Source: Myxococcales bacterium
GTDB taxonomy: Bacteria; Myxococcota; Myxococcia; Myxococcales; Myxococcaceae
Length of the DNA: 64,000 nucleotides
Direction: 5' to 3'
NCBI GenBank assembly: GCA_016191815.1
Contig: JACPVI010000045.1
Span: forward strand, 1-64,000
A program made the translations under genes and the position numbers. Below the pieces are notes generated by a model that worked only from the letters and a program-made list of their open reading frames with translations, did no database searches and had not been told where the DNA came from. Positions 1-64,000 of this stretch are shown here, piece by piece. Each line of letters opens with the position of its first letter. Position 1 is the first letter of the stretch.

Positions 1-143
1 CCGTCGGTGGCTCCGCCGTCGGTGGCTCCGCCGTCGGTGGCTCCGCCGTCGGTGGCTCCGCCGTCGGCGGCTCCGCCGTCGGTGGCTCCGCCGTCGGTGG
101 CTCCGCCGTCGGTGACTCCGCCATCGGTGACTCCGCCGTCGGC
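1..143. repeat. 15-bp coding minisatellite (Thr-Asp-Gly-Gly-Ala repeats)
   Basis: A 15-bp unit (ggctccgccgtcggt on the plus strand) is repeated about nine times with one or two variant bases. On the minus strand it reads Thr-Asp-Gly-Gly-Ala in the frame of the large surface protein. It decays rightwards into irregular DAG/DGG linker codons up to about position 350. Near-identical units at the DNA level suggest recent slippage expansion. Confidence 0.85.
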
Positions 144-3100
144 TGCACCGCCATCGGCGGCTCCGGCGTCGCCCGGTCCCCCATCCGCGACTCCGGCATC
201 GCCAGCTCCAGCGTCGGCCAAACCGCCGTCGCTAGCTCCACCGTCGCCGGCTCCCGCATCCGGACCGACTCCTCCGCCGTCAGCAGAGCCGCCGTCTGGC
301 ACTCCGGCGTCTGGAGCCACTACCGTCACGCCGTCCGACACCACCACCGTCGACAACCCCGCTCCGTTGGTCCCCCTCACCGAGACGAAGTAGGTGGCGC
401 CGGCGACGAGGGGGAGCCCGGTCGCCGAGGCGGACGTCGAAAGGCCCACGTCGACAAAGCCCTGGATGTCAGAGCCTCCCGTGAACGTGCCGATCGCCCA
501 CTCGTACTTTGCGATCCCACTCTCGGCGTCGCCGAAAGGGTCCCAGTTGGCGTCGATGGTGCTGGCCGAGGACTGGACGTCCACATCCGCCGCGGTCCCG
601 TCGCGGACAGCGCCTCCGGCCGGTCCGGAGAAATCGGGCGTGACGCCGTCGGACGTCACCACAGTGGTCAGCCCGGCGCCGTTCGTCGCCCGCACCGTGA
701 CGTAGTACTTGGCACCGCTAGTCAAGGTCAGCCCGGTCGCTGAGACGGACGTCGAAAGCGCCACGTCCACGAAGCCCTGTACCTCCGTCCCGCCCGCCGA
801 CGTCCCGATGGCCCACTCGTACTTCACCGTCCCGCTCTCCGGGTCGCTCGCACCCGCCCAATTCGCGTCGATGGCGGTGACCGAGGTCTGAAAATCGATA
901 TCCGCCCCAGAACCATCGTTCACCTGGCTGAGCGGAGGTCCGCTCGTGTCCACCGTCACTCCGTCGGAGCTGAGCAGGGTGACGAGCCCGGCGCCGTTGG
1001 TCGCGCGTACCGTGACGTAGTACTTGGCGCCGCTGGTCAGAGTGAGCCCGGTCGCCGAAGCCGACGTCGAAAGCGCCACGTCCACGAAGGCCTGCACCTC
1101 CGTCCCGCCCACGGTGGTGCCGATCGCCCACTCGTACTTCACCGTCCCGCTCTCCGGGTCGCTGGCGCCAGCCCAGTTCGCCTCGAGGACAGCGGCGGAG
1201 GTCTGGAAATCGATGTCCGCCGCCGCGCCGTCGTTCACCAGGCTCAAAGGTGGCCCGCTGGTGTCCACCGTCACCCCGTCAGACGTCGCGGTGGCGGTGA
1301 GCGCCGCACCGTTGGTCGCCCGCACCGTCAGGTAGTAGGTCGTCCCGCTGGCGAGGCTGAGCGCCGAGGCCGATGCACTGGTGGAGAGCCCCACGTCCAC
1401 GAATCCTTGGACCTCCGTCCCGCCCACGGTCGTCCCGATCGCCCATTCGTACCGAGTCACGCCGCTCTCGGTGTCGGCGAATACGTCCCAGTTGCCGTCG
1501 AAGCTGGTGCTCGACGACTGGAAGTCGATGTCCACTCCAGTCCCGTCCCGAGCTCCGCCGGGCACCGGGGCAGAGGTATCGACGGTGAAGGTCCACGTGG
1601 CGCTGTTCGGGCTGGTGACCGAATTCACCGTCTGCGTCGCGTACCAGCTGTGGGAGCCCACCGACAGCGCTGCGGGAACGTGGGCGAAGCTCGGGCCGGC
1701 CGAAGTCCCGGAGAGAACGCCGTCGACGAAGACGCTGACCGTTGAGCCTGGCTCGGCGGAGCCGCTGAGAGTGGGCGTCGTGGTGGACAGGAAGCTGTTG
1801 TCAGCCGGGGAGAGCAGCGCCGGAGCGGGTGGCGGGTACGGCACCTGCGCGCTCGCGAAGCCAATCAGGCGGCCGCAGGAACTGTTCCAGCTCGCGGCGA
1901 CCGCGTAGTTGCCGTACACCGTATAGGTGACGCTCGCGAACGAGGTGGACACGTTGGCCGCCCCGCCCGAAGTCACGTCCACCGGTGAGACGGTGGCGCT
2001 TCGGAAGGACGCGCCGAGCGGATCGTCCACCTGGAAGCTCACCCGGGTTCCCAGGTAGCCCGACTGGGCCGCGGTGTTCGAGACGACCGCCGCCAGCGGC
2101 AAGGCGGCGTTGTTCTGCGCCACCGCGGGGACGATCAACGACACGGCGCCGCTGTTCTCGACGGCGACCGGACCGACCTCCCTCAGCAAGGTGGCGCCGG
2201 TCCAGAGTTGAACTTTCCAGCTCCCCGGCCCATCGGTGGAGGCGAGCGTGTACGACCCGGTGCCAGTACCCGACGGATCGGTGGGCAGATTCTGGCTCGA
2301 CACCACCACCGCCGAGGCGTCGACGTAGCGGAGCTGGTAGTTGGTCGTGGTGTTGGGGGTCAGCCCGAGCGCCTTCACGTAGATGGTCGCGCACGCGGGG
2401 AAGGTGCGCGCTCCGATGCCGAAGAGGGGATCCTTGTAGGTTTGGAGATTCCCGATGGAGACGTGATCGTCGGCCCAGGCCGAGCCGGTGCCGGTGGCCG
2501 TGGTCCTCGCCGCAGTGGAGCTCGGCGTTCCGGAGGCGGGCGTGGCGATCTCCGTCACCAGGTACACCCCCCCCCCGAACGGGGCCAAGGTGACGGATCC
2601 GCTGATCGGCGCCCCGTCGCTTGGGTTTCCGTCGCCGTTGGGGTCGGTCCACCACTGAATGGTGTATCCGACGGCCAGCGTCCCGGTCTGGCTCAAGGTC
2701 ACCGTGTTCGGCGTGTCCAGGCTGTTGATGAGCGCGTGCGGAAGATAGATGGATGAGCCCGCCGGACCGATGAGCTGGCTGCTCGGCGCGGTGTAGGAGG
2801 GGCTGAGCGTCAGCCCGTTCAGCACGGTGAGCCGGTCGCGCGCCGACCCGTTCGCCTGCGGCAGGGACTGCGACTGGGCGGAGATGGTCACGGCGTCTAC
2901 CGTGCCGACGACTGTCGCGGCCGGGATGGTCACTTTGAGCCACACCGTCTTGGTAGCTCCCGGCGCCAGCGTGATGCTGGGAGTGCTCGCGTCCCAGGTG
3001 CCGTCTCCGTTGGCGTCGGTGGCGATCAGCGTCCCGGGCGCGCCGGCCGAGTCGTCGTACAGGCCGATCCACCACCCCTGGGCGCTGAGCACGCGGTAGT

Positions 3101-4442
3101 CCAACGTGTCCGACACCGCCTGGTGGTTGCCGACGAGGTGAGGACCCAGGTTGACCGTGAGCCCAGGCGTGCCGCTCGCGGCGAGATCCGGCGTCACCGT
3201 CACCAGGCCGATGCGGGTGGTGTCCACCACAGACTGCGAAACCTGGGCTGGCCGCCGGACCGAGGTGGCCGTCGCTCGCAAGGTGTCGGTGGAGCCGCCA
3301 AGTCCCGCGGCCGCGCGCAGCTGGACCACCACGTTCTTGAGCGCCCCGGCCACCATCGTGCCGGTGTCGGGCCTGCCGTCGGCGTCCGAGTCGTCCGCCC
3401 CGGCGGGGGCGGTGTCGCCCGGATCGACGAAGTCACCATCCCCGTTCGCATCCAGCGCCAGGAGCGAGCCCGGACCACAGGAGCCGTCGTCGCCGTAGAA
3501 AGCGATCCCCGAAGCGGTGCTCGAGGTGGCGGAGAAGTTGTAGGCATCCTGGAACTGCCCGGTGTTCTCGACGGTGTGGCAGTAGCTGATGCTCGCGCCG
3601 GGAGCGACCGCTCCGGTGCGGTTCGGGGTGAAGGACACGGCGAACACTCCGAAGGTGCCGAGCTTCCCGTCGGATCCTCCGACGTTGTCGATGGCGGAGT
3701 TGAAGGCGTCGTTGTTCTTCGACGCCACGTGCCAATAGATCGGCGTGCCGCTGGGGACCCCCAGCGAGGCCCAGGGGATGAGCACCTCGAAGCGGTCGCC
3801 GCCGGCGGCGCCGCTCTGGGTGACCGGCCCGTAGGTGCGCGAGGCCAGGTTGAGGCTGCCGGGCAAGTCGTAGCCGTCGACGAAGCCCACTGCTCCGGGG
3901 GCGGGGCATGCCGCCGCGCCCGGGCAGGCCATCGCGTCGCCGCCCGCGTTGGCCGGGGAGTAGCCGAACACCTCGACGTCCACCGTGGGCCCGCCGGAGT
4001 TCCAGGTCACCCGGCACACCTTGTCCGACGCTTCGGCGAGGCCGTCGGCGTCGAGGTCCATGATGAAGAAGTACTTCATCACCGAGCCGGTGTTCGATTC
4101 GCGGATGAGGAAGGTGTAGATGTTGGTCGAGTCGTAGGTCCAGGCGAACTTCAAGATGTCGCGGCCGTTCCCCCCGATTTGGGTGCAGTCCCGGTCGGGG
4201 TTGGTCGGGTAACAGCCCGCGCCCACCAGGCTCGCGTTCCCGTCCACCGACACCTGGAGCGGGTTGAGCAGCACCTGTTTCCAGTCGGCGAATAGGCCGT
4301 CGATGGTGATGGTGACGAGCGTGGGCAGGGCGCTGGCGCGGCTCTCGTGGCCCGAGGCGACGATCGCCAGCGCGGCGGCGAGCACGCAGGCACTTCCCCG
4401 GCTCCACTGCGTCGAGGCGCTTTTCGTCTCCGTGGCGGCCAT
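1..4442 (-). CDS. Large multidomain cell-surface protein (partial; C-terminus beyond left edge)
   Basis: The minus-strand frame is open from ATG 4442 to the left edge, about 1480 residues. An SD-like GAAGGGGAAGAG precedes the ATG. Residues 1-40 look like a long signal peptide with a hydrophobic core ([10 protein letters not shown]). A segment near '[10 protein letters not shown]' resembles CBM9/DOMON-like surface modules. Then come DUF11-like and Ig-like stretches (for example '[20 protein letters not shown]', around residue 880). From about residue 955 there are four tandem FN3-like domains of about 104 residues, each with a YEWAIGT core and an SDGVTV end. After residue 1365 a DAG/DGG linker passes into perfect TDGGA repeats. 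It lies 11 bp downstream of an outer-membrane barrel gene, so co-expression is likely. Function is inferred as adhesion or surface display. The C-terminal sorting signal is not visible. Confidence 0.85.
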
Positions 4443-4453
4443 GCTCTTCCCCT

Positions 4454-5371
4454 TCACTTGCGTGGAGCGAACGCGATACCCGCCAACAGCCGGAAGGCCG
4501 GCGAACCCGGGTGGGTGCCGAGACCCGGTCCGCCGAGCAGGAAGACCTCCATCGGCGAGGTGGAGGCGTAGCGCCCTCCCAACAGGAGCTCCAGCGCCGC
4601 CGGGTTGCCGTCCAGCGGGAGGACCGCCTTCAAACCCGCCTCGAGGCGAAGCCTCGGGCCCAACGTGGCGGCCGCCACCCCGAAGCGCAGCTGGCTACCG
4701 ACACTCTGGCCCGGAAACGGCGATACCGGGACGGTGCGCAAGAGCGCCCCGAGATCCACCGACAAGATGGCGCTGCTCAGCTCCGCGCTGGCCACCACCC
4801 TGGGCGCCAGGGCGAGCCCCGGGTCGGAGAGGAATGCTTCGCGGCTGCCAAAAGGGAGTGAGAGGCCCAGCTCGCCGGCAACGTCTACCGGCGCCTCCTT
4901 GAGCAGCCCCGCTCGGGTGGAGAGGATCGCGTGCCTGGCAGAAACCGTGGGCGAGCCGATGCCGACCCCCGCGGGAGGGACAATCGGCGAATCCGGCCCG
5001 AAGTCCCCCGCTTGAACGCCGAGCAGGGGAATGTTCAGTGAAACCTCCAGCTTGTCCGTGGCAGCAAAGGCGCCGGCGGCGTGGAGGGTGAAGCGGTCGC
5101 GGATGAGCGCCCCCTCACGCACCCCATTGCGCATCAGCAGCAGCGGCTGGTTCTCGTAGTGGCCGGTGACCGAGGCGCGGTAGGAGTGCCTGGGCATCAT
5201 CCGGCCCCCGCCGAGGAGGAGCGACTGGCGGGCCGACGCGTCCAGCTCGAGCAGCTCGAAGTCGTACCCGTTGCCGGTCCGGGCTCCGCCCTGGGCGGCC
5301 GAGGCGATCGGTGTCGCAATCAGGAGCAGCGTCGCGTGGTGGATCAACCGCATGGGCCCGAGTCGAGGCAT
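4454..5371 (-). CDS. Outer-membrane beta-barrel protein (OmpA N-domain-like)
   Basis: A 305-residue protein with a signal peptide; the hydrophobic core is 'HATLLLIATPIASA'. The rest alternates short amphipathic strands and turns, typical of an outer-membrane barrel. The end (RLLAGIAFAPRK) resembles the last strand of barrel domains found before OmpA peptidoglycan-binding domains in myxobacterial proteins, but no OmpA C-domain is present. The ATG at 5371 has GGAGGGG nine bases upstream; an internal Met at 5353 would give a more compact signal peptide. It is the first gene of a pair with the giant surface protein, so a role in anchoring or exporting that protein is an inference. Confidence 0.7.
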   Translation of the reverse strand: MPRLGPMRLIHHATLLLIATPIASAAQGGARTGNGYDFELLELDASARQSLLLGGGRMMPRHSYRASVTGHYENQPLLLMRNGVREGALIRDRFTLHAAGAFAATDKLEVSLNIPLLGVQAGDFGPDSPIVPPAGVGIGSPTVSARHAILSTRAGLLKEAPVDVAGELGLSLPFGSREAFLSDPGLALAPRVVASAELSSAILSVDLGALLRTVPVSPFPGQSVGSQLRFGVAAATLGPRLRLEAGLKAVLPLDGNPAALELLLGGRYASTSPMEVFLLGGPGLGTHPGSPAFRLLAGIAFAPRK

Positions 5372-5424
5372 CTCCCTGTTCCCCTCCGAGCGATCCTCAT
5401 CCGAATGGCCGATGCTCTCAAGTA

Positions 5425-5448
5425 GTCAGGGGCAATCTCTCCCCTGAC
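5425..5448. promoter_or_regulatory. Perfect inverted repeat between divergent genes
   Basis: GTCAGGGG and CCCCTGAC are separated by 8 bases in the 108-bp gap between the divergent barrel gene and the SRAP gene. It could be an operator or a short hairpin. No poly-T follows, so a terminator is less likely. Confidence 0.4.
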
Positions 5449-5479
5449 ACCTGACGCGTCGCGGTACACTGCGAGCAAG

Positions 5480-6139
5480 ATGTGTGGCCGCTACACCCTG
5501 AAGACGCCGGCCAGCGACCTCCAAGCAGAGCTAGAGCTGGACGAGGCCCCCGCAAAGCTTCGGCAGCGCTACAACATCGCTCCCACCCAGGACGCGGCCA
5601 TCGTCCCCAACGGCGAGCACCGGCGGCTGGAGGCGGCCAGGTGGGGCCTCCTCCCGCACTGGGCCAAGGACGCGCGAATCGGGAACAAGATGATCAACGC
5701 GCGCGCCGAGACGGTGGCCGAGAAACCTGCCTACCGCGAAGCGCTGAAGCGGCGGCGGTGCCTGGTTCCCGCCGACGGCTTCTTCGAGTGGAAGCAGGGG
5801 CCGCTCGGAAAGTCGCCGCTGCACGTGCGCAGGCGAGACGGCCGGCCGTTCGCGTTCGCCGGGCTCTTCGAGAGCTGGCGAGGGCCGGAGGGCGAAGTGA
5901 GAAGCTTCACCATCATCACCAGCTCCGCCAACCCGCTCGTGTCGACCTTTCACCAGCGCATGCCGGTCATCCTCGCGCGGGAGGACTTCGACCTCTGGCT
6001 CTCTCCCGAACCGGTGGAGCCGGCGCGGCTGTTGCCGCTTTTGCGCCCATATCCTCACGACGACCTCGAGGTCTACGAGGTGAGCCGGCTGGTCAATTCG
6101 CCTTCGAACGACGTTCCGGAGTGCATCGCGCCAGCCTAG
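5480..6139 (+). CDS. yedK: SRAP-family abasic-site DNA-crosslinking protein (YedK/HMCES)
   Basis: A 219-residue protein of the usual family length. It begins Met-Cys-Gly-Arg-Tyr; Cys2 is the residue exposed after Met removal that forms the thiazolidine crosslink to abasic sites in single-stranded DNA. Other family motifs are present: 'YNIAPTQ', 'ARWGLLPHWAKD', 'NARAETVAEKPAYR', 'RCLVPADGFFEWK' and 'FHQRMPVIL'. The His of the last motif and the Asn of NARAET are conserved active-site residues. It is a single-gene unit with its own upstream gap, and it converges on the cytochrome operon across 164 bp with no recognisable feature. Identification is firm. Confidence 0.95.
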   Translation: MCGRYTLKTPASDLQAELELDEAPAKLRQRYNIAPTQDAAIVPNGEHRRLEAARWGLLPHWAKDARIGNKMINARAETVAEKPAYREALKRRRCLVPADGFFEWKQGPLGKSPLHVRRRDGRPFAFAGLFESWRGPEGEVRSFTIITSSANPLVSTFHQRMPVILAREDFDLWLSPEPVEPARLLPLLRPYPHDDLEVYEVSRLVNSPSNDVPECIAPA

Positions 6140-6303
6140 AGCACCGAACAGGTTACCCGGCCTGCTGCGGCCGCCGATCCTCTCCCTGCGGCCGGGGCGC
6201 ATGTCCGGTAGACATACGCAGCCCAGGGCCGCGTCGGTCCGTTGCTCGACGGGCCCACCAGGCGCGGCCTCACCAGGCTCGCCGAGCATGGGTTGTAGTG
6301 CGA

Positions 6304-9300
6304 CTACCGGCCGCCGCCCGCCGGAGACTTCGCGCCCGGAGCTTTGGCCGCCGCCTGCGGCTGCGCCTGGGTTTCCGGCAAGCTCATCACCCAGTCGCGG
6401 AGCATCTGGATCTGCTTCTCCTGCGAGCCCCCGAAGTACTTCGGATACATCTGGGCCGAGAAGTCGTCCGGGGTGAAGAAGGAGGGCATGCGCGTTCCCT
6501 CCTGCAGCGACTGGGGGTTCTTGATCCACTCCGCCACCCAGTCCGGCCGAAGGCGAGCTTTGGCCCGGAGGAAATCGGGCGCGAGCGAAGCCCGATCCTG
6601 GTCGGGCGACGGCTCTCCTGAAGTATGGCAGGCGAAGCAGCGCAGCTCCGCCACCATCGCGCGCACCTCCTCGAGATCCTTCCCCTCGGGAGCCTTCGCG
6701 CTCACCGAGAGGTACGGCCAGGGCACCTTGGCCTTGGCGGAGAAGCCGCGGACGATCGCCCCCGCGTCCTCGTCGTTGAACGGGAAGGTGGGCATCCGCA
6801 CGTCCAGCCACGGCCGGAGGTTTTGGCTCGGATCCTTGAGGAAATCGAAGAACCAATCCGGCTGCACGCGCCAGCCCTGCTCTTGCAGGACGGGCGGCGC
6901 CATCGACAGTTGATCCTCGAGGTAGATGTCGCGGATCCGCCCGCCCTCGCCGTCGATGAGGTGGCAGCCCGTGCAGTTGTAGTACTCGATCACCTGATCC
7001 CCGCGGGCGATCGACGAAAGCCGCTGGTTGTTGGAGACCAGGTAGGCGGTCGGCACCTTGTCGCCGGTGCGCGAGCGGAGGAAGGTCATCACCGCCTCGA
7101 CCTCGTCGTCCGAGAGATCGAACTGCGGCATGCGGGTGTCCACCCGCTCGTAGCGGTAGACCCGTGGCGCCCGGACCTTGAGGTCGACGAAGTTGTACCA
7201 GCTGTGCAGCCGCGGGTTGGGAATGGCGTTCCCGAAGTCGAGCAGGTCCACCGTCTTGCGGCCGTGGCCGTTCAGCTCGGTGCCGATCTTCGGGTCGTTC
7301 TCGTGGCCCTTCACCAGGTGGCAGCCGGCGCAGCCGTACTTGATGATCAGCTTGTCGCCCTGCTCCGCGGCGGCGTCGAATTCAGGCGTACCCTCCTGGG
7401 CGAGCAGCGGCGGATCCTCGAACAACTGGCCCGCCTTGAGGGTGACCAGGTAGGCCACGATGTCGGCCGCCTCCCGGTCGGAGAGCCGAAGATTGGGCAT
7501 CCGCGAGGCGCTCCACATCGCCTGGGGGTTCTTGAGCCAGGCGAACAGCCAGCGCGGGTCCGCCATGAGGCCGACGTTCGAGAGATTCGGCGCGAAATCC
7601 CTCGCGGCCGAGGCGGTGAGGCTTCGAGGCGCCTCGCACTCGCCCGGCTCGGCCGGCGTGCCGCGGCTCTTCCCCTTCTCGAGCTGATCGGGCGTACACA
7701 ACTTCTCCGGAGGCGAGAAGGTGTGGCAGGCGCGGCAGCCGACCTTTTGGACCAGCACCTTGCCGCGTGATTCGTCGCCCGGCGGCGGAGGGGGGAGGTC
7801 CTGCGGATCGGAGTGCTTCCAGAGGTAAGCGACGATCTTTTGCACCTCCTCGCGCCGGAGCAGCTCCTCAGGGCTGCCCTTCCTCACCGTGTGGTCCGGA
7901 TTCAACGCCTCGGGCCAGAAGTTCGGCATCTTGGTCCTCGGCCTGAAGCCCTTGGGGTAGGAGAGCCAAGTCACCAGGAATGCCGAGTTGGTCTTCTTCT
8001 TGAGGTCGGTGAGGGTCGGCCCGAGCTTGGGGATGTTGGCGAAGACATCGAGCGGATGGCAGCCATGGCAGCCCAGCTCCGCCACCAGGCGGCGCCCCCG
8101 GCTGTAGGTAGGGGCGAACTCGAGGTCCACCTCGTCGGTGTGGCACTTGGCGCAGGAGGACTCCACGAAGTGCCGCTGCCGCTTCGCCCACTCGCCGGGC
8201 ACCCCCTCGCTGGAGGCGGGCGGCCCGAAGCTCTTCGGCCGGAACTTCTTGTGGGTGACCAGGTCCAGCATTGGCCGCTCCCAGTACGGGTCGTCGTAGC
8301 CATGGTTGAACGCATGGCCGGCGACGCCCTTGGTCTGCTGCCCCTGGCCCTCGTGGCAGGTGGTGCAGCCGAACTTCTCCGGGGGATGGTTGTTGCCCAG
8401 AAGCTTGCCCCGATAGGGGTGGGTGCGCGCCCAAACCGGCAGCTCGAAGAGCACCGGCCCAAGGGAGCCGAGCTTCTTGGCGTCCTCGCCCGAGGCGCAG
8501 GCCTTCGGCAGCTCCCGGAGCGACTTGAGCGAAGGAGAGGCGCCCTCGCATCTGGGCCTGAGCCAGCCGAGGAGCTGATCCTTCTGGGCGCCCTCCACGC
8601 ACTTCTCCCCTGCCGCGGAGAGCGCCAGAGCGCACGCGGACCAAGTCTTCCCATCCGCCCCCGGCTTCTCCTTGGGATCTTCCACATAGGGCGCGAGCGC
8701 CGCCCAGCGGTTGCTCGAGAGGCAGGCCGCGGAGAGCTTCTCGTCGCCGGCGAGCACCGCTCCCATCGAGCGCGGCCCGCAGTAGGTGGCCAACACCTCG
8801 TACACCCGCCCGCGCAGCGGCCCTTTGACACAGTGGCCGCCCTCGACCTCGAGCGAGCCCTTCTCCGACGCCGCCCGGTCCCACTCCAGGCCGCAGATCG
8901 CGCTGGCGGTCTCCCGGTAGCTCTGGAGCGTCTCCGGGTTCACGCAATAGGCAGCCTGCACCTTCTCGGGCGTGGCGTCGGGCTCCGCGGCGGCGGCGAG
9001 CACCTCGTGAGGCTGGTTGAAGCCGCAGCGGTCGATCGCCGCATGGCAGTTCTGGCAGCGGTCCACCGCGCTGTCGTAGTTGATGAGCCAGTACTGGGTC
9101 AGCTCGGTGCCCTTGCCGAGCGCGGCCTTCACCGCCTCCTTGGCGGTGACCACCGGCTCTTCCGCGTTCTCGATCGCCGCGGCCAGCCGGTTGCGCTGCC
9201 CCTCCTTCTGGTCGAGCCGGGCCTCCACCTCCGCCTGCTGCTTGGCGGCCTCGGCCGCCTCCTCGCTCGCCTTGGCGGTCTGCTCGTGGATCTTCCTCCG

Positions 9301-9858
9301 TTCCTCCTCCAGCTCCTTCATCTGGCGGAGCTCCCGCTCGGCCTGATCCACCGCCACCTCGGCGGCCCGCTGGTTTCCGGCCTGCCGCTGCTTGCGCGCG
9401 GTCTCCCGGGCGTTGGCCTCCAGGTGGGTGGCGTGCTGCAGCCGGTAGAAGAGCCCGTCGTCCTCGCTCTTGAGGAGCTTCACCTTGAGGTCGGCGTCCG
9501 CGGCGTCGATCGACGCCTGCTCCAGCTCGGCGCGGATCCGGCGGACCTCCTCCCGATCCTTGGCCACCTGGTCCTCGAGCTGCCAAAGCTGCTCCTTCGC
9601 CTCGGCGACGGTGATGGTCTTTCCAGGGTGGCTGGGGTCGGCGACCTTGAGGTCGCCCTTCCCAAGCTGGCGCTCGAAGTAGGCGAGGTCCAGCGAGGCC
9701 TTGGCCTTCTGGTGGGCGGAGAGCTGCTCCTGGTAGCCCTTCCACGGCCGGCGATCGAGGTACTCGTCGAAGAAGGACCAGGCCGTGCAGATGGCGATCA
9801 GCGTGGAAAGGATGAAGAACGACAGCGAGTAATTCTGTCTCTCGACCGGCTTGCCCAT
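6304..9858 (-). CDS. Membrane-anchored octaheme cytochrome c, subunit of a quinol:cytochrome c oxidoreductase
   Basis: An 1184-residue protein. One N-terminal membrane helix (about residues 10-30) is followed by a long Glu/Arg/Lys/Ala-rich coiled coil (about 75-240). Eight CxxCH heme sites follow, with first Cys near residues 268, 498, 569, 597, 708, 843, 962 and 1074. The last five lie in repeated mono-heme cytochrome c folds with downstream Met ligands ('RMPNL', 'RMPQF', 'RMPTF', 'RMPSF'). Extra Cys residues between 305 and 455 are not in heme motifs. The gene starts 7 bp after the subunit-IV-like gene and ends the Rieske/cyt b operon. It probably replaces cytochrome c1/f and carries electrons to periplasmic acceptors. 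The low-complexity tail is Ala/Pro/Gly-rich. Confidence 0.9.
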   Translation of the reverse strand: MGKPVERQNYSLSFFILSTLIAICTAWSFFDEYLDRRPWKGYQEQLSAHQKAKASLDLAYFERQLGKGDLKVADPSHPGKTITVAEAKEQLWQLEDQVAKDREEVRRIRAELEQASIDAADADLKVKLLKSEDDGLFYRLQHATHLEANARETARKQRQAGNQRAAEVAVDQAERELRQMKELEEERRKIHEQTAKASEEAAEAAKQQAEVEARLDQKEGQRNRLAAAIENAEEPVVTAKEAVKAALGKGTELTQYWLINYDSAVDRCQNCHAAIDRCGFNQPHEVLAAAAEPDATPEKVQAAYCVNPETLQSYRETASAICGLEWDRAASEKGSLEVEGGHCVKGPLRGRVYEVLATYCGPRSMGAVLAGDEKLSAACLSSNRWAALAPYVEDPKEKPGADGKTWSACALALSAAGEKCVEGAQKDQLLGWLRPRCEGASPSLKSLRELPKACASGEDAKKLGSLGPVLFELPVWARTHPYRGKLLGNNHPPEKFGCTTCHEGQGQQTKGVAGHAFNHGYDDPYWERPMLDLVTHKKFRPKSFGPPASSEGVPGEWAKRQRHFVESSCAKCHTDEVDLEFAPTYSRGRRLVAELGCHGCHPLDVFANIPKLGPTLTDLKKKTNSAFLVTWLSYPKGFRPRTKMPNFWPEALNPDHTVRKGSPEELLRREEVQKIVAYLWKHSDPQDLPPPPPGDESRGKVLVQKVGCRACHTFSPPEKLCTPDQLEKGKSRGTPAEPGECEAPRSLTASAARDFAPNLSNVGLMADPRWLFAWLKNPQAMWSASRMPNLRLSDREAADIVAYLVTLKAGQLFEDPPLLAQEGTPEFDAAAEQGDKLIIKYGCAGCHLVKGHENDPKIGTELNGHGRKTVDLLDFGNAIPNPRLHSWYNFVDLKVRAPRVYRYERVDTRMPQFDLSDDEVEAVMTFLRSRTGDKVPTAYLVSNNQRLSSIARGDQVIEYYNCTGCHLIDGEGGRIRDIYLEDQLSMAPPVLQEQGWRVQPDWFFDFLKDPSQNLRPWLDVRMPTFPFNDEDAGAIVRGFSAKAKVPWPYLSVSAKAPEGKDLEEVRAMVAELRCFACHTSGEPSPDQDRASLAPDFLRAKARLRPDWVAEWIKNPQSLQEGTRMPSFFTPDDFSAQMYPKYFGGSQEKQIQMLRDWVMSLPETQAQPQAAAKAPGAKSPAGGGR

Positions 9859-9865
9859 GCTCGTC

Positions 9866-10681
9866 TCAGATGTTGAACACGTTCGGCCAGACCCAGACGT
9901 ACTTCACTCCGAAGACCAGCCGGAGCACGATCTTCACCACCGTGCCCAGCATGCAGAGGTAGAGGAAGGACACGATGGTGTAGCGGGTGAGGCCGAGCTT
10001 CTGCATGAAGGGCTTTTTGCGCTTCCACACCCAGACCAACGGGCCCACCGCGAACCAACCTCCCACCGCCGCCATGCCGATCAAGAAGGTGGCCGCCTCT
10101 CCGCGCGCCCCCAACAGGTAGGGCAGGTCGCGGTTGGTCATCGGCACCACCTTGTGCGGGTCCCAGTACTCCCACGGCCAGAAAAGGTTCCACCCCGGCC
10201 CGCGGAAGAACACCCCGAGCACGATGAAGCCCACCCACAGGACCAGAAAACCGAACAGGAAGGTGGACACCGCGAACGGCCGCTCCCGGAAGGTGTAGTA
10301 GCCGTTGCCGTTGGGGTTGATGTCCACGTAGGGGATGACCATCAACCCCGCGATGATAAGCCCGGGCAGCACCACCCCGGCGATCCACGGGTCGAAGTAC
10401 ACCAACATCTCCTGCAGCCCGAGGAAGTACCAGGGCGCCTTGGAGGGGTTGGGGGTCTTCGAGGGGTTGGCGGGCTCCTCCAGCGGAGCGTCGACCACCA
10501 GCGACCAGACCAGAAGTCCGATGGTCATGATGCAGCCGGCGATGAACTCCGCCCGTACCAGGTAGGGCCAGCAGTGGATCTTGTCCGGGAGCTTCAAGTC
10601 GGCGGCGGCGCGCCTCTGGCCGGCGTCGACCTTGAGCTGCTCCTGGTTGGGGGGATCGGCCTTGAGCGCCGTCTCAGCCAT
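9866..10681 (-). CDS. Cytochrome b C-terminal half (subunit IV / PetD-like)
   Basis: A 271-residue protein with four or more hydrophobic segments. It corresponds to the C-terminal half of a split cytochrome b, as in b6f and Firmicute-type complexes. The Qo-site region reads 'SKAPWYFLGLQEML': it aligns with the PEWY motif, but the catalytic Glu position is occupied by Pro. Further on are 'DINPNGNGYYTFRERP' and a C-terminal membrane helix near the end. It lies between the b6-like gene (33-bp gap) and the octaheme cytochrome. It would complete the quinol oxidation site of the complex. Extra N-terminal polar residues (1-45) face the cytoplasm by inference. Confidence 0.85.
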   Translation of the reverse strand: MAETALKADPPNQEQLKVDAGQRRAAADLKLPDKIHCWPYLVRAEFIAGCIMTIGLLVWSLVVDAPLEEPANPSKTPNPSKAPWYFLGLQEMLVYFDPWIAGVVLPGLIIAGLMVIPYVDINPNGNGYYTFRERPFAVSTFLFGFLVLWVGFIVLGVFFRGPGWNLFWPWEYWDPHKVVPMTNRDLPYLLGARGEAATFLIGMAAVGGWFAVGPLVWVWKRKKPFMQKLGLTRYTIVSFLYLCMLGTVVKIVLRLVFGVKYVWVWPNVFNI

Positions 10682-10714
10682 TTGCGGTGTCTCCTCGAGC
10701 TGTTCGATCCGGGC

Positions 10715-11500
10715 TCACAGAGGACCCGAGATGCCGCCGTCTTTTCGGATGCGCCAGAAGTGAAGAATCATGAGCACGCTGGCGGCGATGGGGATGAAGA
10801 TGCAGTGGAGCACGTAGAAGCGCATCAGCGCCGGCGGGCCCACCATCGTCCCTCCCAGGAGCAGCGCGCGCACGTCATAGCGCGGAGTGACGCCCAGCTC
10901 CGGGCCGAAGGGGCCTTCGTGCCCAAGCAGCGGAGTGGCCCTCGCCATGTTGGTGCCCACCGTCACCGCCCAGATGGAGAGCTGATCCCACGGCAAGAGG
11001 TAGCCGGTGAAGGAGAGCAACAGCGTCAGCACCAAGAGGTTCACCCCCACCACCCAGTTGAACTCGCGCGGGGGCTTGTAGCTGCCGGTCATGAAGACCC
11101 GGAACATGTGCAGCCAGATGAAGATCACCATCCCGTGGGCCGCCCAGCGGTGCATGTTCCGCATCAGCATCCCGAAGGGGACCTGGAAATCGAGGTCCTT
11201 GATGTCCAGGTAGGCGTATTCCTGAGTGGGCCGGTAGTAGAACATCAGGATGACGCCGGTCACCACCGTCACCAGGTACAACAGGAAAGTCAGCCCGCCG
11301 GCGCACCAGGTGTGGCGGTAGCGCACGCCGTGCCGCCGCACCTTCGAGGGGTGCAGGTGCAGCCAGACGTTCGCCGATACCTGGAGCACCCGGTTGCGCG
11401 GGGTATCCGCGTAGCCGTGCCGGAAGACCGACCGCCAGGCGTCGCTGGTGAAGAGCTTCTCGAGAAGGCCCTGCTTCTGGGGTCGCTGCGGATCGGCCAT
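10715..11500 (-). CDS. b6-type cytochrome b (N-terminal half, four-helix diheme subunit)
   Basis: A 261-residue protein. The two His pairs for the bis-histidine hemes are visible in '[20 protein letters not shown]' and in the stretch '[17 protein letters not shown]' plus 'ILHFWRIRK'. The sequence '[14 protein letters not shown]' and the end '[11 protein letters not shown]' closely match chloroplast/cyanobacterial b6. The Cys in '[10 protein letters not shown]' (residue 66) aligns with b6 Cys35, which covalently holds the extra heme c(n)/c(i) on the stromal/cytoplasmic side. That alignment is from memory of the b6 sequence. A GGAGG-type ribosome site precedes the ATG. It forms a complex with the Rieske, subunit-IV-like and octaheme cytochrome genes. 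Confidence 0.92.
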
Positions 11501-11525
11501 GGCTGCCTCTGCTCGCCTCCTCTCG

Positions 11526-12056
11526 CTACACGCTGGCGCGGGAGTACTTGAGGTACGCGCCGGGCTTGGCCCACTCGCCCAGCTCGTGCCGGTACTTCAC
11601 CGCCTTGTCGATCACGAGCTCCCCGTCGTCGGAGCGGGTGATCTTCAGCCGCTCCAAAGGGCGCGGCGCCGGGCCCTCGAAGTTGACCCCGCTGCGCCGA
11701 AAGCCCGAGCCGTGGCAGGGACACTTGAACTTGTCCTCGGCTCCGAACCAGCGCGGGGTGCAGCCCAGGTGGGTGCAGATGCCCGAGAGCGCGTAGAGGC
11801 CTCCCTCCTCGCGCACGATCCACACCCGGTACTCCATCATGAAGCGCTCCGATACCTCCCCCACGTTGAACCGGCTGGGCGGACCGGCCTTGAAGGTGGT
11901 CGGCGGCTCGAAGAGGACCCGGGGGAAGAGGAGCGCCACCATCGCCACCCCGCCGGCGTGCAAGGCTCCCAGAATTCCGAGCCAACCTCCCACTCCCAGG
12001 AGATTCCGGCGAGACCAGATGTGCTCGCCGCTCCCCCCTTCCTGCAGGTTCGCCAT
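11526..12056 (-). CDS. Rieske [2Fe-2S] iron-sulfur protein
   Basis: A 176-residue protein. It has an N-terminal membrane anchor with an upstream twin-Arg (SRRNLL, residues 15-20), consistent with Tat export of a folded Fe-S protein. The cluster-binding motifs are 'CTHLGC' and 'CPCHGSGF', giving two Cys and two His ligands plus the disulfide pair. It is the first gene of the four-gene complex operon, with a 25-bp gap to cytochrome b. It accepts electrons from quinol at the Qo site and passes them to the cytochrome c subunit. The promoter must lie in the 167-bp region shared with the divergent small membrane protein gene. Confidence 0.95.
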
Positions 12057-12223
12057 TCGACAAAAACCTCCGGACGGCGCTGCTTACCGCGCGAGGGCGC
12101 GCCCGTAAAGCCCAGAACACGGACGCTGTCCAGGCCGGAAGCGGCGCTGGCGCTCGGCCGGCCGGCGGCGCTGCTCGGCGGACTCCGTTGACCGGGCGGC
12201 GCGCATCTTCTAGGAAGACCGCC

Positions 12224-12478
12224 ATGGCGAACACCGCATCCGCGCTGCTGCCCTTGCTGCTCGGCGCCTCCGGGGGACAGGTGACGGGCGACGTGGAGCC
12301 CTACAGCCCGCTGGAGAACCTCTGGCTGATCGTGCACAAGGGGGACAACATCCCGATCGTGATGATGGTGGTCATCTTCGGCTTCTTTACCTATTTGGCG
12401 CTGCGCGACGCCTTCAAGCACGACCGGTTGATCAAGGAAGGCCGGAAGAAGGACATCCTCAAGGCGATGCAGGATTGA
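12224..12478 (+). CDS. Small single-span membrane protein divergent from the Rieske operon
   Basis: An 84-residue protein. ATG 12224 is preferred over the in-frame TTG at 12188 because AGGAAG sits 6-7 bases upstream. A Gly/Leu-rich N-terminal hydrophobic stretch, a short loop (residues about 20-40) and a clear membrane helix ('IPIVMMVVIFGFFTYLAL') are followed by a highly basic cytoplasmic tail. No family is recognised. It is divergently transcribed from the quinol:cytochrome c reductase operon and may be a small accessory subunit or belong to respiration. That is an inference from position only. Confidence 0.6.
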   Translation: MANTASALLPLLLGASGGQVTGDVEPYSPLENLWLIVHKGDNIPIVMMVVIFGFFTYLALRDAFKHDRLIKEGRKKDILKAMQD

Positions 12479-12496
12479 AGAAGGCTCGCGGCTCGC

Positions 12497-13288
12497 TCAG
12501 CCTCGGTCGGTGGGGAGATACGTGACGGCGACTCTCCCCGGAGCGCCGGCCGGCACCGCGACGTGGGCGCGCTTGGTCCCGAAGCGCTCGTGCCAGGTTT
12601 CGATGACGTGGGTGCCGGCGGGCACCCCGTCGATCGCGAATCGCCCGTCAGCGCCGGTCACCGCGAAGTGAGGGCCGTCGTTCATCACGATGTAGCCGAT
12701 CATCCAGGGGTGCACGTCGCACTCCAGGCGGATGACGCCGTCCTTGTCGGCGGTCTTGAGGTAGTCGCCCGCTCCTGGCGGCTGAGCGACGTTGAACCAG
12801 CCTTTCCCTCCAGCGTAGGAGTGGACGTTGTGCAGCGTGCCGTCGCTGTTCTTCACCCGGATCCGCTGGCCCTTCATCGCCACCGCCACGCGCGGCCGGT
12901 AGATGCACTCCACCTGGTCGATGAGCAGCTCGCCGACAGGGGGATCGCCCGCACCCACCGCGAGGAGCCGGACGGCCGTGTTGGCCAGCTTCCCGTCGCG
13001 GGCGAGGATGATCTCGTCCATCACCTCGCCCTTCTTGCACTCCGGATCGGCGCCGAGCTTGATCGGCTGCATCTTCGGCGGGGGACCGTCGAGTAGCACC
13101 TCCCCTTCGATGGAGCCGAGGGCAGGCTTCTCCGCAGGGCCGGCGTCGGAGGCGCCCGCATCCTTCGCCGGCCTAGGGATTCCCAAGCCGTAGCCGGACC
13201 TGGGCGTCGACGGGCCCTTCTTGTCAGGGCAGCCCGCCAGCACAAGCGCGGCAAGCGCGGCCCCCAAGGCAATCCTCCGCGGCTCCAT
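12497..13288 (-). CDS. Secreted lipoprotein with cupredoxin-like and carboxypeptidase-regulatory-like domains
   Basis: A 263-residue protein. The lipobox is 'LVLAGC' (Cys20), followed by a Pro/Ser/Ala linker. The central domain has the elements of a type-1 copper fold: 'SDGTLHNVHSYAG' supplies an early His, and 'LECDVHPWM' supplies Cys, His and Met with the CxxHxxM spacing seen in amicyanin. A C-terminal prealbumin-like domain ('TGADGRFAIDGVPAGTH') follows. It is about 40-50% similar by eye to the protein at 15389-16084, so the two are paralogs. It converges on the small membrane protein gene (18 bp between stops). A role as a periplasmic electron carrier for the respiratory chain is an inference. 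Confidence 0.75.
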   Translation of the reverse strand: MEPRRIALGAALAALVLAGCPDKKGPSTPRSGYGLGIPRPAKDAGASDAGPAEKPALGSIEGEVLLDGPPPKMQPIKLGADPECKKGEVMDEIILARDGKLANTAVRLLAVGAGDPPVGELLIDQVECIYRPRVAVAMKGQRIRVKNSDGTLHNVHSYAGGKGWFNVAQPPGAGDYLKTADKDGVIRLECDVHPWMIGYIVMNDGPHFAVTGADGRFAIDGVPAGTHVIETWHERFGTKRAHVAVPAGAPGRVAVTYLPTDRG

Positions 13289-13348
13289 GGGTACACAGCT
13301 AGCAAAGGTCCCGGGCGGAGAACAGCGCAGTCTCGAGAATGCAGAGGT

Positions 13349-14323
13349 CTACCGGCCGGCGCCGCTGCCCGGACCGGCGGGCGTGGCCGCGAGGATCCCC
13401 TCGCCCGCGGCTGGCTCCCGCGCATCGAGCCCCAGCGCGGCGAAGAGCCCGGCCAGGTAGAAGACCGAGGAGAGGAAGACCGCCCGGGCCCAGCGGCTGC
13501 CGAGTTCGCGCCTCCATCCGAAAGCGATGAGCAGGAGGAAGGCGGCGCCGAGGAGAGAGGCCGCGCCGAGGTAGCCCTCTCCAGCCAGGCCGAGCGCGTA
13601 CGGGAGCAAGGTGACCGGGAACAAGAGCGCGGAGCTGACGCCGATGAGCGCCCGCGCCGCGCCGTCGCCACGCTCCAAGGGGAGCGACATGAGGCCCGCG
13701 CGCTGGTACTCGCGCTTGCGAAAGAGGGCGATGGCGGTGAAGTGCGGCAACTGCCAGAGGAAGAGCACGGCGAAGAGCGCCAGACCGGGCACCTCGACCG
13801 AGCCGGTGGCGGCCGTCCACCCCATCAGCGGAGGCAGCGCGCCTGGCACCGCACCCACCACCATCGCCAGGTGGCTTCGCCGCTTGAGGGGGGTATAGGC
13901 GGCCACGTAGAGGAGGAGCGCCGCGAGGCCGAGCAGAGCCGTGAGGAGGTTGGCCTCGAGCGCCAGCGCGGGCAGCGAGCCCGCCGCGAGCCCCAAGCCG
14001 AGCCAGAGCGCGACCTTGGGCTCCAGCCGGCCGGCGGGCAGAGGCCGGTTCATCGTCCGCTCCATCAGCCGATCGACGTCGCGCTCGAGGTAACAGTTGA
14101 GCGCGTTCGCGGCGGCGACCGTCCCCGCGATGGCGAGCAGCGTGAGAAGCGCGCGGGCCAATGAGACCGCTCCCGGAGCGAGGTACATGCCTCCTAGGGC
14201 GGTGGCGAGCACCAGGCTGGAGAGCCTAGGCTTGGTGAGCGAGGCGACGTCCGCGAGCCACAGGACGCCCGCCGCCGCCCTCCCGCGGTCGACCGGCGCG
14301 GAGGCGATGGCCGGGGCCCTCAC
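13349..14323 (-). CDS. ctaB: Protoheme IX farnesyltransferase (heme O synthase)
   Basis: A 324-residue UbiA-superfamily membrane enzyme with about nine hydrophobic segments. It transfers the farnesyl group to heme B, giving heme O. Diagnostic motifs are the first Asp-rich site 'NCYLERDVDRLMERTMNRPL' and the second loop 'YTPLKRRSH', with 'PHFTAIALFRKREYQRAG' beyond. The start overlaps the stop of ctaA by 4 bp (ATGA type), so translation is coupled. Together they convert heme B to heme A for an aa3-type terminal oxidase. The oxidase genes are not in this window. Confidence 0.95.
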   Translation of the reverse strand: MRAPAIASAPVDRGRAAAGVLWLADVASLTKPRLSSLVLATALGGMYLAPGAVSLARALLTLLAIAGTVAAANALNCYLERDVDRLMERTMNRPLPAGRLEPKVALWLGLGLAAGSLPALALEANLLTALLGLAALLLYVAAYTPLKRRSHLAMVVGAVPGALPPLMGWTAATGSVEVPGLALFAVLFLWQLPHFTAIALFRKREYQRAGLMSLPLERGDGAARALIGVSSALLFPVTLLPYALGLAGEGYLGAASLLGAAFLLLIAFGWRRELGSRWARAVFLSSVFYLAGLFAALGLDAREPAAGEGILAATPAGPGSGAGR

Positions 14324-15255
14324 GCCACCTCCAGGGTGGCCGGCGCCGCCGGCTGAAGCTCCTCGGCACCGCGAGCCGGGAGCGGCCGCGCGAGCCAGTA
14401 CATCCAGGTGAGCGCCCCGAGGAGGCCGGCGGCCCCGGAGGAGTGGAGCGTCATCGTCGCCATCTCACGCGACCAGAGCACGGTGAGGACTCCGAGCAGC
14501 GCCTGGGTCAGCGCCACCGCCGCGGCGCCCGCCGACAACAGCTTCAGCGGCAGGGGCGCGGCGCGCCGCCGCCACATCCACGCGGCCAGCCCCAGCACGG
14601 CCACCGCCACCAGAGTCCCCAGCACCCGGTGCACCATGTGGATCTGCACGCCCAGGTGGGCGCCCAGGGGCCACACCTCGCCCAGGCAGAGCGGGAATTC
14701 CATGCCGCAGGCCAGCCCGCCACGGAGGTGCCGCATCACTGCCCCCACCACCACCTGCGCGTAGGCCAGGGCCAGCACCGGGAGGACCGCCTTGCCCAGC
14801 CGCGCCGACTCGGGAGGCGCCGGCGCCAAAGAAAGCCGCTGCCGGGTCAAGACCGCGATCGTCACCGAGACGCAGAAGAAGAGCATTGCCACCGACAGGT
14901 GCGCCGACGAAACCCACCAGGGCAGCTTGAGCCAGACGGTGGTCGCACCGAGGAGCGCTTGAGCCACCACCAGCGCCGCCGCGGCGAGGCCTAGCCCCTT
15001 GAGCAGCCGGTCCCTCTTCCGGTGCTTGAAGAGGAGCGCGCACAGCCCGAAGGTCATCACCGCCACCAAGGACGCCACCAGCCGGTGGGTGTGCTCGAAC
15101 TGCTTGCCGTCCGACATCGGCGGGAAGAATTCACCCTCGCACAGCGGCCAGTCGGGGCAGGCCAACCCGGATTCGGTGGTGCTCACCAGGCCCCCGGCGA
15201 CCAGCAGGGCAAAGGTGGCCAGCGCGGCGGCGACGGCGAAGCGGTGGACTTGCAT
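14320..15255 (-). CDS. ctaA: Heme A synthase (COX15/CtaA family)
   Basis: A 311-residue, eight-helix membrane protein that oxidises heme O to heme A. Family motifs: 'STTESGLACPDWPLCEGE' after the first helix, 'EHTHRLVAS' (heme His), a mid-protein repeat 'GMEFPLCLGEVWP' and 'QIHMVHRVLGTLV'. Met at 15255 is chosen over the upstream in-frame Met at 15315. The longer version would run through a terminator-like hairpin (15283-15312), and GGAG lies about 10 bases before 15255. First gene of the ctaA-ctaB pair. Confidence 0.93.
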   Translation of the reverse strand: MQVHRFAVAAALATFALLVAGGLVSTTESGLACPDWPLCEGEFFPPMSDGKQFEHTHRLVASLVAVMTFGLCALLFKHRKRDRLLKGLGLAAAALVVAQALLGATTVWLKLPWWVSSAHLSVAMLFFCVSVTIAVLTRQRLSLAPAPPESARLGKAVLPVLALAYAQVVVGAVMRHLRGGLACGMEFPLCLGEVWPLGAHLGVQIHMVHRVLGTLVAVAVLGLAAWMWRRRAAPLPLKLLSAGAAAVALTQALLGVLTVLWSREMATMTLHSSGAAGLLGALTWMYWLARPLPARGAEELQPAAPATLEVA

Positions 15256-15271
15256 GAGCCGGGGCGCTCCA

Positions 15272-15312
15272 AACAAAAAGCAGGCGGCCCCTCGAATAAC
15301 CGGGAGGCCGCC
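15272..15312 (-). terminator. Rho-independent terminator-like hairpin after the cupredoxin-like gene
   Basis: On the minus strand, GGCGGCC (15312-15306) and its complement GGCCGCC (15289-15283) form a 7-bp GC stem, followed by TGCTTTTTGTTTGG. It lies 77 bp downstream of the 15389-16084 gene and just upstream of ctaA, separating the two units. Confidence 0.65.
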
Positions 15313-15388
15313 CACGCTTCAACTCGAGCTCTCCTCCCCTGGCCGGAGCAGGTCGCCCGGCAGGAAGAGAGCGTTGGCTGGTCGACGC

Positions 15389-16084
15389 TTAGGTCTTCTT
15401 GTCGCCGAAGGCGAGCTTCGGGTCCGCCGCCTTGCCGTCCTCCACCTTCACCTCGGCGGTCTGGCTGCCCAGCTTCTCGTGCCAGGCTTCCACCGTGTAG
15501 GTGCCGGCCGGAACGTCCTTGATCTCGAACTTGCCGTCCGCGCCGGTGGTGGCGAAGAACTGGTGCTTGGAGAGCAGCACGTAGGCGGTCATCCAGGGGT
15601 GCACGTCGCACTTGAGCCTGATCACGTCTCCCTTGAGGTCCTTCTCGATGTCCTTGGCCTTCGGGGGCTGGGCCTGGTTGAAGAGCGTCTTCTGGCCGGC
15701 ATAGGCGTGCACGTTGTGCAGGGTGCCGTCGCTGTTCTTGATCTGGACCTTCTGGCCCTCCACCGCGCCCTGCACGCGGGGGTCGTACATGCAGTCCTTC
15801 TGGTTGATCACCGCCGCCTCGGCCGGGGCTTTGCCGTCGGGGGCGCCCTTGGTGATCCGCACCAGCACGTTGGCCAGCGCCTTCCCGTCCTTGGACAGGG
15901 TGATGGTCGGGTCGTCCATCTCCACCTTGGCGCAGACCGGGTCGGACTTGCGGTTCAGCTTCTCGACCTTCGGGGGCGCTCCGGTGAACGAAACGGTCCC
16001 GCCGATGCTGCCGGCCGCGAACGCCGCGCCCGAGACGAGCACCGCGCCGGAGGCCAACACTGCCTTGAGACTGGCGATCTTCAT
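15389..16084 (-). CDS. Secreted cupredoxin-like protein with carboxypeptidase-regulatory-like domain
   Basis: A 231-residue protein. ATG 16084 is selected because AAGGAGT lies 6 bases upstream; it gives a standard Sec signal peptide ending 'SGAAFAAG'. The copper-site candidates are His in 'DGTLHNVHAYAG' and Cys/His/Met in 'KCDVHPWMTAYV' (CxxHxxM spacing). Residues after about 165 form a prealbumin-like domain ('GADGKFEIKDVPAGTYTVEA'). It is paralogous to the lipoprotein at 12497-13288 but has no lipobox, so it is probably soluble in the periplasm. Its own terminator-like hairpin follows. Role as a redox shuttle or copper protein is an inference. Confidence 0.75.
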   Translation of the reverse strand: MKIASLKAVLASGAVLVSGAAFAAGSIGGTVSFTGAPPKVEKLNRKSDPVCAKVEMDDPTITLSKDGKALANVLVRITKGAPDGKAPAEAAVINQKDCMYDPRVQGAVEGQKVQIKNSDGTLHNVHAYAGQKTLFNQAQPPKAKDIEKDLKGDVIRLKCDVHPWMTAYVLLSKHQFFATTGADGKFEIKDVPAGTYTVEAWHEKLGSQTAEVKVEDGKAADPKLAFGDKKT

Positions 16085-16191
16085 GCGCGACTCCTTGGGT
16101 TGGTTGAGCCGAAGGGCAGAGACGAATCCCTCCACCCTCTATTCGAAGCGGGCGCGGACCATAGGGATCCGCCAGTCCGGCTGTCAACGCG

Positions 16192-16704
16192 CTAGACGCG
16201 GCGCGCGACGGCCAAAGGCGGCAAGTGCTTTCGAATCAACTCAAGGAGCGCGGGGCCATCCAAAAGCTCCATCGGCGCTTCGGTGGCCAAAGCCCGCGCC
16301 TCCGGTGAGAAGGCGCCTCCGGTAGCGACGAGCGCCTTGCCGGCGAGCTCCGCCCGGGCGGTGTCCAGCGCGGCGCGGACCTCCTCTTCGCCGACCATCC
16401 CCAGGGGCGGATGGGCCACCCCTCGGATGTACACCCGCCCACCGGTGATGGGCGTGCGGTTTACCGCCAGGAGGTCCACCACATCGCCAGAGCACCGGCT
16501 GTCCTCCACCTCGAACTTCAGCTCGGTGAAGAGCATGTCGAGCAGCTTGCCAAGCTCCTGCGCGCCCATGGAAGCGATCCACCCGTGTGGAGAGTCTTCG
16601 GGGGGGGCTCCGCCGGCGCCGCGCCCAGGGGCGGTGAGAGAGATGAGCAGGATGAGCAGGAACCCCAGGCCGAGGGCCCCGAGCCCGATGAGGACGATCG
16701 CCAC
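16192..16704 (-). CDS. Membrane-anchored Mrr-like (PD-(D/E)xK fold) domain protein
   Basis: A 170-residue protein with an N-terminal membrane helix (about residues 2-26, 'LIGLGALGLGFLLILLISL'). It is followed by a compact domain with the Mrr-family pattern 'GDVVDLLAVNRTPITGGRVYIRG', '...ALVATGGAFSPEARALA' and 'MELLDGPALLELI'. The late motif is characteristic of Mrr-type restriction-like domains. The canonical catalytic QAK triad is not evident (R-G-V where Q-x-K would be expected), so nuclease activity is doubtful. It follows the TPR gene by 9 bp and is likely co-transcribed with it. Confidence 0.65.
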   Translation of the reverse strand: MAIVLIGLGALGLGFLLILLISLTAPGRGAGGAPPEDSPHGWIASMGAQELGKLLDMLFTELKFEVEDSRCSGDVVDLLAVNRTPITGGRVYIRGVAHPPLGMVGEEEVRAALDTARAELAGKALVATGGAFSPEARALATEAPMELLDGPALLELIRKHLPPLAVARRV

Positions 16705-16713
16705 TTCGCGCTC

Positions 16714-19089
16714 CTAGCGGGAGAAACGCTGCATGTCCGCCGCGCACTCCCCCTTCGGCGCAAGCTTCAGGTACTCCTGGGCAAAGGCCTTCACCTTCGC
16801 CTTCTCCTTCGGCTCCGGAGAGAGGAACCGGGCGTAGTGGCAGTACGCCGCGTCGTAGTCCTTGTCGGCGTTCAGGGCCTTCTCGTAGCCCTCGCGAGCC
16901 TTGACCTTGTCGCCCCGAAGCTCGTAGGACTGCGCCGCCTCGTCGTAGGAGCGGGCCACCAGCCAGGTCTGCCCGATGTACTCCTGGGCCGACTTCTCGA
17001 AGGCGTCGATGGCCTTGGGGTACTCCTTCTTCTCCTTGTAGATGCGCCCGATGGAGTAGCGCGCCTCCGGGTTTCTGGCCTTCGGGTCGCGCACCGCCCG
17101 CTCGTACTGGGCCAAGGCCTCATCCGTCTTTCCCTGGCGGTTGAGGGCGTGGCCGAGCATCGCCTGGAGCTTGGGGCTCTCGGGAATCATGGTGAGGGCG
17201 CGGCGGAGGGCGTCCTCCGCCTCCTTCTCGCCGCCCTGCTTCTTCATCAGCGCCCGGGCCAGCTCGACGTGGTAGTGGGCGCGCGAAGCGTCGAGCCCAA
17301 TCGCCTTGCGGATCTCCCCGGCGGACCCTTCGAAGTTCTCCTCGTAGAGCAGCCGCTTGCCCTTGATGAGGAACAGCTCGGGGTTCTGGCGATCGAGGGT
17401 GAAGCCGGTCTCCTCGGCCTTGTTCATCTCGGCCTTGTTCTTCTCCTTGTCCAGGGTGACCCCGGTCCCTTCGATCAGCTCCCTCTGGATGCCCTCCGGC
17501 CTCGTGTAGAGGGGAAGATCGTTGGAGAGACGGGAGACGAGCAGGGCGCGGGCGAGGTGAGCGGTGGCGAGCTGGCGCGGCGAAGGCGGCGGCTCCGACT
17601 CGATGAGCCGCTTGAGCATCTTCGCCGCCTGGATATAGCCCCTGGCCGGGTCGTCCTGCTCCAGGATGAGGAGCGCCTTTCCCAGGGTGGATTCGGGATG
17701 GTCCCTCTCGTACCGGAGCGCGAAGTCGAAGTTCCTCCAGGCGTCCTGGTCCTGTCCCCGCCGGCGGTAGAGCGTCCCCAAGGACGAGTAGACGCGCGGG
17801 TCGTCGGGCGCGAGGGACTGGGCAGTGTCGAGGCTCTCTCGCGCGTGCTCGAGGTCTCCCTGGTTCATCTGGATGATGCCCAGGGTGAGGTACATCAGCC
17901 CGCTCTTCTTGCCTTCGGAGTCGAAGGACTTCACCCTTCCTTCCAGCTCCTTCAAGGCGTCGGCCCCTTTGCCGGAGTAGGTCTTGTAGAGCGCCTCCGC
18001 GGCGTAGAGGTGGGAGCTGATGTCTCCGCCCTCCTTGGCCTGCGTCAGGTGCTCCTCGGCGAGCTTGCGGGCGTCGTCGCCCTGGCCGTGCTCCCCCCAG
18101 CGGATGGAGTAGGCGTAGGCGAGGTAACCGTGCGCGGCGGTGTGGCCTGCCTCGTACTCCAGCACCTTGTCGGCCGCCTCGCAGGCCCGCTTGTAGGAGT
18201 CGTAGCTGTCGTGCTTGAGCTGCTCGGTGGCCTCCTTGAGCAGCTTGGCGATCTCCCGGTTCCGGATCGCCTTCCACCGGCCGTAGCCCCAGTAGGCCCC
18301 CAAGGCGAGCGGCACCAGCACCAAAAGGGTGAGGAAACGCTTCCGCTTGGTGGCGCGGGTCCGCTGCTGGCGGTACGCGGAGACCGAGCCGGACACCTCG
18401 GACACCTCAGAGATCGGCGCCTCTTCATCCACGTAGCGAGGCCGTGCCTGAGGCCGCGGAGCGGACCTCGGCGCAGGACGTGCCTGGCGGACGGCCTCCT
18501 CGTGCGCTTCGGCTCCATTGGGGCGGAGCGGTGGCTCGTGGGCCGGCACCGGCCGCGCAGCGGCTCCATCCCCACCGTGCGGCCTCGCCCCGGGAGCGCG
18601 CGTCCCCGGGCCAGCCAGAGGTGCCGCGGCAGCAGGAGGCTCCGCCGCCTGGGGCCTGGGCGCCTCCACCTTCCACTGCGCAAGGGCGGCCAGGGTCTCC
18701 GCATCGGCTGGGTCGGCCTGGTGCGCCTTGAGGAGGTTGGCCTTTCCGGCCTCGGGCTCCCCGTTCTTCATCTGGAGCGCGCCGGCCATCCGGAGGGCCA
18801 GCTTGTCGGTGGGAGCGACCTGGAGGGCTCCCTGCAGCTCATCCAGCGCCTTCTTGTCCTTCCCCTGCTCGGCGTATACCCGAGCGAGCAGCACGCGGGG
18901 ATCGGCGGCGGTCGGGTGTGCCTTGACTCCCTTCTTGCAGACGACCATCGCCTCCATGAAGCGGCCCATCCCCAGGTAGGCCTCGGCCAGCGGCTTGTAG
19001 GCCTCGGACTGGGGGTCGGTCGCGAAGGCGTGCTCCAGCTTCGCGAGCTCGGCCGGGCTCAACGTTTTTCTTTCCGGGGCGGGGGGCAT
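16714..19089 (-). CDS. Tetratricopeptide-repeat membrane protein
   Basis: A 791-residue protein. An N-terminal TPR block (about residues 15-140, with units such as 'YKPLAEAYLGMGRFMEAM') precedes a Pro/Ala/Arg-rich linker (145-245) and a single membrane helix near 252-269. A long C-terminal TPR superhelix (about 275-780) follows. The orientation suggests a cytoplasmic N-part and a periplasmic C-part. TPR arrays scaffold protein complexes; the partner is unknown. The linker has compositional bias but keeps codon periodicity. It is upstream of, and nearly adjacent to, the Mrr-like gene. An overlapping 1050-residue plus-strand ORF is an artefact of high GC. Confidence 0.88.
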   Translation of the reverse strand: MPPAPERKTLSPAELAKLEHAFATDPQSEAYKPLAEAYLGMGRFMEAMVVCKKGVKAHPTAADPRVLLARVYAEQGKDKKALDELQGALQVAPTDKLALRMAGALQMKNGEPEAGKANLLKAHQADPADAETLAALAQWKVEAPRPQAAEPPAAAAPLAGPGTRAPGARPHGGDGAAARPVPAHEPPLRPNGAEAHEEAVRQARPAPRSAPRPQARPRYVDEEAPISEVSEVSGSVSAYRQQRTRATKRKRFLTLLVLVPLALGAYWGYGRWKAIRNREIAKLLKEATEQLKHDSYDSYKRACEAADKVLEYEAGHTAAHGYLAYAYSIRWGEHGQGDDARKLAEEHLTQAKEGGDISSHLYAAEALYKTYSGKGADALKELEGRVKSFDSEGKKSGLMYLTLGIIQMNQGDLEHARESLDTAQSLAPDDPRVYSSLGTLYRRRGQDQDAWRNFDFALRYERDHPESTLGKALLILEQDDPARGYIQAAKMLKRLIESEPPPSPRQLATAHLARALLVSRLSNDLPLYTRPEGIQRELIEGTGVTLDKEKNKAEMNKAEETGFTLDRQNPELFLIKGKRLLYEENFEGSAGEIRKAIGLDASRAHYHVELARALMKKQGGEKEAEDALRRALTMIPESPKLQAMLGHALNRQGKTDEALAQYERAVRDPKARNPEARYSIGRIYKEKKEYPKAIDAFEKSAQEYIGQTWLVARSYDEAAQSYELRGDKVKAREGYEKALNADKDYDAAYCHYARFLSPEPKEKAKVKAFAQEYLKLAPKGECAADMQRFSR

Positions 19090-19245
19090 CCGGGGGAACG
19101 TTCCAGGGAATTTTTATGGCACTCGCTCACCAGGCAGTCAAATGCCAATTCCGCCTCGGGGAGCAGCCTTGACACCCGCGGATCACTCCGCTATCAGCGG
19201 AGCCTCCTCGCCCGTGCCGGTGCGCGTGCGAGGCGCTTGCCTGCT

Positions 19246-19318
<73 letters not shown>

Positions 19319-19335
19319 CTCCAAGGCTGACGCGG

Positions 19336-19361
19336 GGCCCCGCCGGATGCTCGGCGGGGCC
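19336..19361. terminator. Hairpin terminator after tRNA-Ala
   Basis: A perfect 10-bp GC stem, GGCCCCGCCG / CGGCGGGGCC, with a 6-base loop is followed on the plus strand by TTCGCTTCT. It sits between the tRNA and the convergent kinase gene, so it may terminate both. The T-tract is weak. Confidence 0.65.
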
Positions 19362-19372
19362 TTCGCTTCTCG

Positions 19373-20758
19373 TCAGAAGAGCACCAGGTAGGCAATCAGG
19401 AGCACCAGGAGCGCCGAGCCCACCGCGATCACCGCCAGCCCGGCAGGGGTGTGGGCGCGGTCGGCCAGCTGCCGCAAGAGCGGGCGCCAGTCCTTCGCCA
19501 GCTTCCGCCAGGTGGTGGCTCCGCGGCGCCGCTTCGGAGGGACGGGAAGGCTCTCCTCGGTGATGGTGAGGTGGGGCCCCTTGGGGGTGCGCTGCACGTC
19601 GTCAGTGGAGGCGAGGACGTCGGCGGCGGCCCTGGAGAAGGGGGGGTCTTCCTCCCGTAGCGTCTCGCGGGCCTCGGGGACCGCCACCGTCTTCGTGGGA
19701 AGCGAGTCGTCGAGCTCCGGCACGGCGAGGTGCCTGGCGAGGTGGACCCCGGAGACCTCGCCGTCATCGAGCAGCCCGCCGAGCAGCTTCCGGGTCTGTT
19801 CCCGCCGCTCGGCGAAGAGCTGCTGGATGAAGCCGGCGATCTTCTCCTGCTCCCAGAGCAAAGGTCCGGCGGCACGCTCGATCGCCTTGGCCATCTCCCG
19901 GGCGTTGTGGAAACGGCGGTCGCGCTCGCGGCTGAGCGCCTTTTGCACCACCGCGTCCAGCTCCGGGTTCACCTCGCGGTTGCGCCGGGAAGGCAGCGGC
20001 GCGTCCAGGTTCAGCGCGGCGTCCAGCTCCTCTTCGCGGGTCTTCCGGTAGAACAGGCGTTGCCCGCACAGGCACTCGTGCAGCACCACCCCGAGGGAGA
20101 AGATGTCGGAGCGCGCGTCGAGCTTCTCCCCGCGGATCTGCTCGGGAGACATATAGCCGCTGGTCCCCTTCACCGTGCCGACGTGGGTGTGGCCGGCCCG
20201 GTCGAGGCGCTTGGCGATCCCGAAGTCGAGGAGCTTGATGGTGCCCTCGAAGCTCACCATGATGTTCTTCTCCGCGACGTCGCGGTGGAGCACCGGCTGG
20301 TGCCTCCCGGCGGCGTCGGTGAAGGTGTGGGCGTAGTGCAGGGCCAGCGCGGTGTCCCGGGCCACCGAGAGGGAGAAGCCGGTGGGGATCGAGGCCCCGG
20401 CGGAGAGGCAAGCCTTGGCGACTTCGACCAAGGTGGCGCCGGGAACGAACTCCATCGCGAGGAACAGGTCCCCGTCGGCCACGTCGAGGTCGAACACCTG
20501 GGCGATGTTCGAGTGGGCGAAGCCCGCCGCCAGCTTGGCCTCCTGGACGAACATCCGCACCACTTCCTCGCGGCCCTTCACGTCGTTGAGGATCCGCTTG
20601 AGCACCACGTACTTGCGGAACCCCGCCGCCCCGCGCTGGAAGGCGAGAAAGATTTCCGACATGCCTCCGGCGGAGAGCCGGCAGGCGATCTCGTACTTCC
20701 CGAGCGCGCGGCCGCTGAACTCGTCCAGTGCTGGCGCGGGGAAGCTGAGCCGGGCCAT
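19373..20758 (-). CDS. Membrane-anchored Ser/Thr protein kinase (Hanks type)
   Basis: About 461 residues. The N-terminal kinase domain has a glycine loop 'LSAGGMSEIF', the ATP-binding Lys in 'VVLKR', catalytic 'HRDVAEKN', 'DFG' and 'GTSGYMSPEQ'. The usual Lys of HRDLKxxN is Ala here, a variant frequent among myxobacterial kinases (HRDV[SA]xxN), so activity is still likely. A Pro/Arg-rich juxtamembrane region follows. One C-terminal helix ('AGLAVIAVGSALLVLLIAYL') ends the protein almost at the C-terminus, so there is no external sensor domain. A GTG 21 bp upstream (20779) would overlap the CoA-transferase stop; ATG 20758 is preferred. Probably co-transcribed with the CoA-transferase gene. Confidence 0.93.
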   Translation of the reverse strand: MARLSFPAPALDEFSGRALGKYEIACRLSAGGMSEIFLAFQRGAAGFRKYVVLKRILNDVKGREEVVRMFVQEAKLAAGFAHSNIAQVFDLDVADGDLFLAMEFVPGATLVEVAKACLSAGASIPTGFSLSVARDTALALHYAHTFTDAAGRHQPVLHRDVAEKNIMVSFEGTIKLLDFGIAKRLDRAGHTHVGTVKGTSGYMSPEQIRGEKLDARSDIFSLGVVLHECLCGQRLFYRKTREEELDAALNLDAPLPSRRNREVNPELDAVVQKALSRERDRRFHNAREMAKAIERAAGPLLWEQEKIAGFIQQLFAERREQTRKLLGGLLDDGEVSGVHLARHLAVPELDDSLPTKTVAVPEARETLREEDPPFSRAAADVLASTDDVQRTPKGPHLTITEESLPVPPKRRRGATTWRKLAKDWRPLLRQLADRAHTPAGLAVIAVGSALLVLLIAYLVLF

Positions 20759-20768
20759 GGAGCCAATA

Positions 20769-21989
20769 CTAGCCGGCACGCGCAGACTGCTTCGGCGGCG
20801 CGGCGGCCACTCCGGCGGCGAGCAGGCGGGCCACTTCCTGCTCGGGGAGGCCGAGTGAGGCCAAAACCTCCACGGTGTGCTCGCCGAGCAGCGGCGGAGG
20901 GGTGTGGCCGGCCTTGGCCCCAGCGAGACGGAGCGGAGAGGAGAGCAGGCGAATCGGACCCGCGAGCGGATGATCCACCTCCGCGATCATCCCCCGAGCC
21001 TTTAGCTGCGGGTGCGAGAGGGCCTGCGGGAGGTCGGCGATGCGGCCGGCGGGGACACCGGAGCCGGCCAGGGAGGCGAGCCAATCCCCGACATCTCTTT
21101 CGACGAAGTGGCGGGAGAGGCGATCGGCGAGAGCGTCGCGGTTCTCCACTCGCTGGCGGTTTTGTGTGAAGCGCGAGTCCGATGTGAGCTCGGGCTCGCC
21201 CAGAAGCTCGCAGAGCTTCCGGAACTGCGCGTCGTTTCCCACCGCGAGGTTGAAGTAGCCGTCCCTGGCGCGGAAAGTCTCGTAGGGCGCGATGGAGGGA
21301 TGGCGGTTGCCCATCCTGTTCGGGCTCTGGCCGGCGATCAGGTGGGCGGTGGCCTGGAAGGTGAGGACCTGGGCGGTGGCGTCGAGCATGGCCACGTCCA
21401 GAAACTGTCCCTGGCCGGTGCGCTCCCGCTGGTAGAGGGCCAGCGCGATCGCCTGAAAGGCGGTCATCCCGGTGAGGATGTCGGCGATGGAAACACCCAC
21501 TTTGGTGGGCGGCGCGGAGGGATCTCCGGTGAGGTGCTGCAGCCCGGAGAGTCCCTGCACCACCACGTCGTACCCGGGCAGCCGCGAGTGCTCGGGGAGG
21601 CCCTGGTGCCCAAAGCCGCTGATGGAGCAGTAGACCAGGCGCGGGTTCTCTGCGCCCAGGGCCTCGTATGAGACTCCCAGCTTCTGGGCGACGCCGGGGC
21701 GGAAGTTCTCCACCACCACGTCGCTCCGCCGCGCGAGCTGCTTGACGATGGCGAGCCCCTCGGGTGCCTTGAGGTTGAGCGCCACGGACTTCTTGTTTCG
21801 GTTGATGGCGAGGAAGTACGTCGACTCGCCGTTGACGAACGGCGGTCCGAAGGCTCGGGTGTCGTCGCCCGCGCCTGGCTCTTCCACCTTCAACACCTCG
21901 GCGCCCATGTCGCCCAGGTTCATGGTGCAGAACGGGCCGGCGAGGATGCGTGAGAGATCGAGGACCCGGATTCCGGCGAGCGGCTGCAT
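20769..21989 (-). CDS. Family III acyl-CoA transferase (CaiB/BaiF)
   Basis: About 406 residues, the usual length. ATG 21989 ('MQPLAGIRVLDLSR') with upstream TGAGG is preferred over the longer start at 22067. Family motifs: 'ILAGPFCTMNLGDMGAEVLKVE', 'FLAINRNKKSVALNLK', 'DVVVENFRPG', 'YCSISGFG' and 'VGVSIADILTGM'; the Asp in the last aligns with the catalytic aspartate that forms the acyl-CoA intermediate. The substrate acid cannot be told from sequence. No beta-oxidation or racemase neighbour is present; the kinase gene follows at once. Confidence 0.92.
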   Translation of the reverse strand: MQPLAGIRVLDLSRILAGPFCTMNLGDMGAEVLKVEEPGAGDDTRAFGPPFVNGESTYFLAINRNKKSVALNLKAPEGLAIVKQLARRSDVVVENFRPGVAQKLGVSYEALGAENPRLVYCSISGFGHQGLPEHSRLPGYDVVVQGLSGLQHLTGDPSAPPTKVGVSIADILTGMTAFQAIALALYQRERTGQGQFLDVAMLDATAQVLTFQATAHLIAGQSPNRMGNRHPSIAPYETFRARDGYFNLAVGNDAQFRKLCELLGEPELTSDSRFTQNRQRVENRDALADRLSRHFVERDVGDWLASLAGSGVPAGRIADLPQALSHPQLKARGMIAEVDHPLAGPIRLLSSPLRLAGAKAGHTPPPLLGEHTVEVLASLGLPEQEVARLLAAGVAAAPPKQSARAG

Positions 21990-22096
21990 GGGAGCCGACA
22001 CTACCTCAGGCGACGGCAAGCGGAGCGCGAGAGCACTCGCCGCGGAGTTCGACGACCTCATCGGCATTCATCAGATCTCGCGTGCGTTGCGCGGGG

Positions 22097-22603
22097 TCAG
22101 GGGAGGGCCGGCTCGGGACATTCCGCGGAGCAGGGCGCCCCCTCGGCGGGCGAAGAATCTGGCTCGCGCACCGCCGCCGGCGGCTCCTCCGGGGGCGCAG
22201 CCATCGCCACCTCGCCAAGCAGCACCGCGGGGCTCGCCTCGACCACGGCCGACTCCGGCGGGCCCGCCACGAGCGGGCTCGGCTCCGGAGCGCTCGCTTC
22301 GAGTGCGGTGGGTCCGGCCGCAGTGAGCTCGGCATCTTGCCGCTTCGGCTTGGGCACCCCGGCGCCCGAGCGGCAGGTCCGGCACCACGGCTGGTTGCGG
22401 ATGGCCCCGTCGGCCATCTTCCTCAGGCCGAATTGCGAGAGGGGCCTTATCTGCCGGCACTTGAGGCACATCAGGGTGATCAGCACCTCGTGGCCTTCGT
22501 GATCGTAGACAGCCGACTTTCGCCTCTTGCGCGGCTGACCCGGCTCCCGCTGCTTCCTCGGCTTCTCCGCCGGAGGCAGCATCGGAGTCACCTTGTAGAG
22601 CAT
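22097..22603 (-). CDS. Small zinc-ribbon-like protein with disordered C-terminus
   Basis: 168 residues. ATG 22603 has a near-perfect GGAGGAGGAAC site, so it is preferred over the upstream Met at 22711. A basic Lys/Arg/Pro N-terminus is followed by two CxxC pairs: 'MCLKCRQIRPLSQFG' and, about 25 residues later, 'WCRTCRS'. This is a plausible single zinc site. The last 90 residues are Ala/Pro/Glu-rich and probably unstructured. No function is recognised. The knuckle with 'QFGLRKMADG' between resembles small proteins with HNH-like zinc knuckles, but no catalytic HNH residues are seen. Confidence 0.65.
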   Translation of the reverse strand: MLYKVTPMLPPAEKPRKQREPGQPRKRRKSAVYDHEGHEVLITLMCLKCRQIRPLSQFGLRKMADGAIRNQPWCRTCRSGAGVPKPKRQDAELTAAGPTALEASAPEPSPLVAGPPESAVVEASPAVLLGEVAMAAPPEEPPAAVREPDSSPAEGAPCSAECPEPALP

Positions 22604-22903
22604 GTTCCTCCTCCGCTCGACGGCGCAGCGAAGGGCAAACTCCCCCACCCCGCTTTTGCGGAACTGCGCCGTTCGAGCCGAACAGGTTAGCGGAGGGGTC
22701 TGACATCGCACGCCGCGAACGCCCGAGAAATCGGCTCGGCCGGCGGGTTTCCGCTTCTATTGCGGGCGGTTGCGCGGATGCCGAGGGGGCCGCAGGTCGG
22801 AGGATCATTCCGGGAGGACGCGCCCGGGGGCCGGCTCACGATCGCCGTGCCGCCCGACCATCGACTCGCGCTCGAGTTGCCAAGACATGAGCGAAGCGCT
22901 GGT
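22604..22903. other. Intergenic region with no recognised feature
   Basis: 300 bp between the zinc-ribbon gene start and the stop of the repeat protein. It contains the ribosome site of the former. I see no tRNA, strong hairpin or credible ORF. Confidence 0.5.
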
Positions 22904-25900
22904 TCAGCGGACGTAGAGCTGGAAGTCGGAGAAGCCGAACGACTCGTCGGTGGCGCCCTGATCGAGCGACGAGCAGACGGCGATCAGCGCGGACCCGGCG
23001 CTGTGGGGCAGCTCGACCTCGACGTCGTAGCCGAGGCCGTCTGGGTACCCGGCGCCGCAGAGGTTCGGAGCGGGCCCCGAGCAACAGTTGGTCCTCGCGA
23101 GGCTCCACCGGGTGGTCCCGTCGACCTGCAGATATCCCTGCTCCCCGTCCCAGCTATCGATGAAGTGGTACTTGAGCCGAACCCGCAGCGAGCGGTGCGC
23201 CGACAGGCCGGAGAAGGTCTTGCTGATGCAACCGCCGGCGCGGACGTTGTACCCGCCCAGCATCCCGTATTGCCCGCAGCCGCTGGTGGTGTTGTCGCTC
23301 CAGCCCGAGGCGCCGTTCACGTAATTCTCTTGCTGGGCCAACGTCCAGATCGCCGCCGACTGCACGGTGCCATCCGGGAACATCACCCCGCCGGTGGTCG
23401 ATTGGATGATCCCTCCGACCGCGAGGCGCTGGGCGTTGGGGGCGGTGCCGATGCCGACGTTCCCCGAGAAGCTCACCGCCCCGGCGTTGTTCACCGCGAG
23501 TGGCGTCGTCCAGGTCACCGGCGAGCCGGCGCTGCCGCTGGTCGCGCCCAGGAGGAGATCGAAGGTCCCATCTCCCAGGTACAACCTCGCCGCGCCCCTC
23601 CCGGTCTGGGTGTAGTTGTAGCCGCTCCCGGCCGTGTTGATCGCGGCCCCGGCGGCCACGTTCATCAGCCCCTGTCCCTGGGCGACGTCGACGGTGTCGG
23701 CGCCGCCGATGGTGAGCACCGCGGGGGTCAACGCGTTCGAATAGCTGGTGGTGCTGGTCACCGCGAGGGAGCCGTCGATTTGCCCCGACCCGGAGATGCG
23801 GTAGCTCGCGGACTGGGCGGAGGCGGTCAGGTTCTGGACGTAGTTGTTGCTGCCGCCCAGAGGAGCGCGGGCGTCTGAGAGGCGCGGATCATTGCCCTGA
23901 GCTGCGGTGCCGGCGGTGGTGCCGTAGAGGACGCCGACGGTCGGGTTGGTGGCTGTGCCGCCCACGGTGGCGCCGGTGCCGGCGCTGACGCTGGAGACCT
24001 TGTTGTTGAACGTGGTCCAGTCGGCGGAGGCGAGGTAGCCGTCGGCAGTGCCCGAGGAGCGGGGAAGCGAGAGGGGCGAGCCGGCGGTGCCGGTGCCCGC
24101 GAGCGGGGCGTTGGAGACGACCGTGGTGAGCTTGTTATTGAAGGTGCTCCAGTCGGCCGCGGTGAGGTAGCCGCTGGAGGCGGAGCCGGCCTGCGGAATC
24201 GAGATGGGGCTCGAGCCCGAGCCGTTCCCGGTGATCGGCGACGAGGTGGCTACCACCGAGCCGCTGCAGACGGCGTTTCCTGACGGGTCCACTCCGAAGA
24301 GCTGCTCGCCCACCGGGCACAGCGCCGGTGCGGTGGCGCCGGTGGCGGGCTTGAGCGCGTTCTGCTTGGAGTTGAAGGTGCTCCAGTCGGCGGCGGTGAG
24401 GTGGCCGCCGGCGGCACTGGAGGCGGGAGGAATGGAGAGCGGGGCCAGGGCTGTCCCGCTCCCGGTGAGAGGCGAGGCGGCGCTGACCACGCCGAGCTTG
24501 CCGTTGAAGGAGTTCCAGTCGCCGGCCGAGAGGTAGCCGCTCGCCGAGGAGCCAGCTTGCGGGATGGAGAGGGGGTTCGCGGCCGAGCCGTTGCCCGCGA
24601 GGGGAGAAGACGCCGTCACGGACGGCCCGCAGGCCCAAGCGGTGCCGGTCCAGCGGAGAACCTGTTCCGCGGCGCAGCCGGCGGAGGAGATGGAGAAGGC
24701 GCCGCCGGCGAGCGTCAGCCCGGCGCCTGCGGTGTAGGTGGTGTCGATGTCCGGTCCGCAGGCCCATGAGGCGCCGTTCCACTTCTGCACCTGGCCCGCG
24801 CTGCACCCGGTGGAGTCGAGCGAGAAGGCACCGGCGTAGAGGGAGAGGCCGGCGCCTGCGGTGTAGGTGGTGTCCTGGTCGGTCGCGCAAGCCCAGGCAG
24901 CTCCGTTCCAGTTCAGCACCTGGCCGGCGGAGCAACCGGCGGAGCCGATGCTGAAGGTGTTGCCGGAGAGGGCCAGCCCGTCGCCCGCCTGGTAGCTGGC
25001 AGCCGGCGCGCAGGCCCAGGCGGTGCCGTTCCAAGTCAGCCGCTGCCCGGCGGTGCAGCCTTGGGCGTCGATGCTGAACGCGCCCGCGCTCAGCGCAAGG
25101 CCGGCGCCGGCAGAGTAGGTGGTGTCGCTGTCCTGCGCGCAGGCCCAGGAAGTGCCGTTCCACTTCTGCACCTGCCCCGCGCTGCACCCGGTGGAGTCGA
25201 GCGAGAAGGCGCCGCCGGAGAGCGAGAGGCCGCTGCCCGCGGTGTAGCTGTTGTTCAGGTCCTGCGCGCAGGCCCAGGCGGTGCCGTTCCAGGCCAGCAC
25301 CTGGGCGGCGGCACAACCGGTGGAGTCGATGCTGAAGATGTTGCCGGCGAGCACCAGCCCGCCACCGGCCTGGTAGCTGACGCCGGAAGCGCAGGCCCAT
25401 CCCGTCCCGTTCCAGGTGAGCGCCTGTCCCGAGTTGCAGCCTTGAGAGTCGACCGAGAAGGTGCTTCCCGAGAGGGTGAGGCCCGCTCCTGCCGCGTACG
25501 CCGCCGAGCCAACCAGCGCTCCTTGGGAGTCGATGACGGTGTTGCCTCCCACCTTGATGCTGGTGGCGTCCACCGTCCCGCCGGAGAGGTTGCGCGCGTC
25601 GTTGGCCATCATCGCATAGGGCACGGAGCTGACCCGCTGGCGCGGAGTCAGCTTCTCCCCCGCCACCGTCACCTCGAGGTATCGCTCTGCGCCGGTGAAG
25701 ACGCCGGAGGGAATGCCCGAGGCCGTCCCGTCTCCCAGGTGGGTGGCGTAGAAGCCGTCGGTGAGCCCCAGGGTTTGCTCCTCGCCGAAAAGGAGGTTCC
25801 CCGCGGTGGCGTCGTCATAGATGTCGAACTTGAACTTCAGGGTGCCGCCGGCCGGAGTCCCGTCCGACTTGAGCAGCCGCCCCTGGTACGCCACCTTCGA

Positions 25901-25972
25901 GGGAACCTGGGCAAGCGCCGCGGAAGAAAAAAAGCAAAGCGCGAGCAATCCGAAAGAAGTGACTGGCCTCAT
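22904..25972 (-). CDS. Secreted tail-fibre-like repeat protein with C-terminal lectin-like domain
   Basis: 1022 residues with a signal peptide ending 'SSAALAQ'. Residues 25-130 form a domain common at the start of secreted fibre proteins ('VAYQGRLLKSDGTP...'). Residues 159-451 carry seven 41-43-residue repeats, each with 'C-x10-12-WNGxxWAC' and 'YxAGxGLxLSG'. About 456-620 carry four repeats ending 'GYLxxADWxTFNxK', as in phage and bacterial fibre proteins. A 'GIGTxPxxxLxVGG...PDGTVQSA' element (about 865-895) precedes a roughly 120-residue C-terminal beta-rich domain with 'DSWDGEQGYLQVDG' and 'SSLDQGATDESFGFSDFQLY'. It is probably an extracellular or surface appendage that binds a ligand at its tip. 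Confidence 0.8.
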   Translation of the reverse strand: MRPVTSFGLLALCFFSSAALAQVPSKVAYQGRLLKSDGTPAGGTLKFKFDIYDDATAGNLLFGEEQTLGLTDGFYATHLGDGTASGIPSGVFTGAERYLEVTVAGEKLTPRQRVSSVPYAMMANDARNLSGGTVDATSIKVGGNTVIDSQGALVGSAAYAAGAGLTLSGSTFSVDSQGCNSGQALTWNGTGWACASGVSYQAGGGLVLAGNIFSIDSTGCAAAQVLAWNGTAWACAQDLNNSYTAGSGLSLSGGAFSLDSTGCSAGQVQKWNGTSWACAQDSDTTYSAGAGLALSAGAFSIDAQGCTAGQRLTWNGTAWACAPAASYQAGDGLALSGNTFSIGSAGCSAGQVLNWNGAAWACATDQDTTYTAGAGLSLYAGAFSLDSTGCSAGQVQKWNGASWACGPDIDTTYTAGAGLTLAGGAFSISSAGCAAEQVLRWTGTAWACGPSVTASSPLAGNGSAANPLSIPQAGSSASGYLSAGDWNSFNGKLGVVSAASPLTGSGTALAPLSIPPASSAAGGHLTAADWSTFNSKQNALKPATGATAPALCPVGEQLFGVDPSGNAVCSGSVVATSSPITGNGSGSSPISIPQAGSASSGYLTAADWSTFNNKLTTVVSNAPLAGTGTAGSPLSLPRSSGTADGYLASADWTTFNNKVSSVSAGTGATVGGTATNPTVGVLYGTTAGTAAQGNDPRLSDARAPLGGSNNYVQNLTASAQSASYRISGSGQIDGSLAVTSTTSYSNALTPAVLTIGGADTVDVAQGQGLMNVAAGAAINTAGSGYNYTQTGRGAARLYLGDGTFDLLLGATSGSAGSPVTWTTPLAVNNAGAVSFSGNVGIGTAPNAQRLAVGGIIQSTTGGVMFPDGTVQSAAIWTLAQQENYVNGASGWSDNTTSGCGQYGMLGGYNVRAGGCISKTFSGLSAHRSLRVRLKYHFIDSWDGEQGYLQVDGTTRWSLARTNCCSGPAPNLCGAGYPDGLGYDVEVELPHSAGSALIAVCSSLDQGATDESFGFSDFQLYVR
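24620..25498. repeat. Seven tandem 123-129-bp coding repeats
   Basis: Within the fibre-like gene. Cys markers fall near residues 179, 220, 263, 306, 347, 390 and 433. The third and sixth units are almost the same (both read CSAGQVQKWNG), suggesting block duplication of a three-unit array. Confidence 0.8.
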
Positions 25973-26084
25973 TGGGCGCTCCCCCGTGCGTGGCCGGGCA
26001 TCGAGGACGCAGGATACTGCGTCGCCGGGGCGCCGCCCAGGCGGCCGAGGCCGGCTGCTGGTTTGGTCAAAAGACGCGGAGCTA

Positions 26085-27917
26085 TCAGGGTTGTCCGCTC
26101 TGCCCGTCGATCTTGGCGGCCGCGCTGCAGCTCGCCCCGTCGTCGAGAAAGCCGATCCGCCCGAGCTTGGGCGCGACCAGCTCCGCCTTCTTCCGCTGCC
26201 AGAAGGCCACCAGCGCGTCGCGGAAGTTGAGCTCCCGCTCGGAGCCGAAGTCGATGCGGCCCACAGGCAGCGTCGACAACACCGGCCCCAACCCGTCGCC
26301 CCCCCGCGCCAAGAAGTCCGGCACCACCACCCGGTACTTCTTGTCCGGCTGCACCGCCTTCCCGTCAGGCAGGGTGTAACCCCGAAGCCGGTCCCTCCCG
26401 GGGCAGCGCGACAGCTTCACCTTGAGCCCCGACAGCTGGAACACCCCCTTCTTCGCCCCGTAGGCCGCGTGCAAGAGCCGGTGCAACTCCTCGCCCGTCA
26501 CCACCACCGTGGCCACCGTGTTGTCGAAGGGGAGCACCTCGTACACTTCCCCATACCTCAGCTCGCCAGCCGGCAGGTCCGCGCGCAACCCTCCGGAGTT
26601 GAGCAGCGAGACGTCGGCCTGCTCCATCTCCCTGAGCGAGTCCGCGAGGAAGCTCCCCAGCGCGCTCTCCGCCTCGTAGTTCCTCCCCATCGGCCTGGGA
26701 GAGACGATGCCCAGCTTCCTTTGTTGCTCCGCCTCCACCTGCGCCAGCGCCGGCGAGAGCAGCTTGGCCAGCTCGGCGTCCTTCTTCACTTCCTTGCCCA
26801 GGAAGGTGGGTGCCAAGAGCTTCACCCCCGGCCGGTCCTTGAGCTTTCTTCCTTCGCAGCTCCCACTGGCTTCCTCCACGTTGCCGCAGATGGGGATCCC
26901 CGCCTTGAGGGCGGTCTTCTCCGGCAGCAGCGCTCGGCGCTTGGGGTCCAGGTACAGCTCGATGGTGCTGAAGGTGCGGCCGAGCCCGAAGGTCTGCACC
27001 ACCGGCGTGCCGTTCACGAAGTGCCCGATCGGCGCGTGGATGTGCCCAGCCAGCACCGCGTCCAGCGCGCGCGGCGGCAACCCGTTCAACATCTGGAGTA
27101 TCTCGCCGCTCGATTCGCACTTCGAGACGTCCTGCGGATCGCCGAAGCCGTCGCACTTCCCGCCCGCATGGGCCACGGCGATCACCACCTCCGCTCCCTT
27201 GCCCCGGAGCTTCTTGGCGGCGTCGGCAGCCTCCGGCACCAGGCTGCCGAACCGGAGCGTGCTCACGTTCACCGGGTTGGTGACCGTCGGCGTGCTCGGA
27301 GTCACCAGCCCGAAGACCCCGACCTTCACCCCCTTCACCTCCACCATCAGCGTGCCGTCGTTCCCCATCCACGCGGGGCGCTCGCCGCTCTTCGCCTCGT
27401 AGATGTTGACCGCCAGGAGCGGGAACTTGGCCTGCTTGAGCCGGGCCTTGAGCGCCCCGAACGGATCCAACCCCGGCTTCGCGGCCACCGACACCGGCCC
27501 ATCCGGCCCGTAGTCGAACTCGTGGTTGCCGATCGCCGCCGCCGCGTAGCCGAGATGGTTGTAGGCGTCGATCACCACCGCGCCCTCGGTCAGGTTGGCC
27601 GCCAAGGTGCCCTGGAAGAGATCTCCCGAGTCGAGGAGGAGCACTCCGCCCGGGTTGTCCTCGCGGAGCACCTTCACGTAGCCGGCGAAGTTCGCCAGGC
27701 CGCCCTCTTCGACCTCCGCGCCCTCGGCCAGCTTGGTGAGGTGCGGCTGCACCCAGCCGTGGAGGTCGTTGGTGGCCACCACGGTGATGCGGATCGGCGC
27801 CCCCTCTGCCGGCGGCTGTTTCTTCTCTTCGAGCGGAGGGCTTCCCGAGCCCTGGGGGGTCCGGCAGGCGGCAGCGAGGAGGAGGACCAAGAAGAGCCGC
27901 GCTAGACGGGCGCCCAT
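26085..27917 (-). CDS. Bifunctional metallophosphatase / 5'-nucleotidase lipoprotein (UshA family)
   Basis: 610 residues. The lipobox 'LAAAC' (Cys18) indicates a lipoprotein. The N-terminal metallophosphatase domain contains the metal ligands 'ATNDLHGWV', 'DSGDLFQGT', 'GNHEFDYG', 'AVAHAGGKC' and 'AGHIHAPIG'. The C-terminal 5'-nucleotidase domain has 'NYEAESALGSFLADSLRE', 'LLNSGGLRADLPAGELRYGE' and 'LPFDNTVATV'. It probably hydrolyses extracytoplasmic nucleotides to salvage nucleoside and phosphate. It is isolated as a unit between the fibre gene (divergent promoter-sized gap) and the GT22 gene. Confidence 0.93.
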   Translation of the reverse strand: MGARLARLFLVLLLAAACRTPQGSGSPPLEEKKQPPAEGAPIRITVVATNDLHGWVQPHLTKLAEGAEVEEGGLANFAGYVKVLREDNPGGVLLLDSGDLFQGTLAANLTEGAVVIDAYNHLGYAAAAIGNHEFDYGPDGPVSVAAKPGLDPFGALKARLKQAKFPLLAVNIYEAKSGERPAWMGNDGTLMVEVKGVKVGVFGLVTPSTPTVTNPVNVSTLRFGSLVPEAADAAKKLRGKGAEVVIAVAHAGGKCDGFGDPQDVSKCESSGEILQMLNGLPPRALDAVLAGHIHAPIGHFVNGTPVVQTFGLGRTFSTIELYLDPKRRALLPEKTALKAGIPICGNVEEASGSCEGRKLKDRPGVKLLAPTFLGKEVKKDAELAKLLSPALAQVEAEQQRKLGIVSPRPMGRNYEAESALGSFLADSLREMEQADVSLLNSGGLRADLPAGELRYGEVYEVLPFDNTVATVVVTGEELHRLLHAAYGAKKGVFQLSGLKVKLSRCPGRDRLRGYTLPDGKAVQPDKKYRVVVPDFLARGGDGLGPVLSTLPVGRIDFGSERELNFRDALVAFWQRKKAELVAPKLGRIGFLDDGASCSAAAKIDGQSGQP

Positions 27918-27941
27918 CGGATCGCCATAGGTATCAGGCGC

Positions 27942-29450
27942 CTAGCGGAGGGTCCAGTCGAAGGCGCGGTCCACCTCGCAGGGCGGGGCGGCCAGCCTGA
28001 CCAGCTCCAGCCCGGAGTCGACCTCCACCGCGTCCCCGGCCACCGCGCCCTTCGGCGCCACGGCGTAATTGAACAGCCGCGATGAGGGATCCGGCCCTGC
28101 TGGTCCGTACATCGGCACGTTCCGATGGAGGTAGCTGTATCCCCCGGTGTAGCCCAGGTCCCGGGTGAGCACCTTGAGGCCGCACAGATCGGACCTCTCG
28201 CCCGCGGCGAGGAGTAGCCGGTTCTCCGGCCCGCCTGCATCAAGAGCCGAATGCGCGGGCGGCGCCTCATAGACGCCCAGGTCCCCAAAGCTGAGGCGCG
28301 GGAAGGTGGCCGCCGAGTACACCGCGGTCGCCGCCGCGAGCGCCGCGGCCACTCGCCCGACCCACACGAGGCGCGGCCGCAAGAGCAGCTCGACTCCGAG
28401 CCCGGAGAGCACGCAGCAAAGCGGCAGCGCCGGATAGATGAAGCGAAGCTCCTTGTGCGGGGTGAGCACGTGGAGCCCGAAGAAGGCCAGGGTCACCACC
28501 CCGAGCCCAGGCGCGCGCAGGATGCCGGCCAACCCCAACACCGCCATCGCCACCCAGAGCGGTCCCAGCGAGGCGAGGAGCCTGCCGGTGTAGTAGCTGT
28601 GCGGCGCGGTGCCGAAGGTGGACGCCTTCCCTTCGAGCCAATTGAAGCGCAGGTACACCGCCGCCGAGTGGAACCAGGTGCCCCAGGTCAACCGATCGAG
28701 CAGCCCGTAGAGCAACGCGAATGCGGCCAAGACGCCCAGCGCCCAGAGGGCGGCCCGAAAGCGTCGCCGGCAGAGCAGGATTCCGATGAGCCCCACCGCG
28801 AACACGCCGCACTGGATCCGAAACAGCACCGAGAGGCCGACCAGCGCGGCGCCCAGCCACACCTGCCTTCGGCCGGCGTCGTTCCGGAGCGCGATGGCGT
28901 AGCCCAGCACCAATGGCGCGGCGGCGGCCGTCTCGCCCATCGCCCGGGGCGCGAGGTAGATGGAGAAGCCCATCAGCGCGAGGAGCGCCCCTGCCACCGC
29001 GGCGGAGAGCCAGCGGGCGCCATGCCTCCGGGCCAGCGCCACGCAGGCCACCGCCGAGGAGCCGCTGGCCAGGCAGAACGCCAGCCGGGTGAGCGAGAGA
29101 TAGGCCCGCGGCGAGTCGAGCCCAAAGAGCGCGCAGAGGCGGAACAGCCCCGCCACCATTCCGGGGAGCGCCCAGCTCCGCGCTCCCTCGGAGAACTCCC
29201 AGGCCACTAGCCCGTAGCCGAACACCAGCCGGTGCGCGGGCTCGAGCGTCTGGTGCACCTCGTCCGGCCAGTAGATGCCGTCGTCCGAGAGGGCGAAGCC
29301 GAGCCGGACGATCAGCCCGGCGGCGATCGACAGCGCCAGCACCAACCCCGCCCATCGGTCTTCGCCGCTCCGGAGGTCGCCGGGGGTCCCGGCCGGCTCC
29401 TCTGCCGCTTCGAGCGGCTGGGCCTTGGGCCCTCTGGCTATCCGCCGCAC
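27942..29450 (-). CDS. GT22-type (Alg9/PIG-B-like) polytopic mannosyltransferase
   Basis: 502 residues with about ten hydrophobic segments. The loop-1 acidic motif is 'IYWPDEVHQTLEPAHRLV', and the late 'HKELRFIYPALPL' is the GT22 signature known from GPI and ER mannosyltransferases. The C-terminal soluble domain has no recognisable fold. It probably transfers a mannose-like residue from a polyprenyl-phosphate sugar outside the inner membrane. Its start overlaps the stop of the upstream FHA-GGDEF gene by 13 bp, so the two are coupled. Confidence 0.85.
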   Translation of the reverse strand: MRRIARGPKAQPLEAAEEPAGTPGDLRSGEDRWAGLVLALSIAAGLIVRLGFALSDDGIYWPDEVHQTLEPAHRLVFGYGLVAWEFSEGARSWALPGMVAGLFRLCALFGLDSPRAYLSLTRLAFCLASGSSAVACVALARRHGARWLSAAVAGALLALMGFSIYLAPRAMGETAAAAPLVLGYAIALRNDAGRRQVWLGAALVGLSVLFRIQCGVFAVGLIGILLCRRRFRAALWALGVLAAFALLYGLLDRLTWGTWFHSAAVYLRFNWLEGKASTFGTAPHSYYTGRLLASLGPLWVAMAVLGLAGILRAPGLGVVTLAFFGLHVLTPHKELRFIYPALPLCCVLSGLGVELLLRPRLVWVGRVAAALAAATAVYSAATFPRLSFGDLGVYEAPPAHSALDAGGPENRLLLAAGERSDLCGLKVLTRDLGYTGGYSYLHRNVPMYGPAGPDPSSRLFNYAVAPKGAVAGDAVEVDSGLELVRLAAPPCEVDRAFDWTLR

Positions 29451-30346
29451 ACCGACTTGGCCCGAACGCGGTTTCGGCCTTCCAGCTTGGCCCTGAGCAG
29501 GTATCGGTCCGCGGTGGCGAGGAACTCCTCCACCGAGGCGAAGCGGCCCTGGGAGTGGGTGGCGACTCCGATGCTCACCGTGATCTGCATCGGTTTGCCC
29601 TCGAAATCGAGGGGCAGCTCTTCGATCCGCTGCCTCAGGCGCTCCGCCACCGCCACCGCCACCTCCTCGTTCACCTCGCGGAGGACCAGGGCGAACTCCT
29701 CTCCTCCGTAGCGGGCGAAGAGGTCCTCGGTGCGGATGGCTTCGTGCACCGACTGGACCAGGCTGACCAGGGCGAGGTCTCCGGCGGCATGGCCCCGTGA
29801 GTCGTTGAGCAGCTTGAAGTGGTCCACATCCATCATCAAGAGGCTGATCGGCGCGTCGTGCCGGCTGCCGAAGGCGAAGTCCTTCTGCAAGGCCTCGTCG
29901 AGGAACTTGCGGTTGAAGGCCCCGGTCAGCCCGTCGCGGATGGCAGAGTCGTAGAGCAGCCTCTGCACCGCCTCGTCGAGCATGTCCTGCACGCTGAACT
30001 TGAGGATGGTTTCGCTGCCCAGCTGGAGCTTGTCCCCGGTGGTGAGCCTCTTCACCTCTGTGACCCGGTCGCCGTTGAGCAAGGTCCCGTTCTTGGACCC
30101 CAGGTCCACCATGTCGATGCCCTTCTCCGACTTCACCAGCCGGGCGTGCTGGCGCGAGATGCTCTCGTCATCCAGCACCACGTCGCAGTCCAGCGCCCTT
30201 CCGATGGTGGTGATGGCCTTCTCGATGCGGAACATCTTCCCGATCGAGGAGCCGGTGAGGACGATGAGCGACGCGTTCAGCCGTCCCTGGCCTGCGAGCA
30301 GGTTCTCGAGGGGCTTGGTGAGAGTCCTCTCGCTCTCGGAGCTCAC
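29438..30346 (-). CDS. FHA-domain diguanylate cyclase
   Basis: 302 residues. An N-terminal FHA domain (about 25-115: 'TIGRALDCDVVLDDESISRQH', 'DLGSKNGTLLNG') recognises phosphothreonine. A short helix leads into a GGDEF domain (about 135-295) with 'DGLTGAFNRKFL', 'MDVDHFKLLND' and active-site 'YGGEEF'; the classic I-site RxxD is not obvious. It makes cyclic di-GMP, gated by phosphorylation through the FHA domain, possibly by a Ser/Thr kinase such as the one at 19.4-20.8 kb. It lies at the left edge of the polysaccharide cluster, coupled to GT22. Confidence 0.93.
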   Translation of the reverse strand: MSSESERTLTKPLENLLAGQGRLNASLIVLTGSSIGKMFRIEKAITTIGRALDCDVVLDDESISRQHARLVKSEKGIDMVDLGSKNGTLLNGDRVTEVKRLTTGDKLQLGSETILKFSVQDMLDEAVQRLLYDSAIRDGLTGAFNRKFLDEALQKDFAFGSRHDAPISLLMMDVDHFKLLNDSRGHAAGDLALVSLVQSVHEAIRTEDLFARYGGEEFALVLREVNEEVAVAVAERLRQRIEELPLDFEGKPMQITVSIGVATHSQGRFASVEEFLATADRYLLRAKLEGRNRVRAKSVCGG

Positions 30347-30382
30347 GACGCCGGCCAGTCTAGCGGAAGAGTGGGGCGCCTC

Positions 30383-31489
30383 CTAACTTCGCGCCGAAAG
30401 GGCCTGACGGTAGACCTCCAGGGTCTGCTTGGCCGCTGTTTCCCAGCTGAAGTTGCGTGCGCGCTCCCGTCCCGCGGCGGCGCGGAGAGCGCGCTCCTTT
30501 GGTGAGGACAGCAGCCGATCGAGCGCGGAGGCCAGCTCCTCAGGCGCGTCCGGAGAGGCGTAGACCGGGGCCTCCCCGCACACCTCCGGCATCGCTCCGC
30601 GGTCGCTGCAGACGACTGGGACCCCCAGCCGCATCGCCTCCAGCGGGGGGAGCCCGAAGCCCTCGTATCTCGACGGGAAGGCGCAGACCGCAGCGCGTCG
30701 CATCAGCGCGTAGAAGACCGCGTCGTCCAGGTAGCCGATCGGGCGGACGTCCATCCCGCCGGCGCGGAGCCGGGCGACCTCCAGCTCCACCGGCCTAGAG
30801 CCAAACCACCGCTGGCCCGCCAATACCAGCGTGGCCGGCCGGCCGCGATCGCGCAGGCGCACGCAGGCCTCCAGGAGCGCGCCGACGTTCTTTCGCGCAT
30901 CGAGGGCGCCCGCATAGAGCACGAAGCGCTCGGGAAGGGCCAGCGAGCGGAGGTAGGCCTCGCCCGTCGGGTCCGGCGGTGGCACCGAATCCACGTGGTC
31001 CACTCCGTTGTGCACCACCGAGATGCGGGAAGGGTCCACCTCGAAGCGGGAGAGGACGTCGCCCCGGGTCCGCGCGCTCACGCAGATTACCCGGTCGGCC
31101 AGGCGAAGGCTCCTGGAGAGCCAGAGCTTGAACTGCCAGCGGTAGGCGAAGGAGACCGTCTCCGGCAATAGCTCCGGGATGACGTCGTGGATGGTGAGGA
31201 CCAACCGTTTCCCACCCGGGCGGACGAGGGGGAGGTTGAAGTTCGCGACCGCGTGGTAGAGCGGGGCCTCCAGCGCGCCGAGGATTTCGGGCAGGCGGGT
31301 GAGGGTGAAGAAGGTGCGCCCTTGCCGCCCGCGCGGGTGCTCTCCGGTGTTGCGCGCGCCGACCTTCAACAAATGGGCGCCCTGCCGCTCCATGGCCGCG
31401 CACAGGCAGCGGGTGTACAGGCCGATGCCGGTGGTCGGCTCGTCCCACAGCGATGCGTCGATCGCGAAGGGTGCGGCGCCGTCTTTCAC
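30383..31489 (-). CDS. GT4-family glycosyltransferase
   Basis: About 368 residues from GTG 31489 ('VKDGAAPFAIDASLW'). The track-length version to 31582 would run antisense into the duplicated glycosyltransferase start and is unlikely. GT-B fold motifs: 'TTGIGLYTRCL' (N-domain glycine loop), 'LTIHDVIPELLP', 'VICVSARTRGDV', 'VVHNGVD', 'YAGALDARKN' and the C-domain donor-binding 'FPSRYEGFGLPPLEAM' (E-x7-E motif). It transfers a sugar to the growing surface polysaccharide. It is divergent from the plus-strand glycosyltransferase gene; the shared promoter region lies inside a duplicated segment. Confidence 0.9.
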   Translation of the reverse strand: MKDGAAPFAIDASLWDEPTTGIGLYTRCLCAAMERQGAHLLKVGARNTGEHPRGRQGRTFFTLTRLPEILGALEAPLYHAVANFNLPLVRPGGKRLVLTIHDVIPELLPETVSFAYRWQFKLWLSRSLRLADRVICVSARTRGDVLSRFEVDPSRISVVHNGVDHVDSVPPPDPTGEAYLRSLALPERFVLYAGALDARKNVGALLEACVRLRDRGRPATLVLAGQRWFGSRPVELEVARLRAGGMDVRPIGYLDDAVFYALMRRAAVCAFPSRYEGFGLPPLEAMRLGVPVVCSDRGAMPEVCGEAPVYASPDAPEELASALDRLLSSPKERALRAAAGRERARNFSWETAAKQTLEVYRQALSARS

Positions 31490-31493
31490 GGGC

Positions 31494-31623
31494 GCGGTGC
31501 TATACCCCGCGCGCCGATGGCGGTCCACCAGCTGGTCCCTAACTTCGTGATGGGCGATGCGACCTCCCAGGCGGCCATCCACCTCTCGCTCCTATTGCGG
31601 AGGCTCGGCCGCTTCGGGGAGGT
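31494..31623. repeat. 130-bp direct repeat, left copy (flanks TA module)
   Basis: Matches 32340-32469 without gaps at 125 of 130 positions. It contains a presumptive promoter/leader and the first 35-36 codons of a glycosyltransferase gene. The four differences in the coding part are all third-base synonymous changes (CAG/CAA, CCT/CCC, CTC/CTG, CTA/CTC). Confidence 0.95.
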
Positions 31624-31684
31624 GCAACCGGGCCTGGTTCGCCGGCGCTTGCCCGCTGGCCCCAAGCGCAATAGCCTTCGCAAT
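31517..31684 (+). pseudogene. Truncated 5' end of glycosyltransferase, in frame with antitoxin
   Basis: ATG 31517 begins a copy of the N-terminus of the 32363 glycosyltransferase (identical for 36 residues, ending 'RRLGRFGEV'). It then passes through about 20 unrelated residues and continues without a stop into the antitoxin Met at 31685. Translation from here would give a 138-residue fusion. As a glycosyltransferase it is a remnant. As a leader for the antitoxin it may still be used. Confidence 0.8.
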
Positions 31685-31698
31685 ATGAAGACTATTGC
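31668..31698. promoter_or_regulatory. Inverted repeat over the antitoxin start (candidate autoregulatory operator)
   Basis: GCAATAG (31668-31674) and CTATTGC (31692-31698) are exact complements separated by 17 bp and straddle the antitoxin ATG. The patch is AT-rich compared with its surroundings. RHH antitoxins normally repress their own promoters at such sites. No SD precedes the ATG. Confidence 0.55.
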
Positions 31699-31933
31699 TA
31701 TCACCATAGACGAGCCCACCCTGGAGGCGGTGGATCGCCTGGCCCGAGAGCCCGCCGGAAAGAGGGGTGCCACGAGCAACCGCTCGGCGGTGGTGAGGGC
31801 GGCGGTGCGCGAGTACCTCGATCGCCACGCGCGCGAAGAACGGGAGGCCGCCGAGTGGCGGATCTGGTCCAAGCACTTGAAGCGCGTCAATGCCGAGGCA
31901 GCAGCGATGGTCAGTGAGCAGGCCGGGCCGTGA
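31685..31933 (+). CDS. Ribbon-helix-helix antitoxin of MazF/PemK-type module
   Basis: 82 residues from ATG 31685. The N-terminal strand 'MKTIAITIDEPTLEAVDRLA' and helix 'NRSAVVRAAVREYLDRH' are typical of RHH/CopG DNA-binding antitoxins. The charged C-terminus would wrap the toxin. The stop overlaps the toxin GTG (GTGA), so the pair is translationally coupled. Unusually, its frame is open upstream into a duplicated glycosyltransferase start (31517), so a longer fusion product is possible. Confidence 0.88.
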   Translation: MKTIAITIDEPTLEAVDRLAREPAGKRGATSNRSAVVRAAVREYLDRHAREEREAAEWRIWSKHLKRVNAEAAAMVSEQAGP

Positions 31934-32268
31934 GACGGGGTGAGCTGTACCGCTCGCAAGAGCCGGAGCCCGAGCGGGGTGGGAAACCGGGCTATTACGT
32001 CGTCGTCTCCCGCAACTTCGTCGCCGAGCACGAGGAGATCGAGACGGTCGTTTGTGCTCCGGTGTACGGCCAGATCCTTGGCATCCCCACCGAGGTGACC
32101 ATCGACGCCTCCCACGGCGTGCGCCGTCCATCGGCGATCCGGTGCGACTTCCTGATGTTGCTCTTCAAGCGAAGGCTGAGCCGCTTCGTGGGGACGCTGC
32201 CCTCGGTCAAGATGGCCGAGCTGGATCGTGCCCTCGCCGTCGCGCTCGGCCTGCCGAGCGCACGCTGA
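31930..32268 (+). CDS. PemK/MazF-family endoribonuclease toxin
   Basis: 112 residues starting at GTG 31930, overlapping the antitoxin stop. Family features: N-terminal 'RRGELYRSQEPEPERGGKPGYYVVVSRN' (the G-x-P-x-x-V-V-V-S core strand), 'VVCAPVYG', and a C-terminal 'CDFLMLLFKRRLSRFVGTLP'. These toxins cut mRNA at short motifs; the cognate antitoxin is just upstream. The last 41 bp of the gene overlap a spurious upstream extension of the next glycosyltransferase ORF. Confidence 0.88.
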   Translation: MRRGELYRSQEPEPERGGKPGYYVVVSRNFVAEHEEIETVVCAPVYGQILGIPTEVTIDASHGVRRPSAIRCDFLMLLFKRRLSRFVGTLPSVKMAELDRALAVALGLPSAR

Positions 32269-32339
32269 CCTTAAGGTGCGACCTCGCCGGCCCGGGCGCA
32301 TGGGTCCCTGCGACGCATGTCGAGATGGAAGATCGAGCT

Positions 32340-32469
32340 GCGGTGCTATACCCCGCGTGCCGATGGCGGTCCACCAACTGGTCCCCAACTTCGTGATGGG
32401 CGATGCGACCTCCCAGGCGGCCATCCACCTCTCGCTGCTCTTGCGGAGGCTCGGCCGCTTCGGGGAGGT
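32340..32469. repeat. 130-bp direct repeat, right copy
   Basis: The partner of 31494-31623. This copy is continuous with the full-length glycosyltransferase gene (ATG 32363). The 716 bp between the copies carry only the toxin-antitoxin module and short flanks. No terminal inverted repeats, transposase or integrase are seen. Confidence 0.95.
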
Positions 32470-34663
32470 CTTCTCCGGCGAGGTTTCGCCCAATCTCTCG
32501 TCGCTGGTGAGGCCGGCGTCCCAGCTCAGGGTGGAGCCCGAGGACCTCGTCCTCTACCACCACGCGATCGCCTCACCGCTCTCGGGGGCGCTGTTGCACC
32601 TGCCCTGCCGGAGGGGAGTGGTCTTCCACAACATCACCCCGGCCCGCTTCTACGAGGGAACGCTGCTTCGCGAGGCGCTGGAGTCCGGAAGGGCGCAGCT
32701 CGCCGCGATGGCGCCCTTCGCCGAGCTGGCGATTGGCGTTTCGGCCTACAACGCGGCCGAGCTTCGCGAGGCGGGATGCCAGAACGTCCACGTGGTGCCG
32801 CTGTTCGTCGAACCCGAGAGATTCTCCCGCGAGCGCGCCGATCGTTCGATGCTCCGGCGCCTCTCCGGGCGGGGCCCGCTGTTGCTCTCGGTGGGCCGGG
32901 TGGTGCCGCACAAGCGGATCGAGGATCTGATCGCGCTCTACCGGGAGCTATTGAGGCTCCGGCCCGAGGCGCGGCTGGCCATCGCCGGCGGATTCCAGCG
33001 GGGAGACCAGTACTACCGGAAGCTCCGGCGCGAGGTGAGCGGATGTCCCGGAGTGCAGTTTTTGGGCAAGCTGTCGCATGCGGAGCTGGTGGCGGCGTAT
33101 CGGTCGGCGCAGCTCTTCGTGTCGATGAGCGAGCACGAGGGCTTCGGGGTGGCGCCGCTGGAGGCAATGGCCGCCGCGGTGCCGGTGCTCGCGTTCGCGG
33201 CCGCCGCGGTGCCGGAGACGTTGGGTGGCGCGGGCATCGCTTTCACCGAGAAGCGCTTCGCGCTGTTGGCGGAGCTGTGCCGCGAGCTGTTGGATGACCC
33301 CCGCCTCCGGGCGCGCGTCCTCGCAGGTCAGAAGAGGCGCTTGGAGGAGCTCTCGGCGGGCGTGGCCGAGCGGCATCTGTCGGCCGCGCTTTCCTCGATC
33401 GACGCGCGCCCTTCCCTCTCCCGCCGGGCGGGAGAGGATCAGGGTGAGGGCCATCCCCTCTCCCGCGGCGCAGGAGACGGTACGGGTGAGGGTGGAAGAA
33501 AGAGACGCCCGCGGGTGGCGCTCGTGGTGCAGCGGTACGGAGAGCTTCTGGGTGGAGCAGAGTCGCACGCGCGGCAGATCGCCCATCGCCTCTCGCCGCA
33601 CTGGGAGGTGACGGTGCTCACGAGCTGCGCCAGGGACCACCTGAGCTGGGCCAACGAGCTCCCGGAGGGCGTGGAGCGGGACGGACCGGTGAGGGTGCGG
33701 CGCTTCGCCAGCGCCCGCGCGCGCCAGATGCGCGACTTCAACCGCTTGTCTCGAGCGGTGTTCGGGCGGGGGAACGACCGAGTGACCGAGGAGCATTGGC
33801 TGGCCGAGCAGGGGCCGCTCTTGCCTGGCTTGTGGCGGCACCTCTCGGAGGAAGGGCGCTCGTACGACGGCTTCGTGCTGTTCACCTACCTCTATGCGCC
33901 GACGGCTTGGGGGCTGCCGATGGTGGCGGACCGGGCGCTGGTGGTGCCCACCGCGCATGACGAGGCCCCATTCTTCCTGGACGTCTTCAACGACGTGCTC
34001 GAGCAGCCGCGGGCGCTGCTGTGCAACACCCCCGAGGAGGTGGAGCTGATCGAGAGGCGCTGTCCCCGCCACGCTCGTGCGCGGGTGGTGGGCGTGGGAG
34101 TGGACCTGCCGGGGACGAACGCCGCCAGGTTCCGGAAGTCGCACCAGGTCGCCGGCCCGTACCTCATGTACGTGGGCCGGGTGGAGGAAGGCAAAGGTGT
34201 GGGGGAGCTGTTGCGACTCTACCGGCGTTGCCGCGCGAGGCTGCGACCGGCGCCGGAGCTGGTGCTGGCTGGACCGTCGTCGATGGAAGCTGGCGGCGAG
34301 GGCGTTCGCTACCTCGGGAGGATCTCCGAGCGCGACAAGCACGATGGGCTCTCCGGCGCGCTAGCGGCGGTGGTGCCGTCGAGGTACGAGAGCCTCTCCT
34401 TGCTTTCGCTGGAGGCATTCGCCGCCGGGACTCCGGTGTTGGGCAACGGGGCCTCGGAGGTGGTGAAGGGCCAGCTCTCCCGCAGCGGAGCGGGAGCGGC
34501 GTACGACGACGGCGATTCCTTCGTGGAAGGCATCCGGCGAATCGAAGCGGAGCGGCCGGCGATGCGGCGCAAGGCGCTGGCCTATGCGCGGAGGCAAAGC
34601 TGGGCCAAGGTGGTGGCGGCCTACCGCGAGGAAATGGCGAGAATCCTGGAGGAGAGGCGATGA
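32363..34663 (+). CDS. Bifunctional double GT4 glycosyltransferase with REP-derived linker
   Basis: 766 residues from ATG 32363. The first GT-B module (about 1-345) has 'LYHHAIASPLSG', 'VSAYNAAELREAG', 'SVGRVVPHKRIEDLI' and 'SEHEGFGVAPLEAMAAAVPV'. Residues about 351-377 are encoded by two REP-like elements (33414-33492). A second GT-B module (about 385-766) starts 'RVALVVQRYGELLGGAESH' and has 'YVGRVEEGKGVGELL' and 'PSRYESLSLLSLEAFAAGTP'. Each module has the E-x7-E-like donor motif, so both may be active and add successive sugars. The stop overlaps the next start (ATGA). Longer upstream starts are rejected because they run through the toxin gene. Confidence 0.9.
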   Translation: MAVHQLVPNFVMGDATSQAAIHLSLLLRRLGRFGEVFSGEVSPNLSSLVRPASQLRVEPEDLVLYHHAIASPLSGALLHLPCRRGVVFHNITPARFYEGTLLREALESGRAQLAAMAPFAELAIGVSAYNAAELREAGCQNVHVVPLFVEPERFSRERADRSMLRRLSGRGPLLLSVGRVVPHKRIEDLIALYRELLRLRPEARLAIAGGFQRGDQYYRKLRREVSGCPGVQFLGKLSHAELVAAYRSAQLFVSMSEHEGFGVAPLEAMAAAVPVLAFAAAAVPETLGGAGIAFTEKRFALLAELCRELLDDPRLRARVLAGQKRRLEELSAGVAERHLSAALSSIDARPSLSRRAGEDQGEGHPLSRGAGDGTGEGGRKRRPRVALVVQRYGELLGGAESHARQIAHRLSPHWEVTVLTSCARDHLSWANELPEGVERDGPVRVRRFASARARQMRDFNRLSRAVFGRGNDRVTEEHWLAEQGPLLPGLWRHLSEEGRSYDGFVLFTYLYAPTAWGLPMVADRALVVPTAHDEAPFFLDVFNDVLEQPRALLCNTPEEVELIERRCPRHARARVVGVGVDLPGTNAARFRKSHQVAGPYLMYVGRVEEGKGVGELLRLYRRCRARLRPAPELVLAGPSSMEAGGEGVRYLGRISERDKHDGLSGALAAVVPSRYESLSLLSLEAFAAGTPVLGNGASEVVKGQLSRSGAGAAYDDGDSFVEGIRRIEAERPAMRRKALAYARRQSWAKVVAAYREEMARILEERR
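33414..33492. repeat. Two tandem REP-like elements inside a coding sequence
   Basis: Units 33414-33450 and 33455-33492 share the plan CCCTCTCCCGC...GGGAGAGG..CAGGGTGAGGG (second one degenerate). The same plan occurs in intergenic positions at 37757-37793 and 48241-48273. Here it is translated as a Ser/Arg/Gly-rich linker between two glycosyltransferase domains. Confidence 0.75.
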
Positions 34664-35082
34664 AGCTCTTGGGCAGGAATATTTCCGGGGCGAAGCTGCT
34701 CGACCGGCTCGAGGAGAGGCTTCGGGCGAGGGGGCTTTCGGCGCCGGAGCATCACCCCATCCGCTTCGAGGGCGTCGAGGCGAGGGTGGATCCGCTGGCC
34801 TTCAACCTCCAGGCGTTGGAGGAGCATGCCGATCCGACCCGCCCGCTCCCGCTGGAGACGCACCGCGGCGGCGCCGGGAGGGTGGTGCTCTATGCGAAGT
34901 GGGCCTTCCGGAAGGCTTGCCAGGTGTTCATCAACGAGGCGCTCTCACGGCAGCGGCTGTTCAACGGCCACGTGCGGGACTCCTACGCGCAGCTCTCGGC
35001 GGAGGTGGTGCGGCTGCGCGGCGAGGTGGAGGCGCTGAGGAAGAAGGCTCCCGCGAGGAAGCGGCGGGTCACGGAGCGATGA
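34660..35082 (+). CDS. Small helical glycosyltransferase-associated protein
   Basis: 140 residues, coupled by ATGA overlap to the double glycosyltransferase. The central amphipathic segment 'VVLYAKWAFRKACQVFINEA', followed by 'LSRQRLFN', is followed by a coiled coil ('LSAEVVRLRGEVEALRKK') and a basic tail. A similar segment occurs in the small protein at 42258-42662. No catalytic motif is visible. It may tether or organise glycosyltransferases at the membrane (inference). Its 3' end overlaps the convergent vapC by 14 bp. Confidence 0.7.
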   Translation: MKLLGRNISGAKLLDRLEERLRARGLSAPEHHPIRFEGVEARVDPLAFNLQALEEHADPTRPLPLETHRGGAGRVVLYAKWAFRKACQVFINEALSRQRLFNGHVRDSYAQLSAEVVRLRGEVEALRKKAPARKRRVTER

Positions 35083-35473
35083 GCTCCACCGCGGGGAAGT
35101 AGCTGCGATACGGTCGAGGATCGCGGGTGAGAAGCCGGAAGCCGGCGACGGCCGCGTGGGCACCGATGAAGAAGTCGGGCAGGACCATGTCCCGACTTCC
35201 CCGTCGGCGCCGGTATTGCAGGAAGGCCTTCCCGGCCAGAAACGCCGCCTCGTAGGGCAACGGTTCACGGCGGAAGACCTCGGGCGGCAGCACCGCCTCG
35301 AGCTCTTCGACCTTCTCGTAGCGGACCGAGACCTCGGCATACACGACCGGATTGATGATCAGCGCCGCCTCTTCGCCCGCACGCGCGAGCGCATCGTTCG
35401 ACCAATTCCCCCAGGTCGGGTCCTCGGTGGCCACGTCGAGAATGACGTTGCTGTCGACCAGTACCGGCTTCAT
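35069..35473 (-). CDS. vapC: VapC-family PIN-domain ribonuclease toxin
   Basis: 134 residues from ATG 35473. PIN acidic residues: Asp in 'VLVDSNVILDV', Glu in 'VVYAEVSVRYEK' and Asp in 'VLPDFFIGAHA', with a late 'LLTRDPRPYRSYFP'. VapC toxins cut structured RNA in a Mg-dependent way. The start overlaps the VapB stop by 4 bp. The longer upstream ORF on this frame is out of register with VapB and is not the gene. Confidence 0.93.
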   Translation of the reverse strand: MKPVLVDSNVILDVATEDPTWGNWSNDALARAGEEAALIINPVVYAEVSVRYEKVEELEAVLPPEVFRREPLPYEAAFLAGKAFLQYRRRRGSRDMVLPDFFIGAHAAVAGFRLLTRDPRPYRSYFPAVELIAP

Positions 35474-35703
35474 CTCCCGCGGGTGAGGGCCATGATCTGA
35501 TCCGTGGTCATCTTGACCGAGCCCGTCCCGCGCAGCCGGCGGACGATGCTCTGCCCCCGGCTCTCGCGCCGCGTCGGCTGAACCCGATAGAGGCGAACCT
35601 CGTCCCCATCCACCGCGAAGTCCACCTCCGTCTCCGGCAGGAGTCCCAATCGCTCGCGGATGTGCGCGGGGATGGTGACCTGTCCTTTCGATGTGATTCG
35701 CAT
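35470..35703 (-). CDS. vapB: VapB-like AbrB/SpoVT-fold antitoxin
   Basis: 77 residues. The N-terminus 'MRITSKGQVTIPAHIRERLG' is the classic swapped-hairpin AbrB DNA-binding domain, and the C-terminus is the toxin-binding tail. TCTGGAGGCG supplies a good ribosome site. A perfect palindrome just upstream is the likely autoregulatory operator. First gene of the vapBC pair. Confidence 0.93.
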   Translation of the reverse strand: MRITSKGQVTIPAHIRERLGLLPETEVDFAVDGDEVRLYRVQPTRRESRGQSIVRRLRGTGSVKMTTDQIMALTRGR

Positions 35704-35723
35704 GGACTCGCCTCCAGATTCTT

Positions 35724-35750
35724 ACCTGTAAGAGTAATACTCTTACAGGT
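35724..35750. promoter_or_regulatory. Perfect 27-bp palindrome upstream of vapBC (operator)
   Basis: ACCTGTAAGAGT and ACTCTTACAGGT are exact 12-bp complements around an AAT centre, 21 bp before the vapB ATG. The site is AT-rich and overlaps the expected promoter, as in conditional co-operativity operators of vapBC modules. Confidence 0.85.
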
Positions 35751-35791
35751 CTGAGCTCAATCCCGCCCGATCGCCAGGACACCGGCCAGCC

Positions 35792-37738
35792 TTACGGCTC
35801 CACGGTCACCGCCACCTCGGGCGTCAGCTCCCCGAACCACATCACCCCGTCCCGCACCATTCGCCACTGGAAGGAGTGCCGGCCGGGCGCGGCCGGGGCG
35901 ACCACCTCGAACGGGAAGGTCACCGTCCCTCCCGGCGGGAGGTCGTCGGGGAGCTCCACCCGGTTGAGACCGAAGCTCAGGTTGTCGCGCGGGGCCTGCG
36001 AGCCGAGTCGGAATTGCTGGCCGCGCATCCACCGCGCCGAACCAATGTTCCGCATCGTCACCGAGACCTTGTAGCGCTCTAACGCCCGCATCGCCGCGGG
36101 CACCTCTTGCCAGGCGAAGGCGGCCGCGTAGGGCCCCTCCTGGAGGCCGAGCTTCACCCAGCAGATCCGCGAGGCGTCGAGGCGCTCTTGCTGAATCCAC
36201 TGCTGGATCGCCATCGCCGTCCGCGCCTCGTCCAGCGCGCTGTGCAGGTTGGTGCTCCCCAGCGGCCAGCCCGGGGGGTTATTCCCTGAATAGCCGTTCA
36301 AGGTCGGCACTCCCGATTCGAGCGAGGCCCACATCGCGTCGAGCTGGTACTTCCAGTAGGGGCCATAGCCCTGCACCGGGCTGAAGACGAACGCCCCGCA
36401 CTCGTTGGTGACGCCCTTCGCCACCGTCGACACGTCGAAGCGGTTCCGGTGCTTGTCGAACGCCGGAGTCGTCTGCCCCTGCTCCAGCAGGCTGAATGCC
36501 CCGAGCCCGAGCGCAACCACCGCGAACGCCTTGCCCCGCTGGGCGACCGCCCTCAGCGCCTCGGAGAGTCCAAGCGCTAGCGGGACGAGCAAGAAGATGC
36601 TGATCCGCGCCACCGCGCGCACCGCCTGCGCCCCGGGGAAGTACTCGAACACCAACTTCCAGGCGGAGAAGCTGCCGAAGAGCGTGGCGGCGACGAGAAG
36701 GGTGAGCCCGCTCAGGGCCATCACCCTCCCGGCGGCGCTCTTTCGGCACTGCCACAGCCCGTAGGCGCAAAGCGCGCTGGTGGCCAGGCCGAAACCGACC
36801 CGCTGCTCGTGCTCCATCGGGATGCGGCCGAAGGCGGGCAGCTTCGCCATCCAACCGTAGAGCCAGGAGAAGCGCCCCAGGTGAAGCCAGGTGGCCGGCG
36901 CCGGCAACATGGTGAGCGCCTCGCCGAAGGTGCGCACCCCGACCGCCTTGCTCGCTTCGAAGAGGTGCGTGGCCATCGGGGCGAGGATGAGCCCGCTGGT
37001 CGCCGCCGCGAGGAAGAGCGTGTAGGGGTGCCCGCGCGCCAATTCCAGGATGGCCCGGCGCGAGACGGCGTGGGCCATCGCCCAGGCGAAGGCGACGGCG
37101 AGCCCCAGCACCAGAAACCACCCGAGGTAGTAGCCGGCCCACAGCTGCAAGGCCGCGCTCAGGGCGAAGGCCCAGATCCACAGGATTCGCCGCTGCTCGG
37201 TCTTCTCGGCTTCGTCCTTCGAGAAGAGCCTTGAAACCGCGAACAGGCAGATCATCGTCCAGAAATGCGGGAAGAGCTGGTGGTGCATCGTCTGGTTGAT
37301 GCGGGTGCCCGCGAAGGCGAAGAGCGCCGAGCCCGCCGCCGCGCCGAGCTGCCCTTGCCCAAAGCCGCGGCGGAGCAGGAGGTAGCAGGTGGCGAAGTTG
37401 AGCGCTCCCACGCTCAGCACCCAAAGCTGGAAGGAGGTGTCCGGCGGGACTCCGAGCGCGCGCCAGATCCAGTACGGCGGCCCTGCGCCCAGCAGCGGAT
37501 CCGAGTAGGCGAGGACGTTCGTCACCGGGTGGAAGAACGGCGGGTCCCAGAGCGAGAGGTGGCCGGGACGGCGCAGCAGCCACCTCCAGCCGTGCTCGAG
37601 CAAGTAGTTGTTGAAGCGCGTGTCGCCGAGGTCGTTCTGGGTGAAGGCGAAACCGGTGAGAACGGTCTCGTGGTGCGCCAAGACGAGCCCGCCGACGCAG
37701 AAGGCGATCGGCAACAGGTACGGGCGGAGCCTTTGCAT
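35792..37738 (-). CDS. Polytopic membrane protein (GT-C/YfhO-like) with C-terminal NBR1-like Ig domain
   Basis: 648 residues. Roughly a dozen hydrophobic segments span residues 5-415, with an early loop 'FAFTQNDLGDTRFNNYLLEHG' carrying the acidic residue expected for GT-C enzymes. A periplasmic region follows. The last 95 residues ('VTMRNIGSARWMRGQQFRLG', 'LPPGGTVTFPFEVVAPAAPG', 'WRMVRDGVMWFGE') match the NBR1-type Ig-like fold. Probably a surface-polysaccharide modifying or polymerising glycosyltransferase. It starts from the region next to the ABC exporter gene, on the other strand. Confidence 0.75.
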   Translation of the reverse strand: MQRLRPYLLPIAFCVGGLVLAHHETVLTGFAFTQNDLGDTRFNNYLLEHGWRWLLRRPGHLSLWDPPFFHPVTNVLAYSDPLLGAGPPYWIWRALGVPPDTSFQLWVLSVGALNFATCYLLLRRGFGQGQLGAAAGSALFAFAGTRINQTMHHQLFPHFWTMICLFAVSRLFSKDEAEKTEQRRILWIWAFALSAALQLWAGYYLGWFLVLGLAVAFAWAMAHAVSRRAILELARGHPYTLFLAAATSGLILAPMATHLFEASKAVGVRTFGEALTMLPAPATWLHLGRFSWLYGWMAKLPAFGRIPMEHEQRVGFGLATSALCAYGLWQCRKSAAGRVMALSGLTLLVAATLFGSFSAWKLVFEYFPGAQAVRAVARISIFLLVPLALGLSEALRAVAQRGKAFAVVALGLGAFSLLEQGQTTPAFDKHRNRFDVSTVAKGVTNECGAFVFSPVQGYGPYWKYQLDAMWASLESGVPTLNGYSGNNPPGWPLGSTNLHSALDEARTAMAIQQWIQQERLDASRICWVKLGLQEGPYAAAFAWQEVPAAMRALERYKVSVTMRNIGSARWMRGQQFRLGSQAPRDNLSFGLNRVELPDDLPPGGTVTFPFEVVAPAAPGRHSFQWRMVRDGVMWFGELTPEVAVTVEP

Positions 37739-37756
37739 CGGGCGCCGAACTTAACG

Positions 37757-37793
37757 CCCCTCTGCTCCCGGGGAGAGGGAAAGGGTGAGGGGG
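37757..37793. repeat. REP-like element between divergent genes
   Basis: CCCCTCTGCTCCCGGGGAGAGGG then AAAGGGTGAGGGG: same plan as the elements at 33414-33492 and 48241-48273. It lies in the 112-bp gap upstream of the exporter permease gene. Confidence 0.7.
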
Positions 37794-37850
37794 GCGGCCG
37801 AGGGGGCGCCGCGTGCATCGCCTGCCCCTTTGAGGTAGGTACGCCGGCCC

Positions 37851-38630
37851 ATGGTGCGCAACCTGCGCGAGCTGTACCAGTACCGCGCGCTCCTCCTCAG
37901 CCTCACCCTTCGGGAGCTCAAGGCCCGCTACCGGGGCTCGGTGCTCGGCTTTCTGTGGACCTTCCTGAACCCCACCTTGCACATGCTGGTGTACGCGCTC
38001 CTGTTCAAGGTGGTCCTGCGCCAAGAGGTGCCGCACTTCCTCTACTTCATGTTCGTGGGACTCTTGCCGTGGATCTGCTTTTCCACCTCGGTCAACGGCG
38101 GCGCGAGCGCGATCAGCGATCGGCGCGACCTGCTCACCAAGGTGCGCTTCCCCGCCCAGGTGCTTCCGGCCACGGTGGTGCTCACCAACCTCTGCAACTA
38201 CTTCTTCTCGCTGCCGCTGATGTTCGCCCTCGGAGCGGCGTACGGCATCTGGCCGAGCTGGCACGCGGTGGCCTTCGTGCCGGTGCTCGCGCTGCAGGTG
38301 CTCTTCACCTTGGCGCTCACCTACGTGCTCTCGGCGCTGAACGTGGCGTTTCGGGACCTCCAGCACATCGTGGCGAATCTCATGATGCTGGCCTTCTTCC
38401 TCACCCCGGTGCTCTGGCCGCTCTCCCGGCTCCCGGAGCGGGTGCAACAGGCGGAGCTGCTGGCCAACCCGATGGCGGCGCTGGTGACCTCCTACCAGGC
38501 CATCTTCTACGAGCACCGGCTGCCCGCGCTGGAGCCGCTCTTGGCGGTGGCGGGCATCTCTGTGGTGCTCCTCTGGGTGGCGTCGGCGATCTTCGAGCGG
38601 CGTCGGGAGGAGTTCGCCGAGCTGATCTGA
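37851..38630 (+). CDS. wzm: ABC-2 type polysaccharide export permease (Wzm)
   Basis: 259 residues, standard length. The N-terminal interface helix 'LRELKARYRGSVLGFLWTFLNP' is the hallmark of O-antigen/teichoic-acid ABC-2 permeases, followed by six hydrophobic helices. It moves undecaprenyl-linked polysaccharide across the inner membrane together with the Wzt ATPase 10 bp downstream. Its presence implies an ABC-transporter-dependent pathway rather than Wzx/Wzy. Confidence 0.95.
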   Translation: MVRNLRELYQYRALLLSLTLRELKARYRGSVLGFLWTFLNPTLHMLVYALLFKVVLRQEVPHFLYFMFVGLLPWICFSTSVNGGASAISDRRDLLTKVRFPAQVLPATVVLTNLCNYFFSLPLMFALGAAYGIWPSWHAVAFVPVLALQVLFTLALTYVLSALNVAFRDLQHIVANLMMLAFFLTPVLWPLSRLPERVQQAELLANPMAALVTSYQAIFYEHRLPALEPLLAVAGISVVLLWVASAIFERRREEFAELI

Positions 38631-38640
38631 CCGCCGCGCC

Positions 38641-39963
38641 ATGAACGCCATCGTCCTGCGCAACGTGGTGAAGCGCTTCCGCAAGCAGACCATCCGGCGC
38701 CACCACACCACCTTCAAGTCGGAGCTGTTGGGCTGGCTCCTCCGGCGGAAGAAGGAGCGGGCCTCCGAGCTGATCCCGGCGCTGGAGGGGGTGGACCTGG
38801 AGATCCCCCGGGGCAAGACGGTGGGAGTGATCGGCCGGAACGGCTCGGGGAAGAGCACCCTGCTCAAGCTGATCACCGGCATCTACTCGCCGACCGGCGG
38901 GACGGTGGAGGTGAACGGGCGCATCTCGGCGCTGTTGGATCTGGGCGCCGGCTTCCACCCCGACTTCTCCGGGCGAGAGAACATCCTCATCAACGGCATC
39001 ATCCTGGGGATGTCGCGGGCGGAGGTGAAGGCGCGGATGGACCTGATCATCGAGTTCGCCGAGCTGGGGGACTTCATCGACGAGCCGGTACGCACCTACT
39101 CCAGCGGGATGTACATGCGGCTGGCCTTCGCGGTGGCCACCCACGTGGATCCGGACATCCTGCTCATCGACGAGATCCTCGCGGTGGGCGACGAGCACTT
39201 CGCCAAGAAGTCGATGGCGAAGATGAGCGAGTTCAAGAAGAGCGGCCGCACCATCGTGCTGGTGACGCACGATTTGGGGACGGTGGAGAAGTGGTGCGAT
39301 CTCACCGCGTGGATCGACGGCGGGAAGGTGCGGCTGTACGGAGACCCGGCCTTCGTGGTGGAGCAGTACCGCCAGGCGGTGGCCACCGCGGAGCAGCAGG
39401 CGGCGGACCGGGGCAAGGTGGAGCTGCCTCCGCCGGGCGCGAGCCTTCCTGCCCGCGAGGTGCCCCAGCCCACATTTGGCCCCAAGGTGGGCGCTCCCAG
39501 GAGATACGGCACCTACTTCCTGGAGATCGAAAGGGCGCGGCTGTTGAACGGGCGCGGAGCGGACGCCGCGGAGTTCGACACCGAGGACCCGATGGAGATC
39601 GCCATCGACTTCGTGGCGAAGGAGCCCACCGAGGAGGTGGACTTCTTCATCGAGATTGCCCGGGCGGACGGGACGAGCGTGTACGCGACCAACACCGGCT
39701 ACGAGTCGGTGCGGGCGCCTCGGCTGTCCGGGCGAGGAGTGGTGCGGGTGTTCATCTCCCGGCTGGGGTTGATCCAGGGCGCCTACCACCTGAACGTGGC
39801 GGCCAAGTCGCGGGCCGGAGCGGTCTACGACCTGCACCGCGAGCTGTACCCGTTCTCGGTCCGCTCGAAGCTCCCCGACGTCGGCTTCACCCGGCCGCCG
39901 CACCGCTGGGAGTTCGATGCCGCCGAGGGCGCCCCGTCGCTGCGCGCCGGCGCCGGCTCCTGA
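38641..39963 (+). CDS. wzt: Polysaccharide ABC exporter ATPase with C-terminal glycan-binding domain (Wzt)
   Basis: 440 residues. The nucleotide-binding domain has Walker A 'GRNGSGKST' (65-73), signature 'YSSGM' (about 155), Walker B 'ILLIDEILAVGD' (about 175) and switch His in 'VTHDLG'. Residues about 280-430 form a Wzt-C beta-sandwich ('EIERARLLNGRGADAAEF...') that, in characterised systems, recognises the modified non-reducing end of the O-antigen before export. This suggests chain length is set by a terminal modification, and nearby methyltransferases are candidates. Confidence 0.95.
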   Translation: MNAIVLRNVVKRFRKQTIRRHHTTFKSELLGWLLRRKKERASELIPALEGVDLEIPRGKTVGVIGRNGSGKSTLLKLITGIYSPTGGTVEVNGRISALLDLGAGFHPDFSGRENILINGIILGMSRAEVKARMDLIIEFAELGDFIDEPVRTYSSGMYMRLAFAVATHVDPDILLIDEILAVGDEHFAKKSMAKMSEFKKSGRTIVLVTHDLGTVEKWCDLTAWIDGGKVRLYGDPAFVVEQYRQAVATAEQQAADRGKVELPPPGASLPAREVPQPTFGPKVGAPRRYGTYFLEIERARLLNGRGADAAEFDTEDPMEIAIDFVAKEPTEEVDFFIEIARADGTSVYATNTGYESVRAPRLSGRGVVRVFISRLGLIQGAYHLNVAAKSRAGAVYDLHRELYPFSVRSKLPDVGFTRPPHRWEFDAAEGAPSLRAGAGS

Positions 39964-39964
39964 G

Positions 39965-42124
39965 TCAGCGCCTGCGCTCGCGCATCACGGTTTCGAGTGT
40001 GCGCTTGAGCGCGGCGTGCAAGGGCGTCCGTTTGAGCAGCCCGTTCACCGCGTCCACCATCCGGTAGCGGAGCGCGTCGAAGGAGGGCGGCGGCCGCCGC
40101 TCCCGCAAAAGGAGGCTCACCAAAAGATCGGCCAGCTCCGGCCAGGAGCGCTGTAGCTGCTCCGGACTGAGACTGCCCAGCGCGTGCCGAAGCGCTTGCT
40201 CGTAGGACTGATCGATGCGCTCGGCCTCCGTCGAGTTCCGGCCGTGGACCTTGTCCACCCGGTAGCGGTAGCAAACCAGCGGCACCGATTCGAACTGCGC
40301 CCGCGCGAGCGCCAGCCGCATGTGCAGCTCCCAGTCCTCCACATGCAGCCGGAGCGCGGGATCGAAACCGCCCGCTCGCTCGAAGACCGCGCGGCGAACC
40401 ACGATGCCGCAGTGCGAAGGGTTGTCGCACAGCGCGCTCGCCGCGGTGGCGTCGCACGAGGCCCACACGTGGCTCTCGTCGCCGAAGGCGCGCATGAAGC
40501 CCGTCGCCACCTCGAGCTCCGGCCTGCGGACGAACGCGTTCCTCAGCACCTCCACGGTGTCGGGCTCCAGCTCGTCGTCCGAGTCGACGAAGTAGAGCAG
40601 CTCTCCGCGAGCGGCCGCTGCGCCCATGTTCCGCGCCACCGATGGGCCCGAGTTGCGCGGCGTGGACAGGAAGCGGTGCCCCGCCGCCTCGGCCGCCTCC
40701 TTCGCCGCCGACGCCTCCTCGGGCCGGGAGCAGTCATCCACTACCACCACTTCGTCCCCGTCGCGGAGCTGCGGCCGGATCGATTGGAAGAGGCTCGGAA
40801 GCCAGCGGGAGTGGTTGTGGTGCGCGGCCACGAAGCTGATTCTGGGCGGACGCCCCGTGGCCGGCCGCTCAGCCTCTGCGGGCAAAGCAAGGAGCCCCGC
40901 ATAGGCGGAGAGGACCTGCCCGCGGACCTCCGACTGCCGGCCGCGGTAGACACCCAGCACGTCCGTCCTCTCCGGCGCCGCGGCGATTCTCTCCTCCAAC
41001 AGGCGCGCGAAGCCCGGCTGATCGGTTGGATCAAATGGCACCACCGTCTCGAACGGAGCGCCGATCTCCGGCATGCAGCCGTGCCGGGACACCAGCGCGG
41101 GCCGCCCCAGGGCCAGCACCTCGAGGAGCACGTTCGGGTAGTTCTCGAAGCGCGAGGGGAAGGCGAACAGGTCCATCAGGGGAAGCCAGTCGCGCCAGAG
41201 GGCCTGCTGACAGACGTAGTCGTGGAAGACGAACGCCTCTCGCCGCTCCTCGGGGATGAGCCGGGCCAGGTACTCGCGCATCGAGGAGCCGCGGAAGGTG
41301 TGGGTGTCCCGACCGAAGAAATGGAAGCGCACGGGTCGGCTGGCGTGGGAGAGCGCCAAAAGCGCGGCGCGCACCAGCAGGTCTGCTCCCTTGCGGTACT
41401 CCAACCGGCCGACGAAGGCCACCTCCACCGCTTGGGCGGAGCCGTTCCTCCCAGCGCCCTGCCCTACCTCGCGGCAGGGCGGCCATGGGTGGGGCACCTT
41501 GTGCGCTTTCCGGCGCAACTTTGCGGCGAGCTCCGCCGGCAAGAGCGACGCCACCCGCTCCAGCATCGCCTCGCCGCCGTAGAGCACCGCGTCGGCGTGG
41601 CGATAGACCCACTGCGCCCGCTGGTACTGGCGGAAGGTGGGCGCGGTCGCCTCGGTGAGAGAGTCGTTGTCCTCGTGCAGCATCCGGTCGGGCGAGTGCA
41701 GCCGCACCGCGACCCTCGCGGTGTCCAGGAGACCGAAGGCCCGCGCCTTCAAGGGGTAGTAACCCTCGGTGCCGTAGTCGGGCACCTCGATCAGCCCGAA
41801 GGTGTGGCCGAGCTTCTGGAGCCGCTGCAGCTTTTGCATCACCCCGAAGCTGAAGACGGCGTGGGCGTCGTCCAGGTGGTTGACCGGGAGGCCGTCGACC
41901 CGCGCTTCCTCCGGCACCGGCACGCAGGTCAGCTCGGCGCCGGCAGGAGCCGCCTCGGCCCCGTGGCGGGCGCTGGTGAGGAAGAGCACCCGCGCCGGCC
42001 TGCCGGCGACCTTCGCCTCCCGCAACAGCTCGAGCAGCATCCGACTGTACGTACCGATGCCGCCGGTCACCGCGCCCAAGGGCTCGTAGCAAGAAAGCAC
42101 GAAGTCCCAATGCGTCTTTGTCAC
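39965..42124 (-). CDS. Bifunctional GT4-GT2 glycosyltransferase
   Basis: 719 residues. The N-terminal GT-B domain (1-415) has 'VTGGIGTYSRMLLELL', 'LIEVPDYGTEGYYPLKA', 'FVGRLEYRKGADLLV' and 'FPSRFENYPNVLLEVLAL'. A GT2 (GT-A) domain (about 420-640) has 'SFVAAHHNHSRWLP', 'VVVVDDCS', 'FVDSDDELEPDT' (DxD) and 'HVEDWELHMR'. The last 80 residues are helical. It converges with wzt, 1 bp apart. Two fused transferases probably add two consecutive sugars. Confidence 0.93.
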   Translation of the reverse strand: MTKTHWDFVLSCYEPLGAVTGGIGTYSRMLLELLREAKVAGRPARVLFLTSARHGAEAAPAGAELTCVPVPEEARVDGLPVNHLDDAHAVFSFGVMQKLQRLQKLGHTFGLIEVPDYGTEGYYPLKARAFGLLDTARVAVRLHSPDRMLHEDNDSLTEATAPTFRQYQRAQWVYRHADAVLYGGEAMLERVASLLPAELAAKLRRKAHKVPHPWPPCREVGQGAGRNGSAQAVEVAFVGRLEYRKGADLLVRAALLALSHASRPVRFHFFGRDTHTFRGSSMREYLARLIPEERREAFVFHDYVCQQALWRDWLPLMDLFAFPSRFENYPNVLLEVLALGRPALVSRHGCMPEIGAPFETVVPFDPTDQPGFARLLEERIAAAPERTDVLGVYRGRQSEVRGQVLSAYAGLLALPAEAERPATGRPPRISFVAAHHNHSRWLPSLFQSIRPQLRDGDEVVVVDDCSRPEEASAAKEAAEAAGHRFLSTPRNSGPSVARNMGAAAARGELLYFVDSDDELEPDTVEVLRNAFVRRPELEVATGFMRAFGDESHVWASCDATAASALCDNPSHCGIVVRRAVFERAGGFDPALRLHVEDWELHMRLALARAQFESVPLVCYRYRVDKVHGRNSTEAERIDQSYEQALRHALGSLSPEQLQRSWPELADLLVSLLLRERRPPPSFDALRYRMVDAVNGLLKRTPLHAALKRTLETVMRERRR

Positions 42125-42257
42125 ACGCGCTCCAGAGGGGGCGAAGGCTCCGCCGCCGTGGCGCGGTGGTCATATCAGGCCCGCCCCGAGGGAGCCTCGG
42201 CTTGCGCCGGAGCCACCCTCCGTGTACGAAGCTCGCCGCCTATACCCGGAGAGAAAG

Positions 42258-42662
42258 ATGAACCTCGAAGAGCTGGTCCCACCCTCCGCGGCGCCCATCC
42301 TGCGCCGGCTGCACGAGCTCAAGGACGTTCGACTCGGCTTGCCGGTGAGTTCGCACCGAAGACCTCCCGTGGGCCCGGTGGTGATCTTCTTCAAACGCGC
42401 CTTCCGACACGCGTTCCAGCCCTTCATCAACGAGATGATGCGCAAGCAGGCCCTGTTCAACGAGGACCTCCTCGGCTGGGCGGGAGCGCTCTACGGCGAG
42501 CTGAGGTCCCTGGACAGCGCCGCCCTCGGCATGCGCGCCAGCCTCGACCTTCGTCTGAAGAAGCTCGAGGAGGCTGTCGCTCGCATCGAGCGGCAGCTTT
42601 CCACCACCTCCCAGGCGGCGCGCCCGGCCGCGTCCAACGGTTCGGCGCAAGAGCGCAACTGA
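42258..42662 (+). CDS. Small helical glycosyltransferase-associated protein
   Basis: 134 residues. ATG 42258 has CCGGAGAG just upstream, so it is preferred over 42222. The core 'VVIFFKRAFRHAFQPFINEM', followed by 'MRKQALFN', matches the core of the 34660-35082 protein (pattern VV-x3-K-x-AFR-x-A-x-Q-x-FINE-x4-Q-x-LFN). A coiled coil ('LRLKKLEEAVARIERQL') and a low-complexity tail follow. No catalytic residues are recognised. It is immediately upstream of the methyltransferase-glycosyltransferase gene (35 bp gap). Confidence 0.72.
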   Translation: MNLEELVPPSAAPILRRLHELKDVRLGLPVSSHRRPPVGPVVIFFKRAFRHAFQPFINEMMRKQALFNEDLLGWAGALYGELRSLDSAALGMRASLDLRLKKLEEAVARIERQLSTTSQAARPAASNGSAQERN

Positions 42663-42697
42663 ATGTCTCCACCAGCCGCCGCCGCTGGGCACATCCG

Positions 42698-44728
42698 ATG
42701 AGCTCACCTCTACCTCGTCCCGAAGCAGCGCCCGAAGCAACGCAACCAGCCGACTCGAGCGAAGAGCCCGACGGCCGGCCCCACGAGCGATGGTGGAAGG
42801 CGCACGGCGGGCGCGAGTGGTTGGACGAGCTGGAGCGTCGCCGCCCGGTCCAGCGGCACTACAACCAGCAGGAGGCCTTCCTCATCGGCCTGTTCGCCGG
42901 CCTGCCAGCCGCAAGAGTGCTGGATTACGGCTGCGGCTTCGGCCGGCACCTTCGGAACCTCCGGAGGCTCGAAAAGCTCGAGCTGTACGGCTGCGACATC
43001 AGCGCCAAGATGCTCGAGACCGCGCGCGCCTACGTGGGCGACGCGGCCTTCGGAGATGAGCGCCTGAGGCTGATCGCGCCGCGAACCAGGCTTCCCTATC
43101 CCGACGGCTTCTTCGACGTCAGCTATACCTCCGAGGTGCTGATCCACGTGGACACCGTGGATCTCCAGGCGGTGCTGGCCGAGCTGTGGCGAGTCACCTC
43201 CTCCCTCATCGTCCACATGGAAAACCGGCCCGTCTCGCCATCCAGGCGCGAGAACTCCGCCCACGACGGCTCCTGGCTCCACGACTTCCCGGCCGTCTAC
43301 CGGGAGCTGGGAGCCCCCGCCGTGCTGGCGCTCCCGGACGTGGTTGAGAACCAGTGCGTCTACCTGATCGCCAAACCTGACTCGAAGCTGGCCACCACCG
43401 CGGTGGCGGTGCTCGAGCAGCGAGGACTCTTGTCCTCGAACCTGGCCCTCAAGCAGGAGCGGGAGCAATCGTCCGCCCTGAGATTGAAGCTCCTCGAGCT
43501 CCAGAGCGAACGCGACGAATTGAAGGCTGCGCTGCAACAGGAGCGAACCTCAGAGGTAGCAAGGGCGGCATCCGCGCTGGCGAAGCTGCCCGGGGCCACC
43601 TTGGCGATAAGCCAGCTCGCCAAGGCCGTCGAGCGCTCCGCCGAGCTCCTGAGGGCCGCCGGCCTGGCCCCTCCCCAGTCCTTCAGCCCCGAGCCGTCTC
43701 CGCGTGAGCCGGTGAAACTGCTCTCGTTCGCGGGCGTGGCATGCCAAGCCTCCCTTCCAAGCCCGGATCGGTTCATCGCCGAGCAGCCCAAGCTGGTGGC
43801 CATCTGCCACCCGGAGTGGCGGGGCATTCGTGCGGCCACCTACGAGCAGGCTCGCCATGTCCTCGAGATCAGCGAGGTGACCTCCGAGGCCCATTGCCGC
43901 AGGCTGGTGCAATTCTTGGCTGACTGCGGAGTGGAGAAACTGGTCATCAACGGCTTCCCCCGCGGCGCCGATTTGCTTGCCCGGACCATCTCCCGGGAGC
44001 TGGAAGCAGTGAGAATCTTTTTCGTGCACCACGGCACCCCCGCGCAGCACCAGTTCGGCGAGCATTGGGTCGTCAGCACCATCCTTCGGCTGCTCGAAGA
44101 AGGCGTGGTGCGGAAGCTCGGGTTCGTGAAGGACGGCCTTTCGGAGTTCTTCCGCTCTCGCGGGCACCGCGTGGAGTTCGTGATGAACTTCTGCCGCCTG
44201 CCCCACCGTCCCCCGCGCAAACTGCCGGACCCGGAAGGCAGGCTGCACCTCGGCGTGTTCGCCCCTGACTTTTTGCACAAGAACGTCGAGACGCAGGTCC
44301 TCGCGGCGCTGATGATCCCTGGCTCCGTGGTCCATGTGTGCGGACCAATCCGCGCTTCCTATCTGCAGCGCGAGCGCGAGCGGATCGTCGAGCACGGCAT
44401 CCTTCCGAGGCCACAGTTGCTCGATCTCATCGGCCAGATGCACGCCATTTCGTACGTCTCGCTGGTGGAGTGCTACCCGATGATGGTGCTGGAGAGTGTG
44501 ATGCAGGGAGCGATCTGCGTCACCAGCCACACTTCATCGATCTTCGACCTGCGGCCGGACCTCGCCGAGGCGCTGGTGGCCACCCAGCACGACAATCCCT
44601 ACGCAATCGCGCGCAAGCTCTCGGGGGCGATCGACCGGCGGGAAGAGCTGGTGCCCAAAGCCCAGGCATACTTCGACGAGCTGAACGCGCTGGCGGAGCG
44701 GCGGTGGGCCGAGTTCCTGGATGCCTGA
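42698..44728 (+). CDS. SAM methyltransferase fused to GT4-like glycosyltransferase
   Basis: 676 residues from ATG 42698; the longer open frame upstream is antisense to another gene. Residues 30-230: class I methyltransferase with 'VLDYGCGFGRHLRNL' (SAM loop), 'LYGCDISAKMLE' and 'YTSEVLIHVDTVDL'. A coiled coil spans about 250-300. Residues 340-676 form a GT-B-like unit ending 'VSLVECYPMMVLESVMQGAI' with E-x7-E spacing. It may both methylate and glycosylate the chain end. The next gene overlaps by 8 bp. Confidence 0.85.
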   Translation: MSSPLPRPEAAPEATQPADSSEEPDGRPHERWWKAHGGREWLDELERRRPVQRHYNQQEAFLIGLFAGLPAARVLDYGCGFGRHLRNLRRLEKLELYGCDISAKMLETARAYVGDAAFGDERLRLIAPRTRLPYPDGFFDVSYTSEVLIHVDTVDLQAVLAELWRVTSSLIVHMENRPVSPSRRENSAHDGSWLHDFPAVYRELGAPAVLALPDVVENQCVYLIAKPDSKLATTAVAVLEQRGLLSSNLALKQEREQSSALRLKLLELQSERDELKAALQQERTSEVARAASALAKLPGATLAISQLAKAVERSAELLRAAGLAPPQSFSPEPSPREPVKLLSFAGVACQASLPSPDRFIAEQPKLVAICHPEWRGIRAATYEQARHVLEISEVTSEAHCRRLVQFLADCGVEKLVINGFPRGADLLARTISRELEAVRIFFVHHGTPAQHQFGEHWVVSTILRLLEEGVVRKLGFVKDGLSEFFRSRGHRVEFVMNFCRLPHRPPRKLPDPEGRLHLGVFAPDFLHKNVETQVLAALMIPGSVVHVCGPIRASYLQRERERIVEHGILPRPQLLDLIGQMHAISYVSLVECYPMMVLESVMQGAICVTSHTSSIFDLRPDLAEALVATQHDNPYAIARKLSGAIDRREELVPKAQAYFDELNALAERRWAEFLDA

Positions 44729-45977
44729 CGTCGTCCTCCCAACCTACGAGTTTCACCCGGTGAACCCCGGTGGAGCCGGGGTGCTCATCGCCGGAGCGGC
44801 CCGAGCGCTGGCGCGCGCGGGTTATCGGGTGACCTTGCTGTGCGACTTCCCGCAGGATGAGGTGGCGCGCGCGGAGGAGCTGCTCTCCTGCGAGCGGCTG
44901 GGGCCGGGAAGCGTGCGGGCGGTACACGTCTCGAAGTACGCGGCCACCAAAGCCGGAGCCTCGGCCTTCGAGGCCAACGCCGCGCGCTTCGCCCGAGCGC
45001 TCGAGGCGCTCCACGCCGAGGATCCGATTGGCCTGGTCGAAGTCCCCGATTACGGCGGAATGGGCCTGATTGCGCTCCGGCGCCGCTGCGAGGGGGCGCT
45101 CGCTGGCGCGAAGATCGCGGTGCGCGCCCATGGGAGCCTGGAGCTGATCGAGGCGGCGGAGCGCGTCCCTCAGGTCGATCCGGCTCAGATTCGAATGCAC
45201 AGGATGGAGCGCGAGGCGCTCAAGCTTGCGGATCACGTCCTGGTGCCTTCGTCGGGGATGGCCGAGCTGTACAGGCAGTACTACTCGATCGCCCCGCACC
45301 GCCTGGTGGTTTCGCCTCCCCCGATGGACGAGTTGCTGGCAGGAGTGGAGCCGATCGATCGATTCCCCGATCCAGGACACTTCCTGTTCTACGGAAAGCT
45401 GCAGGAAGTGAAGGGCTGCGACTTGCTGGCCGAGGCCGCGGTCTCGCTGTTGTGCGAGCACCCGCCGCGCCACTGGCGCTTCACGCTCGTGGGCAGGGAC
45501 ATGCACTGCGGCGCCCACAACCGCCGCTTCTCGAGTTGCCTGGAGCGAATTGTCCCTCGCCTCTTGCGCGGAGCGTTCGAGATGATTCCCTCCATCGACC
45601 GCGCCCAGCTGCGGTGGCTCTGCCGGCGCCCGGTCGCAGCGATCGTCCCTTCGCGCTTCGAGACGTTCTGCTTGGCGGCGCATGAGCTTCGCGCGCTCGG
45701 ACTTCCGCTCATCGTCCCGCGGATCGCCGCCTTCCGGGACTACCTCCACGAGCAGAATGGATGCCTCACCTTCGACGGGACGGCCAACGGGCTTGGACGC
45801 GCCATCTTGAGGATCCGCGACGAGCCGGGCCTCGCCGACGAGCTGACCGCTCGGCCGCGGCCTACCTATCCCGTGTTCCCCGGGCCGTATCACCGGATGC
45901 TCCGCGAGTCGCAGGTGGGTGTGGGTTGCCAGGTGGAGGCGGCCGAGAGGGGCTCGGGGCGGCTGGCGGCCGGCTGA
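44721..45977 (+). CDS. GT4-family glycosyltransferase
   Basis: 418 residues. The N-domain has 'NPGGAGVLIAGAARALARAG' and 'LVEVPDYGGMGL'; the C-domain has 'FLFYGKLQEVKGCDLLAEA', 'FTLVGRD' and 'VPSRFETFCLAAHELRALGLP'. The motif 'EVPDYG' is shared with the N-domain of the 39965-42124 enzyme, suggesting common ancestry. It overlaps the methyltransferase-glycosyltransferase by 8 bp, so it is in the same transcript. Confidence 0.92.
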   Translation: MPDVVLPTYEFHPVNPGGAGVLIAGAARALARAGYRVTLLCDFPQDEVARAEELLSCERLGPGSVRAVHVSKYAATKAGASAFEANAARFARALEALHAEDPIGLVEVPDYGGMGLIALRRRCEGALAGAKIAVRAHGSLELIEAAERVPQVDPAQIRMHRMEREALKLADHVLVPSSGMAELYRQYYSIAPHRLVVSPPPMDELLAGVEPIDRFPDPGHFLFYGKLQEVKGCDLLAEAAVSLLCEHPPRHWRFTLVGRDMHCGAHNRRFSSCLERIVPRLLRGAFEMIPSIDRAQLRWLCRRPVAAIVPSRFETFCLAAHELRALGLPLIVPRIAAFRDYLHEQNGCLTFDGTANGLGRAILRIRDEPGLADELTARPRPTYPVFPGPYHRMLRESQVGVGCQVEAAERGSGRLAAG

Positions 45978-46029
45978 TCCCACACGCGGCTTCGCCACGG
46001 GCGCCGCTTGTGGCAATGATGGGGGCCAG

Positions 46030-46380
46030 ATGAGGCACGGAGATCGCGCTCGAGCCGGAGGCCCATCCGCTGGCGCTGAGCCTGCGCACGTCGCCTGCCC
46101 ATCCTGCCGGGAGTTGCGCTCCAAGCTGGACCAAGCGCTCCTGAAGCTAGCCCAGGAGCGGGAGAAGGTGAACGCGCTCAGGCTCGCCTTCCCGCCGGCC
46201 GAAGAGCCGCCTCTACCGGAGTACCCCGAGTCCGCAGGGCCGGGGGCTCCACCGCTCCGCTACGTCCTGGTCGATGCCGCCAACGACCACCTCAAGCGGT
46301 ACCTGGAGCCGCTCCAGCGCGAGGGAAAGGAGCTGGCCCGCCGCGCTCTCGAAACATTGGCCCGGAGAGGAAACCGTTGA
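46030..46380 (+). CDS. Small hypothetical protein coupled to downstream glycosyltransferase
   Basis: 116 residues from ATG 46030. It has a 'CPSC' near residue 25, a helical stretch ('LRSKLDQALLKLAQEREKVN'), a Pro/Glu linker and a C-terminal amphipathic helix ('YVLVDAANDHLKRYLEPLQR'). No family is recognised. Its stop overlaps the TTG start of the next gene. Position and length parallel the other two small helical proteins in this cluster, but the FINE-type motif is not clearly present. Confidence 0.6.
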   Translation: MRHGDRARAGGPSAGAEPAHVACPSCRELRSKLDQALLKLAQEREKVNALRLAFPPAEEPPLPEYPESAGPGAPPLRYVLVDAANDHLKRYLEPLQREGKELARRALETLARRGNR

Positions 46381-48206
46381 TCGCCGACGTAGTGGTCCCG
46401 GTCTTCCGCGACCTGGAGGCGACCAGGTCCTGCCTGCGCTCGGTGCTGGGGCACAGCGGCGAGTCACTGGGCCAGCTCATCGTGGTGAACGACGCCTCCC
46501 CGGAAGAGGGAATGGCGGCGCTCCTCGAGGAGGTGCGCGCCTCGGATCCGCGGGTGGTGCTCCTCCAGAACGAGCGCAACCTGGGCTTCGTCCGCTCCTG
46601 CAATCGCGGCCTGGCCCTCGCGTGCCGCGACATGGTGCTGTTGAACAGCGACACCGTGGCGACCGAAGGCTGGCTTCGGGAGCTCTTGGAGGTCGGCCAT
46701 TCCTCCGAGCGGGTGGCGGCGGCGGTGCCGCTGTCGAACAACGGCACCCTCTGCTCGGTGCCGAGCTGGTGCGCCGCCACCGACCATCGCGTGCTGGAAG
46801 GCGCCGAGCTGCGCCTCCAGGACTGCGAGCCAAGGTGGACCGAAATGCCCACCGGCGTCGGGTTCTGCATCTTGATGCGGCACCATGTCTTCAAGATGAT
46901 CGGAGGGCTGGATCCCGCCTTCGGCCGCGGCTACCACGAGGAGAACGATTGGTGCCAGCGCGCCCGGCAACACGGCTTCGTGGTGCTCAGGGCAAACCGC
47001 GCCCTCGTCTTCCACTTGGGCGGCGCATCCTTCGGGGCGGAGCGCGAACGCCTGGATCGCCTCCATGCACGCCTTCTGTGCCACCGCTACCCGCACTTCC
47101 TCGAGCAGACCCGTGAGTTCGAGCGGGGCCCGGAGGCACGGGTCGCCGCCGCCTACGTCCGCCGCAGGCTGGGCAAGTTTTCGGTGCGCCTGGAGGCGGC
47201 CCCAAGCGAGCTTCGGGAGGCGCTTGGACGGCGCCCGGAAGTCGAGCTGACCGCGGGCGAAGCAGAGGTGCAGCACGCGGCGGACGGACTTCACCGGGTG
47301 GAGCATCTCCGCCGCTTCCTCGGAGCAACCGGCCACACCGTGCTCGGCGGGCTGGATCTTTTGGCGTTCCGGACGGTGGCGGGAGCCTCCAGCCGGCGGT
47401 CCCTCCAGTACTCCGCGGCACAGGCCGCGCAGGCCGTGATCGCCCGCTCCGAATTCGAGCGCCATGAGCTCCTTGGCCTACTCCTTCTCCGGCCAGAACG
47501 GGTGCACACGGTCCACCCCGGCGTTTCGAACGCCCTCGCCGAGCGGGACGCCGAGAAGAACCGCGTCACCCTGGAGCGGCTCGGGCTGGCGCCTCCCTAC
47601 TTCCTCTTCACCGCCTCCGATGGGCCCCACGACAACCTGAAGCTGCTCCTCGCGGCCTACGCGCTATTCCGCGGCGCCTCGCATGACGGCGAGCCACCCG
47701 CGCTCGTGGTGGCGGCGCGCCCGGTTTCGGGAGGCCTGCTCGAACGGATCCGCCACTGGCCGCCCGGGGTCCGGCACCTGGACGAGCTGGCGCCCGAAGA
47801 CAGACGCAGCGTCATCCAGGAGGCGGTGGCCCTCGTCTGCCCCAGCGCCTATTCGCCGTGGCCGATAGACGCGCTGGAAGGCATGGCCGCCGGAGTGCCC
47901 ATCGTGGCCTCGAGGCTCGCCGCCATTCCGGAGGTGGCCGGTGATGCGGCGCTCTACCTGGACGAGCCTTCTCCCGAGGAGCTGGCCACAAGGCTCGCGG
48001 AGATCGGTGCCTCCGAGGAGCTGCGCGCCCGCCTCTCCGCCGCCGGCAAGGACCGCGCCCGCCGCTACTCCTGGGAGGACAGCGCGCAAAGGACGGTGGA
48101 GGTCTACCTCGACGTGATCGAGCGGCCGGATCCGGCGACGCTCACCGCGAGGCAGATGCTCTCCGGGCTCGTCCGGGCGGTAGCTCGGCGGCCGGGCGGG
48201 GCTTGA
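46377..48206 (+). CDS. Bifunctional GT2-GT4 glycosyltransferase
   Basis: 609 residues. The start is TTG 46377, overlapping the previous stop (TTGA), with GGAGAGG six bases upstream. The GT2 domain (1-230) has 'VVVPVFRDLEATRSCL', 'VVNDASPE', 'LLNSDTVATEGWL' (DxD-like) and 'RGYHEENDWCQRARQ'. The GT-B domain (about 270-590) keeps 'YFLFTASDGPHDNLKLLLAAY' and 'CPSAYSPWPIDALEGMAAGVPIVAS', but the first Glu of the E-x7-E motif is changed (Pro-Trp-Pro-Ile-Asp), so this half may have altered donor use. Confidence 0.9.
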   Translation: MIADVVVPVFRDLEATRSCLRSVLGHSGESLGQLIVVNDASPEEGMAALLEEVRASDPRVVLLQNERNLGFVRSCNRGLALACRDMVLLNSDTVATEGWLRELLEVGHSSERVAAAVPLSNNGTLCSVPSWCAATDHRVLEGAELRLQDCEPRWTEMPTGVGFCILMRHHVFKMIGGLDPAFGRGYHEENDWCQRARQHGFVVLRANRALVFHLGGASFGAERERLDRLHARLLCHRYPHFLEQTREFERGPEARVAAAYVRRRLGKFSVRLEAAPSELREALGRRPEVELTAGEAEVQHAADGLHRVEHLRRFLGATGHTVLGGLDLLAFRTVAGASSRRSLQYSAAQAAQAVIARSEFERHELLGLLLLRPERVHTVHPGVSNALAERDAEKNRVTLERLGLAPPYFLFTASDGPHDNLKLLLAAYALFRGASHDGEPPALVVAARPVSGGLLERIRHWPPGVRHLDELAPEDRRSVIQEAVALVCPSAYSPWPIDALEGMAAGVPIVASRLAAIPEVAGDAALYLDEPSPEELATRLAEIGASEELRARLSAAGKDRARRYSWEDSAQRTVEVYLDVIERPDPATLTARQMLSGLVRAVARRPGGA

Positions 48207-48240
48207 CCCCGGCGGGCCGCTTGAGTACTTGCCACATCAT

Positions 48241-48273
48241 TCCCCTCTCCCCTCGCAAGGGCCAGGGTGAGGG
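48241..48273. repeat. REP-like element upstream of rfbB
   Basis: TCCCCTCTCCCCTCGCAAGGGCCAGGGTGAGGG ends 12 bp before the rfbB ATG. It has the same core and GGGTGAGGG end as the other copies in this window. Confidence 0.7.
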
Positions 48274-48285
48274 CTCCTCTGCCCC

Positions 48286-49314
48286 ATGAACGTCCTCGTC
48301 ACCGGCGGCTGTGGCTTCATCGGCTCCAATCTGGTGCGCTACCTGCGCGCGCAGCGCCCCGGCTGGAAGGTGGTCAGCCTCGACAAGCTCACCTACGCGG
48401 GCAACCTGGAGAACCTGGGAGAGCTGGAGGGCGACCCGGGCTACCACTTCGTCCGCGGCGATATCGGCAACCGCGAGCTGGTGGAGCACGTCATTCGCCA
48501 GCACTCCATCGACGCGGTGATGCACCTCGCGGCCGAGAGCCACGTCGACCGCTCCATCCTCGGCCCCGAGGCGTTCATCGTCACCAACGTGCTCGGCACC
48601 CAGGTGCTCCTCGACGCCTGCCGCCCGACCGGCGTGAAGCGATTCCTGATGGTCTCCACCGACGAGGTCTACGGCTCGCTCGGCCCCACCGGCGCCTTCA
48701 CCGAGTCCTCGCCTCTCCGCCCCTCGAGCCCCTACTCCGCGTCCAAGGCCTCGGCGGACCTGCTCGCCCTCGCCTGCGGCCACACCTTCGGGATGGACGT
48801 GGTGGTGACCCGCTGCTCGAACAACTACGGGCGGTACCAGTTCCCCGAGAAGCTGATCCCCTTGATGGTGGTGAACGCGCTCCACGACCAGCCGCTTCCG
48901 GTGTACGGCGACGGCGGCAACGTGCGCGACTGGCTGCACGTGGAGGACCACTGCCAGGCGCTGGCGATCGCCCTCGAGCACGGCCGCTCCGGCGAGGTCT
49001 ACAACATCGGCGGCGGCGCCGAGCGCCCCAACATCGAGATCGTCAAGGGCATCCTCTCCATCCTCGGCAAGCCGGAGTCGCTGATCCGCTTCGTCAAGGA
49101 TCGGCCGGGACACGACCGCCGCTACGCCATCGATCCTTCGAAGATCAAGGCCCAGCTCGGCTGGACCCCGGCGCACACCTTCGAGCGCGGGCTCGAGGAA
49201 ACCGTGCGCTGGTACGTGGACAACCGCCCGTGGTGGGAGCGGGTGAGAAGCGGCGCCTACTTGCAGTACTACGAAACCCAGTACCGCGCCCGCCTCGAGC
49301 CCGCCGCCGCGTAG
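48286..49314 (+). CDS. rfbB: dTDP-glucose 4,6-dehydratase
   Basis: 342 residues; second step of dTDP-L-rhamnose synthesis. NAD-binding 'GGCGFIGSN' (7-15), substrate motif 'DKLTYAGNLENL', 'HLAAESHVDRSI', catalytic 'STDEVYGSL' (Thr-Asp-Glu) and 'YSASKASAD' (Tyr-x3-Lys), and 'RCSNNYGRYQFPEKLIP'. It is separated from rfbA/rfbC by an inserted ATPase gene and the WbpD/E/B-like trio, but belongs to the same pathway. Confidence 0.97.
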   Translation: MNVLVTGGCGFIGSNLVRYLRAQRPGWKVVSLDKLTYAGNLENLGELEGDPGYHFVRGDIGNRELVEHVIRQHSIDAVMHLAAESHVDRSILGPEAFIVTNVLGTQVLLDACRPTGVKRFLMVSTDEVYGSLGPTGAFTESSPLRPSSPYSASKASADLLALACGHTFGMDVVVTRCSNNYGRYQFPEKLIPLMVVNALHDQPLPVYGDGGNVRDWLHVEDHCQALAIALEHGRSGEVYNIGGGAERPNIEIVKGILSILGKPESLIRFVKDRPGHDRRYAIDPSKIKAQLGWTPAHTFERGLEETVRWYVDNRPWWERVRSGAYLQYYETQYRARLEPAAA

Positions 49315-49357
49315 GCTCCTCCACGGCGCCGAGTGGCTGCAACCGCTGGCGCGGTAG

Positions 49358-50509
49358 TCACAGCCCCAGCTCCCGAAGCCCCTGCTGCCACGGGAGGACA
49401 TCGACACCGGCGACCTTCCGGCGATCCGGACCCAGATACCAGACACGTGAGCGATGTGAGCCGCCGAGGTAGTCCCCGAAGCGCGCCAGCCCGCTGAGAT
49501 CCGCCGGCGAGACGCTGGTCGACGCCTTGAGCTCGATCGCCCAGATTTGTCTGCGAAGCTCCGCGATGAAGTCGACCTCGGCGCCGTGTTCGGTTCGAAA
49601 CGTCGACACGCGGATGGGCTCATCGACGGCCGCCGCGCCGTCGAACAACTGTTGGCAGACCAGATGCTCGAACAGCGCCCCGATGCGGTCGGCCGAGACC
49701 TCGAAGTTGTTCAGCAGCCCGTTCAACACCCCGACATCGAAAAAGAACAGCTTCGGGTGTTGGACCAGGCGCCGCGTGGCGCTCTTCGCAAAGGCCCCGA
49801 TTCTGCGCACCAGCAACGTGTCTTCGAGCACCTCGATCCACCGCGACACCGAATTGCGCGGTGCCAGGGCCACCGTGGCCAGCTTCGCGATGTCGAGAAA
49901 CTGGCCGGACCACTCTGCGGCCGCAGTGATGAATCTGGCAAAGCCTTCGATGGCCCGGGCCAAGGCTTCGGCTTGAATCTCCTCCTTCAGGTAAGTCGAG
50001 GCGTAGGAGACCAGCGTCTTGCGGCGCGTCCGCTCCGAGGGGTGGGTGAGCACTCCGGGCAGCGCTCCCGTCGACATGGCTTGCCGAACCGGAAAGCGAT
50101 AGCCCATCTCGCCTGCGGTGATTGCCCCGAGCGCGTAGGTGTGAATGCGGCCTGGCAGGAGGTTGGCGCCCCCGCGCTTGAGCTTCCGGGCGCTCGACCC
50201 GGTCAGCAAGAACCGGAAGCGGCCAGGGTGCTCATCGATCAGCGCTTGCACGGTGTTCAGCAACGAAGGCAGGCGTTGAATCTCGTCGAGGAACACGGTG
50301 AAGCCGGGCCCGTTCCGGGCCAAGAGCTTCTCCTCCAGCGCCTGGGGGTTCCTCGCCATCTCAAGGAAGGTGGCCTCTCGTGCCAGGTTGAGCGTCACCT
50401 CGGGGGAGAGGCTCGCCATCAGGGTCGACTTGCCGGTCTGGCGAGGGCCCAGCAGCAACACGCTCTTCGGGTCGGAGCGCAGAAGCGGCGCCAGGGAACG
50501 CGTCAACAT
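49358..50509 (-). CDS. AAA_14/DUF4143 family ATPase
   Basis: 383 residues. Walker A 'GPRQTGKST', Walker B 'FTVFLDEIQRL', sensor 'LLTGSSARKLKRGGANLLPG', mid-region 'ALPGVL', and C-terminal DUF4143 domain with 'FFFDVGVLNGLL', 'GALFEHLVCQQL', 'TEHGAEVDFIAEL' and 'IWAIELKAS' (a PD-(D/E)xK-like set E...D...ExK). The family is scattered, often mobile and of unclear function. It lies alone on the opposite strand between rfbB and the acetyltransferase gene, with an AT-rich palindromic promoter: likely a late arrival in the cluster. Confidence 0.9.
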   Translation of the reverse strand: MLTRSLAPLLRSDPKSVLLLGPRQTGKSTLMASLSPEVTLNLAREATFLEMARNPQALEEKLLARNGPGFTVFLDEIQRLPSLLNTVQALIDEHPGRFRFLLTGSSARKLKRGGANLLPGRIHTYALGAITAGEMGYRFPVRQAMSTGALPGVLTHPSERTRRKTLVSYASTYLKEEIQAEALARAIEGFARFITAAAEWSGQFLDIAKLATVALAPRNSVSRWIEVLEDTLLVRRIGAFAKSATRRLVQHPKLFFFDVGVLNGLLNNFEVSADRIGALFEHLVCQQLFDGAAAVDEPIRVSTFRTEHGAEVDFIAELRRQIWAIELKASTSVSPADLSGLARFGDYLGGSHRSRVWYLGPDRRKVAGVDVLPWQQGLRELGL

Positions 50510-50510
50510 A

Positions 50511-50537
50511 CGGTCATAATACCGCGTAAAATGACCG
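50511..50537. promoter_or_regulatory. Imperfect 27-bp palindrome in AT-rich promoter of the ATPase gene
   Basis: CGGTCAT and ATGACCG bracket 13 bp (aataccgcgtaaa), itself nearly symmetrical. It directly abuts the ATPase start codon and is much richer in A+T than its neighbourhood. It may be an operator or the promoter proper. Confidence 0.5.
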
Positions 50538-50603
50538 GTTGTGTACAGCGCCTGTGGCGCCGGCGGGCCCCGCTAGGCTCAACAACTGCGGCAGGCGCCG
50601 TAG

Positions 50604-51176
50604 TTACAGCGGCACCAGCCCCTCTCGCTCGCTCGCGAGGCGGAAGGCCCGGCCGCACCGGCACTTGAGCGAAGCGGGCAGCTTCCCGCCGCACTCGCAC
50701 ATCCAGCCGATCCGCCGAGCGGGGTTTCCGACCACCAGGGCGTGGGCGGGCACGTCGCGGATCACCACGCTCCCCGCGCCGACGAACGCCTGCTCGCCGA
50801 TGGTGACGCCGCACACGATGGTGGCGTTGGCGCCGATCGAGGCGCCCCGCTTCACCTTGGTCGGCAGGAACTGCTCGGGAGCCTTCTTGAAGGCTACCCG
50901 CGGGTTCATGTCGTTGGTGAAGACCATGTTCGGCCCGAGGAACACCTCGTCCTCCACCGTCACCTTGTCCCAGACCAGAACGCAGTTCTTCACCGTCACC
51001 CGGTCGCCGATCACCGCCCCGCTCTCGATGAAGGCGTGGTCTCCGACGTTGCAGTGCGCTCCCAGCCTGGCGCCCTTCATCACATGCGCGAAGGCCCAGA
51101 CACGCGTGCCCTCTCCCACCTCGTCGCTCTCGCAGAGCGCCTTCTCGTGGACGAATACGCTCGGGTGCCGCGCCAT
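50604..51176 (-). CDS. Hexapeptide-repeat N-acetyltransferase (WbpD/WlbB-like)
   Basis: 190 residues. Left-handed beta-helix repeats ('[20 protein letters not shown]', '[20 protein letters not shown]') and the family mark 'FTNDMNPR'. The C-terminal '[17 protein letters not shown]...CRCG' zinc-like knuckle is characteristic of WbpD/WlbB enzymes that acetylate UDP-2-acetamido-3-amino-2,3-dideoxy-glucuronate. Its stop is a TAA preceded by a Leu codon. It is last in the three-gene unit with the aminotransferase and dehydrogenase. Confidence 0.9.
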
Positions 51177-52283
51177 CTACCCGACCGCCTTCCGAAGCTC
51201 GCCGGCCACCCGCTCCTGCTGCTCGGGGGTGATCTCCGCGAACAACGGCAACGAGAGGATCTCCTCCGCCGCCCGCTCCGCGCAGGGGAAGTCGCCCTTC
51301 TGGTGGCCGAGGTGGGCAAAGGCGCCCTGCAGGTGAATGGGCACCGGGTAGTGGATGCCCGCCCCGATGCCCGCAGCCTGCAACTTCTTCAAAACCTCAT
51401 CCCGCCGCGGCACTCGCACCACGTAAAGGTGCCAGATGTGCTCGTTCCCAGGCAGCGTCCTGGGCAAATCGATTCCGCCGATGCCCGAGAGCAGCTCGTG
51501 GTAGCGCGCCGCCGCGCCTCGCCTGAGCTCGTTCCACCCGGCCAGCCGCGAAAGCTTCGCCGACAGCACCACCGCTTGGAGCGTGTCCAGCCGCGAATTG
51601 AAGCCGGTCTCCGGGTGGTGGTACTTCACCTCGCTGCCGTAGTTGCGGAGCGCCCGGACCTTCTTCGCCAGCTCCGCGGAAGAGGTGAGCACCGCGCCGC
51701 CGTCCCCGTAGGCGCCGAGATTCTTCCCCGGATAGAAGCTCACCCCCGCGGCCAATCCGAAGCTGCCCGCGGTCCTTCCCTGGCGCTTCGCCCCGTGCGC
51801 TTGCGCAGCGTCTTCGATGACGAGGATTCCCGCCGGCCGGGCCAGCTCCAGCACGCGCTCCATCGGTGCCGCTTGCCCGAACAGGTGCACCGGCATCACC
51901 GCCTTGGTCCGCTTCCCCACCTTGGCCTCGGCCTGGCGAAGGTCGATGAGCTGGAAGTCGGGATCGCAGTCGACCAGGACCGGCGTGGCTCCCGCGCGCG
52001 CCACCGCGAGGGCGGTGGCGATGAAGGTGTTGGCCGGGAGGATCACCTCGTCGCCCTGCCCGATTCCGGCCGCCCTCAGCGCCAGCTCCAGGGCGTCGGT
52101 CCCGTTCGCCACCCCGACGCAGTGGGAGACGCCGCTGAAACGGGCGAAGGCCTCCTCGAACTGCGCCACCTCCTTGCCCAGGATGAACGAGGTGTTCTCC
52201 AGCACCGCGGCGAAGCCCTGGGCGACCTCCGCGGCGATCTGGTGGTGCTGCGCCTTGAGGTCCACCAGCGGGATGTGGCTCAT
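51177..52283 (-). CDS. DegT/DnrJ/EryC1 PLP aminotransferase (WbpE/WlbC-like)
   Basis: 368 residues. 'ANGTDALELALRAAGIGQGDEVI', 'ANTFIATALAV', 'VEDAAQAHGA'-type Asp ('VIEDAAQAHGA'), and the PLP Lys in 'SFYPGKNLGAYGDGG'. In the WbpB/E/D pathway it aminates the 3-keto-uronate. Its stop touches the start of the acetyltransferase gene, and its start overlaps the dehydrogenase stop by 4 bp. Confidence 0.94.
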   Translation of the reverse strand: MSHIPLVDLKAQHHQIAAEVAQGFAAVLENTSFILGKEVAQFEEAFARFSGVSHCVGVANGTDALELALRAAGIGQGDEVILPANTFIATALAVARAGATPVLVDCDPDFQLIDLRQAEAKVGKRTKAVMPVHLFGQAAPMERVLELARPAGILVIEDAAQAHGAKRQGRTAGSFGLAAGVSFYPGKNLGAYGDGGAVLTSSAELAKKVRALRNYGSEVKYHHPETGFNSRLDTLQAVVLSAKLSRLAGWNELRRGAAARYHELLSGIGGIDLPRTLPGNEHIWHLYVVRVPRRDEVLKKLQAAGIGAGIHYPVPIHLQGAFAHLGHQKGDFPCAERAAEEILSLPLFAEITPEQQERVAGELRKAVG

Positions 52284-53323
52284 TCCACCTTCTCCTCACG
52301 GCCGGCGCCGCGCACCGACCGCTGCACCGCCTCCAGGGCGCGCACCACGTCCATTCCCTCCTTGGCGCCGGTCAGCGGGCGCTCGCCTTTGGCGATGCAC
52401 TCGAGGAAGTGATCGCACTCGGCCTTCAGCGGCTCTCCGGTGGCCACCTTTGGGATGGTGATGTCGCCGTCCCGGACGCTGGCCCGGAAGGTGGCGAAGG
52501 TATCGATGAACCCCGGCTTGGTGCGGTCGCCGGTGACCTGCTTGTCGTAGATGCGCAACGGCTCCGAGAGGTTCATGTCGTCGAAGGTCAGCATCCTCTG
52601 ATCGCCGACCACGGTGACCTCCCGCGACTTGCGGGGGTTCAGCCAGGAGACGTGCAGGTTGACCAGCACCTCTTTGGGGAAGCGCAGGGTGGCGAAGACC
52701 GCGTCCTCCAGGCCCTTGTTGATCCAGGTGCCTCCGACCGCGGAGGCCGTGAGCGGAGTCGCACCGAGCCAGTAGTTCACGATGGAGATGTCGTGCGCGG
52801 CGAGGTCCCAGGCCGCGTTCACGTCCACGCGGATCGGCCCCAGGTTCGTCCGCACCATCGACACGTAGTAGATGCGGCCCAGGTGCCCCGAGGTGATGTA
52901 CTCCCGCACCTTCCGCACCGCGGCGTTGTAGACGAACACGTGGCCTACCATCAGCACCCGGCCGGCCCGCTCGGATAGCTCGGCCAGCTCCCGCGCCTCT
53001 TCGGCGTTGGCGGCGATCGGCTTCTCCACCAGCACGTGCTTGCGCGCCTCCAGGGCCGCCTTGGCGATCGGGAAGTGGGTGCTGGTCGGCGTGGAGACCA
53101 CCACCGCATCCACCTCAGGATCGCGGAGGGCTTGATCGGCCTGCGAGGTGAGCTGCACGTCGGGGAAGCGCGCGCGCACCTGGGCCAGGCGAGCCTGGTC
53201 GAGGTCGGCCACCCAGCGGACCTCGCTCTGCTGCCGGTTGTGGAAGTTCCGGATGAGGTTGGGGCCCCAGTGGCCCGCTCCGATGACCGCGACGCGTATC
53301 ACTGCTTCCTCCGAGGCGCTCAT
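52280..53323 (-). CDS. Gfo/Idh/MocA oxidoreductase (WbpB/WlbA-like)
   Basis: 347 residues from ATG 53323; a GTG at 53335 is possible. Rossmann motif 'VAVIGAGHWGPNLIRNF', dinucleotide-proximal 'VVVSTPTSTHFPIAKAAL' and catalytic 'EKPIAAN'. 'AAWDLAAHDISIVNYWLG' carries the conserved D-x-x-x-H-D of the family. It is expected to oxidise C3 of a UDP-N-acetyl-glucosaminuronate. First gene of the three-gene unit. WbpA (UDP-GlcNAc 6-dehydrogenase) is not in the window. Confidence 0.9.
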   Translation of the reverse strand: MSASEEAVIRVAVIGAGHWGPNLIRNFHNRQQSEVRWVADLDQARLAQVRARFPDVQLTSQADQALRDPEVDAVVVSTPTSTHFPIAKAALEARKHVLVEKPIAANAEEARELAELSERAGRVLMVGHVFVYNAAVRKVREYITSGHLGRIYYVSMVRTNLGPIRVDVNAAWDLAAHDISIVNYWLGATPLTASAVGGTWINKGLEDAVFATLRFPKEVLVNLHVSWLNPRKSREVTVVGDQRMLTFDDMNLSEPLRIYDKQVTGDRTKPGFIDTFATFRASVRDGDITIPKVATGEPLKAECDHFLECIAKGERPLTGAKEGMDVVRALEAVQRSVRGAGREEKVE

Positions 53324-53425
53324 AGCCCAGGCCACGGGCGCAGGCCACGCGGAAGCTCGGTCGCTCGGCTGCTCCGGCGCGCAGGGTGCCCCTCCGGCTC
53401 GGCATTGCTGCTATAGGGGGCGGCG

Positions 53426-54307
53426 ATGATGAAGGGAATCGTCCTCGCCGGCGGCTCGGGCACGCGGCTCTACCCGCTCACTCGGGTGGTCTCGAAGCAG
53501 CTCTTGCCCATCTACGACAAGCCGATGGTCTACTACCCCCTCTCCTCGCTGATGCTGGCGGGGATAAGGGAGATCCTGGTCATCTCCACTCCCAGCGACC
53601 TGCCGCGCTTCGAGGAGCTGTTGGGCAGCGGCGACCAGTGGGGCGTGCGCTTCCAGTACGCGGTCCAGCCTCAGCCGGAGGGGCTCGCCCAGGCCTTCAT
53701 CATCGGCCGGCAATTCGTGGGCAACGACAGCGTCTGCCTGGTGCTGGGCGACAACATCTTCCACGGACATGGGCTGTCCGAGCTGGTGCAGCGCGCGGCG
53801 CGCCAGCAGAGCGGCGCGACCGTGTTCGGCTACTGGGTGAGAGACCCGGAGCGCTATGGAGTGGTGGAGCTGGACGCCGCTGGCCGTCCGGTCTCCATCG
53901 TGGAGAAGCCCAAGCAGCCCAGGTCGAACTACGCCGTCACCGGCCTGTACTTCTACGACAACCAGGTCCTCGACCTCGCCGCCGCGCTCCGGCCGTCCGC
54001 GAGGGGCGAGCTGGAGGTGACCGACCTCAACGTGGAGTACCTGAGGCGCAATCAGCTCCGCGTGGAGTTGATGGGCCGCGGCTATGCCTGGCTGGACACC
54101 GGCACCCACGAGTCGCTGATGGAGGCCTCATCCTTCATCCAGATCATCGAGCAGAGGCAGGGCCTGAAGGTGGCCTGCCTGGAGGAGATCGCCTTCCGCA
54201 TGGGGTTCATCGGCGCCGAGCGGCTCGTCGAGCTGGCCGAGCCAATGAAGAAGAACGAGTACGGGCGTTACCTGCTCGAGCTGGCCAGGCTGGAGGTGAG
54301 CCGATGA
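53426..54307 (+). CDS. rfbA: Glucose-1-phosphate thymidylyltransferase
   Basis: 293 residues; first step of dTDP-rhamnose synthesis. '[20 protein letters not shown]' (nucleotide loop), '[14 protein letters not shown]', '[12 protein letters not shown]' (catalytic Asp), '[20 protein letters not shown]' and '[13 protein letters not shown]'. Its stop overlaps the rfbC start (ATGA), so the two are coupled. Confidence 0.97.
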
Positions 54308-54858
54308 ACGTGGTGGAGACCAGCCTGCGCGGAGTCTTCATCTTCGAGCCGAAGGTCTTCGGCGACGCGCGGGGCTTCTTGCTCGAGACCTACCGCTACC
54401 AGCGCTACGCCGAGGCCGGGGTGGACCTGCACTTCGTCCAGGACTGCTGGTCGCGCTCGGTGAAGGGAACCGTGCGCGGGCTTCACTTCCAGGAGCCGCG
54501 CGCCCAGGGGAAGCTGGTGCACGTCACCCGCGGCGCGATCTTCGACGTCGCGGTGGACATCCGGAAGGGCTCCCCCGGCTTCGGCAAGTGGGTGGGCGTG
54601 GAGCTGACCGAGGAGAACAAGCGGCAGCTCTGGGTGCCTCCAGGCTTTGCCCACGGCTTCTGCGTGCTCTCGGAGATCGCCGACCTGCAGTACAAGTGCA
54701 CCGACATCTACCTGCCCGAGGCGGAGCGGACGATCGCCTGGAATGATCCGCAGCTGGCGATCAGCTGGCCCCTCCCGCAGCCGCCGATCCTCTCGAAGAA
54801 GGACGCCGAGGCGCGGCCGCTGAAGGAGACGGCGGTGCTACCCGCGTTCGGCGGTTGA
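54304..54858 (+). CDS. rfbC: dTDP-4-dehydrorhamnose 3,5-epimerase
   Basis: 184 residues, the usual length. Cupin-fold motifs: '[12 protein letters not shown]', '[19 protein letters not shown]' (active-site His), '[20 protein letters not shown]', '[13 protein letters not shown]' and '[20 protein letters not shown]'. The last 80 bp lie in a 162-bp segment duplicated at 57350-57511. The stop overlaps what was once the convergent end of the membrane-protein gene (now only a remnant here). Confidence 0.97.
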
Positions 54859-54940
54859 TCGCTCGCTCCCTCGCAGCAGCAACATCAGCGAGGCGAGCAC
54901 GGAAACCATCGTCCAGCAGTGGTAGCGAAAGTCGCCCGCC
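54779..54940. repeat. 162-bp direct repeat, left copy
   Basis: Matches 57350-57511 without gaps at 154 of 162 positions. It contains the end of rfbC (intact here) and, on the minus strand, the last 34 codons of the membrane protein gene now at 57409-58842, which are an orphan remnant at this site ('AGDFRYHCWTMVSVLASLML...'). Confidence 0.95.
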
Positions 54941-55197
54941 TCGGCTGCGGCAGCTACCGCCTGACGGGCCGCCTCGCCACCAATGCCCCCGGCCAGGCAA
55001 TGCACGTGGAGATCGGCGGCCGCGCCTCGGCCACTGTCGCCCTCCCCTACACTGGCGGCTGGGAGCGCTACCAGGACGTCGCCCTCGGCGACATCCGCCT
55101 TCCCGCCGGCCGCCACGAGGTGCGCTTCGTGTTCGACACCGGCCTATTCAACCTCGACTGGGTCTTCCTGCGCCGGCTCGATTCCTCCTGCGGCTGA
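54941..55197 (+). pseudogene. C-terminal fragment of a CBM6-like carbohydrate-binding protein
   Basis: The open frame begins at the edge of the direct repeat. It reads a CBM6-type jelly-roll end: 'YRLTGRLATNAPGQAMHVEI', 'VALPYTGGWERYQDVAL', 'LPAGRHEVRFVF' and 'FNLDWVFLRRL'. No N-terminal half, signal peptide or start belongs to it, so it is a 5'-truncated gene cut at the recombination junction. The following 127 bp (to 55324) hold only a GC-rich hairpin (near 55270-55290) and no gene. Confidence 0.75.
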
Positions 55198-55324
55198 GTT
55201 CCAGCGCCGCGCCCGGACCCGGAAGTCACTGGCACGCCCGGGGGTAGGTCGCTTCGGTTCGTCGTGCGCGCGCAGCGCGCGATGATTCCCTTGCCCGAGT
55301 CGCCGTTTCAGGACTTCCGGTACC

Positions 55325-57244
55325 TCACGGGCAGCTGTAGCTCTTCGCGGTCGAGCAGGTGTTGCTCGCCGGATAGGCTCGCGCCTGGCAGGCGCCCATG
55401 TTGAAGCTGGCGGTGATGAGGCCGCTCTTCGCGCTGACGTTCAGCGGTCCGACTCCCGTTACGCAGAAATTCACGAGCGACGGATTGTCCGGATCGCCGA
55501 AGGAGAGCCTCCCAGGATCGGCGTCGTTCACCACGATGGTGTACGTCGCCGGCCAGGAGGTCGGCGCCGGGTTGCATTGGACGGAGATGTCGATGCTGCA
55601 CCTGGGGAGCCGCCCGGTGTTGCGGGAGTCATGGCGGAAGCGCGGCCAGGTCGTCTTCGCCAACCCCAGGCTCTCGGTGCACAGGGCGTACATCTTTCCG
55701 CCCCAGGTGCCGAAGTAGAGCGTCCCGTCGGGGGCGAGGGCCGGCGAGGTGTCGATGAACTCGATGGTGCTCGTAGTCATGGAGAAGCGCAGCCCTCCAT
55801 CGGGCTCCAGCGCCAACAGCCGGTTGGGCTGCGATGCCGAGTGGGCGTCCTTGGTTCCGATGAAGATGGTGCCGTTGGCTCCGATGGTGGGCGAGGACCA
55901 TCCGACCGTCGAGAGGGTCGGGAACCGCCACTTCTGCTTCCCGAAAGAATCGACGGCGTCCACGAAGTCGCCCCAGGAGCCGACGTAGGCGGTGCCGTCC
56001 GGAGCAATGGCCGGCGAGGAGTCGATTCCGCCCGAGCCGCCTCCTCCCGCCGCGTACGCGAACTTGAGGCCGCCGGTGGAGTCGAGCGCGTACAGGACTC
56101 CGTCGTCGGCCCCGACGTAGATTCTTCCGTCGAGACTAATCGCCGGCGAGGAATCCACGTCGGTGCCGATGCTGTAGCTCCAGCGCAGCGTGCCGTTGGG
56201 GTTGATGGCCAGCACCGAACCCGGGCTCTTGGTTCCGACGTACACCACTCCTTCGGGGCCGATGGCGGGCGAGGAATAGATGTAGGCGCCGGCGTTGTAG
56301 GCCCAGCGCTGGGTTCCGGACGGCTCGACGGCGTACAGCCTTCCGTCCCCCGAGCCCACGTAGATGGCACCGTCTTCGCCGATGGCGGGCGAGGAGTTGA
56401 CGTCGCCCGCGGTGGTGAAGGCCCAGCGCAGGTTTCCGGCCGGGTCCACCGAGTACAGCTTCTCGTCGTAGCAACCGAAATAGACGTTTCCGGCGGAGTC
56501 GATCGCCGGAGAAGAGGCCACCAACTGCCCGCTCTGCGTGTTGAACGCCCAGCGCAGCGTGCCGTCGGGCCAGAGCGCGAGCAGCCGGCCGTCGCTGGTG
56601 CCGAAGTACAGCGTGCCGTCCGCTCCCAGGGCCGGCGAGGAAAAGATGGCGCCGCCGGCGCTCCCGCTGGGCGGGTAGGTCCACTTCACGGTGCCCTCGG
56701 GCGCGCCCACGCAGCTGCCTCCGTCGCGCCAGCCGGCGTCGATTCCTCCATCCGTCCCGGCGTCGCTTCCCGCGTCCGCCCCCGCATCGGCACCGGCGTC
56801 CTGGCCCGCGTCGCTGCCGGCGTCGACTCCCCCATCGCAGCAACTCACTCCTTCGCCGCGCAACTCCACGACGAACACCCGCGCGGTGGAGGAATCGCTC
56901 TCGATCACCAGCCGGCCCTGGTAGCTGGCCGCTTGGAACGGCTCGAAGGCTAACTCCAGCCGTAGCTTTGAGCCTCCCGGAATCTCGCCGCTCAGTACCG
57001 ACGTGCTGAAGACCCGGACTTCCTGCTCGATTGGCAGGCCGAACAGCTTCAGCGGATCCTCTCCCGTGTTCTCAAGCACGACGGTCTTGGTCGCCCGCGT
57101 CAAGACCGCTACCCGCCCGAAGTCGACCAGGTTGGATTCCAGGCTGAGTGCCGGGGGCGTGCGCCTGCGGGTGCGGCTTCCACAATCGCACCCGGCGAGA
57201 GCCAGGCAGGCCAATGCCAGGAGAAACCTGTGCCGTCGCGTCAT
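55325..57244 (-). CDS. Lipoprotein with ASH-like domain, DAG linker and PQQ-type beta-propeller
   Basis: 639 residues. The lipobox 'LALAGC' (Cys19) is followed by an ASH/HYDIN-like Ig domain (about 30-125: 'NLVDFGRVAVLTRATKTVVLENTG'). Residues about 135-170 are a DAG/DGG linker. From about 180 to 540 there are seven or eight propeller blades with a 'SSPAIGxDGxxYVGS' / 'LYAVxPxGTxRW' pattern. The C-terminal 80 residues are Cys-containing with a hydrophobic core and no recognised family. The blades resemble PQQ-binding ones, but no dehydrogenase catalytic residues are evident, so a structural or binding role is likelier. It lies wholly inside the 2.4-kb repeat-flanked insertion. Confidence 0.85.
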   Translation of the reverse strand: MTRRHRFLLALACLALAGCDCGSRTRRRTPPALSLESNLVDFGRVAVLTRATKTVVLENTGEDPLKLFGLPIEQEVRVFSTSVLSGEIPGGSKLRLELAFEPFQAASYQGRLVIESDSSTARVFVVELRGEGVSCCDGGVDAGSDAGQDAGADAGADAGSDAGTDGGIDAGWRDGGSCVGAPEGTVKWTYPPSGSAGGAIFSSPALGADGTLYFGTSDGRLLALWPDGTLRWAFNTQSGQLVASSPAIDSAGNVYFGCYDEKLYSVDPAGNLRWAFTTAGDVNSSPAIGEDGAIYVGSGDGRLYAVEPSGTQRWAYNAGAYIYSSPAIGPEGVVYVGTKSPGSVLAINPNGTLRWSYSIGTDVDSSPAISLDGRIYVGADDGVLYALDSTGGLKFAYAAGGGGSGGIDSSPAIAPDGTAYVGSWGDFVDAVDSFGKQKWRFPTLSTVGWSSPTIGANGTIFIGTKDAHSASQPNRLLALEPDGGLRFSMTTSTIEFIDTSPALAPDGTLYFGTWGGKMYALCTESLGLAKTTWPRFRHDSRNTGRLPRCSIDISVQCNPAPTSWPATYTIVVNDADPGRLSFGDPDNPSLVNFCVTGVGPLNVSAKSGLITASFNMGACQARAYPASNTCSTAKSYSCP

Positions 57245-57349
57245 CCTGCCCTCTCCTTCGCCGCCGCTCTACTGGTTCGCCGAAGTCAGGGCAAGGCCGG
57301 GCGCGTCTCTCTGCTCCCAGCCGCCCGCCGCAGCCGCACCGCTTCACGT

Positions 57350-57511
57350 AGCCGCCGATCCTCTCGAAGAAGGACGCCGAGGCGCTGCCGCTGAAGGAGG
57401 CGGCGGTGCTACCCGCGTTCGGCGGTTGATCGCTCGCTCCCGCGCAGCAGCAACAGCAGCGAGGCACACACGGACACCATCGTCCAGCAGTGGTAGCGAA
57501 AGTCGCCCGCC
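57350..57511. repeat. 162-bp direct repeat, right copy, with rfbC 3' remnant
   Basis: The partner of 54779-54940. Here the membrane-protein C-terminus is intact, whereas rfbC survives only as its last 26 codons (57350-57429, ending 'AAVLPAFGG'). The 2409 bp between copies hold the CBM6 fragment and the propeller lipoprotein. Confidence 0.95.
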
Positions 57512-58842
57512 GGCCCGATGAGGAGAAAGGCGGCGCAGTAGAAGAACCCCGAGGCCGCGACCGTGGCCGGGAGCGATCGCCAACCCTCTCGCCTCGCCGC
57601 GACCATGGCGAGCGCCGCTGCCGAGGCAAGCCAGAACCAGCCGCGGAAGAAGAGCCCGTCACGGCAGGTCTCCTGCGCCCAGCGAAAGAAGCGATGGAGC
57701 AAGGTGTGGTCTCTCACCCGGAAGCCCCAGGGGTTGGGATCGTCCCCGACGTGGAATGGATAGAAGACGCCCTCGGTATCGGCCCCGAGCAGCCGTCGAA
57801 ACAGCCGCAGCCGGTTTCGCGCGTAGATCAGCGGGTGAGAGGCGACCCCCGACGCCCACTCGGAGTACAGCTCCCGGCGGCGCGTGCCCAGGCCGTGGAA
57901 GTCCAACGTCTTCAGCTCGGAGTGGAAGAAGAGGGGAATGAGGACGTGGGGGTGGTAGACCTGCTCCAGCTCCTCGGAGGACAGCTCGCGGCCGATGATG
58001 GAGCCGGCGAGCAGGTCCTTGCGCTCCACGTATAGGCCCGCGAGATCGTGCGCGGGGATCTGGCAGGACATGCACACGTACTGCGGCCGGAAGAGCCAGT
58101 TGACGCCCGAGGGGACGAGGGCGACCAGCGCGCCGGAGGCGGCGATCGCCGCGAGCCTCCTCCACCCGACCAGACGGACTCGCAACCAAGCTCCAGCTCC
58201 GGTCGGCGCGAGACGGTCGTCCCGGTTCCGCCGAGCCTCGCCCAGCCCGGGCTGGTCCCCGTTCCGCGCGCTGGGCCCGAGCGAAGCCGGGGGGCCTATC
58301 GCCCACTGCGCGAGCTGCGCTCCGGCGGCCAGCGCCAGCGGCAGGGCGGCGATGAGCCCGTTGTAGCGAGCGAGGCAAGCGACCGCGAGCGCGAGGAGGG
58401 CAAGTGCGGGGCTTCGCCGATCCACCGCCGCCACCGCCCCCAGCAGCGCGGCGGCCATCATCACGTCCTTCCAGAGCGTCACCGCCAGCGACCACACCGG
58501 CGGAAGCGCGAGGAAGAGCAACAGCGCAGCCAGCACCCCGGGGCGCCGATCCTCCGGAGCCCTGAGCGCGAGCAGCAGCATCCCTCCTCCCAGCGCCGCG
58601 AGCTGCGCGAGCAAGACCGGCCACAGCGAGCCCGAAGCACGCCCGGAGAGCCCGTACAGCCACGAGACGAACGGCGGGTACAGCTCCGAGTACTGCCCGC
58701 CGAGGCCCTGGGCGTATTGCCCCAGCGAGTCGCTGGACATCACCCCCGGGAAGAAGGCGATGAAGAGCAGAGCCGCCCACGCCAGCGTGGCGGCCAGGGC
58801 GATCCAGCGGAAGCCGCTCCGCCGGAGGAGCGCTCCTGCCAC
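57409..58842 (-). CDS. Polytopic membrane protein, GT-C-like
   Basis: 477 residues starting at GTG 58842, 1 bp after the methyltransferase stop. About ten hydrophobic segments. The first periplasmic loop 'FFPGVMSSDSLGQYAQGLGG' and 'SELYPPFVSWLYGLSG' resembles DUF6020/GT39-like membrane transferases; the acidic residue in the loop would be catalytic. 'TLWKDVMMAAALLG' is also typical of that group. A lipid-linked sugar or aminoarabinose-type transferase is likely; the substrate is unknown. Its last 34 codons are duplicated at 54838-54940. Confidence 0.75.
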   Translation of the reverse strand: MAGALLRRSGFRWIALAATLAWAALLFIAFFPGVMSSDSLGQYAQGLGGQYSELYPPFVSWLYGLSGRASGSLWPVLLAQLAALGGGMLLLALRAPEDRRPGVLAALLLFLALPPVWSLAVTLWKDVMMAAALLGAVAAVDRRSPALALLALAVACLARYNGLIAALPLALAAGAQLAQWAIGPPASLGPSARNGDQPGLGEARRNRDDRLAPTGAGAWLRVRLVGWRRLAAIAASGALVALVPSGVNWLFRPQYVCMSCQIPAHDLAGLYVERKDLLAGSIIGRELSSEELEQVYHPHVLIPLFFHSELKTLDFHGLGTRRRELYSEWASGVASHPLIYARNRLRLFRRLLGADTEGVFYPFHVGDDPNPWGFRVRDHTLLHRFFRWAQETCRDGLFFRGWFWLASAAALAMVAARREGWRSLPATVAASGFFYCAAFLLIGPAGDFRYHCWTMVSVCASLLLLLRGSERSTAERG

Positions 58843-58843
58843 C

Positions 58844-60082
58844 TCAGACGACCTCGACCTTCGGCACCGGCAAGATGAAGCGCCCTCCCGCCGCGCGCCA
58901 GGCCTTCTCCTTCTCGAGGATCTCGTCCTTGTGGTTCCAGGCGAAGAGCAACGCGTAGTCGGGCCGGTCGTGCCGGAAGTGCTCCGGGCTCAGGATGGGA
59001 ATGTGCATACCGGGGCTGTAGAGGCCCTGCTTGGCCGGAGTGGCGTCCGCCAGGTATTCCAGCTCGTGGGGCCCAAGCTCGCAGTAGTTGAGCAAGACGT
59101 TCCCCTTCGCCGGCGCGGTGTAGCCCACCACCCGCTTGCCCTTGGCCCTGAGCTCGCGCACCAGCCGGCGGATGTCCTCCCTCAGGCCGGCCACCTTTTG
59201 CGCGAAGTCGTCCAGGCGCGCGCGGTCGGCCACGCCGGCCTGCCGCTCCTGCTCCAGGTGGCGCGGCACCGACTCGTCGACGGGCTCGCCGCCCGCCCCC
59301 CGCCGGCGCCAGAACACCCGGAGGCTGCCGCCGTGCACCGGCTGGTCCTGCACCTCGAACACCTCGAAGCCGAACCGGTTGGCCAGCGACTCGAGCGCCC
59401 GAACCCCGAAGTAGGAGAGATGCTCGTGGTAGACGGTGTCGAATTCCAGGTGCTCGAGGAACGGCACCACGTAGGGCGCTTCCATCACGAAGACGCCGCG
59501 CTCATCGAGCACCTGGTCGAGCCCCCGCATCACCTGGTCCAGGTCATCGATGTGCGCCACCACGTTGTTGGCGATCACCACCGAGGCCGGCCCCTCCTGC
59601 TTGCGGATCTGCTTCGAGAGGCCCTCGGTGAAGAAATCGGCGATCGTGGGCACCCCGCGGGAGCGCGCCACCTCCGCCACGTTGCGGGCCGGGTCCACTC
59701 CCAGCACCCGGAGCGGCCTTCCGAGCAGGGTGCGCAAGAGGATGCCGTCGTTGGAGCCGACCTCCACCACCAGCCCGCCCGGCGGCACGAAGCGCTCGGC
59801 GAGCTGCGCGGCGTACGCGGCGAAGTGCTTCGCCATCGCCTGCGACACCGAGGAGAAATAGAGGTAGTTGCGGAACAGCACCTCCGGGGAGACCACGTGG
59901 GTGGTCTGGATGAGCGAGCACCCCTCGCAGTGCGAGAGCGCCAGGGGGTACTTGGCTTCGGGGAGATCGATCTCCTCCGCGCGCAAGAGGGCGTTGGCGG
60001 GCGGCTGCTCGCCGAGGTCGAGGAACTGCCGGAGCTCGGCGCCGCCGCAGACCCTGCAGTATTTTCGCTCGCGAACGGTCAT
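58844..60082 (-). CDS. Sugar C-methyltransferase (zinc-finger Methyltransf_13/14 type)
   Basis: 412 residues. The N-terminal zinc-binding 'CRVCGGAELRQFLDLGEQPP' and 'LSHCEGCSLIQ' precede a SAM domain with 'VVEVGSNDGILLRTL' and 'NNVVAHIDDL'. 'DTVYHEHLSYFG' contains the His-Glu-His of the TylC3/TcaB9-like sugar C3-methyltransferases. The C-terminal 'VVGYTAPAKGNVLLNY' domain is also typical. The enzyme probably acts on a dTDP-4-keto-6-deoxyhexose made by RfbB, giving a branched sugar. It is coupled to the downstream membrane transferase gene. Confidence 0.93.
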   Translation of the reverse strand: MTVRERKYCRVCGGAELRQFLDLGEQPPANALLRAEEIDLPEAKYPLALSHCEGCSLIQTTHVVSPEVLFRNYLYFSSVSQAMAKHFAAYAAQLAERFVPPGGLVVEVGSNDGILLRTLLGRPLRVLGVDPARNVAEVARSRGVPTIADFFTEGLSKQIRKQEGPASVVIANNVVAHIDDLDQVMRGLDQVLDERGVFVMEAPYVVPFLEHLEFDTVYHEHLSYFGVRALESLANRFGFEVFEVQDQPVHGGSLRVFWRRRGAGGEPVDESVPRHLEQERQAGVADRARLDDFAQKVAGLREDIRRLVRELRAKGKRVVGYTAPAKGNVLLNYCELGPHELEYLADATPAKQGLYSPGMHIPILSPEHFRHDRPDYALLFAWNHKDEILEKEKAWRAAGGRFILPVPKVEVV

Positions 60083-60113
60083 GGCTGCCTTCTTCCGGGT
60101 CGGGTCTTCCTTG

Positions 60114-60962
60114 TCAAGGCGCCTTCGCCCCGAGCCAATCGGCCAGGGCCTGCTTCCAAGGTCGCATGCAGTACAGCCCCAGCCGCTCGAGGGCCTGGTG
60201 GGCGAGCACGGTGTAACGCGGCCGGGGGGTGGGAGAGCCGTACTCTTCGGTGGAGACCGGAGTCACCTTCGCCTCCAGGCCGGCGAGCCTCAAGCCCTCA
60301 CGGGCCGCCTCGCACCACGAGGTCTCGCCCGAGCAGGTGGCGTGGTACAGCCCGCACGGGGCGCGGTCGATGAGGAGGACGAGCTGCGCGGCCAGCTCGC
60401 GCGTCCAGGTGGGACCGACGAATTGATCGTTGACCACTCGCAGCGGGAGGCCGCTCTTGGCCCGGCCGAAGATGGCCGCGAAGAAGTTGGGGCCGTCGCC
60501 GTACAGCTCCCCGGTGCGGGCGATGGTCCAGCGCCCGCCGGCACCTCGCACCTCCTCCTCGCCCGCGAGCTTCGAGCGCGCGTAGACGCCCAGCGGCCCG
60601 GTGGGGTCGGTCTCGAGGTAGGGCGCGCCCTTCTTGCCGTCAAAGACGTAGTCGGTGGAGAGGTGCAGGAGCAGAACGTCCGCCTTCGCGCAGGCCCGCG
60701 CCACATTGCCGGCGCCCGCCGCGTTCACCGCGAAGGCCGCGGCTTCGTCCTGCTCGGCCCGGTCCACCTGGGTGTAGGCGGCGCAGTTGGCGACCAGGTC
60801 GGGCTTGGAGCGGGAGAGCTGCCGCTCCAAGGACGGCGGACGGGTGATGTCGCACTCCTCGATGTCGGCCGAGTCGACCTCCCAGCCGCCGCGGACCAAG
60901 GCCGGCACCAGCTCGCGCGCGAGCATCCCTTTCCCGCCGATCACCAGCGCCCGCCGGCTCAC
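60114..60962 (-). CDS. rfbD: dTDP-4-dehydrorhamnose reductase
   Basis: 282 residues from GTG 60962, whose GTGA overlaps the stop of the upstream methyltransferase. NADPH motif 'VIGGKGMLARELV', 'NCAAYTQVDRAEQD', 'STDYVFDGKKG' and 'YARSKLAGEE' (Tyr-x3-Lys), then 'RTGELYGDG'. Last step of dTDP-L-rhamnose synthesis, completing the rfbBACD set in the window. The longer frame to 61904 is a shadow of the methyltransferase gene. Confidence 0.95.
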   Translation of the reverse strand: MSRRALVIGGKGMLARELVPALVRGGWEVDSADIEECDITRPPSLERQLSRSKPDLVANCAAYTQVDRAEQDEAAAFAVNAAGAGNVARACAKADVLLLHLSTDYVFDGKKGAPYLETDPTGPLGVYARSKLAGEEEVRGAGGRWTIARTGELYGDGPNFFAAIFGRAKSGLPLRVVNDQFVGPTWTRELAAQLVLLIDRAPCGLYHATCSGETSWCEAAREGLRLAGLEAKVTPVSTEEYGSPTPRPRYTVLAHQALERLGLYCMRPWKQALADWLGAKAP

Positions 60963-61882
60963 GACGCCGCTCTCGGTCTGGACGCCATGATCAGCATTCC
61001 CCCGCGGCCTGCCGCGGCCGAGGCCGGCACCAGCGGGAGGGAGAAGGCGACCAGCGCGCTCCCGAGCAGGTAACTCGCGGACACCTGTGCCGCACCCGCG
61101 GGGCTCTTGCGACCGGTGAGACGGTAGAAGAACACGTTTGGATCCGGCAGCACCGCGTTGAGCGCGCTCTGGGCCCAGCCGAACAGGTCCAGCTCGATCT
61201 CCTGGTGCCACCTCCGGACGACCTCGAGGCCCGCCCCATCGAGCAGGCAGGTCAGCGAGCGGTCGCCGAAGTGGTAAAGGTGGCGAGGGACATCGAGGTG
61301 GAACCACCGCGGGCCGAAGAGGCGCGCCTGGAGCCCTTGCGCATCGGGCACCGCCACGAACAGCGCGCCATCCGGGGAAAGCAGCCGCGCCGCCCGCTCG
61401 ATGACTCCGCGGGGATCTCTCATGTGCTCGAGGCTGTGCCAAAGAGTGATGCAGCCGAACGGCCCGGCGCCTGCCACCTCGTCGACGGTTTCTGCGACCT
61501 CCAGACCGCCGCCGCGGGCGATGGAGGGGTTCATCTCGGTCCCCATCACCCCCCAACCCTTCTCCCGGGCGGCGAGCAGGAAGGTGCCGTCGCCGCAACC
61601 GAGGTCGAGGAGCTTTCTCCCGCGGGCGCCGCCGGTGAGGGACTCGACCCAGCGCAGCCGCCTTTGGGCGCAGAAGGAGGCGGTGAAGCCGTGCCGGCCG
61701 CCGTGGTACGCCGCTCCGTAGTAGCGCGAGAGGTCTTCCGGCTGGGGGCTGGTGTGCCCCAGGCCGCACTGCTGGCAGGCGAGTACGGAGAAGCGCTCGC
61801 GGGTCTGGGGATCCTCGACCTCCGGGTAGCGGGGGGAGAGGGCTCCGCCGCAGCCGCGGCAAGCTGTCTGGTTGGGCTCCAT
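60959..61882 (-). CDS. Class I SAM-dependent methyltransferase
   Basis: 307 residues. An N-terminal CxxC pair set ('CRGCGGALSPRYP', 'ACQQCGLGHTSPQP') is followed by the SAM domain: 'LLDLGCGDGTFLLAA', 'GTEMNPSIA' and 'ITLWHSLEHMRDPRGVI'. A C-terminal amphipathic region ('YLLGSALVAFSLPLVPASAA') suggests membrane association. This is a Methyltransf_23-type enzyme frequent in polysaccharide clusters; the acceptor is unknown. It might cap the chain end read by Wzt-C. Confidence 0.9.
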   Translation of the reverse strand: MEPNQTACRGCGGALSPRYPEVEDPQTRERFSVLACQQCGLGHTSPQPEDLSRYYGAAYHGGRHGFTASFCAQRRLRWVESLTGGARGRKLLDLGCGDGTFLLAAREKGWGVMGTEMNPSIARGGGLEVAETVDEVAGAGPFGCITLWHSLEHMRDPRGVIERAARLLSPDGALFVAVPDAQGLQARLFGPRWFHLDVPRHLYHFGDRSLTCLLDGAGLEVVRRWHQEIELDLFGWAQSALNAVLPDPNVFFYRLTGRKSPAGAAQVSASYLLGSALVAFSLPLVPASAAAGRGGMLIMASRPRAAS

Positions 61883-61932
61883 CGCTCGTCCTGCTTGTCC
61901 TCAAAGCACGCGTCGGCTATGGCGTGCCGGCC

Positions 61933-62664
61933 ATGAAGCCCGTCGTGCTGATGCTTGCGTACAACGCCGAGCGGACCCTTGCCAAGACATTCGCGGCCCT
62001 TCCCGATCGGCTGAAGCCACACGTGATCGTGGGCGACGACTTCAGCTCCGACCGCACCGCGGAGGTTGCCAAGGAATTGGGCATCCGGGTGGTCCGCCAC
62101 GAGCAGAACCTGAATTACGGCGGGAACCTCAAGCGGCTGTTCAAGGTATTCCTGGAAGAAGGCGGCGACGTGGCGATCGAGATCCACGCCGACTACCAGT
62201 ACGAGCCGGCGCTGGCGGACCTGATGATCGAATACATCTCGCGCGGCTTTTACGACGTGATTCAGGGCAATCGCATCCGCACCCGCGACGAGGCTCTGGC
62301 CGGCGGGATGCCGCTCTACCGGTGGCTGGGGAACCGGACGCTCACGCTGTTCGAGAACCTGTGGTTCGGCACCGCCTTCGGGGAGTGGCACAGCGGGATG
62401 CGCGCCTACTCCCGGGAGGTGATCGCGGCGCTACCCTTCGACACCTACGCGGACACCCACGCCTTCGCCAGCGACATCCTGATGGACTGCGTGGCCCGAG
62501 GGTTCAGGGTGGCGGAGGTGCCCTGTCCGGTGAGGTACGAGCCGGACAGCTCTTCGGTGAACGTGCCCAACCTGTTCCGTTACACGTTCAAGACGGTGCG
62601 CTCGGCGTTCCGGCACCCGCCGTGGCGGAGGCAGAAGCCCAAGGTGTGGAGGCCCGACCAGTAG
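61933..62664 (+). CDS. GT2-family glycosyltransferase (dolichyl-phosphate-sugar synthase type)
   Basis: 243 residues from ATG 61933; a GTG at 61924 adds three residues. 'VLMLAYNAERTLAKTFAALP', 'VGDDFSSDRTAEVAKELGI', 'NLNYGGNLKRLF', 'EIHADYQYEPALADLM' (metal-binding Asp) and 'TAFGEWHSGMRAYSREVI'. No C-terminal membrane anchor. It would make a polyprenyl-phosphate sugar, the donor for the GT-C membrane enzyme that follows 2 bp later. Confidence 0.92.
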   Translation: MKPVVLMLAYNAERTLAKTFAALPDRLKPHVIVGDDFSSDRTAEVAKELGIRVVRHEQNLNYGGNLKRLFKVFLEEGGDVAIEIHADYQYEPALADLMIEYISRGFYDVIQGNRIRTRDEALAGGMPLYRWLGNRTLTLFENLWFGTAFGEWHSGMRAYSREVIAALPFDTYADTHAFASDILMDCVARGFRVAEVPCPVRYEPDSSSVNVPNLFRYTFKTVRSAFRHPPWRRQKPKVWRPDQ

Positions 62665-62666
62665 GG

Positions 62667-64000
62667 ATGGGCCCCACGCACCGAGACCTGTACGTCGCTC
62701 CCTGGCGGCGGCTCGACTGGGCGTGCGTGGCGCTGATCCTCGGCTGGGGCGTGGCCTGGCTCTCGCCGAACCTGGGGCACCCTTCCATTCACAACTGGGA
62801 CGAGGCGCTGCACCAGGTGGTGACGCGGGGGGTTTACGACAGCTTCTTCTACCCGCACATGTACGCGGACCCGCTGTACCCCACTCACCCGGAGCAGTGG
62901 TGGTACGCGGACGTGTGGCTGCTCAAGCCGGCGGGGCCGTTCTGGTTCGGCGCGGCGCTGATGCACCTCATCGGGGTGACTCCGCTGGCGCTGAGGATCG
63001 GTTCGCTCCTCGGGGAGCTGGGGGCGGCGGTGGCTCTGTGCCTGATGGTCCGCGGCGTGGCCGGGAGGCTGTGGGCGACCATCGGCGCGCTCGGCTTTCT
63101 CGCTCTGCCGTTCGGGTGGATCCTGACTCAGGGGCACATGTTCGGCGACGCGACGGACTGCACGCTGGTGGGCTGGGTGACGGTGTCGATGGCGATGCTG
63201 CTCTGGTCGGTGGAGAAACAGTCTTGGAGGTGGGCGGCGGCGGCGGGGGCGGCGGCGGGCGCAGCGTATCTGTGCAAGACGCTGTTGGCGCTGGCGCCGC
63301 TCGGGGTGGCGGGGGTGATGTGGCTTCTCGGGGTGGTGCGCTTTTGCGCGGGGCCGCGGCTGAAATCGGTGGCGGCGATGTTCGGCGCGGCGGTCTTGGT
63401 GGCCGCGCCCTGGAACCTGTACGCCGCCTGGAAGTGGCCGGCGGTGTATTTCGCGGGATCGAAGTTGGCGTTTGGCCACATCCTCCAGGGCTCGGGGGCG
63501 GACGTGGGGCCGTGGGCGCGGCCGTTCGATGCGATCTTCAACGAGGTGAACGCCACCGAGCTGCGGCCGATCCCGGTGGCGGTGGGGGTGCTGGTGTTGG
63601 GCTGGCTCCTCTACCGCGCGCTCCGGCGCCGGGAGTTCGTGGTGGTGGGGCTCGCCCTGTGGCTCGGGTCCACCTGGGTGATGCACTCCATCGTGAGCGT
63701 GAAGGCGCCGGCGCACGTGTGGAACGCGGTGCCGGCGGTGTTCGCCGGGCTGGCGATCATCGGGGTGGACGTCTGGAGGTCGGGTCCGCTGGGGGCGGCG
63801 GCGGTGGCGGCGTTCGCGAGCGGCTGGGCGATCGGAGCGGTTCCGGGCCTGGGCCGCGTGCGCGAGTGGCTTCCGTCGTCGTTCGACCAGACGCGGAGGC
63901 TGCCGGGGCTGGCGGAGGGGGCGGTGCTGATCGCGGCTGCGGTGGTGGTCGGGCTGTTATTGGGCCTCAGGCGGCGTGGGCGGGCGGTGGTGGTGCCGGT
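62667..64000 (+). CDS. GT39/ArnT-like polytopic glycosyltransferase (partial; continues beyond right edge)
   Basis: The frame is open from ATG 62667 to the window end, about 444 residues. The first periplasmic loop has 'HPSIHNWDEALHQVVTRGVY', whose Asp-Glu is the GT-C catalytic acid; 'PEQWWYADVWLLKPAGPFWF' follows, as in GT39 enzymes. At least nine hydrophobic segments follow. The 2-bp gap to the upstream GT2 gene indicates one transcript: the GT2 product supplies the lipid-phosphate sugar used here on the periplasmic face. Confidence 0.85.
   Translation, partial: MGPTHRDLYVAPWRRLDWACVALILGWGVAWLSPNLGHPSIHNWDEALHQVVTRGVYDSFFYPHMYADPLYPTHPEQWWYADVWLLKPAGPFWFGAALMHLIGVTPLALRIGSLLGELGAAVALCLMVRGVAGRLWATIGALGFLALPFGWILTQGHMFGDATDCTLVGWVTVSMAMLLWSVEKQSWRWAAAAGAAAGAAYLCKTLLALAPLGVAGVMWLLGVVRFCAGPRLKSVAAMFGAAVLVAAPWNLYAAWKWPAVYFAGSKLAFGHILQGSGADVGPWARPFDAIFNEVNATELRPIPVAVGVLVLGWLLYRALRRREFVVVGLALWLGSTWVMHSIVSVKAPAHVWNAVPAVFAGLAIIGVDVWRSGPLGAAAVAAFASGWAIGAVPGLGRVREWLPSSFDQTRRLPGLAEGAVLIAAAVVVGLLLGLRRRGRAVVVP

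Follow-up and report, generated by a model that had tools for sequence, protein, structure and literature searches.

Mosaic adhesive trimers (MATs) are chimeric fibres described as a prey-recognition repertoire of Bdellovibrio; strain HD100 encodes 21 of them, 13 of which end in an S74 domain and 8 of which do not, and their tips include TNF-like, C-type-lectin and new β-sandwich types (PMC10769870). In the case of Bd2133, the construct deposited as PDB 8ond starts at residue 662 and the tip extends from W913 to K1031 (PMC10769870). The main text of that paper, whose supplementary tables list other bacteria, contains neither 'Myxococc' nor 'eukaryot', and the literature using the term 'mosaic adhesive trimer' is, judged by title, all on Bdellovibrio. 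The stretch of 64,000 nucleotides analysed here (the window) comes from a myxobacterium and encodes a chimeric fibre that resembles MATs; the domain at the tip of this fibre is unnamed in the libraries searched. If this reading is correct, MAT-type chimeric fibres reach the Myxococcota, for whose contact-dependent predation we know of no comparable recognition repertoire; the tip family would moreover represent a small domain of 148 residues for which a ligand can be screened, and it would tie fibres of bacteria to virion proteins of cyanophages and to an algal giant virus by one fold and one set of motifs.

The fibre is encoded by an uninterrupted frame in a genome of 6.77 Mb in 89 contigs, and its parts are arranged as follows.

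22904..25972, minus strand: MAT-like fibre gene of 1022 residues, stop codon included (open frame and translation)
25910..25972, minus strand: leader-like N-terminus, residues 1-21, judged by eye to be a signal peptide
25715..25939, minus strand: head, residues 12-86, resembling Bdello_MAT_N (NF053851; NCBIfam match below the cut-off)
24626..25414, minus strand: shaft with seven WNGTxWACA-type repeats, from first to last repeat motif
23999..24520, minus strand: shaft with four DWxxFNxK repeats, from first to last
23348..23485, minus strand: neck, residues 830-875, matching Bd2133 (PDB 8ond) right ahead of the Bd2133 tip (E 2.2e-5)
22907..23350, minus strand: tip domain, residues 875-1022 (148 residues; alignments and predicted structure)
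23117..23158, minus strand: tip motif DSWDGEQGYLQVDG, residues 939-952
22913..22972, minus strand: tip motif SSLDQGATDESFGFSDFQLY, residues 1001-1020

The whole protein matches no Pfam family at E ≤1, the S74 peptidase/chaperone included. Its head matches Bdello_MAT_N (E 1.4e-11), covering about half of the model, with a score of 44.5 bits for the whole protein that lies below the curated cut-off of 60, as do the scores of all 60 relatives searched. The neck corresponds to chain positions 201-246 of 8ond and constitutes the only match of the fibre protein to a PDB sequence at E ≤10. Given that the construct starts at residue 662, position 246 is, by our own arithmetic, residue 907 of Bd2133; the Bd2133 tip then follows at W913 and the window tip at W876, so that the neck and its position agree while the tip differs. 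With Bd2133 and the other MATs of the NS74 group (PDB 8ond; PMC10769870), the fibre shares a length of about 1000 residues, a putatively related head placed after a leader-like stretch, a β-rich shaft, a neck matching in sequence and an independently folded end domain devoid of S74. It differs from the Bdellovibrio MATs by a head that scores below the cut-off, by a tip without a sequence match among the MAT tips of the PDB and by its myxobacterial host.

Related heads occur elsewhere in the family, the first 160 residues of the fibre matching 30 of 96 genomes at E ≤1e-4; the source genome itself (G000) harbors three heads, with 100, 85 and 58% identity. The second of these copies (L123; G000:C38:51703-52176; 85% identity) is followed by a few repeats and then by an unrelated end, and it looks truncated because its frame is 333 residues long and runs out in unrelated sequence inside the repeat region. 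Two further loci, L131 and L124, carry related heads with other ends. In L131 (G021:C76), from the same family, a MAT-like head (46% identity) precedes a fibrinogen-type segment, after which comes a different tip, and this protein is an example of tip exchange within the family. The MAT-type reading is based on the Bdello_MAT_N-like head and on a Bd2133 neck that runs up to the residue before the tip linker; it is weakened by a head that stays below the cut-off in the window and in all 60 relatives searched, and by the fact that many fibres of bacteria and phages have FPDGxVQ necks and repeats of this kind.

The two tip motifs lie in the C-terminal part of the fibre, where the earlier note had seen them, and the C-terminal domain it had proposed is recovered as well, as one compact unit with a start at about residue 875, slightly ahead of the suggested residue 890. 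Both D-S-W-D-x-E and E-S-x-G are fully conserved across a 4-row alignment. When 28 rows are aligned, G32, S66, D68 and E136 (domain numbering) do not vary, and W17, D65, W67, E70, S137 and D141 hardly do, which argues that the motifs are no chance occurrence. Cys 25 and Cys 98 of the domain hardly vary among the 13 closest rows. A search with the single sequence matches a genome of the same family (G108; E 1.3e-18, domain residues 2-148). By sequence, the tip family is absent from Pfam, NCBIfam and the PDB: the tip finds nothing convincing in Pfam, NCBIfam or PHROGs (best PHROG E 0.45), no match among PDB sequences, MAT tips included, and none by tblastn among phages and plasmids; the matches of three profiles (A2, A8 and A6) to PDB sequences were confined to the motif (best E 0.022) and were set aside as chance. 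Literature returned for the motif strings mentions, judged by title, unrelated subjects and no related work.

The domain is predicted as a single chain with high confidence (mean pLDDT 92.2, pTM 0.88) and consists entirely of strands. Its best PDB match in Foldseek is a porphyran-binding carbohydrate-binding module (CBM; E 4.6e-6), while VIA-align places LAST-MAM in the top row (8a28; Z 12.1, rmsd 2.8, 125 aligned), and also returns CBM22 (2w5f; Z 11.9, rmsd 2.6, 123 aligned), CBM61 (2xom; Z 11.0, rmsd 2.6, 122 aligned), the porphyran CBM (8xmz; Z 10.9, rmsd 2.5, 117 aligned), reelin repeats and Cry-protein domains. As modelled, the tip adopts a β-jelly-roll of the CBM/MAM kind, like CBM22, CBM61, CBM16, the porphyran CBM, meprin MAM and LAST-MAM in its fold (Z 10-12, 117-134 aligned residues). 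At the level of sequence, in contrast, its identity to these rows is just 6-16%, and the curated CBM and MAM models of Pfam find neither the tip (E ≤1) nor any of the 28 alignment members (E ≤0.1). None of the best 50 rows of either PDB fold search (Foldseek, VIA-align) is a Bdellovibrio tip structure. The lectin-like character claimed in the earlier note is thus borne out as a discrete domain with a predicted carbohydrate-binding-like fold; since MAM, reelin and Cry domains match too, this fold is compatible with sugar binding but does not prove a lectin.

How far the domain extends beyond this fibre depends on which of its forms is considered. When 195 genomes of the phylum are searched with the single tip sequence, 20 match at E ≤0.1, of which only L003, L004/L022 (one protein in two copies) and L020 were kept, the discarded rows being mostly short, at E >0.001 or interrupted by internal stops; a second weak place in the source genome (L023; E 0.0158, two stops) was likewise discarded, as a chance match. 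A separate search of 60 relatives with the single sequence finds the close form in one genome only, the source genome itself. The 28-row profile reaches 28 of the 195 genomes at E ≤1e-4, and three of these (G000, G108 and G171) contain the close form; below E 1e-40, only G000 and G108 are found within the family, both of which contribute rows to the profile. The remaining matches inspected are mostly a divergent form, marked by WDGN, in the same family. Profile-profile comparison connects the WDGN form to the close group at E 1.3e-15, and alphaproteobacterial, planctomycete and verrucomicrobial rows to it at E 4.2e-31.

Across GTDB species genomes, one scan with the 4-row alignment finds 35 loci encoding tip relatives. 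By their record titles, these belong mainly to aquatic Myxococcota bins and Rhodobacteraceae, distributed over Myxococcales, other deltaproteobacterial bins, Rhodobacteraceae and other Rhodobacterales, with single loci in Planctomycetia, Akkermansiaceae, Omnitrophota, Spirochaetaceae and a bin labelled Klebsiella pneumoniae. The domain of the Spirochaetaceae bin is identical to that of a Myxococcales bin, and this identity, together with the Klebsiella pneumoniae label, makes the bin titles untrustworthy. A tree of 41 rows (leaving out, as in the counts, L029, identical in its domain sequence to L028, L003 where L038 from the same place is used, and L043, which lies on the contig of L004) has 13 of its 38 inner branches starred. 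The tree supports no sister for the window tip, which sits on an end branch of 0.96, with L030 as its nearest neighbour by path; taxa are mixed, with five changes for Pseudomonadota and three for Myxococcota when the labels are taken from the submitters' titles.

The domain occurs on many unrelated, extracellular-looking scaffolds. In all 15 loci L028-L042, it ends at most one residue from the stop, so that it forms the distal end of a long protein, and in 14 of them a fibrinogen-type segment (YCDxxxxGGGW / CxMx..GGW) directly precedes it. The NCBIfam model NF040941 names 7 of the 10 proteins scanned, with L030 just under the cut-off and L131 lacking this tip; it is found in six of the seven segment-bearing tip proteins scanned (L030, below the cut-off, L031, L035, L038, L046 and L049), and L039, which is devoid of the segment, is unmatched. 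By comparison with these NF040941 proteins, the window fibre lacks the segment: it has no NF040941 match at E ≤1, and its tip directly follows the neck. Pfam further identifies EGF modules in L031 and L036, TNFR_c6 in L038, MopE repeats in L035, VWD in L149, and RTX with Hint in L044, L045 and L048, the domain being internal in the RTX proteins. Weak MAT-like heads stand together with this tip in L030 and L046.

Some viral proteins resemble the tip by fold, others by sequence. Against the predicted viral structures of BFVD, ranks 1-11 reach TM-scores of 0.75-0.89 with 19-30% identity to the tip model, followed by 0.59 at rank 12 and at most 0.57 among the later matches listed. The sole named row of ranks 1-11, Q4A2U1, is a putative membrane protein from an algal virus, Emiliania huxleyi virus 86. 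It aligns over 150 columns (TM-score 0.87, rmsd 2.0, 27% identity); this match covers part of a far longer viral protein, with 1436 residues in that fragment, as against 148 in the tip. Homology of the tip to these viral proteins would rest on the modelled fold and the reported identity. Q4A2U1 has no mention in the literature searched, and the accessible text of two papers on EhV virions (PMC2322966, PMC10222054) does not identify this protein. By sequence, within the bacterial and viral collections searched, all tip relatives lie in bacterial genomes or prokaryotic-virus-like contigs. Six queries for giant-virus loci in IMG/VR returned 6, 0, 1, 0, 0 and 1 relatives, and those inspected in full look like cyanophage structural genes or a large LamG-like protein, none of them giant-virus-like; of L164, the frame and the stretch ahead of the domain were inspected. 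Six of the seven loci from the virus collection measure 199-218 residues from stop to stop (L065 measures 417), and in six of seven the domain ends at most two residues from the stop. Their nearest named relative is from Cyanophage P-RSM6, annotated as 'virion structural protein' in one record and as 'hypothetical protein' in the other; PHROG 15727, to which this group belongs, is a virion structural protein, and profile-profile comparison relates the cyanophage-like rows to the bacterial tip group (probability 98.0, E 1.9e-13). These cyanophage-like relatives are mostly small separate proteins, whereas the window tip is fused to a fibre.

The place of the fibre gene was compared by seeking two neighbouring proteins in 30 genomes each. 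Both are present in six (G000, G002, G005, G009, G037 and G044) and lie near each other on one contig in four. In G002, G005 and G009, some 450-800 bases containing just a small conserved gene separate the 5'-nucleotidase from the CoA transferase; in the window, this distance is about 4.0 kb and the fibre gene is located between the 5'-nucleotidase and the small gene. Of the four genomes compared, only the source genome carries the fibre gene here and the other three lack it, which suggests a lineage-specific insertion or losses elsewhere. The small gene (22097-22711, minus strand), kept between fibre gene and CoA transferase in the three relatives as well, encodes a protein whose cysteines follow a CxxC-type pattern that looks, by eye, like a zinc ribbon. 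In composition, the tip (GC 0.673, GC3 0.919) is like the rest of the gene (0.704 and 0.898), and nothing in it points to a recent foreign origin.

Taken together, the protein is probably a secreted MAT-type fibre with an exchangeable tip, most likely binding a glycan on another cell or surface. The head would hold the fibre at the cell surface, the repeats would build a shaft closed by the GIG...FPDGxVQ neck, and the jelly-roll of the CBM/MAM kind would act as an exchangeable end piece binding a glycan of a prey bacterium, an alga, a protist or a polysaccharide matrix. Besides head, neck, conserved motifs and predicted fold, this reading draws on the combination of head and other tip in L131, on the terminal position of the domain in the 15 loci and on the missing gene in the three relatives. 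The tip could instead be a structural cap that nucleates or locks the trimer without a ligand of its own, like the S74 chaperone of other MATs, and it does sit where S74 or other end domains sit in Bdellovibrio MATs (PMC10769870). This is unlikely, as the domain also stands at the end of EGF, MopE and TNFR-like proteins and in the interior of RTX proteins, where a trimer cap would be needless. To our knowledge, none of these proteins is known as a trimeric fibre. Little probability is likewise given to a fibre that serves the bacterium's own life, in cell-cell cohesion or in the matrix of a fruiting body or biofilm, rather than contact with other organisms: while a fold like that of a CBM would be well suited to a matrix polysaccharide and the host is a myxobacterium, the close tip form is rare in the family, and a gene occupying its place in one genome out of four is more in keeping with a target that varies than with a social trait common to all.

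The protist question raised by the earlier note receives a divided answer. The motifs, which we take to resemble ciliate proteins, and the close BFVD fold matches with their row from an algal virus would speak for a tip acquired from a protist or a protist virus. Nevertheless, in the prokaryotic and viral collections searched, the best sequence relatives are bacterial (36-43% identity) and the composition of the tip is that of its host, and such an origin is very improbable. The note was therefore half right: the domain is broadly bacterial, a lectin-like tip is its best reading, and a link to a protist virus exists in the viral fold matches, whereas the cross-domain transfer that it considered is, as a recent event in this bacterium, supported neither by the sequence relatives in the collections searched, all bacterial or prokaryotic-virus-like, nor by the composition. 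Beyond the preferred reading of an exchangeable, glycan-binding tip, one recognition domain might be common to myxobacterial fibres, cyanophage virion proteins and algal giant-virus membrane proteins and bind related surface glycans in all three, the fibre then holding algae, cyanobacteria or protists; we regard this as a long shot.

Other members of the tip family occur in settings of their own. The WDGN form closes proteins with a VWD domain and β-propeller repeats in L145, L149, L160 and similar loci of the same bacterial family (by Pfam in L149, by eye in the others), and it precedes an NHL/SGL-type β-propeller in the lipoprotein-like proteins L137, L140 and L146 (by Pfam in L137 only). 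In Nioella and other Rhodobacteraceae (L054, L056, L058, L060 and L062), the domain is carried by proteins of about 235 residues, the three of which that were scanned match no Pfam family; their N-terminus, which looks by eye like that of a Flp-type pilin, makes them possible adhesive minor pilins.
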